Source: Nocardioides cavernaquae (GTDB lineage: Bacteria > Actinomycetota > Actinomycetes > Propionibacteriales > Nocardioidaceae). Taken from it: 64,000 nucleotides of DNA. Under the pieces are notes generated by a model. That model worked only from the letters and a program-made list of their open reading frames with translations. It was not told the origin of the DNA and searched no databases. The translations under genes and the position numbers were made by a program. Every line of letters begins with the position of its first letter. Position 1 is the first letter of the stretch. Positions 1 to 64,000 of the stretch are shown piece after piece. The stretch spans positions 1,612,001 through 1,676,000 of the forward strand of contig NZ_QYRP01000002.1 of assembly GCF_003600895.1 (NCBI RefSeq). The letters run 5' to 3'.

Positions 1-229
1 GTTCAACAACTACGCGATCGTGCAGGGCGTCGATCACATCGTCCCCGTCGACATGTACCTCCCCGGCTGCCCGCCGCGGCCCGAGATGCTGATCGACGCG
101 ATCCTCAAGCTCCACGACCAGGTCCAGCACGGCAAGCTCGGTGCCAACCGCCGCGCGCAGATCGCCGAGCTCGAGCAGGACGCGCTGATCGCCACGCCCA
201 CCAGCCTGATGAAGGGCCTCATGCGGTGA
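1..229 (+). CDS. nuoB: NADH-quinone oxidoreductase subunit B (3' end only)
   Basis: C-terminal 75 residues of the complex I subunit that carries the terminal [4Fe-4S] cluster N2, which passes electrons to the quinone. The reading frame is already open at base 2 and shows the conserved [10 protein letters not shown] segment, whose cysteine is the last N2 ligand. The 5' part lies outside the window. The stop TGA (227-229) overlaps the GTG start of nuoC. It belongs to the long nuo operon that fills the first 15 kb. The identification rests on this motif and on gene order. Confidence 0.95.
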
Positions 230-954
230 CCCCCACTCCAGAGGACCAGTCGAAGGCCCAGCCGGCCTCGCACGAGCCCTCGACCCCCGAGATCGAGGCG
301 CAGACCGACTCGACCAGCGGCTTCGTCGTCGCGGCCCCGGCCGTCGGCGTACGCCGCGGCATGTTCGGTGCCACGGGCTCCGGCGACACGAGCGGTTACG
401 CGGGCCTCGTGGCGCCGATCATCTACCCCGCCGCGGCCGAGCGCCCCTTCGGCGGCTGGTACGACGTGGTCGCGGACTCGATCCACGGCCTGATCGAGCG
501 CGTCGTGATCGATCGCGGCGAGATCACGTTCCACATCGCCCGGCAGAACCTCGTGGCCGCGGCAAACATCCTGCGCGACGAGCAGCGGTTCGAGTTCTGC
601 GCGGGTGTGCACGGCGTGCACTACCCGGACGACGCCGGGCGCGAGCTGCACGCGGTCTACTCGCTGCTGTCGATGACCCACAACCGCCGGATCCGGGTGG
701 AGACGACGACGCCCGACGCCGACCGGCACCTGCCGAGCCTGGTCGCGATCTACCCGACCCTCGACTGGCACGAGCGCGAGGCGTGGGACTTCTTCGGCAT
801 GATCTTCGACGGCCACCCGGCGCTGACCCGGATCGAGATGCCCGACGACTGGCCGGGCCACCCGCAGCGCAAGGACTACCCACTCGGCGGCATCCCGGTC
901 GAGTACAAGGGCGGCACCATCCCGCCGCCGGACCAGCGGAGGTCCTACTCATGA
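226..954 (+). CDS. nuoC: NADH-quinone oxidoreductase subunit C
   Basis: Peripheral-arm subunit of complex I (30-kDa family, 242 aa) that supports the hydrogenase-like module with NuoB and NuoD. The C-terminal half has the family signature: ERE, then [12 protein letters not shown], then [14 protein letters not shown]. About 60 N-terminal residues (acidic and Ser/Thr-rich, then small residues) precede the conserved domain, which is longer than in enterobacteria. The GTG start at 226 shares GTGA with the nuoB stop, so translation is probably coupled. The stop overlaps the nuoD start in the same way. Confidence 0.95.
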
Positions 955-2318
955 CGACGACCAGCAACACCGACACCGGCAACACCGACGCCTTCGGCGC
1001 CGGATCCGAGCCCCACGAGGGCCGCGTCTTCACCGTCACCGGCGAGGACTGGGACCAGTTCGTCAGCGAGCTGGGCTCGGACGAGAGCTTCAGCGAGCGC
1101 ATCGTGGTGAACATGGGGCCGCAGCACCCCTCGACCCACGGCGTCCTCCGGCTGATCCTCGAGCTCGAGGGCGAGACGGTCACCGAGGCCCGCTGCGGCA
1201 TCGGCTACCTGCACACGGGCATCGAGAAGAACATGGAGTTCCGCACCTGGGTGCAGGGCGTCACGTTCGTCACCCGCATGGACTACCTGAGCCCGTTCTT
1301 CAACGAGATGACCTACTGCCTCGGCGTCGAGCGGCTGCTCGGCATCGACGAGCAGATCCCCGAGAAGGCCCAGATCATGCGGGTCCTGCTCATGGAGCTC
1401 AACCGCATCTCCAGCCACCTGGTCTGCATCGCCACCGGCGGCATGGAGATCGGCGCGCTGACGGTCATGACGATCGGCTTCCGCGAGCGCGAGCTCGTGC
1501 TCGACCTCTTCGAGCTGATCACCGGCCTCCGCATGAACCACGCGTTCATCCGCCCCGGCGGCGTCGCGCAGGACCTCCCGCCAGGTGCACTCGACGAGAT
1601 CCGCACCTTCGTCGCCCTGATGAAGAAGCGTCTCCCCGAGTACGCCGCGCTCTGCAACGCGAACCCGATCTTCAAGGCCCGCCTCGAGGGCGTCGGCCAC
1701 CTCGACCTCGAGGGCTGCCTGGCGCTGGGCATCTCCGGCCCGGTGCTCCGCTCGACCGGCTACGCGTGGGACCTGCGCAAGACCTCGCCGTACTCCGGCT
1801 ACGAGACCTACGACTTCGACGTCATTACCTGGGACACCTGCGACGCCTACGGGCGCTTCCGCGTGCGCCTCGCGGAGATGGAGGAGTCGCTCAAGATCGT
1901 CGAGCAGGCGGCCGAGCGGCTGGCCGGACTCGAGGACGCGCCGGTGATGATCGCCGACAAGAAGATCGCGTGGCCCAGCCAGCTCGCGATCGGCTCCGAC
2001 GGCATGGGCAACAGCCTCGACCACATCCGCCACATCATGGGGGAGTCGATGGAGGCGCTGATCCACCACTTCAAGCTGGTGACCGAGGGCTTCCGGGTCC
2101 CGCCCGGCCAGGCCTACGTGCCGATCGAGTCGCCCCGCGGCGAGCTCGGCGCGAGCATCCACTCCGACGGCGGCACGCGCCCGTTCCGCGTTCACTACCG
2201 CGACCCGTCGTTCACGAACCTGCAGGCCACGAGCGTGATGAGCGAGGGCGGCGCGGTCGCCGACGTCATCGTCGCGATCGCGTCCATCGACCCCGTGATG
2301 GGAGGCGTGGACCGATGA
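951..2318 (+). CDS. nuoD: NADH-quinone oxidoreductase subunit D
   Basis: The 49-kDa subunit of complex I (455 aa), which with NuoB forms the quinone-reducing pocket at the foot of the peripheral arm. The first conserved block is [14 protein letters not shown], about 50 residues in; later blocks include [12 protein letters not shown] and the C-terminal ESPRGELG. The frame is open upstream to 783, but the ATG at 951 overlaps the nuoC stop (ATGA) and fits the family. The stop overlaps the nuoE ATG. Cytoplasmic, attached to the membrane arm. Confidence 0.97.
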
Positions 2319-2932
2319 CGCCCACGACGTACGCCGAGCTCGAGCAGATCGCCGCGCGCTACCCCGAAGCCCGCTCGGGGCTGCTGCCGATGCTGCACCT
2401 GATCCAGGCCGCGGAGGGCTATGTGACCCCCGACGGCATCGAGGCGTGCGCGAAGATCCTCGGGATCAGTGCCGCCGAGGTGAGCGGTGTCGCGACCTTC
2501 TACACGATGTACAAGCGCCGCCCGATCGGTGAGCACCACGTCGGGGTCTGCACCAACACGCTGTGCGCGGTGATGGGTGGCGACCGGATCTTCGCCGAGC
2601 TCAAGGACCACCTCGACGTCGGCAACGACGAGACAACGGCCGACGGCAAGGTGACGCTCGAGCACGTCGAGTGCAATGCCGCCTGTGACTATGCGCCGGT
2701 CGTGATGGTCAACTGGGAGTTCTTCGACAACCAGACCCCCGAGTCGGCCAAGCGGCTGGTCGACGACCTCCGCGCGGGCCGCGAGGTCACCGCCACCCGG
2801 GGCGCGAAGATCTGCTCCTGGCGTGACGCCGAGCGCGTGCTGGCCGGCTTCCCGGACGACCGCGCCGACGAAGGTCCCTCTGCCGGGCCGGCCTCGCTGG
2901 CCGGCCTCAAGACGCTTGAAGGTGACGCCTGA
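2315..2932 (+). CDS. nuoE: NADH-quinone oxidoreductase subunit E
   Basis: The 24-kDa thioredoxin-like subunit of the NADH dehydrogenase module (205 aa) holding [2Fe-2S] cluster N1a. The four cysteine ligands are visible as CTNTLC and CNAAC. The helical N-terminal part includes GVATFYTMY. The start ATG at 2315 overlaps the nuoD stop by ATGA. The C-terminal 45 residues are low-complexity and richer in Ala/Gly/Asp than the E. coli protein. It works with NuoF and NuoG to accept electrons from NADH. Confidence 0.96.
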
Positions 2933-4263
2933 TGGCCAGTCCGATCACCCCCGTCCTCACCGCCAACTGGGGCGAGGAGCGCAGCTGGACGCTGGAGGCC
3001 TACGAGGCCCGGGGCGGTTACGGCGCGCTCCGCACCGCACTGACGAAGACCCCGACCGAGATCGTCGAGCAGGTCAAGGAGTCCGGCCTCCGCGGTCGCG
3101 GCGGCGCCGGCTTCCCGACCGGCATGAAGTGGGGCTTCCTTCCCCCTTATGACACCGACGACGAAGCCGAAAATCCCCCGCGGTACCTCGTCGTCAACGC
3201 CGACGAGTCCGAGCCGGGCACCTGCAAGGACATCCCGCTGATGATGGCCAGCCCGCACACGCTGGTCGAGGGCGTGATCATCAGCTCCTACGCCATCCGC
3301 GCCAACACCGCGTTCATCTACGTGCGCGGCGAGGTGCTGCACGTGATCCGCCGCCTCCAGCGCGCGGTGCAGGAGGCCTACCTGGCCGGCCATCTCGGCA
3401 AGAACATCCACGGCTCGGGCTATGACCTGGAGCTGATCGTGCACGCCGGTGCGGGCGCCTACATCTGTGGCGAGGAGACGGCGCTGCTCGACTCCCTCGA
3501 GGGGCGTCGCGGCCAACCCCGCCTACGCCCGCCGTTCCCCGCGGTCGCCGGTCTCTACGCGCGTCCGACGGTGATCAACAACGTCGAGTCGATCGCCTCG
3601 GTGCCCGCGATCATCAGCCAGGGCTCCGACTGGTTCGCCAGTCTCGGCACCGAGAAGTCCAAGGGCTTCGTCATCTACTCGCTGTCCGGCCACGTCACCC
3701 GTCCGGGACAGTACGAAGCGCCCCTCGGCATCACGCTGCGCGAGTTGCTCGACCTCGCCGGTGGTGTCCGTGAGGGCCACCAGCTCAAGTTCTGGACCCC
3801 GGGCGGATCGAGCACCCCGCTGCTCACCGCCGAGCACCTCGACGTACCCCTCGACTACGAAGGTGTCGGCGCCGTCGGCTCCATGCTCGGCACGCGTGCG
3901 CTGCAGATCTTCGACGAGACCACGTGTGTGGTCCGCGCGGTGCTGCGCTGGAGCGAGTTCTACAAGCACGAGTCGTGTGGCAAGTGCACCCCGTGCCGTG
4001 AGGGCACGTGGTGGCTGGTGCAGGTCCTGAGCAAGCTGGAGAAGGGCGAGGGGCGACCCGAGGACCTCGACCAGCTGCTCGACCAGTGCGACAACATCGC
4101 GGGCCGCTCGTTCTGCGCGCTCGGTGATGGCGCGACCAGCCCGGTGATCAGCTCGATCCAGCACTTCCGCGAGGAGTACCTCGCGCATCTGGCTCATGGC
4201 GGCTGCCCCTTCGACCCCGCGAAGTCCGAGTTCTTCGGTGCCGCTGAGGAGGTCCACGCATGA
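2932..4263 (+). CDS. nuoF: NADH-quinone oxidoreductase subunit F
   Basis: The 51-kDa subunit (443 aa) that binds NADH and FMN and carries cluster N3. Visible signatures are [16 protein letters not shown] (NADH/FMN site), [19 protein letters not shown], and the iron-sulfur motif [12 protein letters not shown] with a distal cysteine in [10 protein letters not shown]. Length and order match actinobacterial NuoF. The start shares one base with the nuoE stop, and the end overlaps the nuoG ATG. It is the electron entry point of complex I. Confidence 0.98.
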
Positions 4264-6683
4264 GCGCCGAGGTGGAGAAGGCACAGAAGGTCACGCTGAC
4301 GATCGACGGTCGCTCGGTGACCGTCCCGGCCGGCACGCTGGTGATCCGCGCGGCCGAGCAGGTCGGCGTCCAGGTCCCGCGGTTCTGCGACCACCCGCTG
4401 CTCGCCCCGGTCGGTGCCTGTCGCCAGTGCCTGGTCGAGGTGCCCGACGCGGGCAACGGCCGTCCGATCCCGAAGCCGCAGGCCTCGTGCACGCTCGCTG
4501 TCGCGCCCGGCATGGTGGTCGAGACCCAGGTGACCAACCAGGTGGCCGAGAAGGCGCAGCGCGGCGTGATGGAGCTGCTGCTGATCAACCACCCGCTCGA
4601 CTGCCCGGTCTGCGACAAGGGCGGCGAGTGCCCCCTGCAGAACCAGGCCATGTCGACGGGCAGTGCCGAGAGCCGCTTCTCCGCGAGCGGTGGCGTCAAG
4701 CGCACCTTCGAGAAGCCGATCAACGTCTCGGCGCAGGTGCTGCTCGACCGTGAGCGCTGCGTGCTCTGTGCCCGTTGCACCCGCTTCTCCGACCAGATCT
4801 CCGGTGACCCCTTCATCGCGCTCGTCGACCGCGGCGCGTTGCAGCAGGTGGGCATCTACGAGAAGCAGCCCTACGACTCCTACTTCTCCGGCAACGCGAT
4901 CCAGATCTGCCCGGTGGGCGCGCTGACCAGCGCCGACTACCGGTTCCGTGCCCGGCCGTTCGACCTGGTCTCCACCCCGACCATCGCGGAGCACGACGCG
5001 TGTGGTGCCGCGATCCGCGTCGACCACCGTCGCGGCAAGGTCATGCGCCGCCTGGCCGGCAACGACCCCGAGGTCAACGAGGAGTGGATCTCCGACAAGG
5101 ACCGCTTCGGCTTCCGCTACGTCCGCGCGGCCGCCCGGCTCACCCACCCGCTGGTGCGTGACACCGAGACCGGTCAGCTCCGCGCCGCAAGCTGGCCCGA
5201 GGCCTTCACCATTGCTGCACGGGGTCTTGCAGCCGCCCGTGAGGCCGGCGGCGTTGGCGTGCTGACCGGCGGGCGCCTGACCGCCGAGGACGCCTACGCC
5301 TACAGCAAGTTCGCGCGCGTGGTGCTCGGCACCAACGACATCGACTTCCGCGCCCGCCCGCACACCGCCGAGGAGACCGCGTTCCTCGCGTCGGCGGTCG
5401 CGCTGACCGGCCCCTACGACGGGGGAGTCTCGTACGCCGACCTGGAGCGCGCCGCGAGCGTCCTCCTGCTCGGCCTCGAGCCCGAGGACGAGGCGGCCAC
5501 GATCTTCCTGCGCCTCCGCAAGGCCGCGACGGCAGCCGGTGCGGGGACCCGCATCGCGTCGGTCGCGCCCTACACCTCGCGGGGACTGGCCAAGATGAAG
5601 GGCCGCCTGATTCGCACGGCTCCGGGCGAGGAGGTCGCTGCGATCCGCGCGATCCCCGGCGACACGGAGCTCGCACTCGGCGACACGGGCGTGATCCTGG
5701 TGGGGGAGCGGCTCGCGCTCACGCCGGGTGCGCTGACTGCCGCGGTCGAGCTGGCCGAGGCCACCGGCGCCCGGCTGGCCTGGGTGCCGCGCCGTGCGGG
5801 TGACCGGGGTGCGGTCGAGACCGGCTGCCTGCCCAACCTGCTTCCCGGCGGCCGGCCGGTTGCCGACGCCGCTGCCCGTGTCGACGCCGCCGCGGCCTGG
5901 GGCCTGACCTCACTTCCGGCGGCGCCCGGTCGCGACGGCGACGGCATCATCGCGGGGTTGTCGTCCGGTGACCTCGGGGGTGTTGTCGTCGCAGGTGTCG
6001 ACGTCGACGACCTGGCCGACCCCGCCGCTGCCCGGGCTGCGCTCGACGCCGCCGGTTTCGTGGTCAGCCTCGAGCTGCGTGAGACCGACGTGACCCGTGT
6101 GGCCGACGTCGTCTTCCCGGTCGCACCCGTCACCGAGAAGGCCGGCACCTTCGTCACGTGGGAGGGGCGTCCGCGCACGTTCGGCGCGATCTTCTCCGTG
6201 CCTGGCTCACTGCCCGACGTGCGGGTCCTCGCCGGCATCGCCGCGGAGCTCTCCGCGCCCCTCGGCTTCCGCACGATCGAGGAAGCCCGCGCCGAGCTCG
6301 AGGAGGTCGGGCCGTGGGACGGCGAGCGGCCGGCACTCCCCGGCGTACCCGTCCATGGGGAGCGCAAGGTGCTGAAGACCAAGCTCACGCTCGCCACCTG
6401 GAAGCAGCTCATCGGCACCGCCTCGCTGCTCGAGGACGAGCACACCCTGCAGGCCACCGCCCGCCCGGCGGTCGCACGCATCACCGCCGAGACCCACGCG
6501 ATGCTCAAGGGGGTCGCCGAGGTGACCCTCAGCGGAGACCGCGGCCAGATCACCCTGCCGGTCGAGGTCGCCGACCTCCCCGAGGGCGTGGTCTGGGTGC
6601 CTGCCAACGCCTTCGGGACCGGTGTCCTGGCCGAGCTCAGCTCGCCCGGCGGCATGGTCTCGGTGAAGGGAGCCCACCGATGA
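4260..6683 (+). CDS. nuoG: NADH-quinone oxidoreductase subunit G
   Basis: The 75-kDa subunit of complex I (807 aa). An N-terminal [2Fe-2S] ferredoxin domain is seen ([18 protein letters not shown] and a later ASC). It is followed by the H-x3-C-x2-C-x5-C motif [14 protein letters not shown] and by CVLCARC with CPVGALTS for further [4Fe-4S] clusters. The remaining about 550 residues are the molybdopterin-oxidoreductase-like domain, which is catalytically inert in complex I and more divergent. ATGA overlap with nuoF at the start and with nuoH at the end. Confidence 0.96.
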
Positions 6684-8032
6684 GTGCACTCGCTGCCTTG
6701 ACTCCTCTGCCGTCCGCCCTTCCATCGGTGGTGGAGGACCTCGGCGCCTTCGGCCAGGACCCCTGGTGGCTGGTCCTCGGCAAGGCGGTCGCGATCTTCG
6801 TCGTGCTTGTCCTGCTGACCCTCTTCAACATCTGGTTCGAGCGCCGTGTCGTGGCCCGCATGCAGCACCGCATCGGCCCCAACGTGCACGGCCCCTTCGG
6901 CCTGCTGCAGTCACTCGCCGACGGCGTGAAGCTGGCGCTGAAGGAGGACATCATCCCGAAGGCCGCCGACAAGGTGGTCTTCGTGCTGGCTCCGGTGATC
7001 GCGGTGATCCCGGCGTTCGTGACCTTCGCGGTGATCCCCTTCGGCCCCGAGGTGGGGCTCCCGTGGACCGACCGCACCACCCCGCTCCAGCTCACCGACA
7101 TGCCGGTCGCGGTCATCTTCGTGATGGCGATCGCGAGCATCGGCATCTACGGCATCGTGCTCGGCGGCTGGGCCAGCGGCTCGACGTACTCCCTGCTCGG
7201 CGGGCTCCGCTCCAGCGCACAGATGATCTCCTACGAGGTGGCCATGGGCCTCTCGCTGGTCGCCGTCTTCCTGTACTCCGGCTCGATGTCGACCAGCGCG
7301 ATCGTCGCAGCGCAGGAGCAGGTCTGGTTCGGCATCGCGCTGCTGCCCTCGTTCGTCATCTACGTGATCGCGATGGTCGGCGAGACCAACCGTGCGCCGT
7401 TCGACCTCCCCGAGGCCGAGGGCGAGCTCGTCGGCGGCTTCCACACCGAGTACTCGAGCCTGAAGTTCGCGCTCTTCTTCCTCGCCGAGTACATCAACAT
7501 GGCGACCGTCTCCGCGCTGGCGACGACGCTCTTCCTCGGCGGCTGGCGCGCCCCGATCGGCGTCACGCAGATCTGGGCCGGCGCCAACGAGGGCTACTGG
7601 CCGCTGCTGTGGTTCTTCGGCAAGGTGCTGCTCTTCATCTTCGGCTTCATCTGGCTGCGTGGCACCCTGCCCAGGCTGCGCTACGACCAGTTCATGTCGT
7701 TCGGCTGGAAGGTGCTGATCCCGGTCTCGCTGGTCTGGATCATGATGGTCGCGACGTTCCGCACGGCGCGCCAGCAGGGTTCGCTGGACGGCCTGTTCGA
7801 CGGTCCTGTCGTGCCGATCGCCACCGGTGTCGTGCTGGCGGCGTGCCTGGTGCTGGCCTTCTGGCCCTCGAAGGAGCAGACGCCCGTGCCGACGAACGCC
7901 ACTCCTGTCGCTCCTCGTCCCGGCTCGTTCCCGGTGCCGACGCTGCCCGAGGGCGGCGCCGTCCGTGGCGCAGCTGCCCCGCTCGTCTTCGCAGAATCCC
8001 CACTGTCCGACTCCCGAGAGGAGCGCTCGTGA
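6680..8032 (+). CDS. nuoH: NADH-quinone oxidoreductase subunit H
   Basis: Membrane subunit (450 aa, about eight helices) that joins the peripheral arm to the membrane arm and helps form the quinone channel. Conserved stretches are [24 protein letters not shown] and [18 protein letters not shown]. The frame is open much further upstream (to 6158), but the ATG at 6680 overlapping the nuoG stop fits the family. About 60 residues after the last helix form a Pro/Ala-rich tail absent from E. coli NuoH; such tails are common in actinobacteria. Stop overlaps the nuoI GTG. Confidence 0.96.
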
Positions 8033-8604
8033 GCGCCAAAGAGAGCCTCTGGGACCCGGTCGCCGGGTTCGGGGTCACCTTCCGCACGATGTTCAAGAAG
8101 GTGGTCACCGAGCAGTACCCCTTCGAGAAGCACCCGACCGCACCCCGCTTCCACGGCCGGCACCAGCTCAACCGTTACCCGGACGGCCTCGAGAAGTGCA
8201 TCGGCTGTGAGCTGTGTGCCTGGGCCTGCCCGGCCGACGCGATCTATGTCGAGGGCGCCTCCAACACAGACGAGGTCACCGCCGACGCCGATGGCGAGAT
8301 CCGCTCGGGCCGGTTCAGCCCGGGTGAGCGCTACGGCCGCGTCTACCAGATCAACTACCTGCGCTGCATCCTGTGCGGGCTCTGCATCGAGGCCTGCCCG
8401 ACCCGCGCGCTGACGATGACCAACGAGTACGAGCTGGCCGACGACAACCGCGCCGACCTGATCTACGAGAAGTCCGACCTGCTCGCTCCGCTGCTGCCCG
8501 GCATGGAGCTGCCGCCGCACGCCATGCAGCCGGGCACGGACGACGGTGACTACTACCGGGGCGCGCTCCGCACGCCGTCGGCCGCCGAGGGAGGCGAGAA
8601 GTGA
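8029..8604 (+). CDS. nuoI: NADH-quinone oxidoreductase subunit I
   Basis: Ferredoxin-like subunit (191 aa) with two [4Fe-4S] clusters, N6a and N6b, bridging NuoG to NuoB. Both eight-iron motifs are clear: [12 protein letters not shown] and [15 protein letters not shown] start at 8029 in a GTGA overlap with nuoH. The frame continues upstream without stops, but that part is out-of-frame nuoH and was discarded. The C-terminal 40 residues after the second cluster are poorly conserved and acidic. Confidence 0.96.
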
Positions 8605-9374
8605 TCGCCTTCTGGCTGCTCGCGCCGATCATGGTCGTCTCTGCCCTCGGCATCCTCGTGGTCCGCAAGGCCGTGCATGCGGCCCTGCTGCTGGCGGTCG
8701 TCATGGTCTCGCTCGCCGTCCTGTACGCCGTGCTCGAGGCCCCGTTCCTCTTCGCGGTGCAGATCATCGTCTACACCGGCGCGATCCTGATGCTCTTCCT
8801 CTTCGTGTTGATGCTGGTCGGCGTCGACGCCTCCGACTCGCTCACCGAGACCATCCGTGGCCACAAGCTGGCCGCGCTCGTGGTCGGGCTGCTCTTCGGC
8901 AACACGCTGGTGATCGCGATCAGCCAGGTCGGCTTCGGGACCGCGATCGGCCTCGAGGAGGCCAACGCGGGCGGCAACGTCCAGAACCTCGCCGACCTGC
9001 TGTTCTCCACCTGGGTGCTCGCCTTCGAGACCACCTCGGCGCTGCTGATCACCGCAGCCGTCGGCGCGATGGTGCTCGCCCACAAGGAACGCCTCGACCC
9101 GAAGGAGACCCAGGCGTCCCTGGCCGCTCGTCGCGTCCGGGAGTACGCCGACTCCGGCAAGCACCTCGGCCCGCTGCCGGCCCCGGGTGTCTACGCCCGC
9201 CACAACGCGGTCGACACCCCGGCCCTGCTGCCCGACGGTTCGCCCAGCGAGCTGTCGCTCTCGCGCGTGCTCACGGCCCGCGGTGACGGCGAGACGACGG
9301 CCAAGGACGCGAAGGCGATCGAAGCGATGACTGACAGCCATGGAGTTGGCAGTCACGGGGAGGAGACCCGATGA
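8601..9374 (+). CDS. nuoJ: NADH-quinone oxidoreductase subunit J
   Basis: Membrane subunit J (257 aa) with five predicted helices in the first 170 residues, including the conserved region [19 protein letters not shown] that contributes to coupling quinone chemistry to proton pumping. The last 85 residues are hydrophilic and probably cytoplasmic, making the protein longer than E. coli NuoJ. GTG start at 8601 overlaps the nuoI stop; the stop overlaps the nuoK ATG. Confidence 0.95.
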
Positions 9375-9694
9375 CCGCCCTGGCCGTGGCCGGGTTCGAC
9401 CCGGCGCCCTACGTCGTGCTCTCCTCGATCCTGTTCACCATCGGCTGTGTCGGCGTGCTGATCCGGCGCAACGCGATCGTGGTGTTCATGTGCGTCGAGC
9501 TGATGCTCAACGCCTCGAACCTCGCACTGGTCGCCTTCGCCCGCCAGCACGGCAACCTGACCGGCCAGGTGGCCGCCTTCTTCGTGATGGTGGTGGCCGC
9601 GGCCGAGGTGGTCGTGGGCCTGGCGATCATCATGACCCTGTTCCGGACCCGACGCTCGGCCTCGGTCGACGACGCGAACCTGCTGAAGTTCTGA
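9371..9694 (+). CDS. nuoK: NADH-quinone oxidoreductase subunit K
   Basis: Small three-helix subunit (107 aa) of the membrane arm. The conserved glutamate of helix 2 is present in [14 protein letters not shown], and the second in [10 protein letters not shown]. Both belong to the buried polar chain used in proton translocation. ATG start in an ATGA overlap with nuoJ. Followed after 7 bases by nuoL. Confidence 0.96.
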
Positions 9695-9701
9695 GGACGC
9701 G

Positions 9702-11597
9702 ATGATCACGCCTGCACTCGTCATCGCCCTGCCGCTCCTCGGCGCGGCGGTGCTGCTGCTCGGTGGCCGCTTCACCGACACCTGGGGCCACCTGCTCGGC
9801 TGCGCCACCGCGATCGGCTCGTTCCTGGCCGGCCTGGTGCTCTTCTTCCGTCTCCTCGGCCAGGACGCCCACGACCGCCACATCAGCCAGCACCTGTTCG
9901 ACTGGATCGAGGTCGGCAGCTTCAAGGTCGGCTTCGACCTGCTCGCCGACCCGCTGTCGATCCTCTTCGTGCTGCTGATCACCGGCGTCGGCTCGCTGAT
10001 CCACGTCTACTCGATCGGCTACATGGCGCACGACCCGCGCCGCCGTCGCTTCTTCGGCTACCTGAACCTCTTCGTCGCCGCGATGCTGATGCTGGTGCTG
10101 GCCGCCAACTACCTGCTGCTCTTCCTCGGCTGGGAGGGCGTCGGCCTCGCGTCGTACCTCCTCATCGGGTTCTGGCAGCACAAGCCCTCCGCGGCTGCTG
10201 CGGCGAAGAAGGCGTTCGTGATGAACCGTGTCGGCGACATCGGCATGAGCCTCGCGATGATGCTGATGTTCACGACGTTCGGCACGCTCGCCTTTGGAGC
10301 CGTCGACGCCGGCGTGCACGGCACCGCTTCGGCGCACGCCTCCGAGTCCACGCTGACCTGGATCGGGCTGCTGCTCCTGCTCGGCGCGTGCGGCAAGTCC
10401 GCGCAGGTCCCGCTCCAGGCCTGGCTGCTCGACGCGATGGAGGGCCCGACCCCGGTCTCGGCCCTGATCCACGCGGCGACCATGGTCACCGCCGGCGTCT
10501 ACCTGATCGTCCGCTCCGGTGCGATCTTCGAGGCCGCTCCGATCGCGCAGGGCGCGGTGATCACCGTCGCCGTCGTGACGCTCCTGTGGGGTGCTGTCAT
10601 CGGTTGCGCGAAGGACGACATCAAGAAGGCGCTCGCCGGCTCCACGATGAGCCAGATCGGCTACATGATGCTCGGCGCAGGGCTCGGCCCGGCCGGCGCG
10701 GCGTTCGCGATCTTCCACCTGATCACCCACGGCTTCTTCAAGGCCAACATGTTCCTCGGCGCCGGCTCGGTCATGCACGCGATGGACGACGACGTCGACA
10801 TGCGCCACTACGGCGCACTGCGCAAGATGCTGCCGGTCACCTTCCTGACCTTCGCGATGGGCTACCTCGCGATCATCGGCTTCCCGGGCTTCTCCGGGTT
10901 CTGGTCCAAGGACAAGATCATCGAGACCGCCTTCGGCCACAACGTGTACGTCGGCCTGCTGGCGCTGCTGGGCGCCGGGATCACCGGCTTCTACATGACC
11001 CGGCTGATGCTGCTCACCTTCTTCACCCCGGAGCCTGACGGCAAGGGCCGTTGGGGGGACGGAGTCCACCCGCACGAGTCGCCTCGCGTGATGACGGTGC
11101 CGCTGGTCGTCCTCGCGGCGCTCTCCGTGCTCGGCGGCCTGATGCTGGCCGGCGGGTGGATCACCAGCTGGCTGGAGCCGGTGACCGGTCACGCGGAGCA
11201 CCACGAGCTGCCGATGCCTGCCATCGTGATCACCCTGCTGGTCATGCTGACGGTGGCCGCCGGTGTGGCGACCGCCTGGTTCTCGGTCGGCAAGCACTTC
11301 GTCCCGCGCAAGGCCCCCGCCGACGTGCCCTGGCCGGTCCGCGCCGCCCGCGCCGACATCTACGGAGACGCCATCAACGACACCCTCGTCGTGCAGCCCA
11401 CACGCCGTCTGGTCGACGGCCTGATGGTCTTCGACAAGTCCGGCATCGACGGTGTCGTGATGGGCCAGGCCGGTGCGGTCGGCGGCATCGCCTTCGCACT
11501 CCGCCGCATGCAGAACGGCTTCGTCCGCTCCTACGCCCTGTCCGTGCTCGGTGGCGCCTTGGTCATCGTGCTGGCTCTCCTGGTGGTGAACCTCTGA
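9702..11597 (+). CDS. nuoL: NADH-quinone oxidoreductase subunit L
   Basis: Distal antiporter-like proton-pumping subunit (631 aa, about 16 helices including the long lateral helix region). Visible blocks are [22 protein letters not shown]-like [19 protein letters not shown] with the functional lysines, and [18 protein letters not shown]. Length is typical. It begins 7 bases after nuoK with GGACGCG before ATG, and its stop shares a base with the nuoM ATG. Confidence 0.97.
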
Positions 11598-13081
11598 TGG
11601 GCGCGCTCAGCTTCCTGCTCCTCCTGCCGCTGGTCGGTGCCGTTGTCACGGCCGTCCTTCCGGGTGGTCCCGGCGCAGTCCTGCCGAAGTGGTCGGCGCT
11701 CGCGTTCTCGCTGGCCACGCTCGTCTTCGGGGTGGTGCTCGCGGCCAACTACGACAACGGTGGCGGCACGCAGTTCACCGAGGACCACACCTGGATCAAG
11801 GCGTTCGGCGCCCACTTCGCGCTCGGCGTCGACGGCCTCGGCCTGGTGATGGTGCTGCTCACCGTCGTCCTGGTCCCGGTCGTCATCGGTGCCTCCTGGA
11901 ATGACGCCGACGGCGCCAACACGGGTCGCCAGGGGGTCTTCTTCGCGCTGATCCTCGCCGTCGAGGGCCTCGCCCTGGCCGTCTTCTGCGCCCAGGACGT
12001 CTTCCTCTTCTACGCCGTCTTCGAGGCGACGCTGATCCCGGCCTACTTCCTGATCGGCAGCTTCGGCTCCGGCGAGCGTCGCGGCTCGGCCGCGGTGAAG
12101 TTCCTGCTCTACATGCTGGCCGGTGGACTGGTCATGCTCGCCTCGGTGATCGGCCTCTACGCGCTGTCCGCCCGCAGCGGGGACGCGTCGTACCTGATCT
12201 CGGACCTGGCGGAGCTCGACATCTCCACCAACACCGGGCGTTGGCTCTTCCTCGGCTTCTTCCTCGCGTTCGCGGTGAAGGCACCGCTCTTCCCGTTCCA
12301 CACCTGGCTGCCCGACACGACCGCCGCGGCGACCCCGGGCACGAGCGTGCTGCTGATCTGCGTGCTCGACAAGATCGGCACCTACGGCATGATCCGGTTC
12401 TGCCTCGAGCTCTTCCCCGAGGCGTCGCGCTGGGCCACGCCGGTCGTCGTCGTGCTGGCGCTGATCTCGATCGTCTACGGCGCACTGCTCGCGCTCGGCC
12501 AGGACAACGTCCTCAAGCTGATCGGCCTCACGTCGCTGAGCCACTTCGGCTTCATCGTGCTCGGCATCTTCGTGATGAACGCGCAGGGGCTGTCCGGCTC
12601 GATCTTCTACATGCTCAACCACGGCCTCGCCACGGCGGTCATGTTCGTTGCCGCCGGCTACCTGATCCACCGCTCCGGCACGCCACTGCTCTCGCGCATG
12701 GGCGGCGTCGAGAAGAAGGCTCCGGTCATCGCCGGGCTCTTCCTGCTCGGTGGCCTCGGCACCCTCGGTCTCCCGGGGCTCTCGCCGTTCGTGTCGGAGT
12801 TCCTGGTCCTGGTCGGTGCTTTCGAGCACCACCCGTGGACCGGCGCGGTTGCGGTGACCGGCATCGTCCTCGCGGCCGCCTATGTCCTCGTGGCCTACCA
12901 GCGCGCGATGACCGGGCCACCCCGTCCGGAGCTCGCCGGGGTCGGTGACGCCGTCCCCCGCGAGGTCATCGCGATCGCTCCGCTCGTCGCGGTGATGCTG
13001 GTGCTCGGCTTCGTGCCGCAGCCCGCGCTCGACGTGATCAACCCGTCCACCGACCGCACGCTGGAGGTGGTGCAGCCGTGA
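11597..13081 (+). CDS. nuoM: NADH-quinone oxidoreductase subunit M
   Basis: Middle antiporter-like subunit (494 aa, about 14 helices). Conserved sequence includes FYAVFEATLIPAYFLIG (key glutamate) and APLFPFHTWLPD with lysine and histidine residues used in proton transfer. The start ATG at 11597 overlaps the nuoL TGA by one base; the longer upstream frame is out-of-frame nuoL. Stop overlaps the GTG of nuoN. Confidence 0.97.
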   Translation: MGALSFLLLLPLVGAVVTAVLPGGPGAVLPKWSALAFSLATLVFGVVLAANYDNGGGTQFTEDHTWIKAFGAHFALGVDGLGLVMVLLTVVLVPVVIGASWNDADGANTGRQGVFFALILAVEGLALAVFCAQDVFLFYAVFEATLIPAYFLIGSFGSGERRGSAAVKFLLYMLAGGLVMLASVIGLYALSARSGDASYLISDLAELDISTNTGRWLFLGFFLAFAVKAPLFPFHTWLPDTTAAATPGTSVLLICVLDKIGTYGMIRFCLELFPEASRWATPVVVVLALISIVYGALLALGQDNVLKLIGLTSLSHFGFIVLGIFVMNAQGLSGSIFYMLNHGLATAVMFVAAGYLIHRSGTPLLSRMGGVEKKAPVIAGLFLLGGLGTLGLPGLSPFVSEFLVLVGAFEHHPWTGAVAVTGIVLAAAYVLVAYQRAMTGPPRPELAGVGDAVPREVIAIAPLVAVMLVLGFVPQPALDVINPSTDRTLEVVQP

Positions 13082-14664
13082 ACGAGTTCCACAGCCCCAC
13101 GATCGAGTACTCCCTGCTCTGGCCGATGCTGGTCGTCCTCGGCGCCGCGTGCGCCGGCGTACTCGTCGAGGCGTTCGTCCCTCGCAAGGCGCGCTTCCTG
13201 AGCCAGGTCGTGCTGTCCCTGGCCAGCCTCGCGACCGCCTTCGGCGGTGTCGTGTACGTCGCGACGCAGCTCACCTCGCGTGGCGACGGCAAGGCGTTCG
13301 GCACGGTCGCCGCCGAAGGTTCTGTGGCGGTGGACGGCCCGGCCGTCTTCGCCTGGGGCCTGATCCTGCTGATCGCGATCTTCGGAGTGATGCTCTTCGC
13401 CGAGCGTCGGCTCGAGGGTGGCGTCTCCGCGTTCGCCGGTCAGGCCGCTGCGTTGCCCGGGACGTCGGACGAGCGCCGGGTCTCCGAGCGCGGGCTCGAG
13501 CACACCGAGGTCTACCCGCTGCTGCTCTTCGCGGTCGGCGGCATGCTTCTCTTCGCCGCCGCATCCGACCTGCTGACCCTCTTCGTCGGCCTCGAGGTGC
13601 TCTCGCTGCCGCTCTACCTGCTCTGTGGCCTGGCGCGTCGTCGTCGGCTGCTGTCGCAGGAGGCGGCACTGAAGTACTTCTTGCTCGGCGCCTTCTCCTC
13701 GGGCTTCCTGCTCTATGGCATCGCGCTGGTCTACGGCTACGCCGGGACCGTGACCTACGCGGGCATCTCCGAGGCCATCGCCAACACCCCGGGCGACCGG
13801 GGGCTGCTGCTGCTCGGCATCGGCCTGCTCGCGGTCGGCCTCTTCTTCAAGGTGGGCGCCGCTCCGTTCCAGGCGTGGACGCCCGACGTCTACCAGGGCG
13901 CCCCGACGCCGGTCACGGCGTTCATGGCCGCGGCGACCAAGGTCGCGGCGTTCGTCGCACTGCTCCGTCTCTTCGACGTGGCGTTCGGTGCCGAGCGCTG
14001 GTCCTGGCTGCCGGTCTTCTGGGTGGTTGCCCTCCTGACGATGGTGCTCGGTGCCGTCCTTGCCATCGCGCAGACCGACGTCAAGCGCATGCTGGCGTAC
14101 TCCTCGATCGCGCACACCGGCTTCCTGGTCACCGGCATCCTCGGCACGGGCGCCGTCGTGACCGGCGACCAGATCACCACGACGACCGCCGTGCTCTTCT
14201 ACCTGGTGACCTACGGCTTCGTGACCCTCGGCGCGTTCGCGGTGCTGACCCTGGTCCGTGACGATGCGGGCGAGGTTTCCACGCTGGCAGGCTGGGCCGG
14301 ACTCGGGCAGCGTTCCCCGCTGGTCGCCGGCGTCTTCGCGCTCTTCCTGCTCTCGCTCGCGGGTCTCCCGCTCACGGCCGGGTTCACCGGCAAGTGGGTG
14401 GTCTTCGCCGCTGCGATGACGGCAGACGCCTGGCCGGTCGTGGTGACCGCGGTTCTCACCTCGGCGCTCGCCGCGTTCTTCTACATCCGGGTGATCGTGG
14501 TGATGTACTTCGCCCAGCCGCGCGGTGAAGGTCCGACCGTTGCGGTGCCCGGTTTCCTGACCACCGCCACGATCGCGGTTGCAGTCGCTGCGACGGTCGC
14601 GCTGGGCGTCGTACCCGGCCCGGTGCTCGACCTCGCGGCCCATGCAGGAGAATTCATCAGGTGA
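13078..14664 (+). CDS. nuoN: NADH-quinone oxidoreductase subunit N
   Basis: Third antiporter-like subunit (528 aa, about 14 helices), which completes the membrane arm. Recognisable blocks are LFVGLEVLSLPLYLLCGLAR, VGAAPFQAWTPDVYQGAPTP and VKRMLAYSSIAHTGFL. GTG start at 13078 in a GTGA overlap with nuoM. The stop overlaps the GTG of the prenyl synthase gene, so that gene is very probably in the same transcript. Confidence 0.97.
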   Translation: MNEFHSPTIEYSLLWPMLVVLGAACAGVLVEAFVPRKARFLSQVVLSLASLATAFGGVVYVATQLTSRGDGKAFGTVAAEGSVAVDGPAVFAWGLILLIAIFGVMLFAERRLEGGVSAFAGQAAALPGTSDERRVSERGLEHTEVYPLLLFAVGGMLLFAAASDLLTLFVGLEVLSLPLYLLCGLARRRRLLSQEAALKYFLLGAFSSGFLLYGIALVYGYAGTVTYAGISEAIANTPGDRGLLLLGIGLLAVGLFFKVGAAPFQAWTPDVYQGAPTPVTAFMAAATKVAAFVALLRLFDVAFGAERWSWLPVFWVVALLTMVLGAVLAIAQTDVKRMLAYSSIAHTGFLVTGILGTGAVVTGDQITTTTAVLFYLVTYGFVTLGAFAVLTLVRDDAGEVSTLAGWAGLGQRSPLVAGVFALFLLSLAGLPLTAGFTGKWVVFAAAMTADAWPVVVTAVLTSALAAFFYIRVIVVMYFAQPRGEGPTVAVPGFLTTATIAVAVAATVALGVVPGPVLDLAAHAGEFIR

Positions 14665-15671
14665 GTCCAGAATCGTCCGGCCCTGCCCTCGCTCTCCCCG
14701 TCCTCGACGAGGAGCTGGCGGCGCGTCTGCGCGCCCGCCTGGTCGAGGTGGAGGAGGCGCTCTCCGGCCACATCCAGAGCGAGGCGGCCTTCGTCACCGA
14801 GGCCGCGCGCCACCTCATGGATGCCGGCGGCAAGCGCTTCCGGCCGCTGCTGGTGCTGCTCGCTGCCGAGACCGGTCCCAACGCAGCGTCCGACGAGGTC
14901 ATCCACGCTGCCTGCGTCGTCGAGCTGACCCACCTGGCGTCGCTCTACCACGACGACGTCATGGACGAGGCCGACCTGCGCCGCGGCGCCGACTCGGCCA
15001 ACGCCCGCTGGGACAACCACGTCGCGATCCTCACTGGCGACTGGCTCTTCTCGAAGTCCTCGGAGCTGACCGCCGACCTCGGCCCGGACGCCGTGCGCAT
15101 CCAGGCCCACACGTTCAGCCGGCTCGTCGAGGGCCAGATCCTCGAGACCGTGCCGCCTGCCTCGCCCGAGGTTGCGCTGGAGCACCACCTGCGCGTGGTC
15201 GCCGGCAAGACCGGCTCGCTGATCGCGACGTCCGCGCTCTACGGTGCCCGCTTCGCCGGAGCGCCCCGCGAGATCGAGGACGCCCTCGCGGCGTACGGCG
15301 AGATCGTCGGCGCTGCGTTCCAGATCAGCGACGACATCCTCGACATCGCCTCCGAGTCCGACGAGTCCGGAAAGACCCCGGGCACCGACCTTCGCGAAGG
15401 CGTGCCGACCCTGCCCGTCCTGCTCGTACGCCGCGCCGGCCGGCCCGAGGACGCCCGCCTGATCTCGTTGCTGGACGGGGATCTCTCCTCCGACGAGGCG
15501 CTCGCCGAGGCGCTCGTGCTCCTGCGGGCCCACCCGGCGATGGCTGAGGCTCGGGCCTACGTCGTCGCGCGTGCGCAGGAGGCCAAGGACCTGCTCAAGG
15601 TGCTGGCCGAGGGACCCGTCCGCGACGCCCTCGAGGCGTTCGCCGACGTCGTCGCCACCCGCACCGCCTGA
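14661..15671 (+). CDS. Trans-polyprenyl diphosphate synthase, last gene of the nuo operon
   Basis: Class I trans-isoprenyl diphosphate synthase (336 aa) that extends an allylic diphosphate with isopentenyl diphosphate. Both aspartate-rich motifs are present: YHDDVMDEADLRRG (first) and QISDDILD (second), plus GGKRFRPLL near the N-terminus. Overlap with nuoN (GTGA) indicates co-transcription with complex I, which suggests the product is the menaquinone side chain (hepta- to nonaprenyl). Chain length cannot be read reliably from sequence. The same arrangement downstream of nuoN is known in other actinobacteria. Confidence 0.9.
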   Translation: MSPESSGPALALPVLDEELAARLRARLVEVEEALSGHIQSEAAFVTEAARHLMDAGGKRFRPLLVLLAAETGPNAASDEVIHAACVVELTHLASLYHDDVMDEADLRRGADSANARWDNHVAILTGDWLFSKSSELTADLGPDAVRIQAHTFSRLVEGQILETVPPASPEVALEHHLRVVAGKTGSLIATSALYGARFAGAPREIEDALAAYGEIVGAAFQISDDILDIASESDESGKTPGTDLREGVPTLPVLLVRRAGRPEDARLISLLDGDLSSDEALAEALVLLRAHPAMAEARAYVVARAQEAKDLLKVLAEGPVRDALEAFADVVATRTA

Positions 15672-15680
15672 CCTCTCCTC

Positions 15681-15830
15681 GTCGAAACGTCGACACGGCG
15701 CGACTTCGACGTCGACACGGCGCGACTTCGACGTCGACACGGCGCGACTTCGACGTCGACACGGCGCCTCATCTGGCCAGCAGCCAAACAAAGCGCCGTG
15801 TCAACGTGCAGGTTGCGCCGTGTCGACGCG
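15681..15830. repeat. 22-bp tandem repeat array with inverted partner (array A)
   Basis: Three identical head-to-tail 22-bp units start at 15689, 15711 and 15733, followed by a partial unit at 15755. Each unit begins GTCGACACGGCGC. From 15793 two copies of the reverse complement (GCGCCGTGTC...) follow with the same 22-bp spacing, so the last forward unit and the first inverted one can pair as a stem around a loop of about 25 bases. It fills the gap between two convergent genes and starts 10 bases after one stop and ends 4 bases before the other, so it may also act as a two-way terminator. No spacers, so not CRISPR. Confidence 0.9.
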
Positions 15831-15834
15831 GGGG

Positions 15835-17907
15835 TCAGGCCTTCCAGGTCACCACGACACCGGGGCGCGGGAACTCGTGCGTGTGCGGCCAGGTGCTGTC
15901 CGGCGTCGCGAACGTCGAGCCGGTGCCCTCGCCCGGGTGCTGCACGGCGACCCAGACCGACAAGTCGTCGTGGGTGATCAGCGGACCGCAGGTCTCCGCG
16001 CCGACCGGCACGGTGAGGAACTGCTGGACGTGGCCACGCTCGGTGCCCGCGACCGGGCAGCGGAAGAGGCCGTCGTTGCCGCCGAGGACCGCTCCGTCGG
16101 TGGAGATCCACAGGTTGCCGACAGAGTCGAAGGCGACGTTGTCCGGGCAGGAGATCGGGCTGACCTGGTCCTTCGGGAAGCCCGAGAAGTAGGTCTCCGG
16201 CGACTCCGGGTCACCGCAGACGAGCAGCAGCGTCCAGGCGAACGAGGTGCCCGTGTGGTCGCCGCCGCCCTCGGTGATCTCGAGGACATAGCCGTTGCGG
16301 TTGCCCGACGCCTTCGTGAGCGGCGCCCCGAGCGAGGGGCGCGTGTACGACGATGCGATCGGGTTGGCCTCGTCGACGGGCCACTTCTTCGCCCGGTCGG
16401 AGTTGTTGGTCAGCGCCGCGTAGATCTTGCCGTTCACGGGGTTGGGCTGGACGTCCTCGGGGCGGTCCATGCGCGTGGGCGCCACCTTGTCGGCCGCCAG
16501 GCGGGTGTCGATCAGGACCTCCGCGACGCTCATCCCCGCGACGTACGACGTGGTGTCGCTGGTCAGCGGGATCCAGGTGCCGAGACCGTCGTACTCGCCG
16601 TCGGCCGGGGTGAAGTTGCCCGATGCGTCGACCGCGAAGGCGTCATCGCCGGTCAGGCGGGCGACGTACAGCGTGCCTCGCGTGAGGAGCTGCATGTTGC
16701 GCAGCCGTGAGGCCTGGGTGTCGCGCGCGTCGAACGTGTCCGCCGAGACGAACTTGTACATGTAGTCGCCGCGCTCGTCGTCGCCCATGTAGGCGACCGC
16801 GCGGCCGTCGGCGGCGATCTGGATGTTGGCGCCCTCGTGCTTGAAGCGGCCGAGCATCGTGTGCTTGCGCGGGGTCGACGTGGGGTTGAACGGGTCGATC
16901 TCGACGATCCAGCCGAAGCGGAACGGCTCGTGCGGCTCGGCGGTCAGGTCGAACCGCGGGTCCACCGACTTCCAGCCCCGGTCGCCCGTGCCGCTGATCC
17001 CGTAACGGGCGTACGACGTGGTGTACCGCGCGTCGAGGGCACCCGACTTGCCGAAGTACTGGTTGAAGTTCTCCTCGCCCGAGAGCACGGTGCCCCACGG
17101 CGTCTGGCCGCCAGCGCAGTTGTTGAACGTGCCCAGGACCTTGCGGCCGGACGGGTCAGCGGTGGTCCGCAGGCGGTCGTGGCCCGCGGCGGGGCCGGTC
17201 ATCTCGAACTGCGTGGTGCCCGTGATCCGGCGGTTGTAGCGGTTCTCCGGGTCGGCCTGGCGCCACTGCCCGGAGCTGGGGCCGCCGACGCGCTGGATCT
17301 TGACGACCGACAGGCCGTGCGACTGGATCGCGATCCGGCGGATCTCGTCGGGGGTGTAGACGCCCGCGGGGAACATGAGCTCCTCGTTGGTGTACTCGTG
17401 GTTCACCACGAGCAGGGCCGTCGCGTCGTTGATCGGCAGGACGCCGACGTAGTCGGAGTTGTAGCCGAACTGCTTCGCCGCCGACTCCTCGGTCTGGGCG
17501 AAGGGGTCGAACGCGGGGGCATCGCCCAGGACCGGGTCGCCCCAGTTGATGACGGCGCGGGTCCGGTAGCCGTCGGGCACGGTGACCGTGTCGCGGACGT
17601 TCGGAGCGACGGGGGTCCAGCCACCCGCGGCGGCGGTGGAGCGGGGCACGCGAGGGCCGGCGGCGGCGTTGTTGGCCAGGCCGCCGATGACCAGTGCGCC
17701 GGCTCCGACTCCAGCAGCGGCGAGGACGGTGCGGCGGGCGAGGGCCTTCTCGATGATCGAGGAGACGTGGGTGTTGCCGGAAGTGTTCGGCTCGGGGTGG
17801 TCGCAGGCGTTGCCGCAGCGGTAGAAGCACGTCGCGGCACTACGGGACCCGTGCGGGCCATCGGTGAGCAGCGGCAGCATCCGCCGCTTCGAGGGGGTCG
17901 TCGTCAT
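15835..17907 (-). CDS. phoX: PhoX-type alkaline phosphatase (DUF839), Tat-exported
   Basis: Secreted Ca/Fe-dependent phosphatase family protein (690 aa). The N-terminus has the typical PhoX head CGNACDHPEPNTSGN (about residues 31-45) and then a twin-arginine signal, ARRTVLAAAGVGAGA (RR at 58-59). The body carries family stretches such as VVNHEYTNEEL, GTFNNCAGGQTPWGT and RPEDVQPNPVNGKIY. The open frame extends to 17979, but ATG 17907 fits both the family and a promoter with TAGCGT seven bases upstream (leaderless). Probable role: releasing phosphate from organic esters outside the membrane. Expected phosphate control is supported by a candidate PHO box upstream. Confidence 0.9.
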   Translation of the reverse strand: MTTTPSKRRMLPLLTDGPHGSRSAATCFYRCGNACDHPEPNTSGNTHVSSIIEKALARRTVLAAAGVGAGALVIGGLANNAAAGPRVPRSTAAAGGWTPVAPNVRDTVTVPDGYRTRAVINWGDPVLGDAPAFDPFAQTEESAAKQFGYNSDYVGVLPINDATALLVVNHEYTNEELMFPAGVYTPDEIRRIAIQSHGLSVVKIQRVGGPSSGQWRQADPENRYNRRITGTTQFEMTGPAAGHDRLRTTADPSGRKVLGTFNNCAGGQTPWGTVLSGEENFNQYFGKSGALDARYTTSYARYGISGTGDRGWKSVDPRFDLTAEPHEPFRFGWIVEIDPFNPTSTPRKHTMLGRFKHEGANIQIAADGRAVAYMGDDERGDYMYKFVSADTFDARDTQASRLRNMQLLTRGTLYVARLTGDDAFAVDASGNFTPADGEYDGLGTWIPLTSDTTSYVAGMSVAEVLIDTRLAADKVAPTRMDRPEDVQPNPVNGKIYAALTNNSDRAKKWPVDEANPIASSYTRPSLGAPLTKASGNRNGYVLEITEGGGDHTGTSFAWTLLLVCGDPESPETYFSGFPKDQVSPISCPDNVAFDSVGNLWISTDGAVLGGNDGLFRCPVAGTERGHVQQFLTVPVGAETCGPLITHDDLSVWVAVQHPGEGTGSTFATPDSTWPHTHEFPRPGVVVTWKA

Positions 17908-17913
17908 GCCAGC

Positions 17914-17958
17914 GACGCTAGGCACGGTGGGTGTCCGCCAGGTGAAGTCGAGGTGGCG
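17914..17958 (-). promoter_or_regulatory. Candidate PHO box and leaderless promoter of phoX
   Basis: Reading the minus strand, three consecutive 11-base units resemble the actinobacterial PhoP direct repeat: CGCCACCTCGA, CTTCACCTGGC, GGACACCCACC (17958 to 17926). Five bases later comes TAGCGT (17920-17915), then seven bases and the ATG at 17907. The spacing fits a PhoP-activated promoter in which the box replaces the -35 element and transcription starts at the ATG. Match to the GTTCACC core is good only in the middle unit, so this is a proposal. Confidence 0.45.
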
Positions 17959-17959
17959 G

Positions 17960-18003
17960 GCCGCAGCCCGGAGTGTCACAAAAGGGTCACTCCGGGCTGC
18001 GGC
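17960..18003 (-). terminator. 16-bp perfect hairpin after the M15-like gene
   Basis: 17960-17975 and 17988-18003 are exact reverse complements (16 bp, GCCGCAGCCCGGAGTG on the plus strand) around a 12-base loop. It lies 18 bases after the stop of the minus-strand gene at 18022. There is no T-tract, as is common for actinobacterial terminators. It also separates that gene from the phoX promoter. Confidence 0.75.
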
Positions 18004-18021
18004 TCCTGCCGGCAGAGCCGA

Positions 18022-18867
18022 TCAGCTGCGCTTGGACTTCTCGTACCAGGTGAACGCCCGACGGTACGCCGAGGGCGTGTTGTCCGCGGCGTGGCTGGCC
18101 AGGCCGTTCCTGCCGACGTAGTAGTCAGCGACCTGGTTGCGGGCGCCCGAGGAGAGGTCGGTGTCACCGATCGCGATGGCGTGGATGTGGTAGGGCCAGT
18201 TGCCCTGGCTCGGCGTGCGCAGCCAGGCAGCGAAGCCCACGGTGCGGAGTGCCGCGATGGCCTGCCAGCGCTGCGTGGAGCTGAGCGCGGAGACGCTGAT
18301 GTCGACCGCGCCGCCGCCGTCGTGGGTGCCGGCGGAGGCAGCGACGCCACCCGCGTTGTAGGAGCCCTGGGTGACGACCAGCGAGAACGGCACCTTGGCG
18401 TCAGCGGAGACCAGCATGTTGCGGGTGCGCTGGTTGACCTTCTTGCTGCTGTAGGTGGTCATCCCGCCGACCGAGATCTTCCGGATGACGTTGTAGCGGT
18501 TGTAGCCGAGCTTGGTCAGCGAGGTCGGGCCCGGCAGGCCGTTGGCGGCGAGGCCGGAGTAGCCGAGGCGTCGCTGCCACGCGGAGTACGCCGACGTGGT
18601 GCTGTTGCCGTACCAGCCGTCGACGGCGGTGCTCAGGCCCTTGGCCCGGAGGGCCGACTGGACGAGGCGGACCGAGTCGTTGCCGGCGAGACCGGTCTGG
18701 CCCCGGAGCGGCTCGACCTGCGCCTGGACGACGACGTACTCCATGTTGACGTTCGGCAGGACGGCTTCGGCAGGGGTGGTGGTGACCGCGAGGGCGGTCG
18801 TGGCGGAGAGGACGAGACCTGCGGTCAGGCCGAGGACGCCGCGCCGCTTGAAGGTGTTCGATGACAT
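18022..18867 (-). CDS. Secreted peptidoglycan-binding protein with M15-like peptidase domain
   Basis: Exported protein (281 aa). Residues 1 to about 34 are a signal peptide with Arg-Arg and a hydrophobic core. Residues about 60-115 resemble a PG_binding_1 repeat (LVQSALRAKGLSTAVDGWYG). The C-terminal part has the H-x3-G-x-A-x-D pattern (HDGGGAVD, about 179-186) and a later WPYHIHAI (about 222-229), the arrangement of zinc ligands in M15/VanY D,D-carboxypeptidases. It probably trims cell-wall peptides or is an endolysin-like hydrolase. The catalytic assignment is inferred from motif spacing. It stands alone, with a strong hairpin behind it. Confidence 0.7.
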   Translation of the reverse strand: MSSNTFKRRGVLGLTAGLVLSATTALAVTTTPAEAVLPNVNMEYVVVQAQVEPLRGQTGLAGNDSVRLVQSALRAKGLSTAVDGWYGNSTTSAYSAWQRRLGYSGLAANGLPGPTSLTKLGYNRYNVIRKISVGGMTTYSSKKVNQRTRNMLVSADAKVPFSLVVTQGSYNAGGVAASAGTHDGGGAVDISVSALSSTQRWQAIAALRTVGFAAWLRTPSQGNWPYHIHAIAIGDTDLSSGARNQVADYYVGRNGLASHAADNTPSAYRRAFTWYEKSKRS

Positions 18868-18934
18868 TGCGTGTGCTCCCGAGGTGAGGTGGTTGGGCGT
18901 CCCAACCGTCTCGGAGATCCGCGCGTGCCGGAAT

Positions 18935-18948
18935 GGGCAGAACTACCC
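18935..18948. promoter_or_regulatory. Pseudo-palindrome GGGCAGAACTACCC upstream of the M15-like gene
   Basis: A 14-base near-palindrome (arms GGGYAG and CTRCCC around AA/TT) lies about 70 bases upstream of the start of the secreted M15-like gene. Reverse-complemented it reads GGGTAGTTCTGCCC and resembles sites at 25981 and 36597. Possible operator; the factor is unknown. Confidence 0.35.
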
Positions 18949-19019
18949 AAGTCTCGCCGTGTCGACCTCGAGGTTGCGCCGTGTCGACCTCGAGGTTGCG
19001 CCGCGTCGACGTCTCGACG
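18949..19019. repeat. 22-bp tandem repeat array (array B)
   Basis: Three units at 22-bp spacing (GTCGAC at 18961, 18983 and 19005) of the same family as array A, in the opposite orientation: TTGCGCCGTGTCGAC joined by CTCGAGG. The reverse complement begins GTCGACACGGCGC as in array A, but the last nine bases of the unit differ (AACCTCGAG). The array ends directly before the korB stop codon. Confidence 0.88.
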
Positions 19020-20087
19020 TCAGGCGACGGTCCAGGTGTCGCCACCGCTGATCAGCCCGGCCAGCCGGGTGGACGGGTCACCCGTCACAGCGGCTGCGGC
19101 AGCGGAGACCTGGTCGCGCGCGCGGTCGTCGTACGTCGGGCGGTCGACCTGGCGGAAGATGCCGATCGGCGCCTGGCTGAGGTAGTCCGCAGCGGTCAGC
19201 CGCGAGATCGCGAATGCCTGCGAGGGGTCCGGGTCGTGGGCGTCGTGAACCAGGAGCGCGTCCTCGCCGACCTCCTCGACGAGCGCCACCGCCACCCCGC
19301 CCGAGGGGCCACGCACCAACCCGCGTGCGCCGTCCACCCCGAAGCGGATGGGCTCTCCGTGCACGAGCGGGATCAGCGCGTCGGAGGCGGTTTCGCGGCC
19401 CTTGATCGCGTCGAAGGCGCCGTCGTTGAAGATCGGGCAGTTCTGGTAGATCTCGACGAACGACGTGCCCCGGTGCGCCGCGGCGGCCGACAGCACAGCG
19501 GTGAGGTGCTTGCGGTCCGAGTCGATCGTGCGGGCCACGAACGAGGCCTCGGCGCCGAGTGCGAGCGACACCGGGTTGAACGGGTGGTCGATCGAGCCGG
19601 ACGGGGTCGACTTGGTCACCTTGCCGACCTCGGAGGTGGGGGAGTACTGCCCCTTGGTCAGCCCGTAGATCCGGTTGTTGAACAGCAGGATCGTCATGTT
19701 CACGTTGCGGCGCAGGGCATGGATCAGGTGGTTGCCGCCGATGGAGAGCGCGTCGCCGTCGCCGGTGACGACGAAGACGGACAGGTCCGGCCGCGACGTC
19801 GCCAGCCCGGTCGCGATCGACGGCGCCCGCCCGTGGATCGAGTGCATGCCGTAGGTGTCGAGGTAGTAGGGGAAGCGCGACGAGCAGCCGATGCCGGAGA
19901 CGAAGACGACGTTCTCCCGCTTGAGGTGGAGCTCGGGCAGGAAGCCCTGGACCGCTGCGAGAACGGCGTAGTCACCGCAGCCCGGGCACCAGCGCACCTC
20001 CTGGTCGGAGGTGTAGTCCTTGCGGTTCTGTGGCTCGTCGGTGGTCGGGACGTCGCGCAAGCCGGGGAACGGGAGCTCGGTGGTCAT
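19020..20087 (-). CDS. korB: 2-oxoglutarate:ferredoxin oxidoreductase beta subunit
   Basis: Thiamine-diphosphate subunit (355 aa) of the enzyme that converts 2-oxoglutarate to succinyl-CoA with reduction of ferredoxin. Seen are CPGCGDYAVL (cluster/TPP region), GIGCSSRFPYY, HGRAPSIATGLA and the TPP motif GDGDALSIGGNHLIHA with NNRIYGLTKGQYSPTS. The start ATG at 20087 overlaps the korA stop (ATGA); the frame upstream of this is not conserved. Typical partner of KorA in actinobacteria, where it can replace or supplement 2-oxoglutarate dehydrogenase. Confidence 0.94.
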   Translation of the reverse strand: MTTELPFPGLRDVPTTDEPQNRKDYTSDQEVRWCPGCGDYAVLAAVQGFLPELHLKRENVVFVSGIGCSSRFPYYLDTYGMHSIHGRAPSIATGLATSRPDLSVFVVTGDGDALSIGGNHLIHALRRNVNMTILLFNNRIYGLTKGQYSPTSEVGKVTKSTPSGSIDHPFNPVSLALGAEASFVARTIDSDRKHLTAVLSAAAAHRGTSFVEIYQNCPIFNDGAFDAIKGRETASDALIPLVHGEPIRFGVDGARGLVRGPSGGVAVALVEEVGEDALLVHDAHDPDPSQAFAISRLTAADYLSQAPIGIFRQVDRPTYDDRARDQVSAAAAAVTGDPSTRLAGLISGGDTWTVA

Positions 20088-22009
20088 GACTGCTCCTCCT
20101 CGCGGGCGGGCGTGAGGTCGACTTCGATGCCCTCGGCGTCCGCAACGAGCGCGCCGATCGCGTCGGCGAGCTCGGCGGCCTTGAGCGGCAGGCCTCGCAC
20201 CTGGTTGTAGCCCTGCGCGTCCACCAGATATCTCCCGCGGAGCAGCAGCGACAGCTGGCCGAGGTTCATCTCCGGCACGAGCACCCTGTCGTAGCGCTTC
20301 AGGATGTCGCCCAGATCGGAGGGGAACGGGTTGAGGTGCCGCAGGTGCACCTGCGCGACGCGGTAGCCGGCCTTGCGCACGCGGCGTACGCCGGCGCCGA
20401 TCGGGCCGTAGGTCGAGCCCCACCCGATCACCAGCACGCGAGCGGCGCCGCTCGGATCGTCCACCTCGAGCGGCGGCAGCGACTTGGCGATCGCGTCGAC
20501 CTTGGCCTGCCGGGTCCGCACCATCAGGTCGTGGTTGGCCGGCTCGTAGGAGATGTTGCCGTGGCCGTCGCCCTTCTCCAGACCGCCGATGCGGTGCTCG
20601 AGACCAGGAGTGCCGGGGATCGCCCAGGGCCGGGCGAGTGTCTCCGGATCGCGTGAGTACGGCGCGAACGCGGCCGCCGCGTCCTCGGAAGGAGCGACCG
20701 CGAAATCGGGATCGATCAGCGGCAGGTCATCCACGGAAGGCACCCGCCAGGGCTCGGAGCCGTTGGCGAGATAGCCGTCGGAGAGCAGCATGACCGGGGT
20801 GCGGTAGGTGATCGCGATGCGGGCAGCCTCGACCGCGGCCGCGAAGCAGTCGCCCGGGGACTGGGGCGCGACGATCGGCACGGGTGCCTCGCCGTTGCGT
20901 CCGAACATCGCCTGGAGCAGGTCGGACTGCTCGGTCTTGGTGGGCAGGCCTGTCGACGGGCCGCCGCGCTGCACGTTGACCACGAGCAGCGGCAGCTCGG
21001 TCATGACGGCCAGGCCGATCGCCTCGCCCTTGAGGGCGATGCCGGGACCGGAGGTGGTGGTGACGCCGAGCGCCCCGCCGAAGGAGGCGCCGATCGCGGC
21101 ACCGATGCCGGCGATCTCGTCCTCGGCCTGGAACGTCGTCACGCCGAAGGCCTTGTGCTTCGACAGCTCGTGGAGGATGTCGGAGGCTGGCGTGATCGGG
21201 TAGGACCCGAGGAAGACCGGCAGGCCGCTGCGCACACCGGCTGCCACCAGGCCGTAGGAGAGCGCCAGGTTGCCGGTGATGTTGCGGTAGGTGCCGGGCG
21301 CCATCGCGGCGGGCTTCACCTCGTACTGGACGGTGAAGGTCTCGGTGGTCTCGCCGAAGTTCCAGCCGGTCTTCAACGCCGTGATGTTGGCGTCGCGGAT
21401 GTCGGGGACCTTGGCGAATCGCTTGTCCAGGAAGGTGATCGTCGGCTCGATCGGACGGCCGTACATCCAGGAGAGCAGCCCCAGGGCGAACATGTTCTTG
21501 GCGCGGGCGGCGTCCTTGCGGGACAGGCCGAACTCCTTGACCGCCTCGACGGTCATGCCGGTCAGGTCGACGGGCTGGACCTGGAAGGCGCCGAGCGGAT
21601 CGTTGGCGTCACCCAGCAGGTCGAGCGGGTTGACGTCGTAGCCGGCCTTGACGAGGTTGCGCGCGGAGAAATCGTGGGTGTCGACGATGATCGTCGCCCC
21701 GGCCGCGAGATCGCCGACGTTGGCCTTGAGGGCCGCGGGGTTCATCGCGACCAGCACGTCGGGGGAGTCGCCCGCGGTGAGGATGTCGTGGTCTGCGAAG
21801 TGCACCTGGAACGACGAGACGCCGGGGATGGTGCCCTGCGGGGCGCGGATCTCGGCCGGGAAGTTGGGCAGCGTCACCAGGTCGTTGCCGAAGGCGGCGG
21901 TCTCCTGTGTGAAGCGGTCTCCGGTCAGCTGCATGCCATCTCCGGAGTCGCCCGCGAAGCGAATGATGACGCGGTCGAGCTGCTTGCGCTGCTTGGGTTG
22001 CGAGCTCAA
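20084..22009 (-). CDS. korA: 2-oxoglutarate:ferredoxin oxidoreductase alpha subunit (gamma-alpha fusion)
   Basis: Large subunit (641 aa). Residues 1 to about 200 are the gamma domain (RFAGDSGDGMQLTG, NFPAEIRAPQGT). The rest is the pyruvate-ferredoxin-oxidoreductase type alpha domain (GLVAAGVRSGLPVFLGSYPITPAS, TTSGPGIALKGEAIG). The start codon appears to be TTG at 22009, preceded by GAAAGTGGG; no other in-frame start lies before the conserved block at residue 12. Translationally coupled to korB. Divergent from the sulfate transporter across a 256-bp gap. Confidence 0.93.
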   Translation of the reverse strand: MSSQPKQRKQLDRVIIRFAGDSGDGMQLTGDRFTQETAAFGNDLVTLPNFPAEIRAPQGTIPGVSSFQVHFADHDILTAGDSPDVLVAMNPAALKANVGDLAAGATIIVDTHDFSARNLVKAGYDVNPLDLLGDANDPLGAFQVQPVDLTGMTVEAVKEFGLSRKDAARAKNMFALGLLSWMYGRPIEPTITFLDKRFAKVPDIRDANITALKTGWNFGETTETFTVQYEVKPAAMAPGTYRNITGNLALSYGLVAAGVRSGLPVFLGSYPITPASDILHELSKHKAFGVTTFQAEDEIAGIGAAIGASFGGALGVTTTSGPGIALKGEAIGLAVMTELPLLVVNVQRGGPSTGLPTKTEQSDLLQAMFGRNGEAPVPIVAPQSPGDCFAAAVEAARIAITYRTPVMLLSDGYLANGSEPWRVPSVDDLPLIDPDFAVAPSEDAAAAFAPYSRDPETLARPWAIPGTPGLEHRIGGLEKGDGHGNISYEPANHDLMVRTRQAKVDAIAKSLPPLEVDDPSGAARVLVIGWGSTYGPIGAGVRRVRKAGYRVAQVHLRHLNPFPSDLGDILKRYDRVLVPEMNLGQLSLLLRGRYLVDAQGYNQVRGLPLKAAELADAIGALVADAEGIEVDLTPAREEEQS

Positions 22010-22165
22010 CGGGACCCACTTTCTTCAGCGTTTCCAGCACCCCTTCCTGTCTGTCGGTGTCCGGAGGGGCGGCGCTCATCACATTAGCCCCGCTGTACGC
22101 CGCGGCGTAGGCACTCCGGCCACGAGTCTGTGACGCAGGACACGTCTCATAGTCGAGCGATCAAG

Positions 22166-22194
22166 GTGACAAAGAAACTAAAGACACCTAATGT
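22166..22194 (+). promoter_or_regulatory. Sigma70-type promoter of the sulfate transporter operon
   Basis: GTGACA (22166-22171), 17 bases, TAATGT (22189-22194). The stretch is unusually AT-rich for this genome. Transcription would start near 22201, giving a leader of about 65 bases before the first gene. No riboswitch was recognised in the leader. Confidence 0.65.
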
Positions 22195-22265
22195 TCTCGA
22201 CATAAGCCTGATTAGACGTCTTGGTGGCAGGACGCACGGGCAGTGTGCAGAAAGAGAGCATGGAC

Positions 22266-23288
22266 ATGGGCATCAAGCTCAAGACCGCAGTTGCAACCTC
22301 TCTGGTGGGAGTGCTGGGCCTGACCGCGTGCGGTGGAGCAGACACCGCTGGCGGCAAGGGCGAGGTCATCGACCTCGTTGCGTACTCGACGCCGCAGATC
22401 GCCTTCCAGAAGATCGAGACCCTCTTCAAGAAGACCGACGAAGGCAAGGGCGTCACCTTCAAGGAGTCCTACGGCCCCTCCGGTGACCAGAGCCGTGCCG
22501 TCGAGAGCGGCCAGAAGGCTGACTTCGTCAACTTCTCGCTCGAGAGTGACGTGACCCGTCTGGTCGACGCCAAGAAGGTCGACGCCGACTGGAAGACCGC
22601 GACCGGCCACGACGGCATCGTCGCCGACTCCGTCGTCGTTCTCGTTGTCCGCAAGGGCAACCCGAAGAAGATCGAGGGCTGGGACGACCTGATCAAGCCG
22701 GGCGTCGGCATCGTCAGCCCGAACCCCGCCTCCTCCGGTGGTGCTCGTTGGAACACCCTCGCGGCCTGGGGTCACGTGATCGCCAACGGTGGCACCGAGG
22801 CGGAGGCCAAGGACTACCTGACCCAGTACTTCAAGAACGCTGTCTCGCTCCCGGGTTCGGCCCGCGATGCGCTGACCTCGTTCACGAGCGGCAACGGTGA
22901 CGTCCTCGTCTCCTACGAGAACGAGGCGATCCTGGCTCGTCAGAAGGGCGAGGACGTGGACTACATCGTCCCCGACCAGACCCTGCTGATCGAGACCCCG
23001 GCTGCGGTCACCACGAGCGGCGGCCAGGCGGCCAAGGACTTCACGAAGTTCCTCTTCACCGAGCCGGCGCAGGCGGAGTTCCTGAAGTCGGGCTACCGCC
23101 CGGTGGTGGACGGCGTCACCGGTGACGTCGAGGGCGCCAACGACCCGAGCGACCCGTTCCCGACCCCGAAGACCCTGCTGACCATCGCCAAGGACTTCGG
23201 CGGCTGGGACGCGGCGAAGAAGAAGTTCTTCGACGAGGAGAACGGCATCGTCACCCTCATCCAGATCGCCACGGGCACCTCAGAGTGA
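22266..23288 (+). CDS. sbp: Sulfate ABC transporter substrate-binding lipoprotein
   Basis: Extracytoplasmic sulfate/thiosulfate receptor (340 aa). Lipoprotein signal with lipobox LTAC, lipidated Cys about residue 22. Family blocks: VVRKGNPKKIEGWDDL and VGIVSPNPASSGGARWN, PGSARDALTSF and a C-terminal PTPKTLLTI. ATG at 22266 is preferred because AAAGAGAG lies 7-9 bases upstream; an ATG at 22260 would be too close to it. It feeds the CysTW channel encoded directly downstream. Known members bind sulfate, so sulfur starvation control is likely. Confidence 0.93.
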   Translation: MGIKLKTAVATSLVGVLGLTACGGADTAGGKGEVIDLVAYSTPQIAFQKIETLFKKTDEGKGVTFKESYGPSGDQSRAVESGQKADFVNFSLESDVTRLVDAKKVDADWKTATGHDGIVADSVVVLVVRKGNPKKIEGWDDLIKPGVGIVSPNPASSGGARWNTLAAWGHVIANGGTEAEAKDYLTQYFKNAVSLPGSARDALTSFTSGNGDVLVSYENEAILARQKGEDVDYIVPDQTLLIETPAAVTTSGGQAAKDFTKFLFTEPAQAEFLKSGYRPVVDGVTGDVEGANDPSDPFPTPKTLLTIAKDFGGWDAAKKKFFDEENGIVTLIQIATGTSE

Positions 23289-23295
23289 ATGCCGC

Positions 23296-24147
23296 GTGAC
23301 ATCGACGATCGCTGAAACTCCTGGCCGGGCCGCGCGCAAGCGCCGCCCGGCCAGGGGCGTAACTGCCCTCAACAGGTCGACGGGACTTGCCCTTGGCATC
23401 TCCCTCGTCTGGTTCAGCCTGCTCGTGCTGATCCCGCTCGCCGCCGTCGTCGTCCAGGCGACCACCGGCGGCTGGGACGGCGTACTCCGCGTGCTGCAGA
23501 ACCCCCAGACCGTCGCTGCCCTGAAGCTCACGGTCGTCGAGGCCGTGCTGGTCACGCTGCTCAACGTCGTGATGGGTACGACGATCGCGTGGGTGCTCGT
23601 GCGTGACCGGTTCCCCGGTGCGTCGGTGCTGGACGTCATCATCGACATCCCGTTCGCGCTCCCGACGATCGTGGCCGGCCTGGTGCTGCTCGCGACCTAC
23701 GGACCGAAGAGCCCGATCGGCATCAACATCGCGAACTCCGAGACCGCCGTCTTCCTGGCGCTGGCCTTCGTGACGCTGCCCTTCGTCGTCCGCTCGGTGC
23801 AGCCTGTTCTCGAGGAGCTCGACAAGGACGTGGAAGAGGCGGCCTCGTCGCTCGGTGCGAGCCGGCTCACCACGTTCCGCCGGGTCATCCTCCCCAGCCT
23901 GATCCCGGCCATCGTCGGCGGGGCAGGCATGTCGTTCGCCCGTGCGATCAGTGAGTACGGATCGCTCGTGCTGTTCGCGGGCAGCCTGCCGTTCCACACC
24001 GAGGTGGCGTCGGTCCGCATCGTCAGCGCGATCGAGAACGGCGACGAGGGCACCGCGGCAGTCGTCGCGACGATCCTGCTGCTGGTCGCGCTCGTCGTCA
24101 TCGTGGCGCTCGACTACCTGCAGAGGCGGGTGACCCGACGATGGTGA
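23296..24147 (+). CDS. cysT: Sulfate ABC transporter permease CysT
   Basis: Inner-membrane permease (283 aa, about six helices) of the sulfate importer. The EAA-type loop that contacts the ATPase is visible as EEAASSLGASRLTTFRRVILPSL. Start GTG at 23296, 7 bases after sbp; the end overlaps cysW by 7 bases. A basic N-terminal stretch of about 25 residues precedes the first helix. Pairs with CysW. Confidence 0.94.
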   Translation: MTSTIAETPGRAARKRRPARGVTALNRSTGLALGISLVWFSLLVLIPLAAVVVQATTGGWDGVLRVLQNPQTVAALKLTVVEAVLVTLLNVVMGTTIAWVLVRDRFPGASVLDVIIDIPFALPTIVAGLVLLATYGPKSPIGINIANSETAVFLALAFVTLPFVVRSVQPVLEELDKDVEEAASSLGASRLTTFRRVILPSLIPAIVGGAGMSFARAISEYGSLVLFAGSLPFHTEVASVRIVSAIENGDEGTAAVVATILLLVALVVIVALDYLQRRVTRRW

Positions 24148-24953
24148 AGACTCCGCTCCTGCTGCGCTACGTCCTCCGGATCGTCGTGGTGGGTTACCTG
24201 TTCCTGCTGGTTGCCTGGCCGGTGTCCCTGGTCGTGCGCAACACCTTCGCCGACGGGTTCGACGCGCTCAGCTTCGCGCTCGCCGACCCCAACGTGATCC
24301 ATGCGCTTCAGCTGACCGCGGTGGTCGCGGTGATCTCGGTGGTGATCAACACCGTCTTCGGCGTCACGATCTCGCTGCTGATCGTGCGCAACGAGTTCCC
24401 TGGGCGGCGGTTGCTGACCATCCTGCTGGACGTGCCGATGTCGGTGTCGCCGGTGGTGGTCGGTCTCGCACTGGTGCTGGTCTTCAACTCCGAGGACGGC
24501 TGGTTCGGCACGACACTGGCCGGCTGGGGCATCCAGATCATCTACTCCACGCCGGGCATCGTGCTGGCCACCGTCTTCGTGGCTCTCCCCCTGGTGATCC
24601 GGGAGATCATCCCGACACTCCAGGAGGTCGGCGACGAGCAGGAGTGGGCGGCCCGCAGCCTCGGCGCGAACGCCGTACAGACGTTCCGGCTGATCACCCT
24701 GCCGACCATCAAGTGGGCGGTCATCTACGGCGTCGTGCTGGCGCTGGCCCGGTCGGTCGGTGAGTACGGCGCGGTGAAGATCGTGTCCGGCAACGTCATC
24801 GGATCGACCCAGACCGCGACGCTCCTGGTCGAGGAGCGCTACCAGGCGTTCGACCAGCCCACGGCGTACGCCGTCGCGTTCATGCTCGCGATGGCCGCCG
24901 TCATCTGCATCGTGATCGTCGCGATCCTCCGTCCCAAGCACAGCGAAGCCTGA
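24141..24953 (+). CDS. cysW: Sulfate ABC transporter permease CysW
   Basis: Second permease of the sulfate importer (270 aa, about six helices). EAA loop visible as EEWAARSLGANAVQTFRLITLPTIK-type sequence (QEWAARSLGANAV then TFRLITLPT). ATG at 24141 overlaps the cysT end, indicating coupling. The protein contains VREIIPTLQEVGDE before the loop. Forms the heterodimeric channel with CysT. Confidence 0.94.
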   Translation: MVKTPLLLRYVLRIVVVGYLFLLVAWPVSLVVRNTFADGFDALSFALADPNVIHALQLTAVVAVISVVINTVFGVTISLLIVRNEFPGRRLLTILLDVPMSVSPVVVGLALVLVFNSEDGWFGTTLAGWGIQIIYSTPGIVLATVFVALPLVIREIIPTLQEVGDEQEWAARSLGANAVQTFRLITLPTIKWAVIYGVVLALARSVGEYGAVKIVSGNVIGSTQTATLLVEERYQAFDQPTAYAVAFMLAMAAVICIVIVAILRPKHSEA

Positions 24954-24962
24954 GGTCCTGTC

Positions 24963-25943
24963 ATGAGTATCGAGATCAAGAACATCAACAAGACCTTCGG
25001 CGACTTCGTGGCGCTGGAGGACGTGAACCTGACCATCCCGACCGGTCAGCTGACCGCACTGCTCGGCCCGTCGGGCGGCGGCAAGTCGACGCTCCTGCGG
25101 ATCATTGCGGGCCTCGACAACGCCGACAGCGGGACCGTCGAGATCGAGGGCGTCAACGCCACCTCGCTACCGCCGCAGAAGCGCAACGTCGGCTTCGTGT
25201 TCCAGCACTACGCGGTCTTCAAGCACATGACCGTGGCCAAGAACGTCGCGTTCGGGCTCGAGATCCGCAAGCGGCCCAAGGCCGAGGTGAAGGCGCGAGT
25301 GGCCGAGCTGCTCGAGCTCGTGCATCTCGCGCAGTTCGCCAACCGCCTGCCCTCGCAGCTCTCCGGTGGCCAGCGCCAGCGCCTCGCGCTCGCACGTGCC
25401 CTCGCGGTGGAGCCGACGGTGTTGCTGCTCGACGAGCCGTTCGGTGCGCTCGACGCGAAGGTTCGCAAGGAGCTGCGTGACTGGCTGCGCCGCCTGCACG
25501 ACGAGGTCCACGTGACGACTGTCTTCGTGACGCACGACCAGGAGGAGGCCCTCGAGGTCGCCGACGAGATCGTGGTCATCAACCAGGGCCGCATCGAGCA
25601 GGTCGGCTCGCCCGACCAGCTCTACGACGAGCCGGCGACCGACTTCGTCATGTCGTTCCTCGGCGAGGTCACCGTCCTCGACGGACAGCTGATCCGTCCG
25701 CACGACATCGAGCTCTCGGTCTCGCCGGTCCACTCGGCCGGGGTGGAGGGCACGGTCGCGCGGGTGCTGCGGGTCGGGTTCGAGGTGCGAGTCACGGTGC
25801 TGACCGACAGCGGTGAGGAAGTGGTCGTCGTACTCACCCGGACCCACGCCCGCAACCTCGGTGTCGATGTCGGCAAGCACGTCTGGCTGAACGCCGCCGC
25901 GGGTGCGATCTCGGTCTCGGCCATGCGGACCGTCTCGGCCTGA
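24963..25943 (+). CDS. cysA: Sulfate ABC transporter ATP-binding protein CysA
   Basis: ATPase of the sulfate importer (326 aa). Walker [11 protein letters not shown]-loop [14 protein letters not shown], signature [16 protein letters not shown], Walker [13 protein letters not shown], switch histidine in [13 protein letters not shown]-like regulatory domain follows (about residues 235-320). Ten bases separate it from cysW. Last gene of the operon; a hairpin follows its stop. Confidence 0.95.
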
Positions 25944-25952
25944 TCTCGCACG

Positions 25953-25982
25953 CCTGCCGGCCCCCGGTTGTGGGGCGGCAGG
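25953..25982 (+). terminator. Hairpin after cysA
   Basis: CCTGCCGGCCCC pairs with GGGGCGGCAGG (one bulged base) around a short loop, 9 bases after the cysA stop. No T-tract. A plausible terminator for the sulfate operon. Confidence 0.6.
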
Positions 25983-26112
25983 TAGTTCTACGCGGGGGGC
26001 TACCTGTCTTCAGGGAGCCCCCCGCGTGGGCACCGAAATGCCCGATCGGGTGACTTGTCCGAATTGGGTATCCCCGGTCACTATGAACCGGGCCCGCCTG
26101 TACGGCGCTTGA
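25981..26112 (+). other. Structured intergenic leader before the CAP gene
   Basis: The 175 bases before the CAP-domain gene contain several nested hairpins: a perfect 11-bp stem CGCGGGGGGCT/AGCCCCCCGCG (25991-26001 with 26016-26026), GGGCA/TGCCC directly after it, CCCGGT/ACCGGG near 26075-26095 and GGCGCT/AGCGCC near 26104-26120. GTAGTTCTAC (25982-25991) is a perfect-arm pseudo-palindrome. The first stem could end transcripts from cysA; the rest may be an RNA leader of the secreted protein. I do not recognise a known riboswitch with confidence. Confidence 0.4.
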
Positions 26113-26157
26113 GGGAGCGCCGGGCGGCCCGCGAAACGTGATTCCTGGGGAGGGAGC

Positions 26158-27138
26158 ATGCGCGTAGTTGGCGCGCGCCGATTTGTCGGCGCAACAGTGG
26201 CCGCGGTGGCTGCAGCAGTGGTCGTCGTACTGCCGGGAGCCGTTTCGGCCCCGGCGTCTGCGGCCTGTCTGGTGGGCCTGATTCCGTCGGTCAGCACGGT
26301 GAACAGCGGTACGGCTGCGCTCGCGGCGACGGACTACCGAACGGCGTCGATCCTGTCGCAGTCCGGCAGCACGGCGAAGGCCCGCGGTCGTGCGAACCAG
26401 AAGTTCACCGTCGCGGCGACGGTCACGACGACGATCAAGCTGGACGCGTGCCTTCTGGGCCTCTCGCTCCCGATCTCGCTCTCGGCGACCCGGACGGTGA
26501 AGCAGGCGCGTTGGGCGAGCGGGGTCGAGGACCGCCTCGGCTACGGCGGCGACCGCCGCTACGAGGCCAAGACGAAGGCGCGCACCGCTGCCTCGAACGA
26601 GGCACGTGCGACCGCGCTCTCGCGGGTGGTCGCCCAGGCTCGCGCGGCGGCGTACGACGCGGCGCTGGTGACGGCAACGCTGCAGGGGTTGCTGAGCAGC
26701 GCGGAGGGCTACCGGGCCATGGTCATGAGCGAGTGGTCGGCGCTCGCGAACCAGGCCCGGGCCAGCCGTGGGCTCGCGCCGGTGCGGTTCGTCCAGGCGT
26801 TCAGCCCGCTGGCGACCGACTGGGCGCGGACCATCCACTCGACCTACGACTCACGCCTGCGCAACGGCACGGTCCACGACACGGGGTTCTGGAAGGACCT
26901 CACGCTGTCGGGGTGCTCGAGCGGGTTCCGCTCCGGCGAGATCATCGCGCAGCTGTGGCGCTCGGGTGATCCCCGCCGGGTCGCGAAGGACGCGCTCGAC
27001 TCGTGGCTGGCATCGTCGAGCCACCGCGCGATCCTGCTCGACAGCCGCTACTCGATGAGCGGCATCGGGGTCTACGTCTCGGGCGACTGGGTGACCATGG
27101 TCGGCCGGTTCCGCAACGGAAGCTGCTCGCTGGCCTGA
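26158..27138 (+). CDS. Secreted CAP/SCP-domain protein
   Basis: Exported protein (326 aa). Residues 1 to about 38 form a signal peptide ending near SAPASA. Residues about 60-180 are a low-complexity Ala/Thr/Arg region of unknown fold. Residues about 185-322 match the CAP superfamily: MSEWSALANQARASRGLAPV, HDTGFW, SGEIIAQLW, ALDSWLASSSHRAILLD and GIGVYVSGDWVTMVGRF. Such proteins are often surface-associated in actinobacteria; enzymatic activity is not implied. GGGAGGG lies just upstream of the ATG. Two cysteine pairs may form disulfides. Confidence 0.8.
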   Translation: MRVVGARRFVGATVAAVAAAVVVVLPGAVSAPASAACLVGLIPSVSTVNSGTAALAATDYRTASILSQSGSTAKARGRANQKFTVAATVTTTIKLDACLLGLSLPISLSATRTVKQARWASGVEDRLGYGGDRRYEAKTKARTAASNEARATALSRVVAQARAAAYDAALVTATLQGLLSSAEGYRAMVMSEWSALANQARASRGLAPVRFVQAFSPLATDWARTIHSTYDSRLRNGTVHDTGFWKDLTLSGCSSGFRSGEIIAQLWRSGDPRRVAKDALDSWLASSSHRAILLDSRYSMSGIGVYVSGDWVTMVGRFRNGSCSLA

Positions 27139-27140
27139 CG

Positions 27141-27184
27141 GGTTCCGTGGGCGCCTGCTTGGGAGGGCGCGCGCCCACGGAACC
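27141..27184. terminator. Bidirectional 14-bp hairpin between CAP gene and yajQ
   Basis: GGTTCCGTGGGCGC (27141-27154) is the exact reverse complement of 27171-27184. The two flanking genes converge on it with 2 and 5 bases to spare, so it should serve both strands. Confidence 0.85.
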
Positions 27185-27189
27185 GAATC

Positions 27190-27681
27190 TCAGCGGTAGT
27201 TGGTGAACTGCACCGCGAAGTCGAGGTCCTCGCCCTTCACGAGCGCCTGCACGGCCTGCAGGTCGTCACGGCTCTTCGAGGTGACCCGGAGCTCGTCGCC
27301 CTGGATCTGCGCCTTGACGCCCTTGGGCCCCTCGTCGCGGATCAGCTTCGCGACCTTCTTGGCGTCCTCGGTGGTGATCCCCTCCTTGAGCGCGATCGCG
27401 ATCTTGCTCTGCTGCCCGGACTGCCGCGGCTCCTCGGCGTCGAGGATCTTCAGCGACTGCCCGCGCTTGATCAGCTTGCCCTGGAAGACGTCGAGCACAG
27501 CGGTCGCGCGGTCGGCCGCGGACGCCACGATCTCGATGGCCTGCTCGCCCTGCCAGGCGATGGTCGCGCCCGTGCCCTTGAAGTCGTAGCGGGTGGCAAT
27601 CTCCTTGGCCGTCTGGCCCAGGGCGTTGTCGACCTCCTGGCGGTCGATCTTGCTCACGATGTCGAACGACGCGTCGGCCAT
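27190..27681 (-). CDS. yajQ: YajQ family nucleotide-binding protein
   Basis: UPF0234/YajQ protein (163 aa) made of two ferredoxin-like domains. Conserved sequence: [31 protein letters not shown], and C-terminal [29 protein letters not shown] ending (FAVQFTNYR). Members bind c-di-GMP in Xanthomonas and RNA/GTP elsewhere; the role here is unknown. GGAGGAGC lies 6 bases before the ATG. Its start is preceded on the same strand by a strong GC hairpin that would sit in its leader. Confidence 0.93.
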
Positions 27682-27696
27682 TGCTGCTCCTCCTGA

Positions 27697-27721
27697 GCCG
27701 CCCGGAGGGGCGGCCGTTTTT
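27697..27721 (+). terminator. GC hairpin plus T5 with no plus-strand gene before it
   Basis: GCCGCCC/GGGCGGC (7-bp stem, GGAG loop, 27697-27714) followed by CG and TTTTT. In the plus direction this is a textbook intrinsic terminator, yet the DNA before it is the antisense of yajQ. It may stop antisense read-through from the CAP gene before tRNA-Tyr. In the minus direction the hairpin lies just before the yajQ ribosome-binding site. Confidence 0.6.
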
Positions 27722-27742
27722 CGTCTGGGTGGTCTGCTGCGC

Positions 27743-27748
27743 TATTCT
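27743..27748 (+). promoter_or_regulatory. -10 element of tRNA-Tyr
   Basis: TATTCT at 27743-27748, 37 bases before the tRNA. The -35 region is weak (TTTCGT-like at 27719). Placed by sequence only. Confidence 0.5.
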
Positions 27749-27785
27749 TTCGCCTCGTTGCCGTCGGGGAAACCCGGGGTAGCAC

Positions 27786-27866
27786 GGCAGGTTGCCCGAG
27801 CGGCCAATGGGAGCGGACTGTAAATCCGTCGCGAAAGCTTCGAAGGTTCGAATCCTTCACCTGCCA
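27786..27866 (+). tRNA. tRNA-Tyr (GTA)
   Basis: 81 bases with a 7-bp acceptor stem GGCAGGT/ACCTGCC, a long variable arm as expected for bacterial tRNA-Tyr, anticodon GTA (27820-27822) in loop CTGTAAA, and T-loop GGTTCGAATCC. The 3' CCA is not encoded. Read through its own promoter; followed by a hairpin terminator. Confidence 0.96.
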
Positions 27867-27876
27867 CATCCAGAGA

Positions 27877-27920
27877 AACGGCCTCTGACCTGCGTCCAAG
27901 CGGGTCGGGGGCCGTTCTTC
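27877..27920 (+). terminator. Terminator of tRNA-Tyr
   Basis: AACGGCC (27877-27883) pairs with GGCCGTT (27910-27916), with a further inner pairing GACCTGC/GCGGGTC. T-rich bases follow (CTTCGTT). Eleven bases after the tRNA. Confidence 0.75.
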
Positions 27921-27945
27921 GTTGCTGAAGGGATAGCGTCCGCAA

Positions 27946-29670
27946 GTGGCCAAGTCTCGTCGATCCAGCTCCAGTCGACGCAGTTCGGGCAGCCGGGGAC
28001 CGAAGGCTGAGCGGCCGCTGCCGTTCGTCGGCCCGGGCGAGCGGCTGTGGGTGCTGGACATCCCCTATGGCACGCAGGTCGACGCCGCGAGCTGGCACCC
28101 GGCCGTCAAGACCCACCTGTACGTCGGTCGGCGGCTGCCCGCTGAGCTCGAGCCCTATCGGCCCGGTCCGTACACGCTTGGCAGGTTCGTCGAGAACACC
28201 CTGAACCCCGACTCCCCGGTCAAGAACCCCGAAGCAACCGACGAGCTCGAGCCGCGGCAGATCCAGTTCGAGGGAGCGGATGTGATCGCGGCAAGGGCCG
28301 AGGCTGGCGGACGTCAGTTCCTGCTCGCCGACGAGCCGGGGGTCGGCAAGACGATCACCGCTGTGCTCGGGGCAACCGCGGTCGGCAGTCTGCGGGGTGC
28401 GCAGCGGGTCCTGGTCGTCGCGGATCGACCGGCCGCAATCACCATCGGTCACTGGTGCCGGACGATCACCGCGCTCGGCGACGGTGGCATGGACTGGGTG
28501 GTCATCACCTGGGACCGGCTGGAGAAGGTCGCGGCGTACGACTGGGACGTGATCATCGCGGACGAGGCGCACGCGCTGCGGCGTACGACGACGAAGCGCT
28601 GGAAGCTCTGGGCGAAGATCTCCGGGCACTCGAAACCGCACGACAAGGCGCCGTTCGTCATCGCCACCACCGCGACGCCGGGCCACACCCCGCTCGAGCT
28701 GCCCTACCTCGCCCCTGCCTATGCCCAGGTCCTCAACGAGCCGATGAGCGCCTGGTACGCCGCGCGGCAGCCCGCCGTCGTCTTCGGCGAGGCGCTCGAG
28801 CGGCACGGAATCGGGATCGAGGAGGGACGCTACGGCGGCACCTGGTCCGCCGATCCCGCCCGCCGCGCGGCCGACCTGAAGCTGGTCCGCGGATGGCTCG
28901 CCGACGAGCGGCCGCCGGCGATGCTGCACCGCGCGGCACCGTGGGGCCCGGTGCCGATCTCGGGCATGCCGGTCACGCTCGACCCGGCCGAGCGGGCGGC
29001 GTACGAGGCCGAGTGGGGCGAGTTCTGCCGGGAGATGGACATCGCCCGGCGTGGCCGCAACACCGCCAAGGGTCGGGCCGCACTGCTGCGGTTCCGGCAG
29101 AAGGCCGGCCTGATCCGGGTCGACTCGACAGTCGCGTGGATCGCCCAGCAGGTCGCCGCCGAGCGGCAGGTCGCGTGCTCGGTGGAGTTCGTCGCGACCG
29201 CTGCCGACCCGATCGCGGACCGACTCCGCGACGCAGGGCTCGAGGTCGCCACCATCTACGGCCAGGACCGTTTCGACCCCGAGGCCGAGAGGCTCAGGTT
29301 CCAGACAGGCAAGGCGAAGGTCTGCGTCTTCACGACCGTTGCCTCCATCAGCCTGCACGCGGGGGAGACGCTCGCCGACGGTCGGCAGGCGAGCACCGAG
29401 CCGCGGGTCGGCGTGTTCCACCAGGCCCGGTTCTCCGGCATCGCCGGACGCCAGGTCACCGGCCGGACCCACCGCGACCACCAGGTCTCGCCGTGGCACA
29501 TCGCCTACGCCGAGGGCACCGTCGAGGAGCAGGTGGGCAAGGTGATGGTCGAGCGCATCGCTGCGGCCTCAGACACGGTCGGCGGCGACACGAGCGGCCT
29601 GGTCGACCTCGCCGGCCTGCTCGGTGCCGACTGGCTCCCGTCAGCAGCACTCGTCGAGCATCAGGCCTGA
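27946..29670 (+). CDS. SNF2-like superfamily 2 helicase, phage-type
   Basis: Putative DNA helicase/translocase (574 aa). Walker A LADEPGVGKT (about 127-135), DEAH box IIADEAHAL (about 202-210), motif III TATPG (about 242-246) and motif VI-like GRQVTGRTHRDH (about 503-514). The N-terminal 25 residues are Ser/Arg-rich and basic. The C-terminal pattern DTVGGDTSGL with a closing LLGADWLP is, as far as I recall, like helicases of actinobacteriophages. It starts with GTG 30 bases after the tRNA-Tyr terminator, a classical integration neighbourhood, but no integrase, repeats or other phage genes are present. Substrate unknown. Confidence 0.75.
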   Translation: MAKSRRSSSSRRSSGSRGPKAERPLPFVGPGERLWVLDIPYGTQVDAASWHPAVKTHLYVGRRLPAELEPYRPGPYTLGRFVENTLNPDSPVKNPEATDELEPRQIQFEGADVIAARAEAGGRQFLLADEPGVGKTITAVLGATAVGSLRGAQRVLVVADRPAAITIGHWCRTITALGDGGMDWVVITWDRLEKVAAYDWDVIIADEAHALRRTTTKRWKLWAKISGHSKPHDKAPFVIATTATPGHTPLELPYLAPAYAQVLNEPMSAWYAARQPAVVFGEALERHGIGIEEGRYGGTWSADPARRAADLKLVRGWLADERPPAMLHRAAPWGPVPISGMPVTLDPAERAAYEAEWGEFCREMDIARRGRNTAKGRAALLRFRQKAGLIRVDSTVAWIAQQVAAERQVACSVEFVATAADPIADRLRDAGLEVATIYGQDRFDPEAERLRFQTGKAKVCVFTTVASISLHAGETLADGRQASTEPRVGVFHQARFSGIAGRQVTGRTHRDHQVSPWHIAYAEGTVEEQVGKVMVERIAAASDTVGGDTSGLVDLAGLLGADWLPSAALVEHQA

Positions 29671-29765
29671 CCGACGCGGGTCCTCGGTTCACACACTTGT
29701 TACCCCCAGGGCTCTTCGGCCGAAACGCCCGGGCGGTGAAGTAGTACCTGACCCGCTACCGAGCG

Positions 29766-29888
29766 GGGCGCCCCTAGGGTTCCGTCTCCCGAGCACACGC
29801 TGCCTCGGGAGGGCCTGGTCCGAGAGGGGAGGCGGTGGGACGACGACGTCGCACCGCTCCACGGCGGGACAAAAGCCCGGGAGGCCGA
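29766..29888 (+). promoter_or_regulatory. Guanidine-I riboswitch (ykkC-yxkD class)
   Basis: The conserved sequence blocks of the guanidine-I aptamer appear in order: CTAGGGTTCCG (29774-29784), TGGTCCGAGAGG (about 29816-29827), and ACGGCGGGACAAAAGCCCGG (29861-29880), with pairing arms between them (TCTCCCGAG/CTCGGGAGG). The gene set behind it (permease, DUF1989 pair, urea/guanidine carboxylase relative, allophanate hydrolase) is the one known to be under guanidine control. The region from 29888 to the start codon holds GGCC-rich hairpins and two T-runs that could serve as the switch platform; ON control by guanidine is expected from the class. Confidence 0.93.
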
Positions 29889-29957
29889 ATGGCCCCGGCT
29901 GCCGTGCGCCCTTTTTGTGTACGGCGAGGTCGGGCCTACCGTTTTCGGAGGCACCTC

Positions 29958-31526
29958 TTGTCCACCCACCTCGCATCCAGCAGCGGAGAGGCGCTCAGCG
30001 CGACCGATCTCCACACCTTTGGCTACACCCAGCAGCTGGCCCGGCGTGTCGGCACCTACGCGTCGTTCGCGGCCGGCTTCTCGTTCGTCTCGATCCTGAC
30101 CACCGTCTTCCAGCTCTTCGGCCTCGGCTACAGCTTCGGTGGCACCGCGTTCTTCTGGACCTGGCCCGCCGTCTTCGCCGGACAGATCCTGGTCGCCCTC
30201 TGCTTCGCAGAGCTGGCGGCGCGCTATCCGCTCTCGGGCGCGATCTTCCAGTGGTCGCGCCGCCTCGGCGGATCCGTGGTCGGCTGGTTCGCCGGCTGGA
30301 CCATGATCGTCGCCCAGATCATCACCGTCGCGGCGGCCGCGATCGCTCTCCAGGTCGTGCTCCCCGCGGTCTGGTCCGGCTTCCAGGTCATCGGCACGGA
30401 CCCCTCGGTCTTCTCCCCGGACGGCGCGACCAACGCGGTCTTCCTCGGCTGCCTGTTGCTGATCGCCACGACGACGCTCAACGCCGTCTCGGTCCACATC
30501 ACCGCGGTCGTGAACTCCGTCGGGGTCACCTGTGAGCTGATCGGCATCGCGCTGCTCGTCGTACTCCTGTTCGGCAACGCCGAGCGCGGCCCGTCCGTGG
30601 TCCTCCACCACACCAACCTCGACGCCTCCACCGGCTACGTTGTCCCGCTGCTGATCTCGTCGCTCATGGCGGCCTACGTGCTGGTCGGCTTCGACTCCGC
30701 GGGCGAGCTCGCCGAGGAGACCCACAAGCCGCGCGCGACCACGCCTCGCACCATCCTGCGCGCCGTGGTTGCCTCCGGCATCGGTGGCGCGTTCCTGCTG
30801 CTCGCCGCGCTCATGGCGGCCCCCAGCCTGGCGCCTGACGACCTGGGCCTGGGCGGCCTGCCCTACGTCCTGACCAGCCAGCTCGGCACCTTCTGGGGCA
30901 AGGTCCTGCTCGTCGACGTCGCCCTGGCCGTGTGCGTCTGCACCCTCGCCATCCAGACCGCCGCCGCGCGGATGATCTTCTCGATGTCGCGCGACGACGT
31001 GCTGCCGTTCTCCTCGGCGCTGCGCAAGGTCTCACCCCGCACCGGCACCCCGGTGCTCGCCACGGTCGTGCCCGGCGTCGGCGCCGCGATCTGCCTGCTG
31101 GTCAACGTCAAGAACGCTGGTCTGTTCCTCGGCCTGTGCAGCGTCTGCATCATGCTCATGTACATCGCCTACCTCGCGGTCACCGGCTCCATGCTGGTGA
31201 GCCGCCTGCGCGGGACGCTGGAGACCGGCGGCGTCGACGAGAACGGCAAGCCGCTCTTCTCGATGGGCCCGAAGCTGGGCCTCGTCGTCAACGTGCTGGC
31301 CGTCGCCTACGGCGTCTTCATGGCGATCAACCTGGGCCTGCCGCGCGCTGACGTCTACGACCCGGCCGGCGAGGGCTGGTACCTCCACTACCTCCCGCTG
31401 GTCACCCTCGCCGTCACCTTCGGCGCGGGCGCCATCGCGTACGCCGTGAAGCGCGAGAGCTATCACGCATCGGTCCTGCCGGTGATCGCTGCCGAGCCCG
31501 TCCGGGCGTACGCCGAGGAGTCCTGA
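29958..31526 (+). CDS. APC-family permease, probable guanidine or amine importer
   Basis: Amino acid-polyamine-organocation transporter (522 aa, about 12 helices). Family sequence: ALCFAELAARYPLSGAIFQW (consensus AELA..YP.SGG.Y), VGFDSAGELAEETHKPRATTPR. The TTG at 29958 is chosen because GGAGG lies 7 bases upstream; the frame is open further but the upstream part overlaps the riboswitch platform. As first gene behind a guanidine riboswitch it most likely brings in guanidine or a related compound; substrate is inferred from context. Confidence 0.85.
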   Translation: MSTHLASSSGEALSATDLHTFGYTQQLARRVGTYASFAAGFSFVSILTTVFQLFGLGYSFGGTAFFWTWPAVFAGQILVALCFAELAARYPLSGAIFQWSRRLGGSVVGWFAGWTMIVAQIITVAAAAIALQVVLPAVWSGFQVIGTDPSVFSPDGATNAVFLGCLLLIATTTLNAVSVHITAVVNSVGVTCELIGIALLVVLLFGNAERGPSVVLHHTNLDASTGYVVPLLISSLMAAYVLVGFDSAGELAEETHKPRATTPRTILRAVVASGIGGAFLLLAALMAAPSLAPDDLGLGGLPYVLTSQLGTFWGKVLLVDVALAVCVCTLAIQTAAARMIFSMSRDDVLPFSSALRKVSPRTGTPVLATVVPGVGAAICLLVNVKNAGLFLGLCSVCIMLMYIAYLAVTGSMLVSRLRGTLETGGVDENGKPLFSMGPKLGLVVNVLAVAYGVFMAINLGLPRADVYDPAGEGWYLHYLPLVTLAVTFGAGAIAYAVKRESYHASVLPVIAAEPVRAYAEES

Positions 31527-32224
31527 TGAGCCTCTACGCCCACGAGATCCCGGGCGGAGCGGCCTGGTCGACCCCGGTGCGTGCCGGCCGGCTGGTCACG
31601 CTGACCGCGCTCGGCGACGACGCCAACTGCAGCACCCTGATCGTCGGTGCCGACCGGGTCGACCGGATGAACATCCCCGACACCCTGAAGGCGCAGATGT
31701 CGGCGCGGATCCTCCCGCCGATGGTGCTCATGTCCGACCGGGGCCTGGCGCTCGCCTCCGTCGTGGCATCCAGCCTGGACTGGCACGACTGTCTGGGCGG
31801 CTTCGGCCACGACGCCCACCTGGCCAGGTTCGGCCCGAGCAGCTACCAGGCCGACCGCAACGAGTGGCGGCGCTCGGCCCACACCGGCCTCGTCACCGAG
31901 CTCACCAAGCACGGCCTCGGCGAGCGCGACCTGCATGCCCCGGTCAACTTCTTCAGTCGGGTCTCGATCGGGGAGGACGGCTCGTCGCTCTCCTTCGCGC
32001 CCGGTCACTCCGTCGCAGGTGACACCGTCACGCTGCGCACGGAGCAGGACGTCCTGATCGTGGTGAGCACGGCTCCGCATCCGATGTCGGTTGCCGCCTA
32101 CGCCCCGGCCGGGGTACGGGTCACGGTCGACACCGCACCGGTGGTGGGTCCCGACGACGCGTCGTACGTGTTCCGGGCGGAGTCCGCGCGGGCGCTGGAG
32201 ATGACGCGGAGGGCCGTGGCATGA
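31526..32224 (+). CDS. DUF1989 urea carboxylase-associated protein, carboxyguanidine deiminase subunit type (first)
   Basis: DUF1989 protein (232 aa) of the urea-amidolyase-associated group. In Pseudomonas the paired proteins CgdA and CgdB were shown to deiminate carboxyguanidine to allophanate. Seen: WHDCLGGFGHDAHLARFGPSSYQ, HAPVNFFSRVSIGEDGS and SFAPGHSVAGDTVTLR. Start overlaps the permease stop by one base; the stop overlaps the next gene by ATGA. I cannot decide from sequence alone which of the two proteins corresponds to CgdA and which to CgdB. Confidence 0.88.
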   Translation: MSLYAHEIPGGAAWSTPVRAGRLVTLTALGDDANCSTLIVGADRVDRMNIPDTLKAQMSARILPPMVLMSDRGLALASVVASSLDWHDCLGGFGHDAHLARFGPSSYQADRNEWRRSAHTGLVTELTKHGLGERDLHAPVNFFSRVSIGEDGSSLSFAPGHSVAGDTVTLRTEQDVLIVVSTAPHPMSVAAYAPAGVRVTVDTAPVVGPDDASYVFRAESARALEMTRRAVA

Positions 32225-32883
32225 CCGCGGTGCACACGAGCCCGGCCGTCGCGGCCGGGCCGGCCGGCAACCCCGCGAACGGCCCCGTCCACGACGCCAC
32301 CATCGGGTCCGGGGACGGTGCCCTGGTGCGCGTCCCCGCGGGCGGGCGCCTCCGGATCGTCGACCTCTTCGGCAACCAGGCAGCCGACACGCTGCTCTAC
32401 GACGCGGACGACATCGACAACCGCTACTCGGCGTTCGACACCATCAGGGAACAGGGCGCGGTCTTCCTGACCACCGGCTCCCGCTTGCTCTCGACCCGCC
32501 TCGACGAGCTCGCCGTGATCACCGATGACACCGTCGGGCGCCACGACACGATCGGTGGCGCCTGCGCGCAGGAGAGCAACGTGATCCGCTACGGCGAGCA
32601 CGTGCGCCACCAGCACGCGTGCCGGCAGACGTTCCTGGCCTACGGCGCCGCCGCGGGCATCGGGCAGCGCGAGCTGGGCCACAACATCAACTTCTTCATG
32701 AACGTGCCGGTCACCTCTGCGGGTGGGCTGCAGTTCGACGACGGTCTCTCCGCACCGGGGAAGTACGTCGAGCTGACCGCCAGCCGCGACATCTGGGTGC
32801 TGCTCTCCAACTGCCCGCAGCTCAACAATCCCTGCAACGGCTGGGACCCGACGCCGCTGCAGCTGCTGGGGTGGTGGTCGTGA
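32221..32883 (+). CDS. DUF1989 urea carboxylase-associated protein, carboxyguanidine deiminase subunit type (second)
   Basis: Second DUF1989 protein (220 aa), partner of the one before it. It has the putative metal-binding cysteines of this subgroup: GACAQESN, HQHACRQTF and the late NCPQLNNPCNGWDPTPLQ. GHNINFFMNVPV corresponds to the NFFS region of the first protein. ATGA overlap upstream; its TGA shares a base with the ATG of the carboxyltransferase gene, leaving no room for another domain between them. Confidence 0.88.
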   Translation: MTAVHTSPAVAAGPAGNPANGPVHDATIGSGDGALVRVPAGGRLRIVDLFGNQAADTLLYDADDIDNRYSAFDTIREQGAVFLTTGSRLLSTRLDELAVITDDTVGRHDTIGGACAQESNVIRYGEHVRHQHACRQTFLAYGAAAGIGQRELGHNINFFMNVPVTSAGGLQFDDGLSAPGKYVELTASRDIWVLLSNCPQLNNPCNGWDPTPLQLLGWWS

Positions 32884-34931
32884 TGGCGGCCACCAAGGTG
32901 ACCGTGGTCGACGCCGGCGTCCAGACCACCGTGCAGGACATCGACGGACGCCGCGGCTACTGGGACGTCGGGGTGCCGCCGTCCGGGGCCTTCGACGAGT
33001 TCACCTTCGCGCTGGTGAACGCGGCAGTCGGCAACCCGGACACCGCCGGCGGACTCGAGTGCGTGGTCCGGGGACCGGTGCTCGCCTTCGACACCGACAC
33101 CCTCGTCTGCGTCGGTGGCGGGTTGACCGACGCGTCGGTGGACGGCTGGCCGCTGTCGCCGGGTGAGGTCCGTCGGGTGCGCGCCGGAGCGGTCCTCGAC
33201 GTCGGTCCCGTCGACGGCCCCGGCATGCGCGGGTACGTCGCGGTGCAGGGCGGCATCGACGTGCCCCGGGTCCTCGGCAGCCGTGCCACCTTCATCCTGG
33301 GCGGCTTCGGGGGCGTCGAGGGCCGCCCGGTGCTCGATGGTGACGTTCTTCCGCTCGGCCGCCGGGAGAACCTGGCGGCCCCGGTGGAGGTCGTCGACCT
33401 GCTCCCGGCGTTGGGCGGCGAGTGGGAGCTGCGCGTGATCGCGGGTCCCCACGGAGCCCCCGAGCACCTGACGGTCGAGGGCGTCCGGGAGCTCTTCGCC
33501 ACGAGCTGGCGGGTCGACCACCGGGCCGACCGGACGGGCGTGCGGCTGGTCGGGCCGATGCCCGGCTGGGCGCGCACCGACGGGGGCGAGGCCGGGCTGC
33601 ACCCGAGCAACGTGCACGACTCGGCCTATCCGGTCGGAGGGATCATGCTCTCGGGTGACACCCCCGTCATCGTCGGCAAGGACGGCCCGTCGCTGGGAGG
33701 GTTCGTGGTGCCGGCAGGCGTCATCGGCGCCGACCTGTGGAAGCTGGGCCAGCTCCGGCCGGGCGACACCGTGCAACTGGTCCCTGTCGCGCCGGACGAC
33801 GCAGAGGCCGCCATGCGCGAGCGGCGGGCCCTGCTCGATCTCGTGCGCGGACTGGGGGATCGCAAGCCCTGTGCGCAGATCACGCCCGTGCAGGGTGGGG
33901 CTGAGGGTCCGGCTGAGGGTCCGGCTGGGGATGGCCGCACAGCCCCGGAGCGCATCACCTGGGACCGGCCCGCGCAGCTGGCCGAGCGGCCCGCGGCGGG
34001 CCACCACCCGGCGTACTCGATCAGGCGGTCGGGGGACCGGCACCTGCTGCTCGAGGCCGGCCCGTCCTCGCTGGAGCTGACCGTGCGGGTCTGGATCCAC
34101 CTCCTCGCCGAGGCGCTGCGGGCCGACCGCCCGGACGGTGTCGCGGAGATCGTCGAGGGCGTCAGGTCCGTGCTCGTCAAGGTCGACGACGCCGTCCTGC
34201 GGCTGCCCGACCTGGCCCGGCACCTGGTCGGTCTCGCGGCCGACCTCGCCGACCCCGCGACCGTCGTCCTCGACGTGCGCGAGGTGACGATGCCGATGGC
34301 CTTCGACCATCCCGAGGCCCACGAGGCGATGCGGCGCTACCAGTCGGTGAACCCGACGGCGCCGTGGAACCCCGACAACGTCGAGTTCATCCGCCGGGTC
34401 AACGACCTGCCGCAGCGCGACGACGTGTTCGGCGTGGTCACCGAGGCCACCTATCTGGTGGTGGGGCTGGGCGACGTCTACCTGGGTGCACCGGTGGCCG
34501 TGCCGATCGACCCGCGCCACCGGCTGGTGACCACGAAGTACAACCCCGCGCGCACCTGGACTCCTCAGAACGCCGTCGGTATCGGCGGCATCTACCTGTG
34601 CATCTACGGGATGGAGGGTCCCGGCGGCTACCAGCTGGTCGGTCGGACCGTGCCGGTCTGGCGACTGATCGCGGAAGATCCGGGACGCGACCCGAAGCCC
34701 TGGCTCCTGCGCCAGTTCGACCGGATCCGGTTCGTTCCGGTGACCGCGGAGGAGCTTGCGTTGCAGCGCGCGGAGATCAAGGCCGGAGTCCGGGACCTCG
34801 ACATCCGGCCGGCGACGTTCTCGGTGGCCGAGGTGGCTGCGCTCGAGGAGGGCGCGGCCGACGAGATCGCGCTGGTCCGGGCTCATCGCCGGGCCGCGTT
34901 CGACGCGGAGCGACAGAGGTGGGTCTCATGA
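32883..34931 (+). CDS. Carboxyltransferase-only urea/guanidine carboxylase (AHS2-AHS1), lacking BC and BCCP domains
   Basis: 682 aa against about 1200 for urea and guanidine carboxylases. Residues 1 to about 320 are the AHS2/KipA half (VVDAGVQTTVQDIDGRRGYW, GVPPSGAFDEF). Residues about 378-590 are the AHS1/KipI half (YSIRRSGDRHLLLEAG, DVYLGAPVAVPIDPRHRLV, GIGGIYLCIYGMEGPGGYQL). The C-terminus ends at AAFDAERQRW, the point where full-length enzymes go on to the biotin carrier domain; no EAMKM-type biotin site is present and no biotin carboxylase domain precedes it. A low-complexity GPAEG repeat lies in the linker. Activity therefore needs BC-BCCP from elsewhere, or the reaction differs. Probable function: transfer of carboxyl to guanidine or urea. 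Confidence 0.85.
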   Translation: MAATKVTVVDAGVQTTVQDIDGRRGYWDVGVPPSGAFDEFTFALVNAAVGNPDTAGGLECVVRGPVLAFDTDTLVCVGGGLTDASVDGWPLSPGEVRRVRAGAVLDVGPVDGPGMRGYVAVQGGIDVPRVLGSRATFILGGFGGVEGRPVLDGDVLPLGRRENLAAPVEVVDLLPALGGEWELRVIAGPHGAPEHLTVEGVRELFATSWRVDHRADRTGVRLVGPMPGWARTDGGEAGLHPSNVHDSAYPVGGIMLSGDTPVIVGKDGPSLGGFVVPAGVIGADLWKLGQLRPGDTVQLVPVAPDDAEAAMRERRALLDLVRGLGDRKPCAQITPVQGGAEGPAEGPAGDGRTAPERITWDRPAQLAERPAAGHHPAYSIRRSGDRHLLLEAGPSSLELTVRVWIHLLAEALRADRPDGVAEIVEGVRSVLVKVDDAVLRLPDLARHLVGLAADLADPATVVLDVREVTMPMAFDHPEAHEAMRRYQSVNPTAPWNPDNVEFIRRVNDLPQRDDVFGVVTEATYLVVGLGDVYLGAPVAVPIDPRHRLVTTKYNPARTWTPQNAVGIGGIYLCIYGMEGPGGYQLVGRTVPVWRLIAEDPGRDPKPWLLRQFDRIRFVPVTAEELALQRAEIKAGVRDLDIRPATFSVAEVAALEEGAADEIALVRAHRRAAFDAERQRWVS

Positions 34932-36544
34932 GTGACCAGCCGACGTTCATCCACCGGCTCTCGGATGCCGAGGTGGCCGCCTTCGAAGCCGCCGCCCCGG
35001 ATGGTCCCCTGTCCGGAGTCACCTTCGCGATCAAGGACAACATCGACCTGGTCGGGGTGCCGACCACAGCGGCCGACCCGCGGCGTACGACGCCGGCGGC
35101 CGCGTCCGCGACCGCCGTCCAGCGGCTGCTCGACGCCGGCGCTGTGCCCGTGGGCAAGACCAACATGGACCAGTACGCCACCGGCCTGGTCGGCACGCGC
35201 TCGCCGTACGGCGCCTGCCACTCGGTCTTCTCCCCGGAACACGTCAGTGGCGGATCGAGCTCCGGGAGCGCAGTGGCAGTGGCCTCCGGCGATGCCGAGG
35301 TGGCGCTGGCCACCGACACCGCAGGGAGTGGTCGGGTGCCCGCTGCATTCAACGGGCTCGTCGGGCTCAAGCCGAGCAAGGGGCTGGTCCCGACGACCGG
35401 CACCGTCCCGGCGTGCGCATCGCTGGACTGCGTCACCGTCATGACGCGCACCGTGGCCCGGGCCCGGGAGGTGTTCACCGTGATCGCGGGACCCGACGCG
35501 GCGGATCCCTGGTCGCGCGCCGTGCCGCAGCGCCCGACCCCGGCGCGACCGGTGATCGCGGTGCCCGTGGGGGACCTCGATCTCGACCCGCCGCACCAGG
35601 TGGCCTGGGAGGCCTCGGTCGCCCGCGCCCGGTCGCAGTGGGACGTGGTCGAGCTGGACATCGCGGCGTTCCTCGACGCGGCCACGCTGCTCTACAGCGG
35701 CCCCTGGGTCGCCGAGCGGCGGCTCGCGTTCGGGGAGGCGCTCACCGATGATCCGGAAGTTGACCCCGCCGTGCGCGAGATCGTGGCGGGTGCTCCGGAC
35801 CTGTCGGCAACGGACGTCTTCGCGGCCTTCCACCGGCTCGCGGCGCTCGATGCCTCATCACGCCAGGCCTGGCAGGTGGCCGATGCCCTGCTGCTGCCCG
35901 TCACGCCGACCCACCCCACGTTGGCCGACGTCGTTGCGGATCCGATCGGGGTCAACACCCGGCTCGGACGCTTCACCAACATGACGAACCTGCTCGACCT
36001 GTGCGCAGTCGCCTTCCCCGGCCCTGTGCGCGGCGACGGGCTGCCGTTCGGGGCCCAGCTGCTGGCTCCCGCGGGAGGGGACCTTGCGCTGCTGGACCTC
36101 GCCGCGGCGTGGGGTGGGGAGCAGGTCGACGAAGCCGCGGCCGAGGATCGCGTGGAGCTGGTCGTCGCTGGTGCGCACCTGGCCGGCGAACCACTCAACG
36201 CGGACCTCGTCGCGCGTGGTGGGGTCTTCGTCCGGGCCGCGCGGATGGCCCCCGACTACCGCATGTACGTCGTCGACGGCCCACTCCCGCGGCCCGGGGT
36301 GACCCGGCTCCCCGCCGCTCAGGCGGGAGCCCCGAGTGCGCTGGAGGTCGAGGTCTGGTCGCTGCCGGCGGCAGCGCTGTCCGGGTTCCAGGCGACGATC
36401 GCGCCGCCGCTCGGCCTGGGGCAGGTGGACCTGGATGACGGCACACGCCTGCTCGGCTTCCTCTGCAGTGCCGACGGGGTCGACGCCGTCCGCGACATCA
36501 CGACGTACGGCGGGTGGAGGGCGTGGCGCGCTTCCGTCCGGTGA
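34928..36544 (+). CDS. atzF: Allophanate hydrolase
   Basis: Amidase-signature enzyme (538 aa) that splits allophanate to ammonium and CO2, the last step of urea-carboxylase or guanidine-carboxylase pathways. Catalytic Lys in AIKDNIDLVG (about residue 36), cis-Ser in GGSSSGSAVAVASG (about 110) and nucleophile Ser in DTAGSGRVPAA (about 134). The last about 130 residues form the separate C-terminal domain seen in AtzF (MYVVDGPLPRPGVTRLP). ATGA overlap with the carboxyltransferase gene; end of the operon. Confidence 0.93.
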   Translation: MSDQPTFIHRLSDAEVAAFEAAAPDGPLSGVTFAIKDNIDLVGVPTTAADPRRTTPAAASATAVQRLLDAGAVPVGKTNMDQYATGLVGTRSPYGACHSVFSPEHVSGGSSSGSAVAVASGDAEVALATDTAGSGRVPAAFNGLVGLKPSKGLVPTTGTVPACASLDCVTVMTRTVARAREVFTVIAGPDAADPWSRAVPQRPTPARPVIAVPVGDLDLDPPHQVAWEASVARARSQWDVVELDIAAFLDAATLLYSGPWVAERRLAFGEALTDDPEVDPAVREIVAGAPDLSATDVFAAFHRLAALDASSRQAWQVADALLLPVTPTHPTLADVVADPIGVNTRLGRFTNMTNLLDLCAVAFPGPVRGDGLPFGAQLLAPAGGDLALLDLAAAWGGEQVDEAAAEDRVELVVAGAHLAGEPLNADLVARGGVFVRAARMAPDYRMYVVDGPLPRPGVTRLPAAQAGAPSALEVEVWSLPAAALSGFQATIAPPLGLGQVDLDDGTRLLGFLCSADGVDAVRDITTYGGWRAWRASVR

Positions 36545-36586
36545 GGCCGAAGGGCGTCTTCTTGACGCTCGTCCAGAAAACGCAGG

Positions 36587-36606
36587 TACCTACGTAGGTA
36601 GTTACC
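36587..36606. promoter_or_regulatory. Palindromic operator candidate TACCTACGTAGGTA
   Basis: Perfect 14-base palindrome (36587-36600) followed by an overlapping GGTAGTTACC (36597-36606, perfect GGTA/TACC arms). It is 118 bases upstream of a 34-codon ORF and 0.6 kb from the end of a LAL-type LuxR regulator gene. Dyad sites of this size are typical for GerE/LuxR helix-turn-helix dimers. Function not shown. Confidence 0.4.
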
Positions 36607-36664
36607 CCGTCGTGCCCTGCTGACCGCGGGCTGATGCTGAAGGTGGGGAAGGAACCACCGACCT

Positions 36665-36692
36665 GGTCCGGATCCTTTCGAGGATCCGGACC
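36665..36692. other. UUCG-capped 12-bp hairpin
   Basis: GGTCCGGATCCT/AGGATCCGGACC with loop TTCG, a very stable RNA structure. No T-tract follows, and it lies between the palindrome and the tiny ORF at 36724, so it may belong to a leader RNA or terminate the guanidine operon transcript. Confidence 0.6.
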
Positions 36693-36723
36693 ACGAGCAG
36701 CAGGGACGAGCGGGGGAAGAACG

Positions 36724-36828
36724 ATGATCGACTGGGATTCGCCGACGTGGGGCGGAGGCGTCCACTACGCGTCCAACGGCTCCTGGGTGCCGGACGCCCA
36801 CCACGACGCAGAAGATCACCGGGACTGA
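36724..36828 (+). CDS. Tiny hypothetical ORF (34 aa)
   Basis: 34-residue acidic/aromatic peptide starting MIDWDSPTWGGG and ending DAEDHRD, with three Trp and four His. It has a strong ribosome-binding site (GGGGGAAG, 6 bases before ATG) and lies under a palindromic site and a stable hairpin. No relative recognised. No signal peptide. It is followed after 3 bases by another small gene. Coding status is supported only by the start signal and position. Confidence 0.5.
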   Translation: MIDWDSPTWGGGVHYASNGSWVPDAHHDAEDHRD

Positions 36829-36831
36829 GCC

Positions 36832-37050
36832 ATGCCGCTGCGCTGTCCCGACATGCTCGTCGAGCTCTCCCGTGAGCTGGACGCACTCGCCAGGAGCGAG
36901 GAGGACGAGGCCGCGTTCGAGGCAGCCCGGGTGCCGTACTGGCTGCCCGTGCCGCCGTCGGTCGCAGCCCACCGCCGTGCGGCGCAGAAGATGCACGACG
37001 TCGCGCGACGTCTGGAGGCCGAGGCGCGGTCCTGGCAGCTCGCGACCTGA
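36832..37050 (+). CDS. Small hypothetical protein (72 aa)
   Basis: Short, helical, charged protein: RELDALARSEEDEAAFEAAR followed by VPYWLPVPPSV and a second helix AAQKMHDVARRLEAEARSWQ. Likely two helices around a Pro-rich turn. No known family recognised. Placed 3 bases after the tiny ORF at 36724, so probably co-expressed, and convergent with the LAL regulator gene. Confidence 0.55.
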   Translation: MPLRCPDMLVELSRELDALARSEEDEAAFEAARVPYWLPVPPSVAAHRRAAQKMHDVARRLEAEARSWQLAT

Positions 37051-37069
37051 GGCTCGTGACCTGAGTGGG

Positions 37070-37136
37070 TGTCTGGGTCGCCTTTCCGGCTGGTCGAGCG
37101 GGAGGGGCTCGACCAGCCGGGAAGCCGGCCCAGACA
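37070..37136. terminator. Bidirectional nested hairpin
   Basis: Inner stem GGCTGGTCGAG/CTCGACCAGCC (37088-37098 with 37108-37118) and outer stem TGTCTGGG/CCCAGACA (37070-37077 with 37129-37136). Lies between the converging 36832 gene and the regulator gene ending at 37157. Confidence 0.85.
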
Positions 37137-37156
37137 GCCACCGCCCCAGGGGAGCC

Positions 37157-39457
37157 CTAGCGGGACGGATGAGGTCCGTCGGGCGATGGCCGCGTGCCGT
37201 GCGCGTGCCACGCCACGATCTGTCCGCGCGAGCGCAGGCCGAGCTTGACCAGGATGTTCTGCACATGGCCCTCGGCGGTGCGGAGCGAGATGACCAGACG
37301 CGTCGCGATGTCCTTGTTGGTGAGGCCGGCGGCGACCAGCGCTGCGACTTCGGCCTCACGCCGCGTCAGCGGCGAGGGCGCATCGGGATCGCGGGCCGGC
37401 GCGGCGCTGTCGGTGTCGAGGGCGAAGTCCTGGGCCTCATCGAGCGACAGGGCGCGCCCAGCGGCGTACTCGCTCTCGAACTGCGCCGGGTCGAGGGCGT
37501 CCCGCGTCGCGGCCAGGTGTCGGTCGTGGGGCCCAGCCACCGTGGCGAAGTTCTGAGGCGAACCGCCGATCGACTCGTAGAGCGAGTCGGCTGCCCCGAA
37601 GAGCCGAGCGGCCCGTGGGAAGCGCCCCTGGCGTTCAGCGATCCAGGCCAGGGTGTCCACGCCGAGAGCGATCGCGAGCCGGTTGTCGAGGCGCCGCTGG
37701 ATCTCCAGTGACTGCTTCGCGGTCTCGTCGGCCCGCTCCAGTCCGTCGCGGGCGACCTCGATCTGCGCGACTGACCAGAGGGCGTAGGCGCGCCAGAACT
37801 CCTCTCCGCGACTGGTGGCCGCGGTGATGCACTCATCGAGCACGGCGAGGCCTTCATCGGCATCACCGGGTCGGCCCCGGAGGCCGATCGACATCCCGAG
37901 GATGAACAGCGTGAAGAACTCGCCGCGCACGTCGCGGATGGCGCGGAACTCCCCAAGGGCCTGCGACATCAGGGTCGATGCCTGGTCCAGGTCTCCGGTG
38001 AAGCACGCCGCCATGCCCCAGGCATGGGTGACGTACGCCGAGGCCCGGCGGCTGCCGGTGGCAGCAGCTGTCTCGCCGGCCTCGACGATTGCAGGCAGAC
38101 CCTGCTCGGGATCGCCCTGGAGCAGGGCGTACCAGCCGCTCATGCGCAGCGCCTCGGCCCGCTCGGCGGACGGGCTCGTGTCGATGGCGAGAGCCTGGGC
38201 GAGCCATCGACGCATCTCGGTGTGCAGGCCGCGCATCCCCCAGTAGTCGTCGAGACACGTGGCGATGCGGAATCCTGCGGCGACCTCGTCCGGGCTGCTC
38301 AGGCAGTAGTCGAGCGCGACCCGCAGGTTGGCGTGCTCGCGGTGGAGCCGGGCGACGAGGGCGACCTGGTCGGGGCCCTCCCAGGTGTCCCGGCAGGTCT
38401 GGGCGAGCTGGGCCAGCCAGTCGCGGTGGCGACGTGCAGTGGCGCGGGCGTCTTGCTGGTCGAGCCGCTCGGCACCGTACTCGCGGAGCGTTTCGAGCAT
38501 GCGGTAGCGCATCGAGCCGCCGAGCTCGTCGGCGATCAGGATCGACTTGTCGGTGAGGGAGTCGATCAGGTCGAGGACGTCCTCCTCCTCGATCCCGTCG
38601 CCTGCACACACGTGTTCGGCCGCCTCCAGGTCGAATCCGCCGGAGAAGACCGATGCCCGCGCCCAGAGCAGCTGCTCCTCGGGAGAACAGAGGTCGTGAC
38701 TCCAGTCGACCAGTGCCCGCAGCGTCTGCTGGCGCTGCGGGGCATCCCGGTTGCCCTGGGTGAGCAGCCGGTAGCGGGCATCGAGCCGCTGCTCGATCTG
38801 GGCGGGGGAGAGGACCCGGATCCGGGCGGCGGCGAGCTCGATCGCGAGCGGCAGGCCTTCGAGTCGTTTGCAGATCCGGGCGATCGGGCCCGCGTTCTCG
38901 TCGTTGAGGGCGAAGGAGGGCTTCGCCGCCGTGCCCCGTTCGGAGAAGAGGTCGGAGGCCTCGTGGACGTCCATCGGCGGGACCTGCATGGACACCTCTC
39001 CTGCGACGCGGAGCGACTGCCTGCTGGTGGCCAGGACCTGGACCTGGGGACAGGCGCGGGTCACCCGTTCGACGAAACGACCGCACTCCTCGACCAGGTG
39101 CTCGCAGTTGTCGAGGACCAGCAGCAGCTGTCGGTCGGCCAGGTGGGCGATGACCAGCTCGAGCGGATCGCGTCCGGACTGGTCGCGCAGCTGCAACCGC
39201 TCGGCCACCGTGAGCTCGAGCAACGCAGGGTCGCGCAGGTCGGCGAGGAGCACCACGCAGACTCCGTCGTGGTAGGCCCGCCGGACCTCGGTCGACAGGC
39301 GCAGGGCCAGCCGGGTCTTGCCGGCGCCACCGGTGCCGACCAGCGTGAGCACCCGGGTCGTGCCGAGCAGCCGGCGCGCTTCGGCGAGCTCGTGTCGGCG
39401 GCCCACGAAACTCGTTGGGGTCGCCGCGGGCAGATCAATGACCTCGATCGTGGACAT
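37157..39457 (-). CDS. LAL-type transcriptional regulator: AAA/NB-ARC ATPase with LuxR HTH
   Basis: Large ATP-binding regulator (766 aa). Walker A VGTGGAGKTRLAL (about 40-52), Walker B LLLVLDNCEH (about 110-119), followed by NB-ARC-like RLEGLPLAIELAAARI. The middle 350 residues are helical repeats of TPR type. C-terminal LuxR/GerE helix-turn-helix: LTRREAEVAALVAAGLTNKD, then RTAEGHVQNILVKLG (about 695-750). Target genes unknown; the two small genes on the opposite strand and the palindromic site at 36587 are the nearest candidates. Upstream on its strand TAGTGT lies 9 bases before the ATG, with a CCCGGGCGCCCGGG palindrome (39475-39488) behind it. Confidence 0.88.
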   Translation of the reverse strand: MSTIEVIDLPAATPTSFVGRRHELAEARRLLGTTRVLTLVGTGGAGKTRLALRLSTEVRRAYHDGVCVVLLADLRDPALLELTVAERLQLRDQSGRDPLELVIAHLADRQLLLVLDNCEHLVEECGRFVERVTRACPQVQVLATSRQSLRVAGEVSMQVPPMDVHEASDLFSERGTAAKPSFALNDENAGPIARICKRLEGLPLAIELAAARIRVLSPAQIEQRLDARYRLLTQGNRDAPQRQQTLRALVDWSHDLCSPEEQLLWARASVFSGGFDLEAAEHVCAGDGIEEEDVLDLIDSLTDKSILIADELGGSMRYRMLETLREYGAERLDQQDARATARRHRDWLAQLAQTCRDTWEGPDQVALVARLHREHANLRVALDYCLSSPDEVAAGFRIATCLDDYWGMRGLHTEMRRWLAQALAIDTSPSAERAEALRMSGWYALLQGDPEQGLPAIVEAGETAAATGSRRASAYVTHAWGMAACFTGDLDQASTLMSQALGEFRAIRDVRGEFFTLFILGMSIGLRGRPGDADEGLAVLDECITAATSRGEEFWRAYALWSVAQIEVARDGLERADETAKQSLEIQRRLDNRLAIALGVDTLAWIAERQGRFPRAARLFGAADSLYESIGGSPQNFATVAGPHDRHLAATRDALDPAQFESEYAAGRALSLDEAQDFALDTDSAAPARDPDAPSPLTRREAEVAALVAAGLTNKDIATRLVISLRTAEGHVQNILVKLGLRSRGQIVAWHAHGTRPSPDGPHPSR

Positions 39458-39572
39458 GGCACTTCGACACTACTCCCGGGCGCCCGGGCTGTCGGGGGAG
39501 TTCACCTGATCGCAACTGTGTGATCGACGAACCCGTTCGTCGTCGGTCGGTGACCACTGCGACGATGGTCGG

Positions 39573-40949
39573 GTGGAGTCGACCGCTGCCCGGGAACGCG
39601 AGCTGATGCACAACATCGGGCGCCGTCGGGCCCGGGCGATCTGGGGCGTCGCCCTCGCGGCGTACGTCGTGGCGATCTTCCACCGCAGCTCCCTCGGTGT
39701 GGCCGGCCTGATGGCAGCTGACCGCTTCGACATCTCGGCGACCGAGCTCGCCGCGTTCACCGTCCTCCAGCTCGCCGTGTACGCCGCGTTGCAGATCCCG
39801 GTGGGTGTCCTGCTGGACCGTTTCGGGTCACGCCGGATGCTGATCGCCGGGCTGCTGCTGATGACCGCGGGCCAGCTGGCGTTCGCGTTCACCACGACCT
39901 TCACCGCCGCCGTGGCGGCTCGCGCGGTGATCGGCGCGGGCGACGCGATGATCTTCGTGAGCGTGCTGCGGCTCGTGGCGGTCTGGTTCTTCGTGCGGCA
40001 GGCGCCGATGGTCGCGCAGCTGACCGGGCAGCTCGGGCAGGTGGGCGCGATCGTCGCTGCCGCACCCCTGTCGATCGCCCTGCACGCGTTGGGCTGGACC
40101 CGTGCCTTCGCCTCCTTCTCGCTGGTGGGGGTCCTCGTCATCGTCGGGGTCGCACTGCTGGTCAAGGACTCGCCCTACCGCGACGTGCAGCGGGAGCGCA
40201 CGAAGCTGCGCGCGCTGGCCCGCTCGTTGCGGGTGATCTGGGACCACCCGACCACGCGCCTCGGCATGTGGTCGCACTTCACCTCGCAGTTCGGCGCGAC
40301 GGTCTTCGGGCTGCTGTGGGGTTTCCCGTTCCTCGTGTCCGGGCAAGGACTGTCCCGGGGCATGGCCAGCGCGCTGCTCATGGTCATGACGGGCTGGATC
40401 GTCGTCGCCGGCCCGGTGCTCGGTCGGCTGGTCACCCGACACCCCTACCGGCGATCGCAGATCGTGCTGGTCGTGGTCGCGGCCAGCGCGCTCGCGTGGG
40501 CAGTGGTCCTGCTCTGGCCGGGGCAGGCACCGCTCTGGCTGCTGGTCGTCCTCGTCTGCGTCGTCGCGACCGGCGGCCCGGCCTCGATGGTCGGGTTCGA
40601 GCTGGCCCGCACGCTCGCGCCGGTCTCCGCGGTCGGCCGGACCAACGGGCTGGTCAACATCGGCGGGTTCACTGCCTCGCTGCTGACGCTCTGGCTGATC
40701 GGTGTCGTGCTGGACGTCGTCGAGCCGGCCGGCCCGACGGCCTACGACCTGGCGGACTTCCGGATCGCGATGTCGGTCCAGTACGTCCTCTGGGCAGTCG
40801 GTTGCGTGCAGATCGTGCGCTACCGCCGGCGCTCGATCACGCACATGGAGACGCACCACCCCGAGGCCCTGCTCGCGATGCAGCGAGGTGAGCCAGCCGC
40901 CCACCTCGGCTTCCGACCCTCCCGGCGTCATACGGACGGTGCCAGCTAG
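39573..40949 (+). CDS. MFS transporter
   Basis: Major facilitator superfamily carrier (458 aa, 12 helices). The loop 2-3 motif appears as GVLLDRFGSRRMLIAG. Resembles the nitrate/oxalate-type or NNP-like MFS of unknown substrate. GTG at 39573 is the first start; ATG at 39606 (MHNIGRRRARA) is an alternative. A hydrophilic C-terminal tail of about 45 residues follows the last helix. Monocistronic between a divergent regulator gene and a glycosyltransferase gene. Confidence 0.82.
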   Translation: MESTAARERELMHNIGRRRARAIWGVALAAYVVAIFHRSSLGVAGLMAADRFDISATELAAFTVLQLAVYAALQIPVGVLLDRFGSRRMLIAGLLLMTAGQLAFAFTTTFTAAVAARAVIGAGDAMIFVSVLRLVAVWFFVRQAPMVAQLTGQLGQVGAIVAAAPLSIALHALGWTRAFASFSLVGVLVIVGVALLVKDSPYRDVQRERTKLRALARSLRVIWDHPTTRLGMWSHFTSQFGATVFGLLWGFPFLVSGQGLSRGMASALLMVMTGWIVVAGPVLGRLVTRHPYRRSQIVLVVVAASALAWAVVLLWPGQAPLWLLVVLVCVVATGGPASMVGFELARTLAPVSAVGRTNGLVNIGGFTASLLTLWLIGVVLDVVEPAGPTAYDLADFRIAMSVQYVLWAVGCVQIVRYRRRSITHMETHHPEALLAMQRGEPAAHLGFRPSRRHTDGAS

Positions 40950-41022
40950 AGCTCCCTCTGCATGACGTCCCGTGAGGTGTGATCCGGACCTGGCCGCCCG
41001 GTGTTGGAGTGTCGTTCACGCT

Positions 41023-41057
41023 GAGGTCGACCTCCGGTCGGGCGTTGCTCGTACGGT
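41023..41057 (+). promoter_or_regulatory. Promoter with palindrome before the mannosyltransferase
   Basis: TACGGT (41052-41057) lies six bases before the GTG start, which fits a leaderless transcript. The -35 position is covered by a perfect 12-base palindrome GAGGTCGACCTC (41023-41034), a possible operator. Confidence 0.4.
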
Positions 41058-41063
41058 CCGATC

Positions 41064-42515
41064 GTGCTGACCCGTGGCCTCGCCGGCTCCTTCCTGGTCC
41101 TCGTCGGAGGGCTGGTCGTGTCGACCCTTCCGGCCTCCTCCTTCCTGCTCCAGAGCGAGCAGCTGGTCGCGCTGCGCAGCCACCAGACGGGCCGGATGCT
41201 CGGACTGACGATCGTCCTGGTCGGCCTCGGCATGCTTGCCGCCGCCTGGCTCTCGCTCTGCCGCTACCTGGCGCGCACGGACCTCGCCGATCGCGCGGAC
41301 GGGGTCGCGCTGGTCCGCCAGGCGACGATCCTCTGGTCGCTGCCGCTGCTGATCGCGCCGCCGCTGTTCTCCCGCGACGGGTGGAGCTATGCCGCCCAGG
41401 GCGTCCTGACCCGCCTCGGCGTCTCCCCCTACGAGCATGGCCCGGGCGTGCTCGCGGGGCCGGTCGTCGAGGCCGTGGACCCGCGCTGGATGGACACGAT
41501 GACGCCCTACGGGCCGCTGCCTCTGGCGCTCGGCGACATCGCCTCGCGCTTCACGAGCAACCCGTGGCTGCTGGTGATCGCCCACCGCGGCGTCGCCCTG
41601 ATCGGGCTCGCCCTGATCGCCTGGGCGGTCCCGCGGATCGCGATCTGGACCGGCGTCCGTCCCGCCCTCGCCTCGGCGGTCGCGATCGCGTCGCCGCTGA
41701 TGCTGGCCAACGGCGTCGGCGGTCTCCACAACGACCTGTTGATGGTCGGGCTGATGGCCGCTGCGCTGGCGATCGGCATCGAGCGGGGCTGGGTCTGGGG
41801 TTCTGTCGTGGGTGGCCTCGCTGCTGCGGTCAAGCTCCCCGGCGGCCTGATCTGCATCCCGGTCGTCCTGGCCGCCCTCCCGGCCGCCGCTGGCCTGGTG
41901 GAGCGGGTGAAGCGGCTCGGCGCGAGCGCCGCGGTCGCGGTCGGCACCCTGGTCGGACTCGGTGCGGTCTGGGGCCTCGGCATCGGCTGGATCAAGGCCC
42001 TCAGCGTTCCGGCCACCGTCAACACGCCGCTCTCCGCGCCGACGGTCGTCGGCGGCGTCCTCGACTGGATCAACGGCGGGATCGGCCTCGGGCTGGCGCC
42101 GGCCACCTTCCTCGACCTGATCCGCACCCTCGCGTCCGCTGCATCGGTCATCCTCATCGGCTGGGTGGCGCTGCGCTGGCCCACGGGGGACCGGCTCCGC
42201 GCGGTAGAGGCGACCGTCGTCCTGATCGGCGGCCTGCTGCTGCTCAGCCCGGTCGTCCACCTCTGGTACCTGCTCTGGATCGTGCCCTTCGCCGCCACCC
42301 TGCGCCTCCCGCGCGGACTGACGCTCCTCGTGCTCGCGGTCTCGGTCGTTGCCGGCCTCGTCGCGCCGCTCGACTCGTCGCTGCACGGCGCCTACCTGCT
42401 CATCGTCATGGGGTCGATGTACGTCGCGCTCGCGGTGCCGTTCCTGCTGCTCACGCGGCGCGGTCGTGAACGCATGCGCCACATCGCCGAAGCCGACTGG
42501 CTCCCGGTCCCGTGA
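41064..42515 (+). CDS. Polyprenol-phosphomannose-dependent alpha-mannosyltransferase, MptB-like
   Basis: Polytopic GT-C glycosyltransferase (483 aa, about 12 helices). The MptB-family segment PPLFSRDGWSYAAQG follows the first helices and includes the catalytic-type aspartate; later SPYEHGP, TPYGPLPL and NGVGGLHND are also family-like. These enzymes add mannose from polyprenol-phosphate-mannose to lipoglycans on the outer face of the membrane. GTG start; leaderless-type promoter upstream. The stop overlaps the GTG start of the next GT gene, so the two are coupled and probably act in the same glycan pathway. Confidence 0.8.
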   Translation: MLTRGLAGSFLVLVGGLVVSTLPASSFLLQSEQLVALRSHQTGRMLGLTIVLVGLGMLAAAWLSLCRYLARTDLADRADGVALVRQATILWSLPLLIAPPLFSRDGWSYAAQGVLTRLGVSPYEHGPGVLAGPVVEAVDPRWMDTMTPYGPLPLALGDIASRFTSNPWLLVIAHRGVALIGLALIAWAVPRIAIWTGVRPALASAVAIASPLMLANGVGGLHNDLLMVGLMAAALAIGIERGWVWGSVVGGLAAAVKLPGGLICIPVVLAALPAAAGLVERVKRLGASAAVAVGTLVGLGAVWGLGIGWIKALSVPATVNTPLSAPTVVGGVLDWINGGIGLGLAPATFLDLIRTLASAASVILIGWVALRWPTGDRLRAVEATVVLIGGLLLLSPVVHLWYLLWIVPFAATLRLPRGLTLLVLAVSVVAGLVAPLDSSLHGAYLLIVMGSMYVALAVPFLLLTRRGRERMRHIAEADWLPVP

Positions 42516-43738
42516 GCATCGAGCCGGTCGTCCCCAGCCGCCGAGAGGCCAATTCTGGTGCGCCGAAAGGTCAGGTCTGGTCGGCCGAACAGTCAGTCCT
42601 GGCACGTCGAAACGTCAGTTCTGGTCGACGCCTGCGCCCACTGCTGATCCTCGCGGCACTGGTCGGCATCTGGTGCGGCTACCGCGCGCTGAGCGGCGGC
42701 TTCGTCGACCTCGCGGTCTACCGCTTCGGCGGCATCGCGGTGCTCGACGGCCCGCGCCTGTACGCCGAGGGCACGCCGGGCACCGGCCTGCCCTTCACCT
42801 ATCCGCCCTTCTCGGCCCTCGCGATGGTGCCGCTCGCGGTCCTGCCGTTCGCGTTGCTGGTGGCGGTGTGGAACGCGGCGAGCGTGGTCGTGCTCGGACT
42901 CGTGGTCGACCGGTTCCTGCGGGTCGCCCGCTCGGTGCCGGTCTCCCCGCGACTGCTGGCCGCCGTGACCGCGGGGGCGCTGGTGATCGAGCCGGTCTGG
43001 TCGAGCCTGGCCTTCGGCCAGATCAACATCTTCCTGCTGGCACTCGTGGCCTTCGACCTGCTCCGGTCCGATCGCCGCCACGCGGGCTGGATGGTCGGTG
43101 TCGCCGCCGGGCTCAAGCTCACCCCGCTGCTCTTCCTGGTGTTCCTGCTGCTGATCGGGCGGTTCCGGGCCGCACGCACCGGAGCGCTGGCCTTCCTCGC
43201 CACGGTCGGCGTCGGCTTCGTGCTCGTCCCCGGTGCTTCCTGGACCTACTGGACGAGCCTGCTGTGGGATGCCGGGCGCGTGGGCGGCGTCGCCTACTCC
43301 GGCAACCAGTCGGTCATGGGTGTCCTCTACCGGGTCACCGGCCACGAGCCCGGCACGGTCGTGTGGTTCCTGATCGCCGGTTCGCTGGCCGGGCTCACGC
43401 TCCTGGTCGCCGCGCTCACCTGGCGCCGCGGCCGACCCGAGCTCGCGGTCTGCACCGCCGCGCTGGCGATGCTGATGGCGTCGCCCATCTCGTGGAGCCA
43501 CCACTGGGTCTGGGCGGTGCCGCTCGTGCTCGTGCTCTGGCCGGTCTCGCGCGTGGTCGCAGTCCTCGCTACCGCGCTCTTCGCCAGCTCGGTCATCTGG
43601 GTCCCGCCGCGCACCGGGATGCAGGAGCTGGCCTGGACCCCGGCCGAGCAGGTCTACGGCAACAGCTACCTGATCGCGGCGCTGCTCCTCGCGGCGTACG
43701 TCGGGTGGATCGCGCTCCGTCGCCCCGCCTCCCGATAG
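42512..43738 (+). CDS. GT87-family polyprenol-dependent glycosyltransferase with repeat-derived N-terminus
   Basis: DUF2029/GT87 membrane glycosyltransferase (408 aa, about 11 helices). Family features: GFVDLAVYRFGGIAVLDG with its aspartate, FTYPPFSALAM, GQINIFLLALV, GLKLTPLLFL and SWSHHWVW. GTG start at 42512 shares GTGA with the upstream gene. Residues about 12-38 are encoded by an array of 22-bp repeats, which is not a multiple of three, so each unit yields a different peptide; this stretch is unlikely to be conserved. No start codon is found between the repeats and the first helix, so the repeats appear to be truly translated. Confidence 0.82.
   Translation: MSIEPVVPSRREANSGAPKGQVWSAEQSVLARRNVSSGRRLRPLLILAALVGIWCGYRALSGGFVDLAVYRFGGIAVLDGPRLYAEGTPGTGLPFTYPPFSALAMVPLAVLPFALLVAVWNAASVVVLGLVVDRFLRVARSVPVSPRLLAAVTAGALVIEPVWSSLAFGQINIFLLALVAFDLLRSDRRHAGWMVGVAAGLKLTPLLFLVFLLLIGRFRAARTGALAFLATVGVGFVLVPGASWTYWTSLLWDAGRVGGVAYSGNQSVMGVLYRVTGHEPGTVVWFLIAGSLAGLTLLVAALTWRRGRPELAVCTAALAMLMASPISWSHHWVWAVPLVLVLWPVSRVVAVLATALFASSVIWVPPRTGMQELAWTPAEQVYGNSYLIAALLLAAYVGWIALRRPASR
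42549..42630. repeat. 22-bp repeat array inside a coding start (array C)
   Basis: Four imperfect copies with CTGG at 42555, 42577, 42599 and 42621 (exactly 22 bases apart). The unit reads about CAGTTCTGGTCGGCCGAAAG. It shares GTCGAAACGTC with the start of array A (15681) and the same period, but the rest of the unit is diverged. Lies 34 bases after the stop of the upstream gene. Confidence 0.8.
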
Positions 43739-43818
43739 TCCCCCACCACAGGACTGTTATCGGACCGTGATTGGGGTCCTCCTGTTGGGGACCATCCGGG
43801 AAGAGCATGCTGGCCTGC

Positions 43819-44937
43819 ATGAGGGTGGGAGTTCCGAGCGAGGTCAAGAACAACGAGTACCGGGTCGCGATCACGCCGATCGGCGTGCACGAGCTGGTCG
43901 CGCACGGGCACGAGGTGATCGTGCAGTCCGGCGCCGGGATCGGATCGCAGATCCCCGATGCTGAGTACGCCGCGGCGGGGGCCCGCCTCATCGACGACCC
44001 CGACGAGGTCTGGGACAGCGCCGAGCTGGTGCTCAAGGTCAAGGAGCCCGTCGCCGAGGAGTACCACCGGCTGCGCGAGGGGTTGGTCCTGTTCACCTAC
44101 CTCCACCTTGCCGCCGACCGGGCGCTGACCGAGGAGCTGGTCAAGCGCAAGGTCACGGCGATCGCCTACGAGACCGTGCAGCTGCCCTCCGGAGGGCTGC
44201 CGCTGCTCTACCCGATGTCCGAGGTCGCGGGCTGCCTCGCGCCCCAGGTCGGCGCGCACGCGCTGATGAGCCCTGAGGGAGGCCGCGGAGTGCTCCTCGG
44301 CGGGGTCGGTGGCGTCGCGCAGGCCAAGGTGGTCGTCCTCGGCGCCGGTGTCTCCGGCCAGAACGCCGCCAACATCGCCCTCGGCATGGGTGCCGACGTG
44401 ACCCTGCTCGACACCGACCTCGACAAGCTGCGGATGTCGTTCTGGCGCTACAACAACCGGGTCCACGGCCTCGCCAGCTCCAAGCTGGCCATCGAGCAGC
44501 AGGTGCTCGAGGCCGACCTGGTCATCGGTGCCGTGCTGATCCCGGGAGCGCGTGCGCCCAAGCTGATCAGCAACGACCTCGTGTCGCGCATGAAGAAGGG
44601 CTCGGTGCTCGTCGACATCGCGATCGACCAGGGCGGCTGCTTCGAGGACTCACACCCGACGACGCACGCGGACCCGACCTATCGCGTGCACGACTCGGTC
44701 TTCTACTGCGTGGCCAACATGCCGGGCGCGGTGCCCAACACCTCGACGTACGCGTTGACGAACGTGACGCTCCCGTACGCCGTCGCGCTGGCCGCCAAGG
44801 GCTGGAGGCAGGCCTGCGTCGACGACGCTGCGTTGGCCCTCGGGCTCAACACCCACGCCGGCGAGCTGGTCTACGCACCCGTGGGGGAGGCCCACCAGCT
44901 GCCGAGCACGCCCCTCGCCGAGGTGTTGTCGGCCTGA
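43819..44937 (+). CDS. ald: Alanine dehydrogenase
   Basis: NAD-dependent L-alanine dehydrogenase (372 aa), interconverting alanine and pyruvate plus ammonium. Typical start MRVGVPSEVKNNEYRVAITP; conserved KVKEP, AYETVQLPSG with GLPLLYPMSEVAG, Rossmann motif VLGAGVSGQNAANIALGMGA, and C-terminal GVAQAK and DIAIDQGG. Earlier ATG/GTG codons at 43771 and 43807 are rejected because the family starts at MRVG. Upstream CATGCT seven bases before the ATG may be a leaderless -10 element. Its last 67 bases overlap the end of the convergent GT4 gene. Confidence 0.95.
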   Translation: MRVGVPSEVKNNEYRVAITPIGVHELVAHGHEVIVQSGAGIGSQIPDAEYAAAGARLIDDPDEVWDSAELVLKVKEPVAEEYHRLREGLVLFTYLHLAADRALTEELVKRKVTAIAYETVQLPSGGLPLLYPMSEVAGCLAPQVGAHALMSPEGGRGVLLGGVGGVAQAKVVVLGAGVSGQNAANIALGMGADVTLLDTDLDKLRMSFWRYNNRVHGLASSKLAIEQQVLEADLVIGAVLIPGARAPKLISNDLVSRMKKGSVLVDIAIDQGGCFEDSHPTTHADPTYRVHDSVFYCVANMPGAVPNTSTYALTNVTLPYAVALAAKGWRQACVDDAALALGLNTHAGELVYAPVGEAHQLPSTPLAEVLSA

Positions 44938-46058
44938 GCCAGGTCGGCGTGCAGGTCGACCATCGCGTCGATCGTGGCCGACCACGGGAACTGCTCGGCG
45001 CGGGACCGTGCGGCCGCCCGACGGGCGGCGACGTTGCGCGACGCCAGCCGCAGCACGGCGTCGGCCAGCGAGGCCGGATCGGGGTCGCCCCAGGCTCCCG
45101 AGGTCATGTCGATGAGCTCGCTCGCGCCGCCCGTCCGGGCGGTGACGACCGGCGTGCCGCAGGCGAGCGCTTCGAGCACAGCGAGCCCGAAGGTCTCGCC
45201 CGGGCAGACGGAGAGGGCGATGTCGGCGGCAGCGATGCGCCGGGCGAGCTCGGCGCGACCGGCGACGTGGCCGTGGAAGCGGACCGGTGCGTTGCCGGCG
45301 ATCTCCTCGAGCTCGTGGCGGTGCGGGCCCTGGCCGAAGACGTCGAGCACGACAGGTACGCCGCGGCGGTGCAGCTCGACAGCGGTCGCGACCGCCAGGT
45401 GGGGGGACTTCTCGCGGGAGAGCCGCCCGACGTGGACGAGCTTCAACGGCCGGTCGCCGCCGCGACCGGAGGCGGACAGGACCGTGCCGCCGATGACCGG
45501 GGCCGGACGGAAGGTTTCCAGGTCGACGCCGAGCGGGACCTGCACGACCGGGGTGTCGGACGCAGCGGCGGCTTTCGCGAACTCGCGGCGGGCATAGCGG
45601 GAGGTCACCACGACTGCGTCGAACTGCCGGACCAGCACGCGGTTCCACAGGCCGATCGAGACCTTCGCGCCGGTGTCGAGACCGGTCCGCATCGCCAGCA
45701 TGTCGTCGAGCCGCTCGTGGCTGAAGAGCACCGAGGCGACGTCATTGCGGCGGGCCCAGCGAGCGACCGGCAGCAGCGTCGCCTTGTCGTTGATCTCGAC
45801 CGACGTCGGACCGAACTCCTCGAGCGCATCGATGACGCGCCACGGCTCCACGATCAGCCGGTAGCCACCGCCCACACGGGGGGCGCGCAGCTGGACGACG
45901 ACGCCGTCCTCGGTCTCGAGCCGCTTGTCGACCGGGCCGGGCACCACGAGGAGTCGCTCAGCGCCCGCGGCGACGTACCCGGATCCGAGTGCCGCCACCG
46001 CGGTCTTCATTCCCCCGGACGAGGGACCGATGAAGTTGGCGAGCTGGGCGATGCGCAT
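44871..46058 (-). CDS. GT4 (GT-B fold) glycosyltransferase
   Basis: Retaining GT-B glycosyltransferase (395 aa). N-terminal domain with SGGMKTAVAAL; C-terminal donor-binding domain with VHVGRLSREKSPHLAV, FHGHVAGRAELARRIAAADI and the EX7E motif CPGETFGLAVLEALACGTPV. Cytoplasmic or membrane-peripheral. The acceptor is unknown; similar enzymes work on lipids or trehalose-type glycans. Stop TAG at 44871-44873 lies inside ald, a tail-to-tail overlap of 67 bases. Confidence 0.85.
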   Translation of the reverse strand: MRIAQLANFIGPSSGGMKTAVAALGSGYVAAGAERLLVVPGPVDKRLETEDGVVVQLRAPRVGGGYRLIVEPWRVIDALEEFGPTSVEINDKATLLPVARWARRNDVASVLFSHERLDDMLAMRTGLDTGAKVSIGLWNRVLVRQFDAVVVTSRYARREFAKAAAASDTPVVQVPLGVDLETFRPAPVIGGTVLSASGRGGDRPLKLVHVGRLSREKSPHLAVATAVELHRRGVPVVLDVFGQGPHRHELEEIAGNAPVRFHGHVAGRAELARRIAAADIALSVCPGETFGLAVLEALACGTPVVTARTGGASELIDMTSGAWGDPDPASLADAVLRLASRNVAARRAAARSRAEQFPWSATIDAMVDLHADLAQADNTSARGVLGSWWASPTGA

Positions 46059-46197
46059 GACTTCGATGATGACTCGCTCTCATGAACGGATGGTGAGGTG
46101 AGGGTTGCCCGCGCATGGCCACCCTCCCGATCTGCGGCCGCCATCTGCGCCAGCCGATCGCGCAAGGGTTGTTGACCCGCGCGGCAGACTTGGCCAC

Positions 46198-47190
46198 ATG
46201 AGCAATGCGGAGCAGGACCCGGGCGAGATCGTGTGCAGCGAGACCCCGGGCGGTCCCGGGGTTGAGGTGATCGTTCCCCGCGACGTACCCCTCGGCGGGC
46301 TCCGCGCCATGAACGTACGACGCACGTTGCCCTCGCGCGGCCGGACCCTGATCGGGGCCTGGTGCTTCGCGGACCACTACGGTCCCGACGAGGTGGAGGA
46401 CACCGGCGGCATGGTCGTGACTCCGCACCCGCACACCGGCCTGTCCACGGTGAGCTGGCTCTTCACCGGTGAGGTCGAGCACCGCGACTCGGTCGGCACG
46501 GTGGCGATGGTCCGTCCCGGCGAGGTCAACCTGATGACCGCCGGACACGGCATCAGCCACTCGGAGATCTCCACGGCGGGCACGACGACGCTCCACGGCG
46601 TACAACTCTGGCTGGCCCTGCCCGACTCCGCACGAGACACGGCTCCGGGGTTCGCGCACCACGCGCCGCCGCTGGTGAGCGGGGAGGGCTGGGAGGCGCG
46701 CGTCTTCCTCGGCTCGCTGCTCGGAGACACCTCGCCGGTCTTCACCCACACCCCGGTGCTCGGCGCGGAGATCCTGCTCGCGAAGGGTGCGTCGATGACC
46801 TTCGACGTCGACCCGTCGTTCGAGCACGGGCTACTGGTCGACTTGGGGCCGGTCTCGTTCGTGGGCCAGGACCTCAAGCCCGCCGAGCTGGGCTACCTCG
46901 CTCCGGGTTGCTCGACGGTGACCATCACGGCCCACGACGACGCGCGGGTGGTGCTCCTCGGCGGTCCGCCGTTCGGCGAGTCGCTGGTCATGTGGTGGAA
47001 CTTCGTCGGCCGCACCCACGAGGAGATCGTGGAGTACCGCACCGAGTGGCAGGCGCAGCTCACGCGCGACGGCGCGATCGTGCCCGACAGCCAGCAGGTG
47101 GCCCCGGGCCGCTTCGGTGTGGTCATCGACGACCACACCCCGCCGATCCCCGCGCCCCCGCTCCCGAACCTCCGCCTCAGGTCCCGCTGA
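46198..47190 (+). CDS. Pirin family protein
   Basis: Bicupin protein (330 aa). Metal-binding residues of pirin are present: PHPHTGLSTVSWLFTGEVEH and GHGISHSE. The C-terminal cupin is followed by FGESLVMWWNFVGRTHEEI, well conserved in pirins. Some members have quercetinase activity or act as redox-sensing regulators; the role here is open. ATG 46198 chosen because family sequence begins soon after and nothing conserved lies upstream. Monocistronic. Confidence 0.88.
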   Translation: MSNAEQDPGEIVCSETPGGPGVEVIVPRDVPLGGLRAMNVRRTLPSRGRTLIGAWCFADHYGPDEVEDTGGMVVTPHPHTGLSTVSWLFTGEVEHRDSVGTVAMVRPGEVNLMTAGHGISHSEISTAGTTTLHGVQLWLALPDSARDTAPGFAHHAPPLVSGEGWEARVFLGSLLGDTSPVFTHTPVLGAEILLAKGASMTFDVDPSFEHGLLVDLGPVSFVGQDLKPAELGYLAPGCSTVTITAHDDARVVLLGGPPFGESLVMWWNFVGRTHEEIVEYRTEWQAQLTRDGAIVPDSQQVAPGRFGVVIDDHTPPIPAPPLPNLRLRSR

Positions 47191-47307
47191 CCACCAACCC
47201 GCGATAGTGGGCGGGGTCAGCCGAGGACTAGCGGGCACTATTTCTTCGCCAGCCCGCCGCGGGCATCCGACCTGGGCCAGCAGGACGTCAACTGCCAAGA
47301 TGTGCGC

Positions 47308-47943
47308 ATGTCAGAGGGAGGCGGTCCAGAAGGAGTCGGCGTGCTCGTCGGCGAGGACGGACTCGCGCGCTGCCCGTGGGCTGCGGAGCCGGGGGAGATG
47401 CGCGACTACCACGACACCGAGTGGGGAGTGCCTGTCGTGGGGGAGAGCGCACTGTTCGAGCGGCTCACCCTCGAGGCGTTCCAGTCCGGCCTGAGCTGGG
47501 CCACGATCCTGCGCAAGCGGCCCGCGTTCCGTGAGGTCTTCGACGGGTTCGACGTCGACCGCATCGCGTCGTACGACGGGGCGAAGCGCGACGCCCTGCT
47601 CGCCGACGCCCGCATCGTGCGCAACCGCGCCAAGGTCGACGCGACGATCACCAATGCCCGGGCCACCGTCGCACTCCGCGGCGCCGGCCCCGAGGGAAGC
47701 CTGGAGTCGCTGATCCGTGCGAGCGCGCCCGTCCCGGGTCCCGCGCCCGTCACCACCACGGACCTCGTCCCGAGCTCACCCGAGTCGCTCGCGCTGAGCA
47801 AGCTGCTCAAGAAGCGCGGGTTCTCGTTCGTCGGACCGACCACGCTCTACGCGCTGTGGGAGGCACTCGGCCTCGTCGACACCCACCTCGCCGGTTGCCA
47901 CCGCCGCGGCATCGCTGCGCTGACCGCGGGCACTGACACATGA
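47308..47943 (+). CDS. tag: DNA-3-methyladenine glycosylase I
   Basis: Base-excision enzyme removing 3-methyladenine from DNA (211 aa). Conserved blocks: RCPWA, DYHDTEWGVP, LTLEAFQSGLSWATILRKR, FVGPTTLYALWEALGLV and the terminal zinc-type H-x-x-x-C (HLAGCHRR). ATG 47308 preferred (CAAGAT lies six bases before, fitting a leaderless start); GTG 47302 is an alternative. Its TGA overlaps the ATG of the LrgA-like gene, so repair enzyme and holin-like proteins are co-translated. Confidence 0.93.
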   Translation: MSEGGGPEGVGVLVGEDGLARCPWAAEPGEMRDYHDTEWGVPVVGESALFERLTLEAFQSGLSWATILRKRPAFREVFDGFDVDRIASYDGAKRDALLADARIVRNRAKVDATITNARATVALRGAGPEGSLESLIRASAPVPGPAPVTTTDLVPSSPESLALSKLLKKRGFSFVGPTTLYALWEALGLVDTHLAGCHRRGIAALTAGTDT

Positions 47944-48290
47944 TCAACGGACTCCTCTGGCTGCTGCTGTGCCAGCTCGTCGGGGAGGTCGTCGTGCGCA
48001 CCACCGGCCTCCCGCTGCCGGGCCCCGTGCTGGGCATGGTCATCCTCTTCGCGCTGCTCCAGCTCCGCCGGCCGCCACGCGAGGCCAACGTCTTCCGCAC
48101 TTCGGATGCGCTGCTCAAGCACCTGCAGCTGCTCTTCATCCCGGCCGGCGTCGGCGTGATCACCCTGCTCGGCGTGATCGGCGACCACCCGCTCCCGCTG
48201 GTCGGCGCGCTGCTGATCTCCTGGGTCGCCGGCCTGGTCACCGTCGGCTGGCTCGTGACGCTCCTCCTCGGCAAGGCGGCGACGCGATGA
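47940..48290 (+). CDS. lrgA: CidA/LrgA family holin-like protein
   Basis: Small membrane protein (116 aa, four helices) of the CidA/LrgA family. Family pattern: LLCQLVGEVVVRTTGLPLPG followed by VLGMVILFALL, and HLQLLFIPAGVGVITL. Together with LrgB it controls murein hydrolase activity or metabolite export (pyruvate/3-hydroxypropionate in some bacteria). ATGA overlaps on both sides tie it to tag and lrgB. Confidence 0.9.
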   Translation: MINGLLWLLLCQLVGEVVVRTTGLPLPGPVLGMVILFALLQLRRPPREANVFRTSDALLKHLQLLFIPAGVGVITLLGVIGDHPLPLVGALLISWVAGLVTVGWLVTLLLGKAATR

Positions 48291-48991
48291 GCGAGACGCT
48301 GGACTGGTTGCGCACCTCGCCCCTGCTCGGGATCTTCCTGACCCTGCTCGGCTACCGCCTCGGCCTCGAGGTGCGACGGCTCAGCCGCGACCACGCCCTC
48401 GCGCAGCCGGTGTTGATCGCCATCGTCTTCATCGGTGTCGCCCTCGAGCTGCTCGACGTCGACTACTCCGACTACTCCGAGGGCGCCGGCATCATCGGCT
48501 TCTTCCTCGGCCCCGCGACCGTGGCTCTCGCCGTACCCCTCCACCGCCAGGCCCATCACCTCGGCCGCATGTTCGTGCCCATGCTGATCGCACTGCCGGT
48601 CGGTGCCGTGGTCAGCATCGTCACCGGGGTCCTGGCGGTCCGGGTGCTCGGCGGCGACCGGGTGCTCGAGCTGACGATGGCGCCCAAGGCAGCGACCACC
48701 CCGGTGAGCCTCGCGGTCTCGGACACGATCGGTGGCCTGTCCTCGCTCACTGCGGTCCTCGCGATCGTGGTCGGCATCATCGGTGCGGTCGCCGCGCCTG
48801 CGGTCCTCACTGCCGCGCGCGTGCGTGACCGGCGCGCTCGCGGCCTGGCCATCGGTGCGGTCAGCCACGGCATCGGTACGTCGAGGGCACTGCGGGAGGA
48901 CGCCACCGAAGGCGCCTTCTCGGGTCTGTCGATGGGCATCACCGCCTTGCTGATCAGCGCACTCGTGCCAGTGGTGCTGCACTTCCTCTGA
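48287..48991 (+). CDS. lrgB: CidB/LrgB family protein
   Basis: LrgB-type membrane protein (234 aa, about seven helices). Conserved FFLGPATVALAVPLHRQ, APKAATTPVSLAVSDTIGG and the C-terminal GAVSHGIGTSRALREDATEGAFSGLSMG (shown in parts). ATG 48287 overlaps the lrgA stop; longer upstream frame belongs to lrgA DNA. Pairs with LrgA. Confidence 0.92.
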   Translation: MSETLDWLRTSPLLGIFLTLLGYRLGLEVRRLSRDHALAQPVLIAIVFIGVALELLDVDYSDYSEGAGIIGFFLGPATVALAVPLHRQAHHLGRMFVPMLIALPVGAVVSIVTGVLAVRVLGGDRVLELTMAPKAATTPVSLAVSDTIGGLSSLTAVLAIVVGIIGAVAAPAVLTAARVRDRRARGLAIGAVSHGIGTSRALREDATEGAFSGLSMGITALLISALVPVVLHFL

Positions 48992-49032
48992 CCCTCCGTC
49001 AGATCGTTCAGCGGAAGGACTAACCTCGGCCC

Positions 49033-50433
49033 ATGAGTCGTGTGCATGCCTTCACGGACGACGCGCTGGCGGACCATGACGCCGTCGCCCTCGCCGGTCT
49101 GCTGGCCTCGAGCCAGGTCTCGCCCTCCGAGCTCCGCGATGCGGTGGTCGCCCGGCTGCAGGTGGTCGAGCCGGTGCTCAACGGCCTGGCCCACCCCGCC
49201 TTCGATGCCGGCGACGGCGAGCCGCCGACGGGCTTCTTCGGCGGCCTGCCGACCTTCATCAAGGACAACTGCGACGTCGCCGGCATGCCGACGCTGCAGG
49301 GCACGGACGCCTTCGTGGGCAGGCCCAAGGCGACCGACGGTGAGCTCACGCGCATGTTCCGCGCGACGGGCCTTCAGCCGATCGGCAAGACCCGGCTCTC
49401 GGAGTTCGGATTCAGCGCCTCGGCGGAGCACCCGCGCCTCGGGCCGGTCCGCAACCCCTGGGACACCACGCGCAGCTCGGGTGCGTCCTCGGCCGGCTCC
49501 GCGGCGTACGTCGCTGCGGGTGTCGTCCCGTTGGCCCACGCCAACGACGGCGGTGGTTCGATCCGCATCCCGGCCGCCGCGTGCGGCCTGGTCGGGCTCA
49601 AGCCCACGCGCAACCGGACGCTCCAGGACAAGATGATGCGCGAGATCCCGGTGCGCATCGTCGCCGACGGCGTGGTCACGCGCAGCGTCCGCGACACGGC
49701 GGCGTTCTTCCGCGAGGCCGAGCTGGTCTGGCGCAACCCGGGCCTGCGGCCGGTCGGCGACGTCACCGAGCCGGTGCGTGGCCGGCTGAAGATCGCTGTG
49801 GTCACCAGCTCCATCGACCGCGACGCCACCCCGGACGTGCGCGAGCAGACGCTCAAGACCGCCGGACTGCTGGAGGAGCTCGGGCACCACGTCGAGGAGA
49901 TCGACCCGCCGGTGCCCGCGAGCCTTCCCGACGACTTCCTCCTCTACTGGTCCTTGCTTGCCCTCGGCGTGGTCCGCACCGGGAGGCTGCGGTTCGGCAG
50001 GTCGTTCGACATCTCGCGGCTCGACAACCTGACGCGGGGGCTCGAGCGCCACGCGCTGCGCAACATCCACCGCACGGGACCCGCGATCGCCCGGCTGGCA
50101 GCGAGCAGCCGCTCGGCGGCCAGGGTCTTCCGCCAGTACGACGTCGTGCTGACGCCCGCCGTGGCGGCCCCGACGCCGGTGATCGGTGAGCTCGACCCGG
50201 CGCTGCCCTACGAGACCCTGAAGGAGCGGCTGCTCGACTGGGTCGCCTTCACTCCGCTGCAGAACGCGACCGGCACGCCTGCCCTGTCGCTCCCGCTGGC
50301 GAACACCGTCGACGGCATGCCGCTCGGCATGATGTTCGGTGCGGGCGCCGGGCGCGATGCCCTGCTGCTCGCCCTCGGGCTCGAGCTCGAGGCGGCGCGG
50401 CCCTTCGCCCGCATCCAGGGTCCGGTGTGCTGA
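49033..50433 (+). CDS. Amidase-signature family hydrolase
   Basis: Amidase (466 aa) with the Ser-cisSer-Lys triad: Lys in PTFIKDNCDV (about residue 77), cis-Ser in SSGASSAGSAAYVAAG (about 155), nucleophile Ser in NDGGGSIRIPAAACG (about 175). Substrate cannot be told; it is related to 6-aminohexanoate-cyclic-dimer hydrolase-like and general amidases. TAACCT (49021-49026) six bases before the ATG suggests a leaderless transcript. Four bases separate it from folP2. Confidence 0.85.
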   Translation: MSRVHAFTDDALADHDAVALAGLLASSQVSPSELRDAVVARLQVVEPVLNGLAHPAFDAGDGEPPTGFFGGLPTFIKDNCDVAGMPTLQGTDAFVGRPKATDGELTRMFRATGLQPIGKTRLSEFGFSASAEHPRLGPVRNPWDTTRSSGASSAGSAAYVAAGVVPLAHANDGGGSIRIPAAACGLVGLKPTRNRTLQDKMMREIPVRIVADGVVTRSVRDTAAFFREAELVWRNPGLRPVGDVTEPVRGRLKIAVVTSSIDRDATPDVREQTLKTAGLLEELGHHVEEIDPPVPASLPDDFLLYWSLLALGVVRTGRLRFGRSFDISRLDNLTRGLERHALRNIHRTGPAIARLAASSRSAARVFRQYDVVLTPAVAAPTPVIGELDPALPYETLKERLLDWVAFTPLQNATGTPALSLPLANTVDGMPLGMMFGAGAGRDALLLALGLELEAARPFARIQGPVC

Positions 50434-50437
50434 GCGC

Positions 50438-51298
50438 GTGTTGAGGCTGGGCCGCCACACCTTTCCGGACGACCGCCTGCTCGTCATGGCGATCGTCAAC
50501 CGGACCCGTGACTCGTTCTACGACAACGGCGCCACCTACGCGGAGGATGCCGCGCTCGAGCGGGTCCGGGCGGTTGTCGCGGACGGCGCCGAGATCGTCG
50601 ACATCGGGGGCGTGAAGGCAGGACCCGGTGACGTCGTCGACGTCACCGAGGAGCTGCAGCGCACCGTCGGGTTCGTGGCCCGGGTCCGCGACGAGTTCCC
50701 CGACATCGTGATCTCGGTCGACACCTGGCGTTCCGAGGTCGGACGTGCGGTCTGCGAGGCGGGGGCCGACCTGCTCAACGACGCCTGGGGTGGCCACGAT
50801 CCGGGCCTGGTCGAGGTCGCCGCAGAGCACGGCGCGGCGTACATCTGCACCCACACCAACGGCGCCACCCCGCGCCAGCCTCCCCACCGCGTGTCGTACG
50901 CCGATGTCGTGCGTGCCGCGATCGACGACACCGTGGCGCTGGCCAACCGCGCACTTGCGGCCGGCGTGGCACGCGAGTCGCTGCTGATCGACCCGGCCCA
51001 CGACTTCGAGAAGACCACCTGGCACAGCCTGGAGATCACTCGCCGCCTCGACGAGATGGTCGGCACGGGCTGGCCGGTGCTGGTCTCGCTGAGCAACAAG
51101 GACTTCGTGGGGGAGACCCTCGACCTGCCGACCAGCGAGCGCCTCACGGGCACGCTGGCCGCCACCGCGATCGCTGCGTGGCACGGCGCCCGGGTCTACC
51201 GCGTGCACGAGGTGCGCGAGACCCGCCAGGTGCTCGACATGGTCGCCTCGATCCAGGGCATCCGCCCGCCCGCCCGCACGACGAGGGCACTCGCGTGA
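50438..51298 (+). CDS. folP2: FolP2-type dihydropteroate synthase homologue
   Basis: TIM-barrel DHPS family protein (286 aa) very like mycobacterial FolP2 (Rv1207). It has MAIVNRTRDSFYDNGATY where true DHPS has NVTPDSF, and GGVKAGPGDVVDV in place of the GGESTRPG loop; SLSNKDFVGETLD replaces the SRK region. FolP2 proteins lack normal DHPS activity, so this is probably not the folate enzyme itself; a role in glycan or cofactor metabolism is unproven. GTG 50438 is the first start after the amidase stop. Stop overlaps the next gene (GTGA). Confidence 0.87.
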   Translation: MLRLGRHTFPDDRLLVMAIVNRTRDSFYDNGATYAEDAALERVRAVVADGAEIVDIGGVKAGPGDVVDVTEELQRTVGFVARVRDEFPDIVISVDTWRSEVGRAVCEAGADLLNDAWGGHDPGLVEVAAEHGAAYICTHTNGATPRQPPHRVSYADVVRAAIDDTVALANRALAAGVARESLLIDPAHDFEKTTWHSLEITRRLDEMVGTGWPVLVSLSNKDFVGETLDLPTSERLTGTLAATAIAAWHGARVYRVHEVRETRQVLDMVASIQGIRPPARTTRALA

Positions 51299-51984
51299 TC
51301 TTCCGGGAACGCATCCGCAGCCGGACGTCGCGACTATCGGACGGGATCATCGGAATCGCGTTCGTGCCGATGACTCCGCTGATGTTCCGGCATCTCTCAG
51401 GCACCGCTGATCCGCTCGAAGAGGCTCGGGCGGCGGCAGTCGCGGCAGTGGGCGGAACGTGCGCGGGTGCGCTGGACGTCGTGGTGCTCTGCCCGGTCGG
51501 CGGCCGTGAGGCTCCCGGTGACTGGCGCGATCCATCGCGCTCGGGCGCCGTGCATGGCGAGCCCCGGTCACTCGCCGAGCAGGTGGGTGGGCACCTGCTC
51601 GATCTCGCAGGAGTGGATCTCCCGGTCCGATACGTCGAGTGCACAGACGGCGAACCCATGTCCGACTTCCTCGACCTTCTGGCTCCGACCTGCGAGACGG
51701 CAGTGATCGTCCTCGGCGACGGTGCTGCAGCGCGGAGCCAGGGGGCTCCGGGTCATATCGACGAGCGCTCGTTCGCTTTCGACGACGCCGTTGCCGCGAG
51801 CCTGGAGTCTGGCGATGGCGAGAGCCTGGCAGGTCTCGACGCCACCTTGGCGGTCGAGCTCATGGTTACTGGACGCCACACGTGGCCAGTGATTGGCTGG
51901 CTCGTTCCGCGTGGGTCGGGCTGGCTGGGCTGGCGCGGGGACCCGCTCGGCCTGACCTACTTCGTCGCCGTCTGGCGTCCTTGA
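51295..51984 (+). CDS. LigB-like/Rv2728c-like protein of unknown function
   Basis: 229 aa protein of the actinobacterial group annotated as class III extradiol-dioxygenase-like. Seen: GIAFVPMTPLMFRHLSG near the N-terminus, then VIVLGDGAA, APGHIDERSFAFDDAVAASL, LDATLAVELMVTGRHTWPV. The iron-binding histidines of real dioxygenases are not evident, so catalysis is doubtful. GTG start in an overlap with folP2. The third-position GC is visibly lower than in the neighbouring genes. Function unknown. Confidence 0.6.
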   Translation: MIFRERIRSRTSRLSDGIIGIAFVPMTPLMFRHLSGTADPLEEARAAAVAAVGGTCAGALDVVVLCPVGGREAPGDWRDPSRSGAVHGEPRSLAEQVGGHLLDLAGVDLPVRYVECTDGEPMSDFLDLLAPTCETAVIVLGDGAAARSQGAPGHIDERSFAFDDAVAASLESGDGESLAGLDATLAVELMVTGRHTWPVIGWLVPRGSGWLGWRGDPLGLTYFVAVWRP

Positions 51985-52076
51985 GGACAGCTCCGCAACT
52001 GGTCTCAAGTGACACCCCGAAACAAACCCTCCTGAGCGTGAAATTGGCTGTGTGAGGCTCATCATCGGGACTCGAT

Positions 52077-52105
52077 TTTGCGCGCCGGTTGGCGGTCTGT
52101 AATGT
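52077..52105 (+). promoter_or_regulatory. Promoter of the tRNA-Thr/tRNA-Met/rpmG unit
   Basis: TTTGCG (52077-52082), 17 bases, TAATGT (52100-52105), 11 bases before tRNA-Thr. The AT-rich hexamers stand out in this GC-rich sequence. Confidence 0.65.
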
Positions 52106-52116
52106 TCTCCCTCGTT

Positions 52117-52188
<72 letters not shown>

Positions 52189-52240
52189 CTGAGATACGGA
52201 GGGCCTGTCGCGAGAGCGGCGGGACCGCCTGATTCTCCGT

Positions 52241-52317
52241 GGCGGGGTAGCTCAGGTGGTTAGAGCGCACGACTCATAATCGTGAGGTCGCGGGTTCGAT
52301 CCCCGCCCCCGCTACCA
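52241..52317 (+). tRNA. tRNA-Met (CAT), elongator type
   Basis: 77 bases including an encoded CCA; acceptor GGCGGGG/CCCCGCT, anticodon stem CACGA/TCGTG with loop CTCATAA (anticodon CAT), T-arm GCGGG-TTCGATC-CCCGC. The first acceptor pair is G-U, not the C-A mismatch of initiator tRNA, so elongator Met (an Ile-CAT tRNA cannot be fully excluded). Confidence 0.93.
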
Positions 52318-52367
52318 CCAGCACATTCCAGCTTCACAGCAGCACCACCCAGACCGAAGGACTCCCA

Positions 52368-52538
52368 GTGGCCAGCAAGAGCAGCGACGTTCGCCCCAAG
52401 ATCACGCTCGCGTGCGTGGACTGCAAGGAGCGCAACTACATCACCAAGAAGAACCGTCGGAACGACCCCGACCGCATGGAGCTGAAGAAGTTCTGCCCGC
52501 GCTGCCGCACTCACACTGCGCACCGCGAGACCCGCTGA
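52368..52538 (+). CDS. rpmG: 50S ribosomal protein L33
   Basis: 56-residue ribosomal protein, zinc-ribbon form: CVDC and CPRC with the typical [24 protein letters not shown] centre and final HRETR. GTG start at 52368. Co-transcribed with the two tRNAs upstream, an order widely kept in actinobacteria. A hairpin terminator follows. Confidence 0.95.
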
Positions 52539-52559
52539 CACCAGCGGCACCCAGACACC

Positions 52560-52597
52560 GCGAGGGCGGCCACCCGGCAACGGGCGGTCGCCCTCGC
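52560..52597 (+). terminator. Terminator after rpmG
   Basis: GCGAGGGCG (52560-52568) pairs with CGCCCTCGC (52589-52597), with further internal pairing CCCG/CGGG. It separates rpmG from the murB promoter. Confidence 0.75.
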
Positions 52598-52623
52598 GCC
52601 ATTTCGCAATCCTCTGGACCGGA

Positions 52624-52629
52624 TAGGTT
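52624..52629 (+). promoter_or_regulatory. Leaderless -10 element of murB
   Basis: TAGGTT (52624-52629) ends seven bases before the GTG at 52637, the spacing expected when transcription begins at the start codon. The -35 region (ATTTCG at 52601) is weak. Confidence 0.5.
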
Positions 52630-52636
52630 GACCCGT

Positions 52637-53683
52637 GTGCTCCTGAGTGACCTCACCACCCTCCGCCTCGGCGGCCCCGCAGCGTCGTACGTCGAGGCGA
52701 CCACCGAGGCCGAGCTCGTCGAGGCCGTGAGCAGCGCAGACGCCGCCGGCACCCCGGTGCTCCTCGTGGCGGGCGGGAGCAACCTGGTCGTCGCGGACGA
52801 GGGTTTCCCGGGCGTCGTCATCAAGGTCGCGACCGCCGGCGTCCGCAGCGACGTGGAGGCCTGTCACGGCCCCAGCTGCAGCGGCGCGATGGTCACCGTG
52901 GCGGCCGGTGAGGACTGGGACGCGTTCGTCGCGCGGGCCGTCGCCAGCGAGTGGGTCGGCATCGAGGCGCTCAGCGGCATCCCGGGCGCCGTCGGCTCCA
53001 CGCCGATCCAGAACGTCGGCGCCTACGGCCAGGAGGTCGCCGACACCATCGCCAGCGTCCGCGTGTGGGACCGCCGGCTGCGTGGCATCCGCACCTTCAC
53101 CGCGTCCGAGTGCGGCTTCGGCTACCGGCACAGCCGGTTCAAGGCCGACCCGGCGCGCCACGTCGTCCTCGACGTCACCTTCCAGCTGCGCTGCGGCACT
53201 CTCGGCGCCCCGGTGAGGTACGCCGAGCTGGCCCGAGCGCTCGGCGTCGAGCAGGGCGATCGCGCCCCGCTCGCCGAGGTACGCCGCGAGGTGATCGCCC
53301 TGCGGCGCAGCAAGGGCATGGTGCTCGACGCGACCGACCATGACACCTGGAGCGCCGGGTCGTTCTTCACCAACCCTCACCTGAGTGCCGAGCAGTCGGC
53401 CGCGCTGCCGGATGACGCCCCGCGCTACCCGCAGCCCGACGGCACCGTGAAGTCGAGCGCGGCCTGGTTGATCGAGCGCGCAGGCTTCGCCAAGGGCTAT
53501 GGCCTGGACCTCAACGGGGGGCGCGTGAGCCTGTCCACCAAGCACACGCTCGCGCTGACCAACCGCGGCAACGGCACCACCGAGGAACTGCTGGCGCTGG
53601 CGCGAGAGATCCGTGACGGGGTCGAGAAGGCCTTCGGCGTCGCGCTGGTCAACGAGCCGGTGGCCGTCGGCGTCGCGCTCTGA
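52637..53683 (+). CDS. murB: UDP-N-acetylenolpyruvoylglucosamine reductase
   Basis: FAD-dependent enzyme (348 aa) reducing the enolpyruvyl group to form UDP-N-acetylmuramate in cell-wall synthesis. Visible: TTLRLGG, VAGGSNLVVADEGFPGVVI (FAD site), GIPGAVGSTPIQNVGAYGQE, the substrate-binding GYRHSRFK, catalytic Ser in SAGSFFTNP and a C-terminal NEPVAVG Glu. GTG 52637 is chosen from the TAGGTT-N7 promoter; TTG 52628 would overlap it. It directly follows rpmG; the MaoC-type dehydratase genes often found between them elsewhere are absent. Confidence 0.94.
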   Translation: MLLSDLTTLRLGGPAASYVEATTEAELVEAVSSADAAGTPVLLVAGGSNLVVADEGFPGVVIKVATAGVRSDVEACHGPSCSGAMVTVAAGEDWDAFVARAVASEWVGIEALSGIPGAVGSTPIQNVGAYGQEVADTIASVRVWDRRLRGIRTFTASECGFGYRHSRFKADPARHVVLDVTFQLRCGTLGAPVRYAELARALGVEQGDRAPLAEVRREVIALRRSKGMVLDATDHDTWSAGSFFTNPHLSAEQSAALPDDAPRYPQPDGTVKSSAAWLIERAGFAKGYGLDLNGGRVSLSTKHTLALTNRGNGTTEELLALAREIRDGVEKAFGVALVNEPVAVGVAL

Positions 53684-53684
53684 C

Positions 53685-54095
53685 TCAGTAGCTCCCGAAG
53701 GCGCCGAAGAAGTCGCTGGCCAGGAAGGCGATGAAAGCGCCGACGGCCAGGATGCTCAGCGCCAGGAGCACCGTGCCGATGATGCCCATGATGAAGCCGG
53801 CCTGGGCCAGGCCGCGGCCTCCCAGCTGACCCTGGGCTGCATCGATCCGCTTCATCGAGGAGCGGCCGAGGAAGAGCGCGACGGGGGCGAGCAGGAGGGT
53901 GAACCCGTAGGCACACATCCCGACGAGGGCGATGATGCCGAGCACCATCGCAGCGATGGCCTGGCCATCACTCGGCGGGACGGGCGGATAGGAGTAGCCG
54001 TAGCCCGGCGGTGGGCCCTGCGGCGGTTGCGGCAGCGGCGGCACCTGGCCGTACGCCGGAGGCTGGTCGGACGGCGGCTCGGGAGGCGTGGTCAT
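53685..54095 (-). CDS. DUF4190 small membrane protein
   Basis: 136 aa. The first 45 residues are a Pro/Gly/Tyr-rich cytoplasmic region (PPAYGQVPPLPQPPQGPPP); two transmembrane helices follow with the DUF4190 pattern AIAAMVLGIIALV and GRGLAQAGFIMGIIGTVL. Function unknown. The ATG at 54095 is preferred over 54107. Its stop lies one base from the murB stop on the other strand, so no terminator space exists between them. Confidence 0.82.
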   Translation of the reverse strand: MTTPPEPPSDQPPAYGQVPPLPQPPQGPPPGYGYSYPPVPPSDGQAIAAMVLGIIALVGMCAYGFTLLLAPVALFLGRSSMKRIDAAQGQLGGRGLAQAGFIMGIIGTVLLALSILAVGAFIAFLASDFFGAFGSY

Positions 54096-54123
54096 GGCGC
54101 AATCCAAGCACGCGCCGAAGGTG

Positions 54124-55542
54124 TCAGGACGCGGTTCGGGGCTGCCGGGCTGTGCGGACCGGATTGGTCACGATGACGAAAATCCCCCACGCGACGAGCA
54201 CAGCGCAGGCCACCCCGAGGCCGAGGCGCGGATTGAGCGGCATGACGATGCCGACGAAGCCGCCGACCACCCAGGCCAGCTGCAACATGGTGTCGGAGCG
54301 TGCGAACGCGCTGGTCTGGACCCGCTCCGGCACGTCGCGCTGGATGGTGGAGTCGAGGGAGAGCTTGGCGAGTGACTGGGCAAGCCCGGCAACGAGGCCG
54401 AGGGCCAGCAGCGGGGCGAGCCCGTAGAAGAGCGCCGCGACGAGTGCCATCACCGCGTCTGCGAGCAGGGCCAGGGCAACGGTCACCGGCGGGTTGATCC
54501 GCCGGGTCAGGGAGGCAAGCGCGATGCCGAGGACATTGCCGAGGCCGGCCGCACCGATGACCAGTCCGAGCAGGACCTCGGGCCGGAAGCCCGGGATCGG
54601 GTGCTCACGCAGCAGGAAGGCCATGAACATCGTCAGGAACCCCGACATCCAGCGCGGGCCGCAGTTGCCGCGCAGGGCGAAGGAGACCGCCGGCGGGATC
54701 CGGCGCGAGCGTTGGCGTGGCGTGTCGGCAGAGGTCGACGACGGCCCCGGCATGAGCTCGAGTCGCACCTCGCCCGCCGACGAGTCGACCCGGTCGGGCA
54801 GCCGGATGGCGAGGATCGTCGCGATGACGAAGACGACGAAGGCATAGCGCAGCGACCACTCCGCGCCGAAGTACGCCGCCGCGCCGGCGATGGGCGCCGA
54901 CAACGCCGCGCCGACGACTCCGGCCAGCGAGATCCGGGCGTTGGCCTTCACCAGGGTGACGCCGGGTGGCACGAGGCGGGGAGCGGCGGCTGCCTTGGTG
55001 ACGCCGTAGGCCTTGGAGGAGACCAGCACGCCGAGCGCCGCGGCGTACATCCAGGTGGACTGGGTGGCGATGGCCGTCGCAAGGGTCCAGCAGAGGAAGG
55101 CGCGGATCGCCATCGTCGTCCCGATCGCCCAGCGGCGGCCATGGCTGAAGCGGTCGAGGAACGGCCCGATCAGGGGTGCCACGATCGCGAACGGAAGCAT
55201 CGTCAGCCCGAGGAAGAGGGCGACCTGGCCGCGCGCCTCCCCGCTCGGCACCTGGAAGAAGAGCGTGCCTGCCAGCGAGATCGCGACCGCAGCGTCACCG
55301 GCAGCATTGAAGGCGTGCAGCCCGATCAGCCGTGAGAGTCCCGACTGGCCGGCGCCCTCTGCCTGTGCTGCGCGCCGTGCCGCGACGTAGGTCGCGCGGC
55401 TGGCACGGGCGGTGCCACGGGCCGTGCCGCGGGCTGCACCACCCACGCCGCGCGCGCCGACCTCAAGCGCCCTGCGGAAGCGCGGCGGGGGTGCATCCGC
55501 TGCGCTGGAGTCGGTGGGCTCGCCCGGTGGCTGGCTCGTCAT
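54124..55542 (-). CDS. MFS-type membrane protein (Rv0876c-like)
   Basis: 472 aa, about 12 helices after a basic Ala/Arg-rich cytoplasmic N-terminus of 70 residues (RGTARGTARASRATYVAARR). Sequence such as FLDRFSHGRRWAIGTTMAIR is the MFS loop 2-3. Position and neighbours match Rv0876c of M. tuberculosis (MFS-like, near a DUF3027 gene). Substrate unknown. The frame is open to 55728 but ATG 55542 (MTSQPPGEPT) is the sensible start. Divergent from the DUF3027 gene. Confidence 0.82.
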   Translation of the reverse strand: MTSQPPGEPTDSSAADAPPPRFRRALEVGARGVGGAARGTARGTARASRATYVAARRAAQAEGAGQSGLSRLIGLHAFNAAGDAAVAISLAGTLFFQVPSGEARGQVALFLGLTMLPFAIVAPLIGPFLDRFSHGRRWAIGTTMAIRAFLCWTLATAIATQSTWMYAAALGVLVSSKAYGVTKAAAAPRLVPPGVTLVKANARISLAGVVGAALSAPIAGAAAYFGAEWSLRYAFVVFVIATILAIRLPDRVDSSAGEVRLELMPGPSSTSADTPRQRSRRIPPAVSFALRGNCGPRWMSGFLTMFMAFLLREHPIPGFRPEVLLGLVIGAAGLGNVLGIALASLTRRINPPVTVALALLADAVMALVAALFYGLAPLLALGLVAGLAQSLAKLSLDSTIQRDVPERVQTSAFARSDTMLQLAWVVGGFVGIVMPLNPRLGLGVACAVLVAWGIFVIVTNPVRTARQPRTAS

Positions 55543-55642
55543 GCCCCCATCCTTCCCGGTCGCACCCACATCTCCGGCCAGTTGTGCCGACATGTCGGGA
55601 CCCGACAAGACAATACGGGGAGGCATGGGGGAGAATCCGAGC

Positions 55643-56416
55643 GTGATCGCCACCACCTCCCCTTCTGACGCCATCCTGCTGGGTGCCGTCGACATCGCCC
55701 TCGCGGCCCTGCTCGAGCAGGTCGACAAGGTCGACGTCGGCCCCGCGCTGGGCGCGGTGCAGGAGGGTGACCACGTCGCGACCCACGCTTTCGACTGCCT
55801 GCGTGCCGGCTACCGCGGGTGGAAGTGGTCCGTCACGGTCGCCCGCGCCGAGGGCCAGGACCTCGTCACGATCGACGAGGTCGTGCTGCTCCCCGGCGAG
55901 GACGCGATCATCGCCCCGCAGTGGGTTCCCTACAAGGACCGCATCCGTCCCGGCGACCTGTCCCCGGGCGACCTGCTCCCGGTCGAGGACGACGACCCGC
56001 GTCTCGTCCCGACGTACTCCTTCGGCGACGACCCGCTCTCCGCCGATGACAAGGCCCAGATCCGCCAGGTGGCCCAGGACCTTGGCCTCGGCCGGGTCCG
56101 CACCCTCTCGGTCGAGGGGCGCGAGCTCGCCGCTCAGCGCTGGTACGACGGCGACGGCGGCCCCGAGGCGCCAGTTGCCCAGTCCGCTCCGGCGAAGTGC
56201 ACCAGCTGTGGCTTCCTCGTGCGCCTGGCCGGCCCGCTCTCCGAGGTCTTCGGTGTCTGCGCCAACGGCAACGCCAACGACGACGGTCGTGTGGTCAGCT
56301 TCGACCACGGCTGCGGTGCCCATTCCGAGGTGCAGCTGTCGCGCAAGCAGCAGCCGCTCCCGCCCGCGGACCACGCATTCGACACGCTGACCAGCGACGA
56401 GTTCGAGCAGCTCTAG
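55643..56416 (+). CDS. DUF3027 protein
   Basis: 257 aa protein of the actinobacterial DUF3027 family. Conserved: GWKWSVTVARA, DEVVLLPGEDAIIAPQWVPY, RIRPGDLSPGDLLP and a C-terminal zinc-ribbon-like part with CTSCGFLV and GVCANGNANDDGRVV plus HGCGAHSE. GTG 55643 has GGGGGAG nine bases before it; ATG 55625 is an alternative without a spaced RBS. Function unknown; the genomic block is shared with M. tuberculosis Rv0876c-Rv0883c. Its TAG shares CTAG with the stop of the opposite gene. Confidence 0.85.
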   Translation: MIATTSPSDAILLGAVDIALAALLEQVDKVDVGPALGAVQEGDHVATHAFDCLRAGYRGWKWSVTVARAEGQDLVTIDEVVLLPGEDAIIAPQWVPYKDRIRPGDLSPGDLLPVEDDDPRLVPTYSFGDDPLSADDKAQIRQVAQDLGLGRVRTLSVEGRELAAQRWYDGDGGPEAPVAQSAPAKCTSCGFLVRLAGPLSEVFGVCANGNANDDGRVVSFDHGCGAHSEVQLSRKQQPLPPADHAFDTLTSDEFEQL

Positions 56417-56703
56417 CGTCGGCGCGTGCCGCGCCGCTTGCGGCGGGTCCGGCAGATCTCCACTCCGAAGAGGCCCAGGCCGAAGCCGGCCATGCAGGTC
56501 CACAGCCACCAGGTGCGACCGGTCTCCTCGAGCCTGCCGTAGAACGGCAGCAGCAGGAGGAAGGCGACGAGCCACAGGGCCGTGCCGATCTCGATCGTGC
56601 GCACTCCGTCGACGTCCAGTGGATCGACGTCGGCCACGAGGTAGGTGCGCTTGCCGATCTCATGCACCATCGGCTGCTCGTCGAGGGGATCCACGCAGCA
56701 CAC
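56413..56703 (-). CDS. DUF2530 small membrane protein
   Basis: 96 aa, two transmembrane helices (IEIGTALWLVAFLLLLPFYG and WTCMAGFGLGLFGVEI) and a basic C-terminal tail ending RRKRRGTRRR. Member of DUF2530 (M. tuberculosis Rv0882-like). GTG start at 56703; a second GTG is three codons in. Function unknown. Tail-to-tail with DUF3027, sharing the four bases CTAG as both stop codons. Confidence 0.82.
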   Translation of the reverse strand: MCCVDPLDEQPMVHEIGKRTYLVADVDPLDVDGVRTIEIGTALWLVAFLLLLPFYGRLEETGRTWWLWTCMAGFGLGLFGVEICRTRRKRRGTRRR

Positions 56704-56734
56704 AGTAGTCCTGAGCCACAGGCATCCGGAATAC

Positions 56735-56758
56735 TTAGCGAGGCTAACTAGTTATCGT
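56735..56758 (+). promoter_or_regulatory. Promoter and operator candidate of the marR gene
   Basis: TTAGCGAGGCTAA (56735-56747, arms TTAGC/GCTAA) and the overlapping perfect palindrome TAACTAGTTA (56745-56754) precede TATCGT (56753-56758), which ends seven bases before the ATG at 56766. A dyad placed over the -10 to -35 region of a MarR gene suggests autorepression. Confidence 0.55.
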
Positions 56759-56765
56759 GGGTGAC

Positions 56766-57215
56766 ATGAGCCCCTCGATCGAGCAACTCGCCCGCACCGA
56801 TGCCGGCCTGGCGTCCGCCCTGCGCACATCGGTCGCCCGTCTGGGCCGGCGGCTCCGCAACGAGCGCGACCCCGGGCTCGAGCTCGGCCTGGGCTCGCTG
56901 TCGGCGCTGGGCCTCCTCTTCCGCGAGGGACCGCAGACGGTCGGGCAGCTCGCTGACCGCGAGCGGGTCCGGCCACCGTCGATGACGCGCACGGTCGGCT
57001 GCCTGGTCGACGGCGGCTACGCCGTACGCCGCAAGAACGAGACCGACGGGCGCCAGGTCGTCATCGAGATCAGTGAGGCCGGACGCGTAGCCGTAGTGCG
57101 CGAGCGCGGCCGGCGTGATGCCTGGCTGGCGCAGCGCCTGAAGGAGCTCACCCCGGAAGAGCGGGCGGTGCTGCGCCAGGCGGCGCCCCTGCTGGAGAGG
57201 ATCGCCACCGCTTGA
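56766..57215 (+). CDS. MarR-family transcriptional regulator
   Basis: Winged-helix regulator (149 aa). Core: LGLGSLSALGLLFREGPQTV, then LADRERVRPPSMTRTVGCLV (recognition helix), and the wing KNETDGRQVVIEISEAGR with the D-x-R tip. ATG 56766 fits the TATCGT-N7 promoter; GTG 56757 is upstream. Resembles Rv0880. It is translationally coupled to an MFS exporter (TTGA overlap), so it probably represses it and responds to its substrate. Confidence 0.9.
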   Translation: MSPSIEQLARTDAGLASALRTSVARLGRRLRNERDPGLELGLGSLSALGLLFREGPQTVGQLADRERVRPPSMTRTVGCLVDGGYAVRRKNETDGRQVVIEISEAGRVAVVRERGRRDAWLAQRLKELTPEERAVLRQAAPLLERIATA

Positions 57216-58474
57216 GTCCAACGTTCCGTGCCCTGTCCAACCCCAACTACCGCCGCTTCGCTGCCGGCGGTGTCGTCTCCAATGTCGGCACCTGGATGCA
57301 GCGCGTCGCCCAGGACTGGCTGGTCCTGGTCCTGTCCGGCGGCAGTGGTGCCGCGATCGGCATCACCACCGGCCTGCAGTTCCTCCCCTTCCTCGTCCTG
57401 ATGCCGGTTGCCGGTCTCGTCGCTGACCGGGTCTCCAAGCGCCGGCTGCTCCAGGTCACGAATGCCGCGATGGCGGTCCCGGCCGGCGTCCTCGGCCTGC
57501 TCGCGGTCCTGGGCCTGGCCGAGGTCTGGCACGTCTACGTGCTCGCTCTGGTGCTCGGCATCGGCGCCGCGTTCGACGCGCCGGCCCGCCAGTCCTTCGT
57601 CTCCGAGCTGGTCACCCAGGACGAGCTGACCAACGCCGTCGGCCTCAACTCCGCCAGCTTCAACGCCGCGCGCATCGTCGGCCCGGCGCTGGCCGGACTG
57701 CTGATCGCCCTGCTCGGTGGGGGAGCGGAGGCGACCGGCTGGGTGATCCTGCTCAACGGGCTCACCTTCGCCGCACCCATCTGGAGCCTGCGCCACCTCG
57801 ACGTGAGCCGCCTCGACCCCGCCACTCCCGTGATGCGCGGCCCGGGCGCGATCCGCGAGGGCATCGCCTATGTGAGGGGTCGCCGCGACCTGCAGCTGGT
57901 GATGCTGGTCGTCTTCTTCACCGGCACGTTCGGCCTCAACTTCCAGATGACCTCGGCCCTGATGGCGACCCAGGTCTTCGATCGCGGGCCCGGTGGCTTC
58001 GGCCTGCTCGGTTCCTTCATGGCGATCGGCAGCCTGACCGGCTCACTGATCGCGGCCCGTCGCGCCGTCGTACGCCCACGGCTCGTGGTCGTGGCCGCGA
58101 TCGTCTTCGGACTGGTCGAGGTCGCTGCCGCCTTCTCCCCGACGTACGCCGTCTACGCACTGGTGGTGCCGCTCATCGGGTTGAGCGCGATGACGGTCGT
58201 GACCTCGGCCAACGCCTTTGTGCAGCTGAACACCGAACCCGCGGTTCGCGGTCGGGTGATGGCGCTCTACCTGATGGTCTTCATGGGCGGGACGCCGATC
58301 GGGTCGCCCTTCATCGGGTGGATCGGCGAGGAGCTGGGGGCGCGGGCCACGCTGTGGCTGGGTGGGTCGCTCACCATCGCCGGCGCCCTCTTCGCCTGGC
58401 TCCTGCTGGGGCGCCAGCAGGAGCCAGTTCCCGGGGCCGATGCAGAGGCCGACGCCGTTTTGACCCGCTCCTAG
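57212..58474 (+). CDS. MFS drug or siderophore exporter
   Basis: 420 aa MFS protein of the EntS/MFS_3 type with 12 helices. Seen: [17 protein letters not shown] (loop 2-3), [39 protein letters not shown] and a second half [22 protein letters not shown] start overlapping the marR stop. Likely an efflux pump controlled by the MarR protein. Its last 15 bases overlap the promoter of the ribosomal str operon. Confidence 0.87.
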
Positions 58475-58488
58475 CGGGCGCGTAGGCT
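58460..58488 (+). promoter_or_regulatory. Promoter of the str operon (rpsL)
   Basis: TTGACC (58460-58465), 17 bases, TAGGCT (58483-58488): the best sigma70-type match in the window. Transcription would start near 58495, giving an untranslated leader of about 140 bases with GC hairpins (GCCTGCCCGG/CAGGCCGGGC near 58522-58548). The -35 lies inside the end of the MFS gene. Confidence 0.75.
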
Positions 58489-58637
58489 GTCTCCTCGTGT
58501 CTGGCATGTCCAGACGTCTACGCCTGCCCGGAAACGGCGCAGGCCGGGCACCACCGCGCGAGCGGCAGTTCCCGATCCACTACCGCTTCGGCAGAGCGCC
58601 GTTGCGTGAGAGCGATATCAAGAAAGGGAACCACCCG

Positions 58638-59009
58638 GTGCCCACTATTCAGCAGCTGGTCCGCAAGGGCCGCCAGGACAAGGTGTCGAAGTCCAAGACG
58701 CCTGCCCTGAAGGGTTCGCCGCAGCGCCGTGGCGTCTGCACGCGCGTCTACACGACCACCCCCAAGAAGCCGAACTCCGCCCTCCGCAAGGTCGCCCGTG
58801 TGCGCCTTTCGTCCGGCGTCGAGGTCACGGCCTACATCCCGGGTGTCGGCCACAACCTGCAGGAGCACTCCATCGTGCTCGTGCGCGGCGGCCGTGTGAA
58901 GGACCTTCCCGGTGTTCGCTACAAGATCATCCGCGGCTCGCTCGACACCCAGGGTGTCAAGAACCGCAAGCAGGCCCGCAGCCGCTACGGCGCGAAGAAG
59001 GAGAAGTAA
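58638..59009 (+). CDS. rpsL: 30S ribosomal protein S12
   Basis: 123 aa decoding-centre protein. [14 protein letters not shown] start, [17 protein letters not shown] region, [20 protein letters not shown] and [20 protein letters not shown]. The residues linked to streptomycin sensitivity (Lys in TPKKPNSA and Lys in GRVKDLPG) are wild type. GTG start at 58638 with AAAGGGAA upstream. One-base overlap with rpsG (TAATG). Confidence 0.97.
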
Positions 59010-59479
59010 TGCCTCGCAAGGGTCCCGCTCCCAAGCGTCCCATCGACGTCGACCCGGTCTACGGCGTCGTCGTTGTCTCCCAGCTCGTGTCGAAGGTGCT
59101 GCAGGACGGCAAGAAGGCCGTTGCCCAGCGCATCGTCTACACCGCCCTCGAAGGCTGTAAGGAGAAGACCGGCACTGACCCGGTCGTCACCCTCAAGCGC
59201 GCCCTCGACAACGTCAAGCCGGCCATCGAGGTCAAGTCCCGCCGCGTCGGCGGTGCGACCTACCAGGTCCCGATCGAGGTCAAGGGCAACCGTGGCAACA
59301 CGCTGGCCCTGCGCTGGCTCGTGGGCTACGCCCGCGACCGTCGCGAGAAGACCATGTCCGAGCGCCTCATGAACGAGATCCTCGACGCGAGCAACGGCCT
59401 CGGTGCCGCTGTGAAGAAGCGCGAAGACACCCACAAGATGGCCGAGTCCAACAAGGCCTTCGCTCACTACCGCTGGTGA
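59009..59479 (+). CDS. rpsG: 30S ribosomal protein S7
   Basis: 156 aa primary 16S rRNA-binding protein. [10 protein letters not shown] start, then [34 protein letters not shown] and [20 protein letters not shown]. Length as usual. Start overlaps rpsL stop; 74 bases to fusA, holding a GC hairpin (GGCGGG.ATGC / GCGTCCCGCC). Confidence 0.98.
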
Positions 59480-59553
59480 TTGCTGGCGGGATGCACCTCC
59501 GGGTGCGTCCCGCCGCCCACCGCCCACAAACTTCCTAAGGAACGCGACGCACA

Positions 59554-61668
<2,115 letters not shown>

Positions 61669-61745
61669 TCTCGTCCGGACCCTCGGCACGCAACACCGCA
61701 GTACCCCCACGAGTCAAGTAACAACCCACACCAGGAGGAGCCCCA

Positions 61746-62939
<1,194 letters not shown>

Positions 62940-62966
62940 GCCCGAGCGCCGCGAGCTTGCTCGTGG

Positions 62967-63068
62967 CCGAGGCGATCGAGTGATCGCCGCGCCGAAGGCG
63001 TGGCAGATCACGAAGTGATCTGACTGCTTCACTCGAGGCCCCGTCTCCTGCAAGGGAGGCGGGGCCTC
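62967..63068 (+). terminator. 3' region of tuf: three hairpins, the last bidirectional
   Basis: GGCGATC/GATCGCC near 62972-62989, the pseudo-palindrome GATCACGAAGTGATC at 63006-63020, and GAGGCCCCG/CGGGGCCTC (63035-63043 with 63060-63068) with inner TCTCC/GGGAG pairing. The last is the strongest and the likely terminator. Confidence 0.75.
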
Positions 63069-63115
63069 GTGCCATTTCTGCCTGAGCCTGCAGCGCACCT
63101 AGACTTTCCGGCGCG

Positions 63116-63892
63116 ATGGAACCGAACGAGATCACCAACCGGCAGGGCAAGCTCGCCCGTAGCCGGAATGCGTCCCCCGAAGGCCGACCCGATGTCCGGC
63201 TGACCGACGACGGGCGCCCGATGCGGGAGGTCCTCTCGTACGCCCGGCGAGGCAGCCGCTTCACCAGCAAGCAGGCGCACGCCTGGGACCGGCTGGCAGA
63301 GCGCTGGGTCTACGGGACGACGGACGTGGAGGGTGTCGAGGCGCCGCTCGACGTCAACGCTGCGTGGTTCGGGCGCGAGGCACCCCTGTACGTCGAGATC
63401 GGTTCAGGCGTGGGGGAGACCACCGCGTCGTACGCCGCTGCGCACCCGGAGGTGAACGTCCTCGCGTTCGAGGTCTGGATGCCCGGGGTGGCCGACACCC
63501 TCGCCCGGCTCGACGCCGTGGGCGCGACCAACGCCCGCCTGTGCACGGTCGACGCGGCGTGGTCGCTCACCGAGCTCTTCGCTCCCGGCTCGATCACCGA
63601 GCTCTGGACGCTCTTCCCGGACCCGTGGCACAAGGTCCGCCACCACAAGCGGCGCCTGGTCAACCAGCCGTTCGTCTCGGTGGCCTCGTCGCGACTGGTC
63701 GAGGGTGGCGCCTGGCGCCTGGCGACGGACTGGGCGGACTACGCCGACCACATCGTCGAGGTCATGGCGACCGAACCGACCCTGGACGGCGGTGTGAGCG
63801 AGCGCTGGTCCGAGCGGCCCGTGACGAAGTTCGAGCGTCGTGGACTGGCCGAGGACCGCCAGCCTGTCGATCTGACCTATCGCAGGACCTGA
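63116..63892 (+). CDS. trmB: tRNA (guanine-N7-)-methyltransferase
   Basis: SAM-dependent enzyme (258 aa) that methylates G46 in the tRNA variable loop. SAM motif VEIGSGVGETT (about 92-102), the family motif LFPDPWHKVRHHKRRLVN, and C-terminal VTKFERRGL. About 60 N-terminal residues are extra compared with E. coli, as usual for actinobacteria. TAGACT lies ten bases before the ATG. Confidence 0.94.
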   Translation: MEPNEITNRQGKLARSRNASPEGRPDVRLTDDGRPMREVLSYARRGSRFTSKQAHAWDRLAERWVYGTTDVEGVEAPLDVNAAWFGREAPLYVEIGSGVGETTASYAAAHPEVNVLAFEVWMPGVADTLARLDAVGATNARLCTVDAAWSLTELFAPGSITELWTLFPDPWHKVRHHKRRLVNQPFVSVASSRLVEGGAWRLATDWADYADHIVEVMATEPTLDGGVSERWSERPVTKFERRGLAEDRQPVDLTYRRT

Positions 63893-63896
63893 GCCG

Positions 63897-64000
63897 TCAC
63901 GGCTGCTCGGCGCCGGGCCCGGCCGGCTCCAGCGTGCCGGGCGCAGCGCCACCCTCCGTGCCATCGCCCTCCGTGCCATCGGGGGCCACGCACGGTGTGG
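63897..64000 (-). CDS. 3' end of an unidentified minus-strand gene
   Basis: An open minus-strand frame enters from the right edge and ends with TGA at 63897-63899, four bases after trmB. It encodes a low-complexity Gly/Pro/Glu/Thr-rich tail (APDGTEGDGTEGGAAPG) with a 15-base repeat CCCTCCGTGCCATCG present twice. Such tails occur on membrane or secreted proteins. Too short for identification. Confidence 0.4.
   Translation of the reverse strand, partial: TPCVAPDGTEGDGTEGGAAPGTLEPAGPGAEQP

Follow-up and report, generated by a model that had tools for sequence, protein, structure and literature searches.

The putative guanidine operon of Nocardioides cavernaquae that lies in the window (the whole stretch of 64,000 nucleotides analysed here) contains a carboxylase gene consisting of the carboxyltransferase (CT) part alone. 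The product of this gene is probably the CT subunit of a heteromeric biotin-dependent guanidine carboxylase, which would obtain its biotin carboxylase (BC) and biotin carrier (BCCP) functions from an alpha subunit common to the acyl-CoA carboxylases, AccA3 being the likeliest. We infer that guanidine is the substrate, that AccA3 is the partner and that the two proteins come into physical contact and are active.

Fused guanidine carboxylases, CgdAB and allophanate hydrolase were already known, and urea and guanidine carboxylases have been described as single chains. The literature searched, with subscription papers mostly outside its scope, described neither a guanidine carboxylase made of CT alone nor any such enzyme served by AccA3, and the only such forms in section 8 of the 2011 biotin carboxylase survey are fused urea carboxylases and homologues encoded by two adjacent genes (PMC3199775). 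The CT-only form, arising at least twice in actinobacteria, points to a shared alpha subunit that would couple fatty-acid carboxylases to nitrogen assimilation, and it makes testable by what means a single biotin carrier works with CTs that differ in fold. The Asp/Asn rule for guanidine and urea carboxylases gains a third state (Met), and full-length models such as TIGR02712, with a cut-off of 1304 bits, overlook CT-only genes.

Architecture of the CT gene and its operon

The CT-only guanidine/urea-type carboxylase gene lies at 32883..34931 (+) and encodes a protein of 682 aa in which only the Pfam domains CT_A_B (29-300) and CT_C_D (379-599) were found. TIGR02712 (urea_carbox) matched this protein over profile positions 446-1107 of 1201 (761.7 bits, cut-off 1303.85) such that the gene lacks both BC (profile 1-445) and BCCP (1108-1201), bearing out the claim of the earlier note that only the carboxyltransferase part is present; BC and BCCP on one chain, as required of a guanidine carboxylase, are therefore absent. 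Against the PxpC equivalog NF045499 the window CT scored 150 bits, well short of the cut-off of 500, a value likewise not attained by any match in 60 searched genomes of the phylum.

The DUF1989 gene upstream ends in TGA 32881-32883, the A of which is also the first letter of the CT start codon (ATG 32883-32885), while the CT stop codon (TGA 34929-34931) overlaps the allophanate hydrolase start codon (ATG 34928-34930), leaving no space for BC or BCCP at the window locus. Fused actinobacterial operons have approximately 1.3 kb of BC DNA here, separating the DUF1989 gene from the CT part. The overlap with the deiminase gene had been taken to mean that nothing was cut by a frameshift, a view that holds, a sequencing or frameshift artefact being very unlikely given that nine other genomes of the window clade (see below) have the identical architecture. 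In two of the clade genomes (G098 and G232) the CT is split across two contigs. Comparison of the window CT with five orthologues gave pairwise dN/dS values of 0.18-0.32, indicating purifying selection, and 153 columns are invariant among 39 CTs (18 CT-only and 21 from fused genes).

Upstream of the operon a Guanidine-I riboswitch aptamer (RF00442; 29763..29885, +) was detected by cmscan at 62.6 bits (E 1.2e-10; gathering score 63), followed by an APC-type permease of the urea/guanidine carboxylase system (29958..31526, +) with an uncertain start codon, TTG 29958 being proposed by eye, for which TIGR03428 gave 653 bits over 30003-31526 (cut-off 740). Next are two DUF1989 proteins (PF09347), one a CgdA/B-like carboxyguanidine deiminase subunit of UAAP1 type (31526..32224, +; TIGR03425 203.6 bits, cut-off 205.95), the other a second carboxyguanidine deiminase subunit of UAAP2 type (32221..32883, +; TIGR03424 278.2 bits, cut-off 284.7). 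On columns defined as conserved from 22 reference loci, the clade retains 17 of 24 in the UAAP1-type protein and 59 of 61 in the UAAP2-type protein. The CT gene is followed by an allophanate hydrolase with amidase and C-terminal domains (34928..36544, +; TIGR02713 596 bits, cut-off 511; PF01425 and PF21986). The DUF1989 pair, allophanate hydrolase and guanidine riboswitch that identify a guanidine carboxylase operon are thus all present, the riboswitch falling just below its gathering score. Convergent to the operon is a gene for a large regulator-like protein whose C-terminal end is of LuxR type (window 37157-39457, -).

Guanidine-I was above gathering in all eight other clade loci searched (L027, L028, L182-L185, L232 and L233), and so stands upstream in 9/9 clade loci when the window, just under gathering, is included, the search having covered the clade apart from G232. 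There was none at gathering in the five Mycobacteriales CT-only loci searched, nor in the seven fused actinobacterial loci and L090 that were searched. As such the clade with the changed specificity residue (see below) has the clearest guanidine control.

The window CT shares 46-51% identity with the 21 aligned CTs from fused genes and resembles the fused guanidine carboxylase of the GC-CgdAB-AtzF pathway in its operon partners, its guanidine riboswitch and the Asp at K. lactis 1584. Unlike the fused enzyme (BC-CT-BCCP) it has neither BC nor BCCP, has Met for Asp at 1330 and has a new invariant Asp212. Urea carboxylases (K. lactis 3VA7/5I8I; fused L131-L133) differ from it in having Asn at 1330 with fused BC and BCCP, and DUF1989 genes were absent from the four fused Asn-type loci, three of these having only 1.5 kb flanks.

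Substrate-specificity residues

A guanidine carboxylase is recognised by Asp at both K. lactis 1584 and 1330 (PMC11410670), with Asp marking guanidine and Asn marking urea carboxylases according to a further study (PMC12186494). In the window CT Asp531 corresponds to K. lactis Asp1584 and is Asp in 96/96 rows, while at 1330 there is Met255, the residue of neither guanidine nor urea carboxylases, a change that the earlier note missed. The published guanidine carboxylase signature is therefore half present in the window clade. Position 255 is Met in 9/9 clade members examined, G098 being left out of this count, compared with Asp in 63/67 and Asn in 4/67 rows of the fused group; in the Mycobacteriales CT-only rows it is Asp (20/20), and in L090 it is Asn. 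The fused rows include L099, which has CT and BCCP only and is counted as fused both here and in the 106-column comparison (see below), and six rows whose BC or BCCP is truncated at a contig end or by the frame (L031, L034, L038, L064, L078 and L103). Asp212 is invariant in 8/8 full-length clade rows and is also present in L090, the fused group having His in 63/67 rows; it is a guess that Asp212 might take over the lost charge of position 255.

DUF1989 genes accompany 47 of the 62 fused Asp rows, nine of the other 15 being loci under 7 kb, and were undetected in six longer fused Asp loci (L034, L037, L038, L043, L084 and L086). They accompany all 28 CT-only rows, including Asn-type L090, as against 0/4 fused Asn rows (three loci with only 1.5 kb flanks). 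A further residue of the CT, 266 in the GxDGPS loop (window 33678-33680), is Lys in 6/6 Nocardioidaceae CT-only rows and Pro in most others; in L232 and L233 it is not Lys.

Biotin carboxylase genes

The assembly of the N. cavernaquae genome (3.47 Mb, two contigs, 99.6% complete) contains no match above the TIGR02712 cut-off, hence no full-length urea/guanidine carboxylase was detected anywhere in it. Biotin_carb_C has five matches in the genome, each in a frame of acyl-CoA carboxylase type, and the free BC-BCCP protein of the urea carboxylase clade for which the earlier note had suggested a search was not found. The two observations that the note held would speak against it, a full-length copy elsewhere in the genome and a full-length gene in close relatives, did not appear, none being found in the nearest relatives.

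Three of the alpha subunits (L006, L009 and L010) each directly adjoin an AccD-type CT gene (Pfam Carboxyl_trans). The AccA3 of the genome (L008 6933-8807, -) has an AccD-type gene approximately 4 kb away, carries the EAMKM biotin motif and is matched at 812 bits by the AccA3 of PDB entry 9YX5 and at 777 bits by 5MLK, which is M. tuberculosis AccA3 (PMC5407890). An AccA3-type BC-BCCP, as an AccA3-fed heteromeric carboxylase would need, is thus encoded, its BC domain being 81-96% identical in six sister genomes. The genome also has a 1891-residue frame (L007 3100-8772, -) that combines BC, carrier and carboxyltransferase-like parts and looks like an acyl-CoA carboxylase on a single chain, and a PxpB-PxpC-like pair (L231 from about 5045; G000:C2 near 2685000).

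A tree of BC domains placed the 26 from fused urea/guanidine carboxylases in one clade (100/99), with none of the free BCs of N. cavernaquae or the six sister CT-only Nocardioidaceae genomes inside it; the tree was built without one match as long as a pyruvate carboxylase from each of G187 and G199. AccA3 is present in all seven Nocardioidaceae genomes treed (L008, L162, L165, L169, L171, L174 and L178), as is the 'b'-type alpha subunit (L009 and six others); G185 yielded neither the multidomain nor the 'c' type, and G071 likewise gave no match of the multidomain type. Across the window clade AccA3 was found in nine of the ten genomes, the tenth being G225 (78% complete), in which none was detected and a stand-alone BC (L241) was the only BC found, such that the donor may vary. 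Beyond the Nocardioidaceae, G291, G232 and also G368 have AccA3-type genes, and the Acidimicrobiia MAG has one broken AccA3-like BC gene. Among all free BCs treed from the window clade genomes, none grouped with those of the fused urea/guanidine carboxylases. BC matches were taken at E up to 1e-60 in one of these searches and up to 1e-40 in that covering G225, and Mycobacteriales BC matches were assessed by score except for one BC each from seven genomes. Stand-alone BCs without a carrier domain in G225 and G368 (L255 1612-2952; L256 2606-3940) form a separate branch in the BC tree.

Proposed mechanism and alternatives

In the proposed mechanism guanidine would switch on the operon through the Guanidine-I riboswitch and would be taken up through the APC permease. 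A BC-BCCP protein from another locus, most likely AccA3 as the alpha subunit common to acyl-CoA carboxylases (here L008), would use ATP and bicarbonate to carboxylate its own biotin, and the carboxybiotin would swing into the CT, which would pass the carboxyl to guanidine. The resulting carboxyguanidine would be converted to allophanate by the DUF1989 pair with allophanate hydrolase releasing the remaining nitrogen.

Of 106 columns that hardly vary among fused enzymes and are missing from PxpBC, the window CT retains 85 (the Mycobacteriales CT-only genes retain 100), and it should therefore still accept carboxyl from carboxybiotin. AccA3 is the best candidate for the donor because in M. tuberculosis it forms functional complexes with AccD4, AccD5 and AccD6 (PMC5407890) and because of the 9YX5 complex. 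By its entry title and chain names, 9YX5 (released 2025-11-26) is MSMEG_0435-MSMEG_0436 on the M. smegmatis long chain acyl-CoA carboxylase complex, the entry containing the AccA3 sequence and two chains of the CT_A_B/CT_C_D fold family. The MSMEG_0435-MSMEG_0436 and PxpBC pairs (3MML, 9YX5) share these two folds with the window CT, the former pair being bound to the AccA3 complex, but they are two chains, are 20-34% identical to it in structural alignments and, in the case of PxpBC, are without the urea/guanidine-specific columns. Counting against AccA3, the known binding domain of the alpha subunit serves AccD-type CTs, which have a different fold, and the co-occurrence of AccA3 says little since it is a housekeeping gene. 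Set against the AccA3-guanidine proposal as a whole are Met in place of Asp, together with the scores of the permease and both DUF1989 proteins slightly or clearly below curated cut-offs. AccA3 as the sole candidate is weakened by the ubiquity of the 'b' type in the Nocardioidaceae genomes treed and by G225 with its stand-alone BC only.

These last two observations would suit pairing of the CT with a BC-BCCP other than AccA3, such as the 'b'-type alpha subunit (L009), with a stand-alone BC and a separate carrier taking this role in some genomes. Such a donor is unlikely, though with an appreciable chance, given that the sole structural precedent involves AccA3 and that L006, L009 and L010 each have their own AccD-type CT gene as a direct neighbour while the AccD-type gene near AccA3 is approximately 4 kb off. 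The earlier note had offered two explanations, a BC-BCCP supplied by another protein such as an acyl-CoA carboxylase alpha subunit, and a CT working without biotin. The former is the better of the two, all BCs found in the genome being of that kind, and it fits with 9YX5. The latter gained no positive evidence and is very unlikely, even though the operon and its surroundings encode no dedicated BC-BCCP and the related PxpBC pair has long been described without biotin: direct activation of bicarbonate or substrate with ATP sits poorly with the retained diagnostic columns, and a PxpBC-type pair itself sits on the AccA3 complex.

The substrate could instead be a guanidine-related compound, with Met for Asp and the new invariant Asp212 reflecting changed recognition under an unchanged guanidine riboswitch. 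The uniformity of Met in the clade members examined, set against Asp or Asn throughout the fused group, and the long stem branch of the clade would be in keeping with this, but the riboswitch together with the partner genes (permease, DUF1989 pair, allophanate hydrolase) is the guanidine-operon set and a Guanidine-I riboswitch tested in Vreelandella was specific for guanidine over methylguanidine (PMC12508155), making a changed substrate improbable. That the CT gene is a decaying or inactive remnant, as the missing biotin domains and altered specificity residue might suggest, is scarcely credible with an intact overlapping operon, a retained riboswitch, the low dN/dS values and identical architecture in ten genomes of four family groups. 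A heteromeric guanidine carboxylase fed by AccA3 remains the preferred reading.

Distribution and evolutionary origin

The window clade comprises ten genomes in four family groups: N. cavernaquae, G185, G187, G071, G098, the genomes of L027 and L028, G291, G225 and G232. G098 was placed in it by identity (72-75%), the clade tree being built without this genome. Comparison with related genomes, as the earlier note had advised, showed the nine others to be CT-only as well. In the own family group, 14 of 198 genomes had a match at E <= 1e-60, five of them CT-only (one over two contigs) and nine fused, while across the class 49 of 394 genomes had a match at E <= 1e-120, with a CT-only frame in 15 (12 in group f5, together with N. 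cavernaquae, G291 and G225). In G232 and G368 the genes are truncated by contig ends, the interval between DUF1989 and CT being without BC, and G539 and G240 have a fused copy besides the CT-only frame.

A scan of genome contigs found 23 CT-only genes among the best 80 loci, namely two from Nocardioides, 20 from Mycobacteriales and one from an Acidimicrobiia MAG, so that the CT-only form of this family was restricted to Actinomycetota among those loci. The 'new split' of the earlier note is thus upheld by comparison as a split but not as a one-off. Like the window gene, those of the Mycobacteriales (Rhodococcus, Nocardia, Mycolicibacterium and Jongsikchunia; L032, L047, L057 and others) have CT alone with a DUF1989 pair upstream and no BC within the flanks examined; unlike it, they arose separately from within the fused actinobacterial clade and have Asp at 1330 and, in the five loci searched, no Guanidine-I at gathering. 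Three Rhodococcus/Prescottella genomes have a fused Asn urea-type gene (L131, L132 and L133) and a separate CT-only Asp guanidine-type gene (L096, L048 and L032), so the split there affects the guanidine paralogue only. Also among the best 80 loci is a second copy in Nitrosomonas europaea (L099 336-2627, -) with CT and BCCP but no BC found, which has its own DUF1989 pair and permease upstream and adjoins a full-length fused gene on the opposite strand.

The tree of 91 CTs requires two changes between CT-only and fused forms. A single origin of the window clade and the Mycobacteriales CT-only genes was rejected (p-AU 8.4e-6, in tests run without L234 and L235), hence the CT-only form has two or more origins. 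The Mycobacteriales clade lies within the fused enzymes, a position for which loss is the best reading. When the CT tree was rooted with PxpBC, the window clade and L090 fell outside the clade of all fused enzymes (99/99), as the window clade did in two further trees, the window clade having a long stem branch, and by this topology it may be a pre-fusion lineage that was never fused. The PxpBC outgroup is very distant, so that the rooted tree carries a long-branch warning, and a tree uniting all actinobacterial rows was not rejected (p 0.254, in the AU tests without L234 and L235). The claim that the window gene 'has lost' its biotin domains therefore stands as regards their absence, with loss itself not proven for this lineage. 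More tentatively, and on balance doubtfully, AccA3 might be a general plug-in carboxybiotin donor for two unrelated CT folds that drives guanidine nitrogen assimilation, with the Met-type CT a surviving pre-fusion branch that is older than the single-chain enzyme and has its own guanidine recognition. In one of the PxpBC-rooted trees L232 and L233 are without the 'split' label. A CT cut by a contig end in G368 (L234 3712-5124) has Met at the specificity site, is not preceded by a BC and branches outside the window clade.
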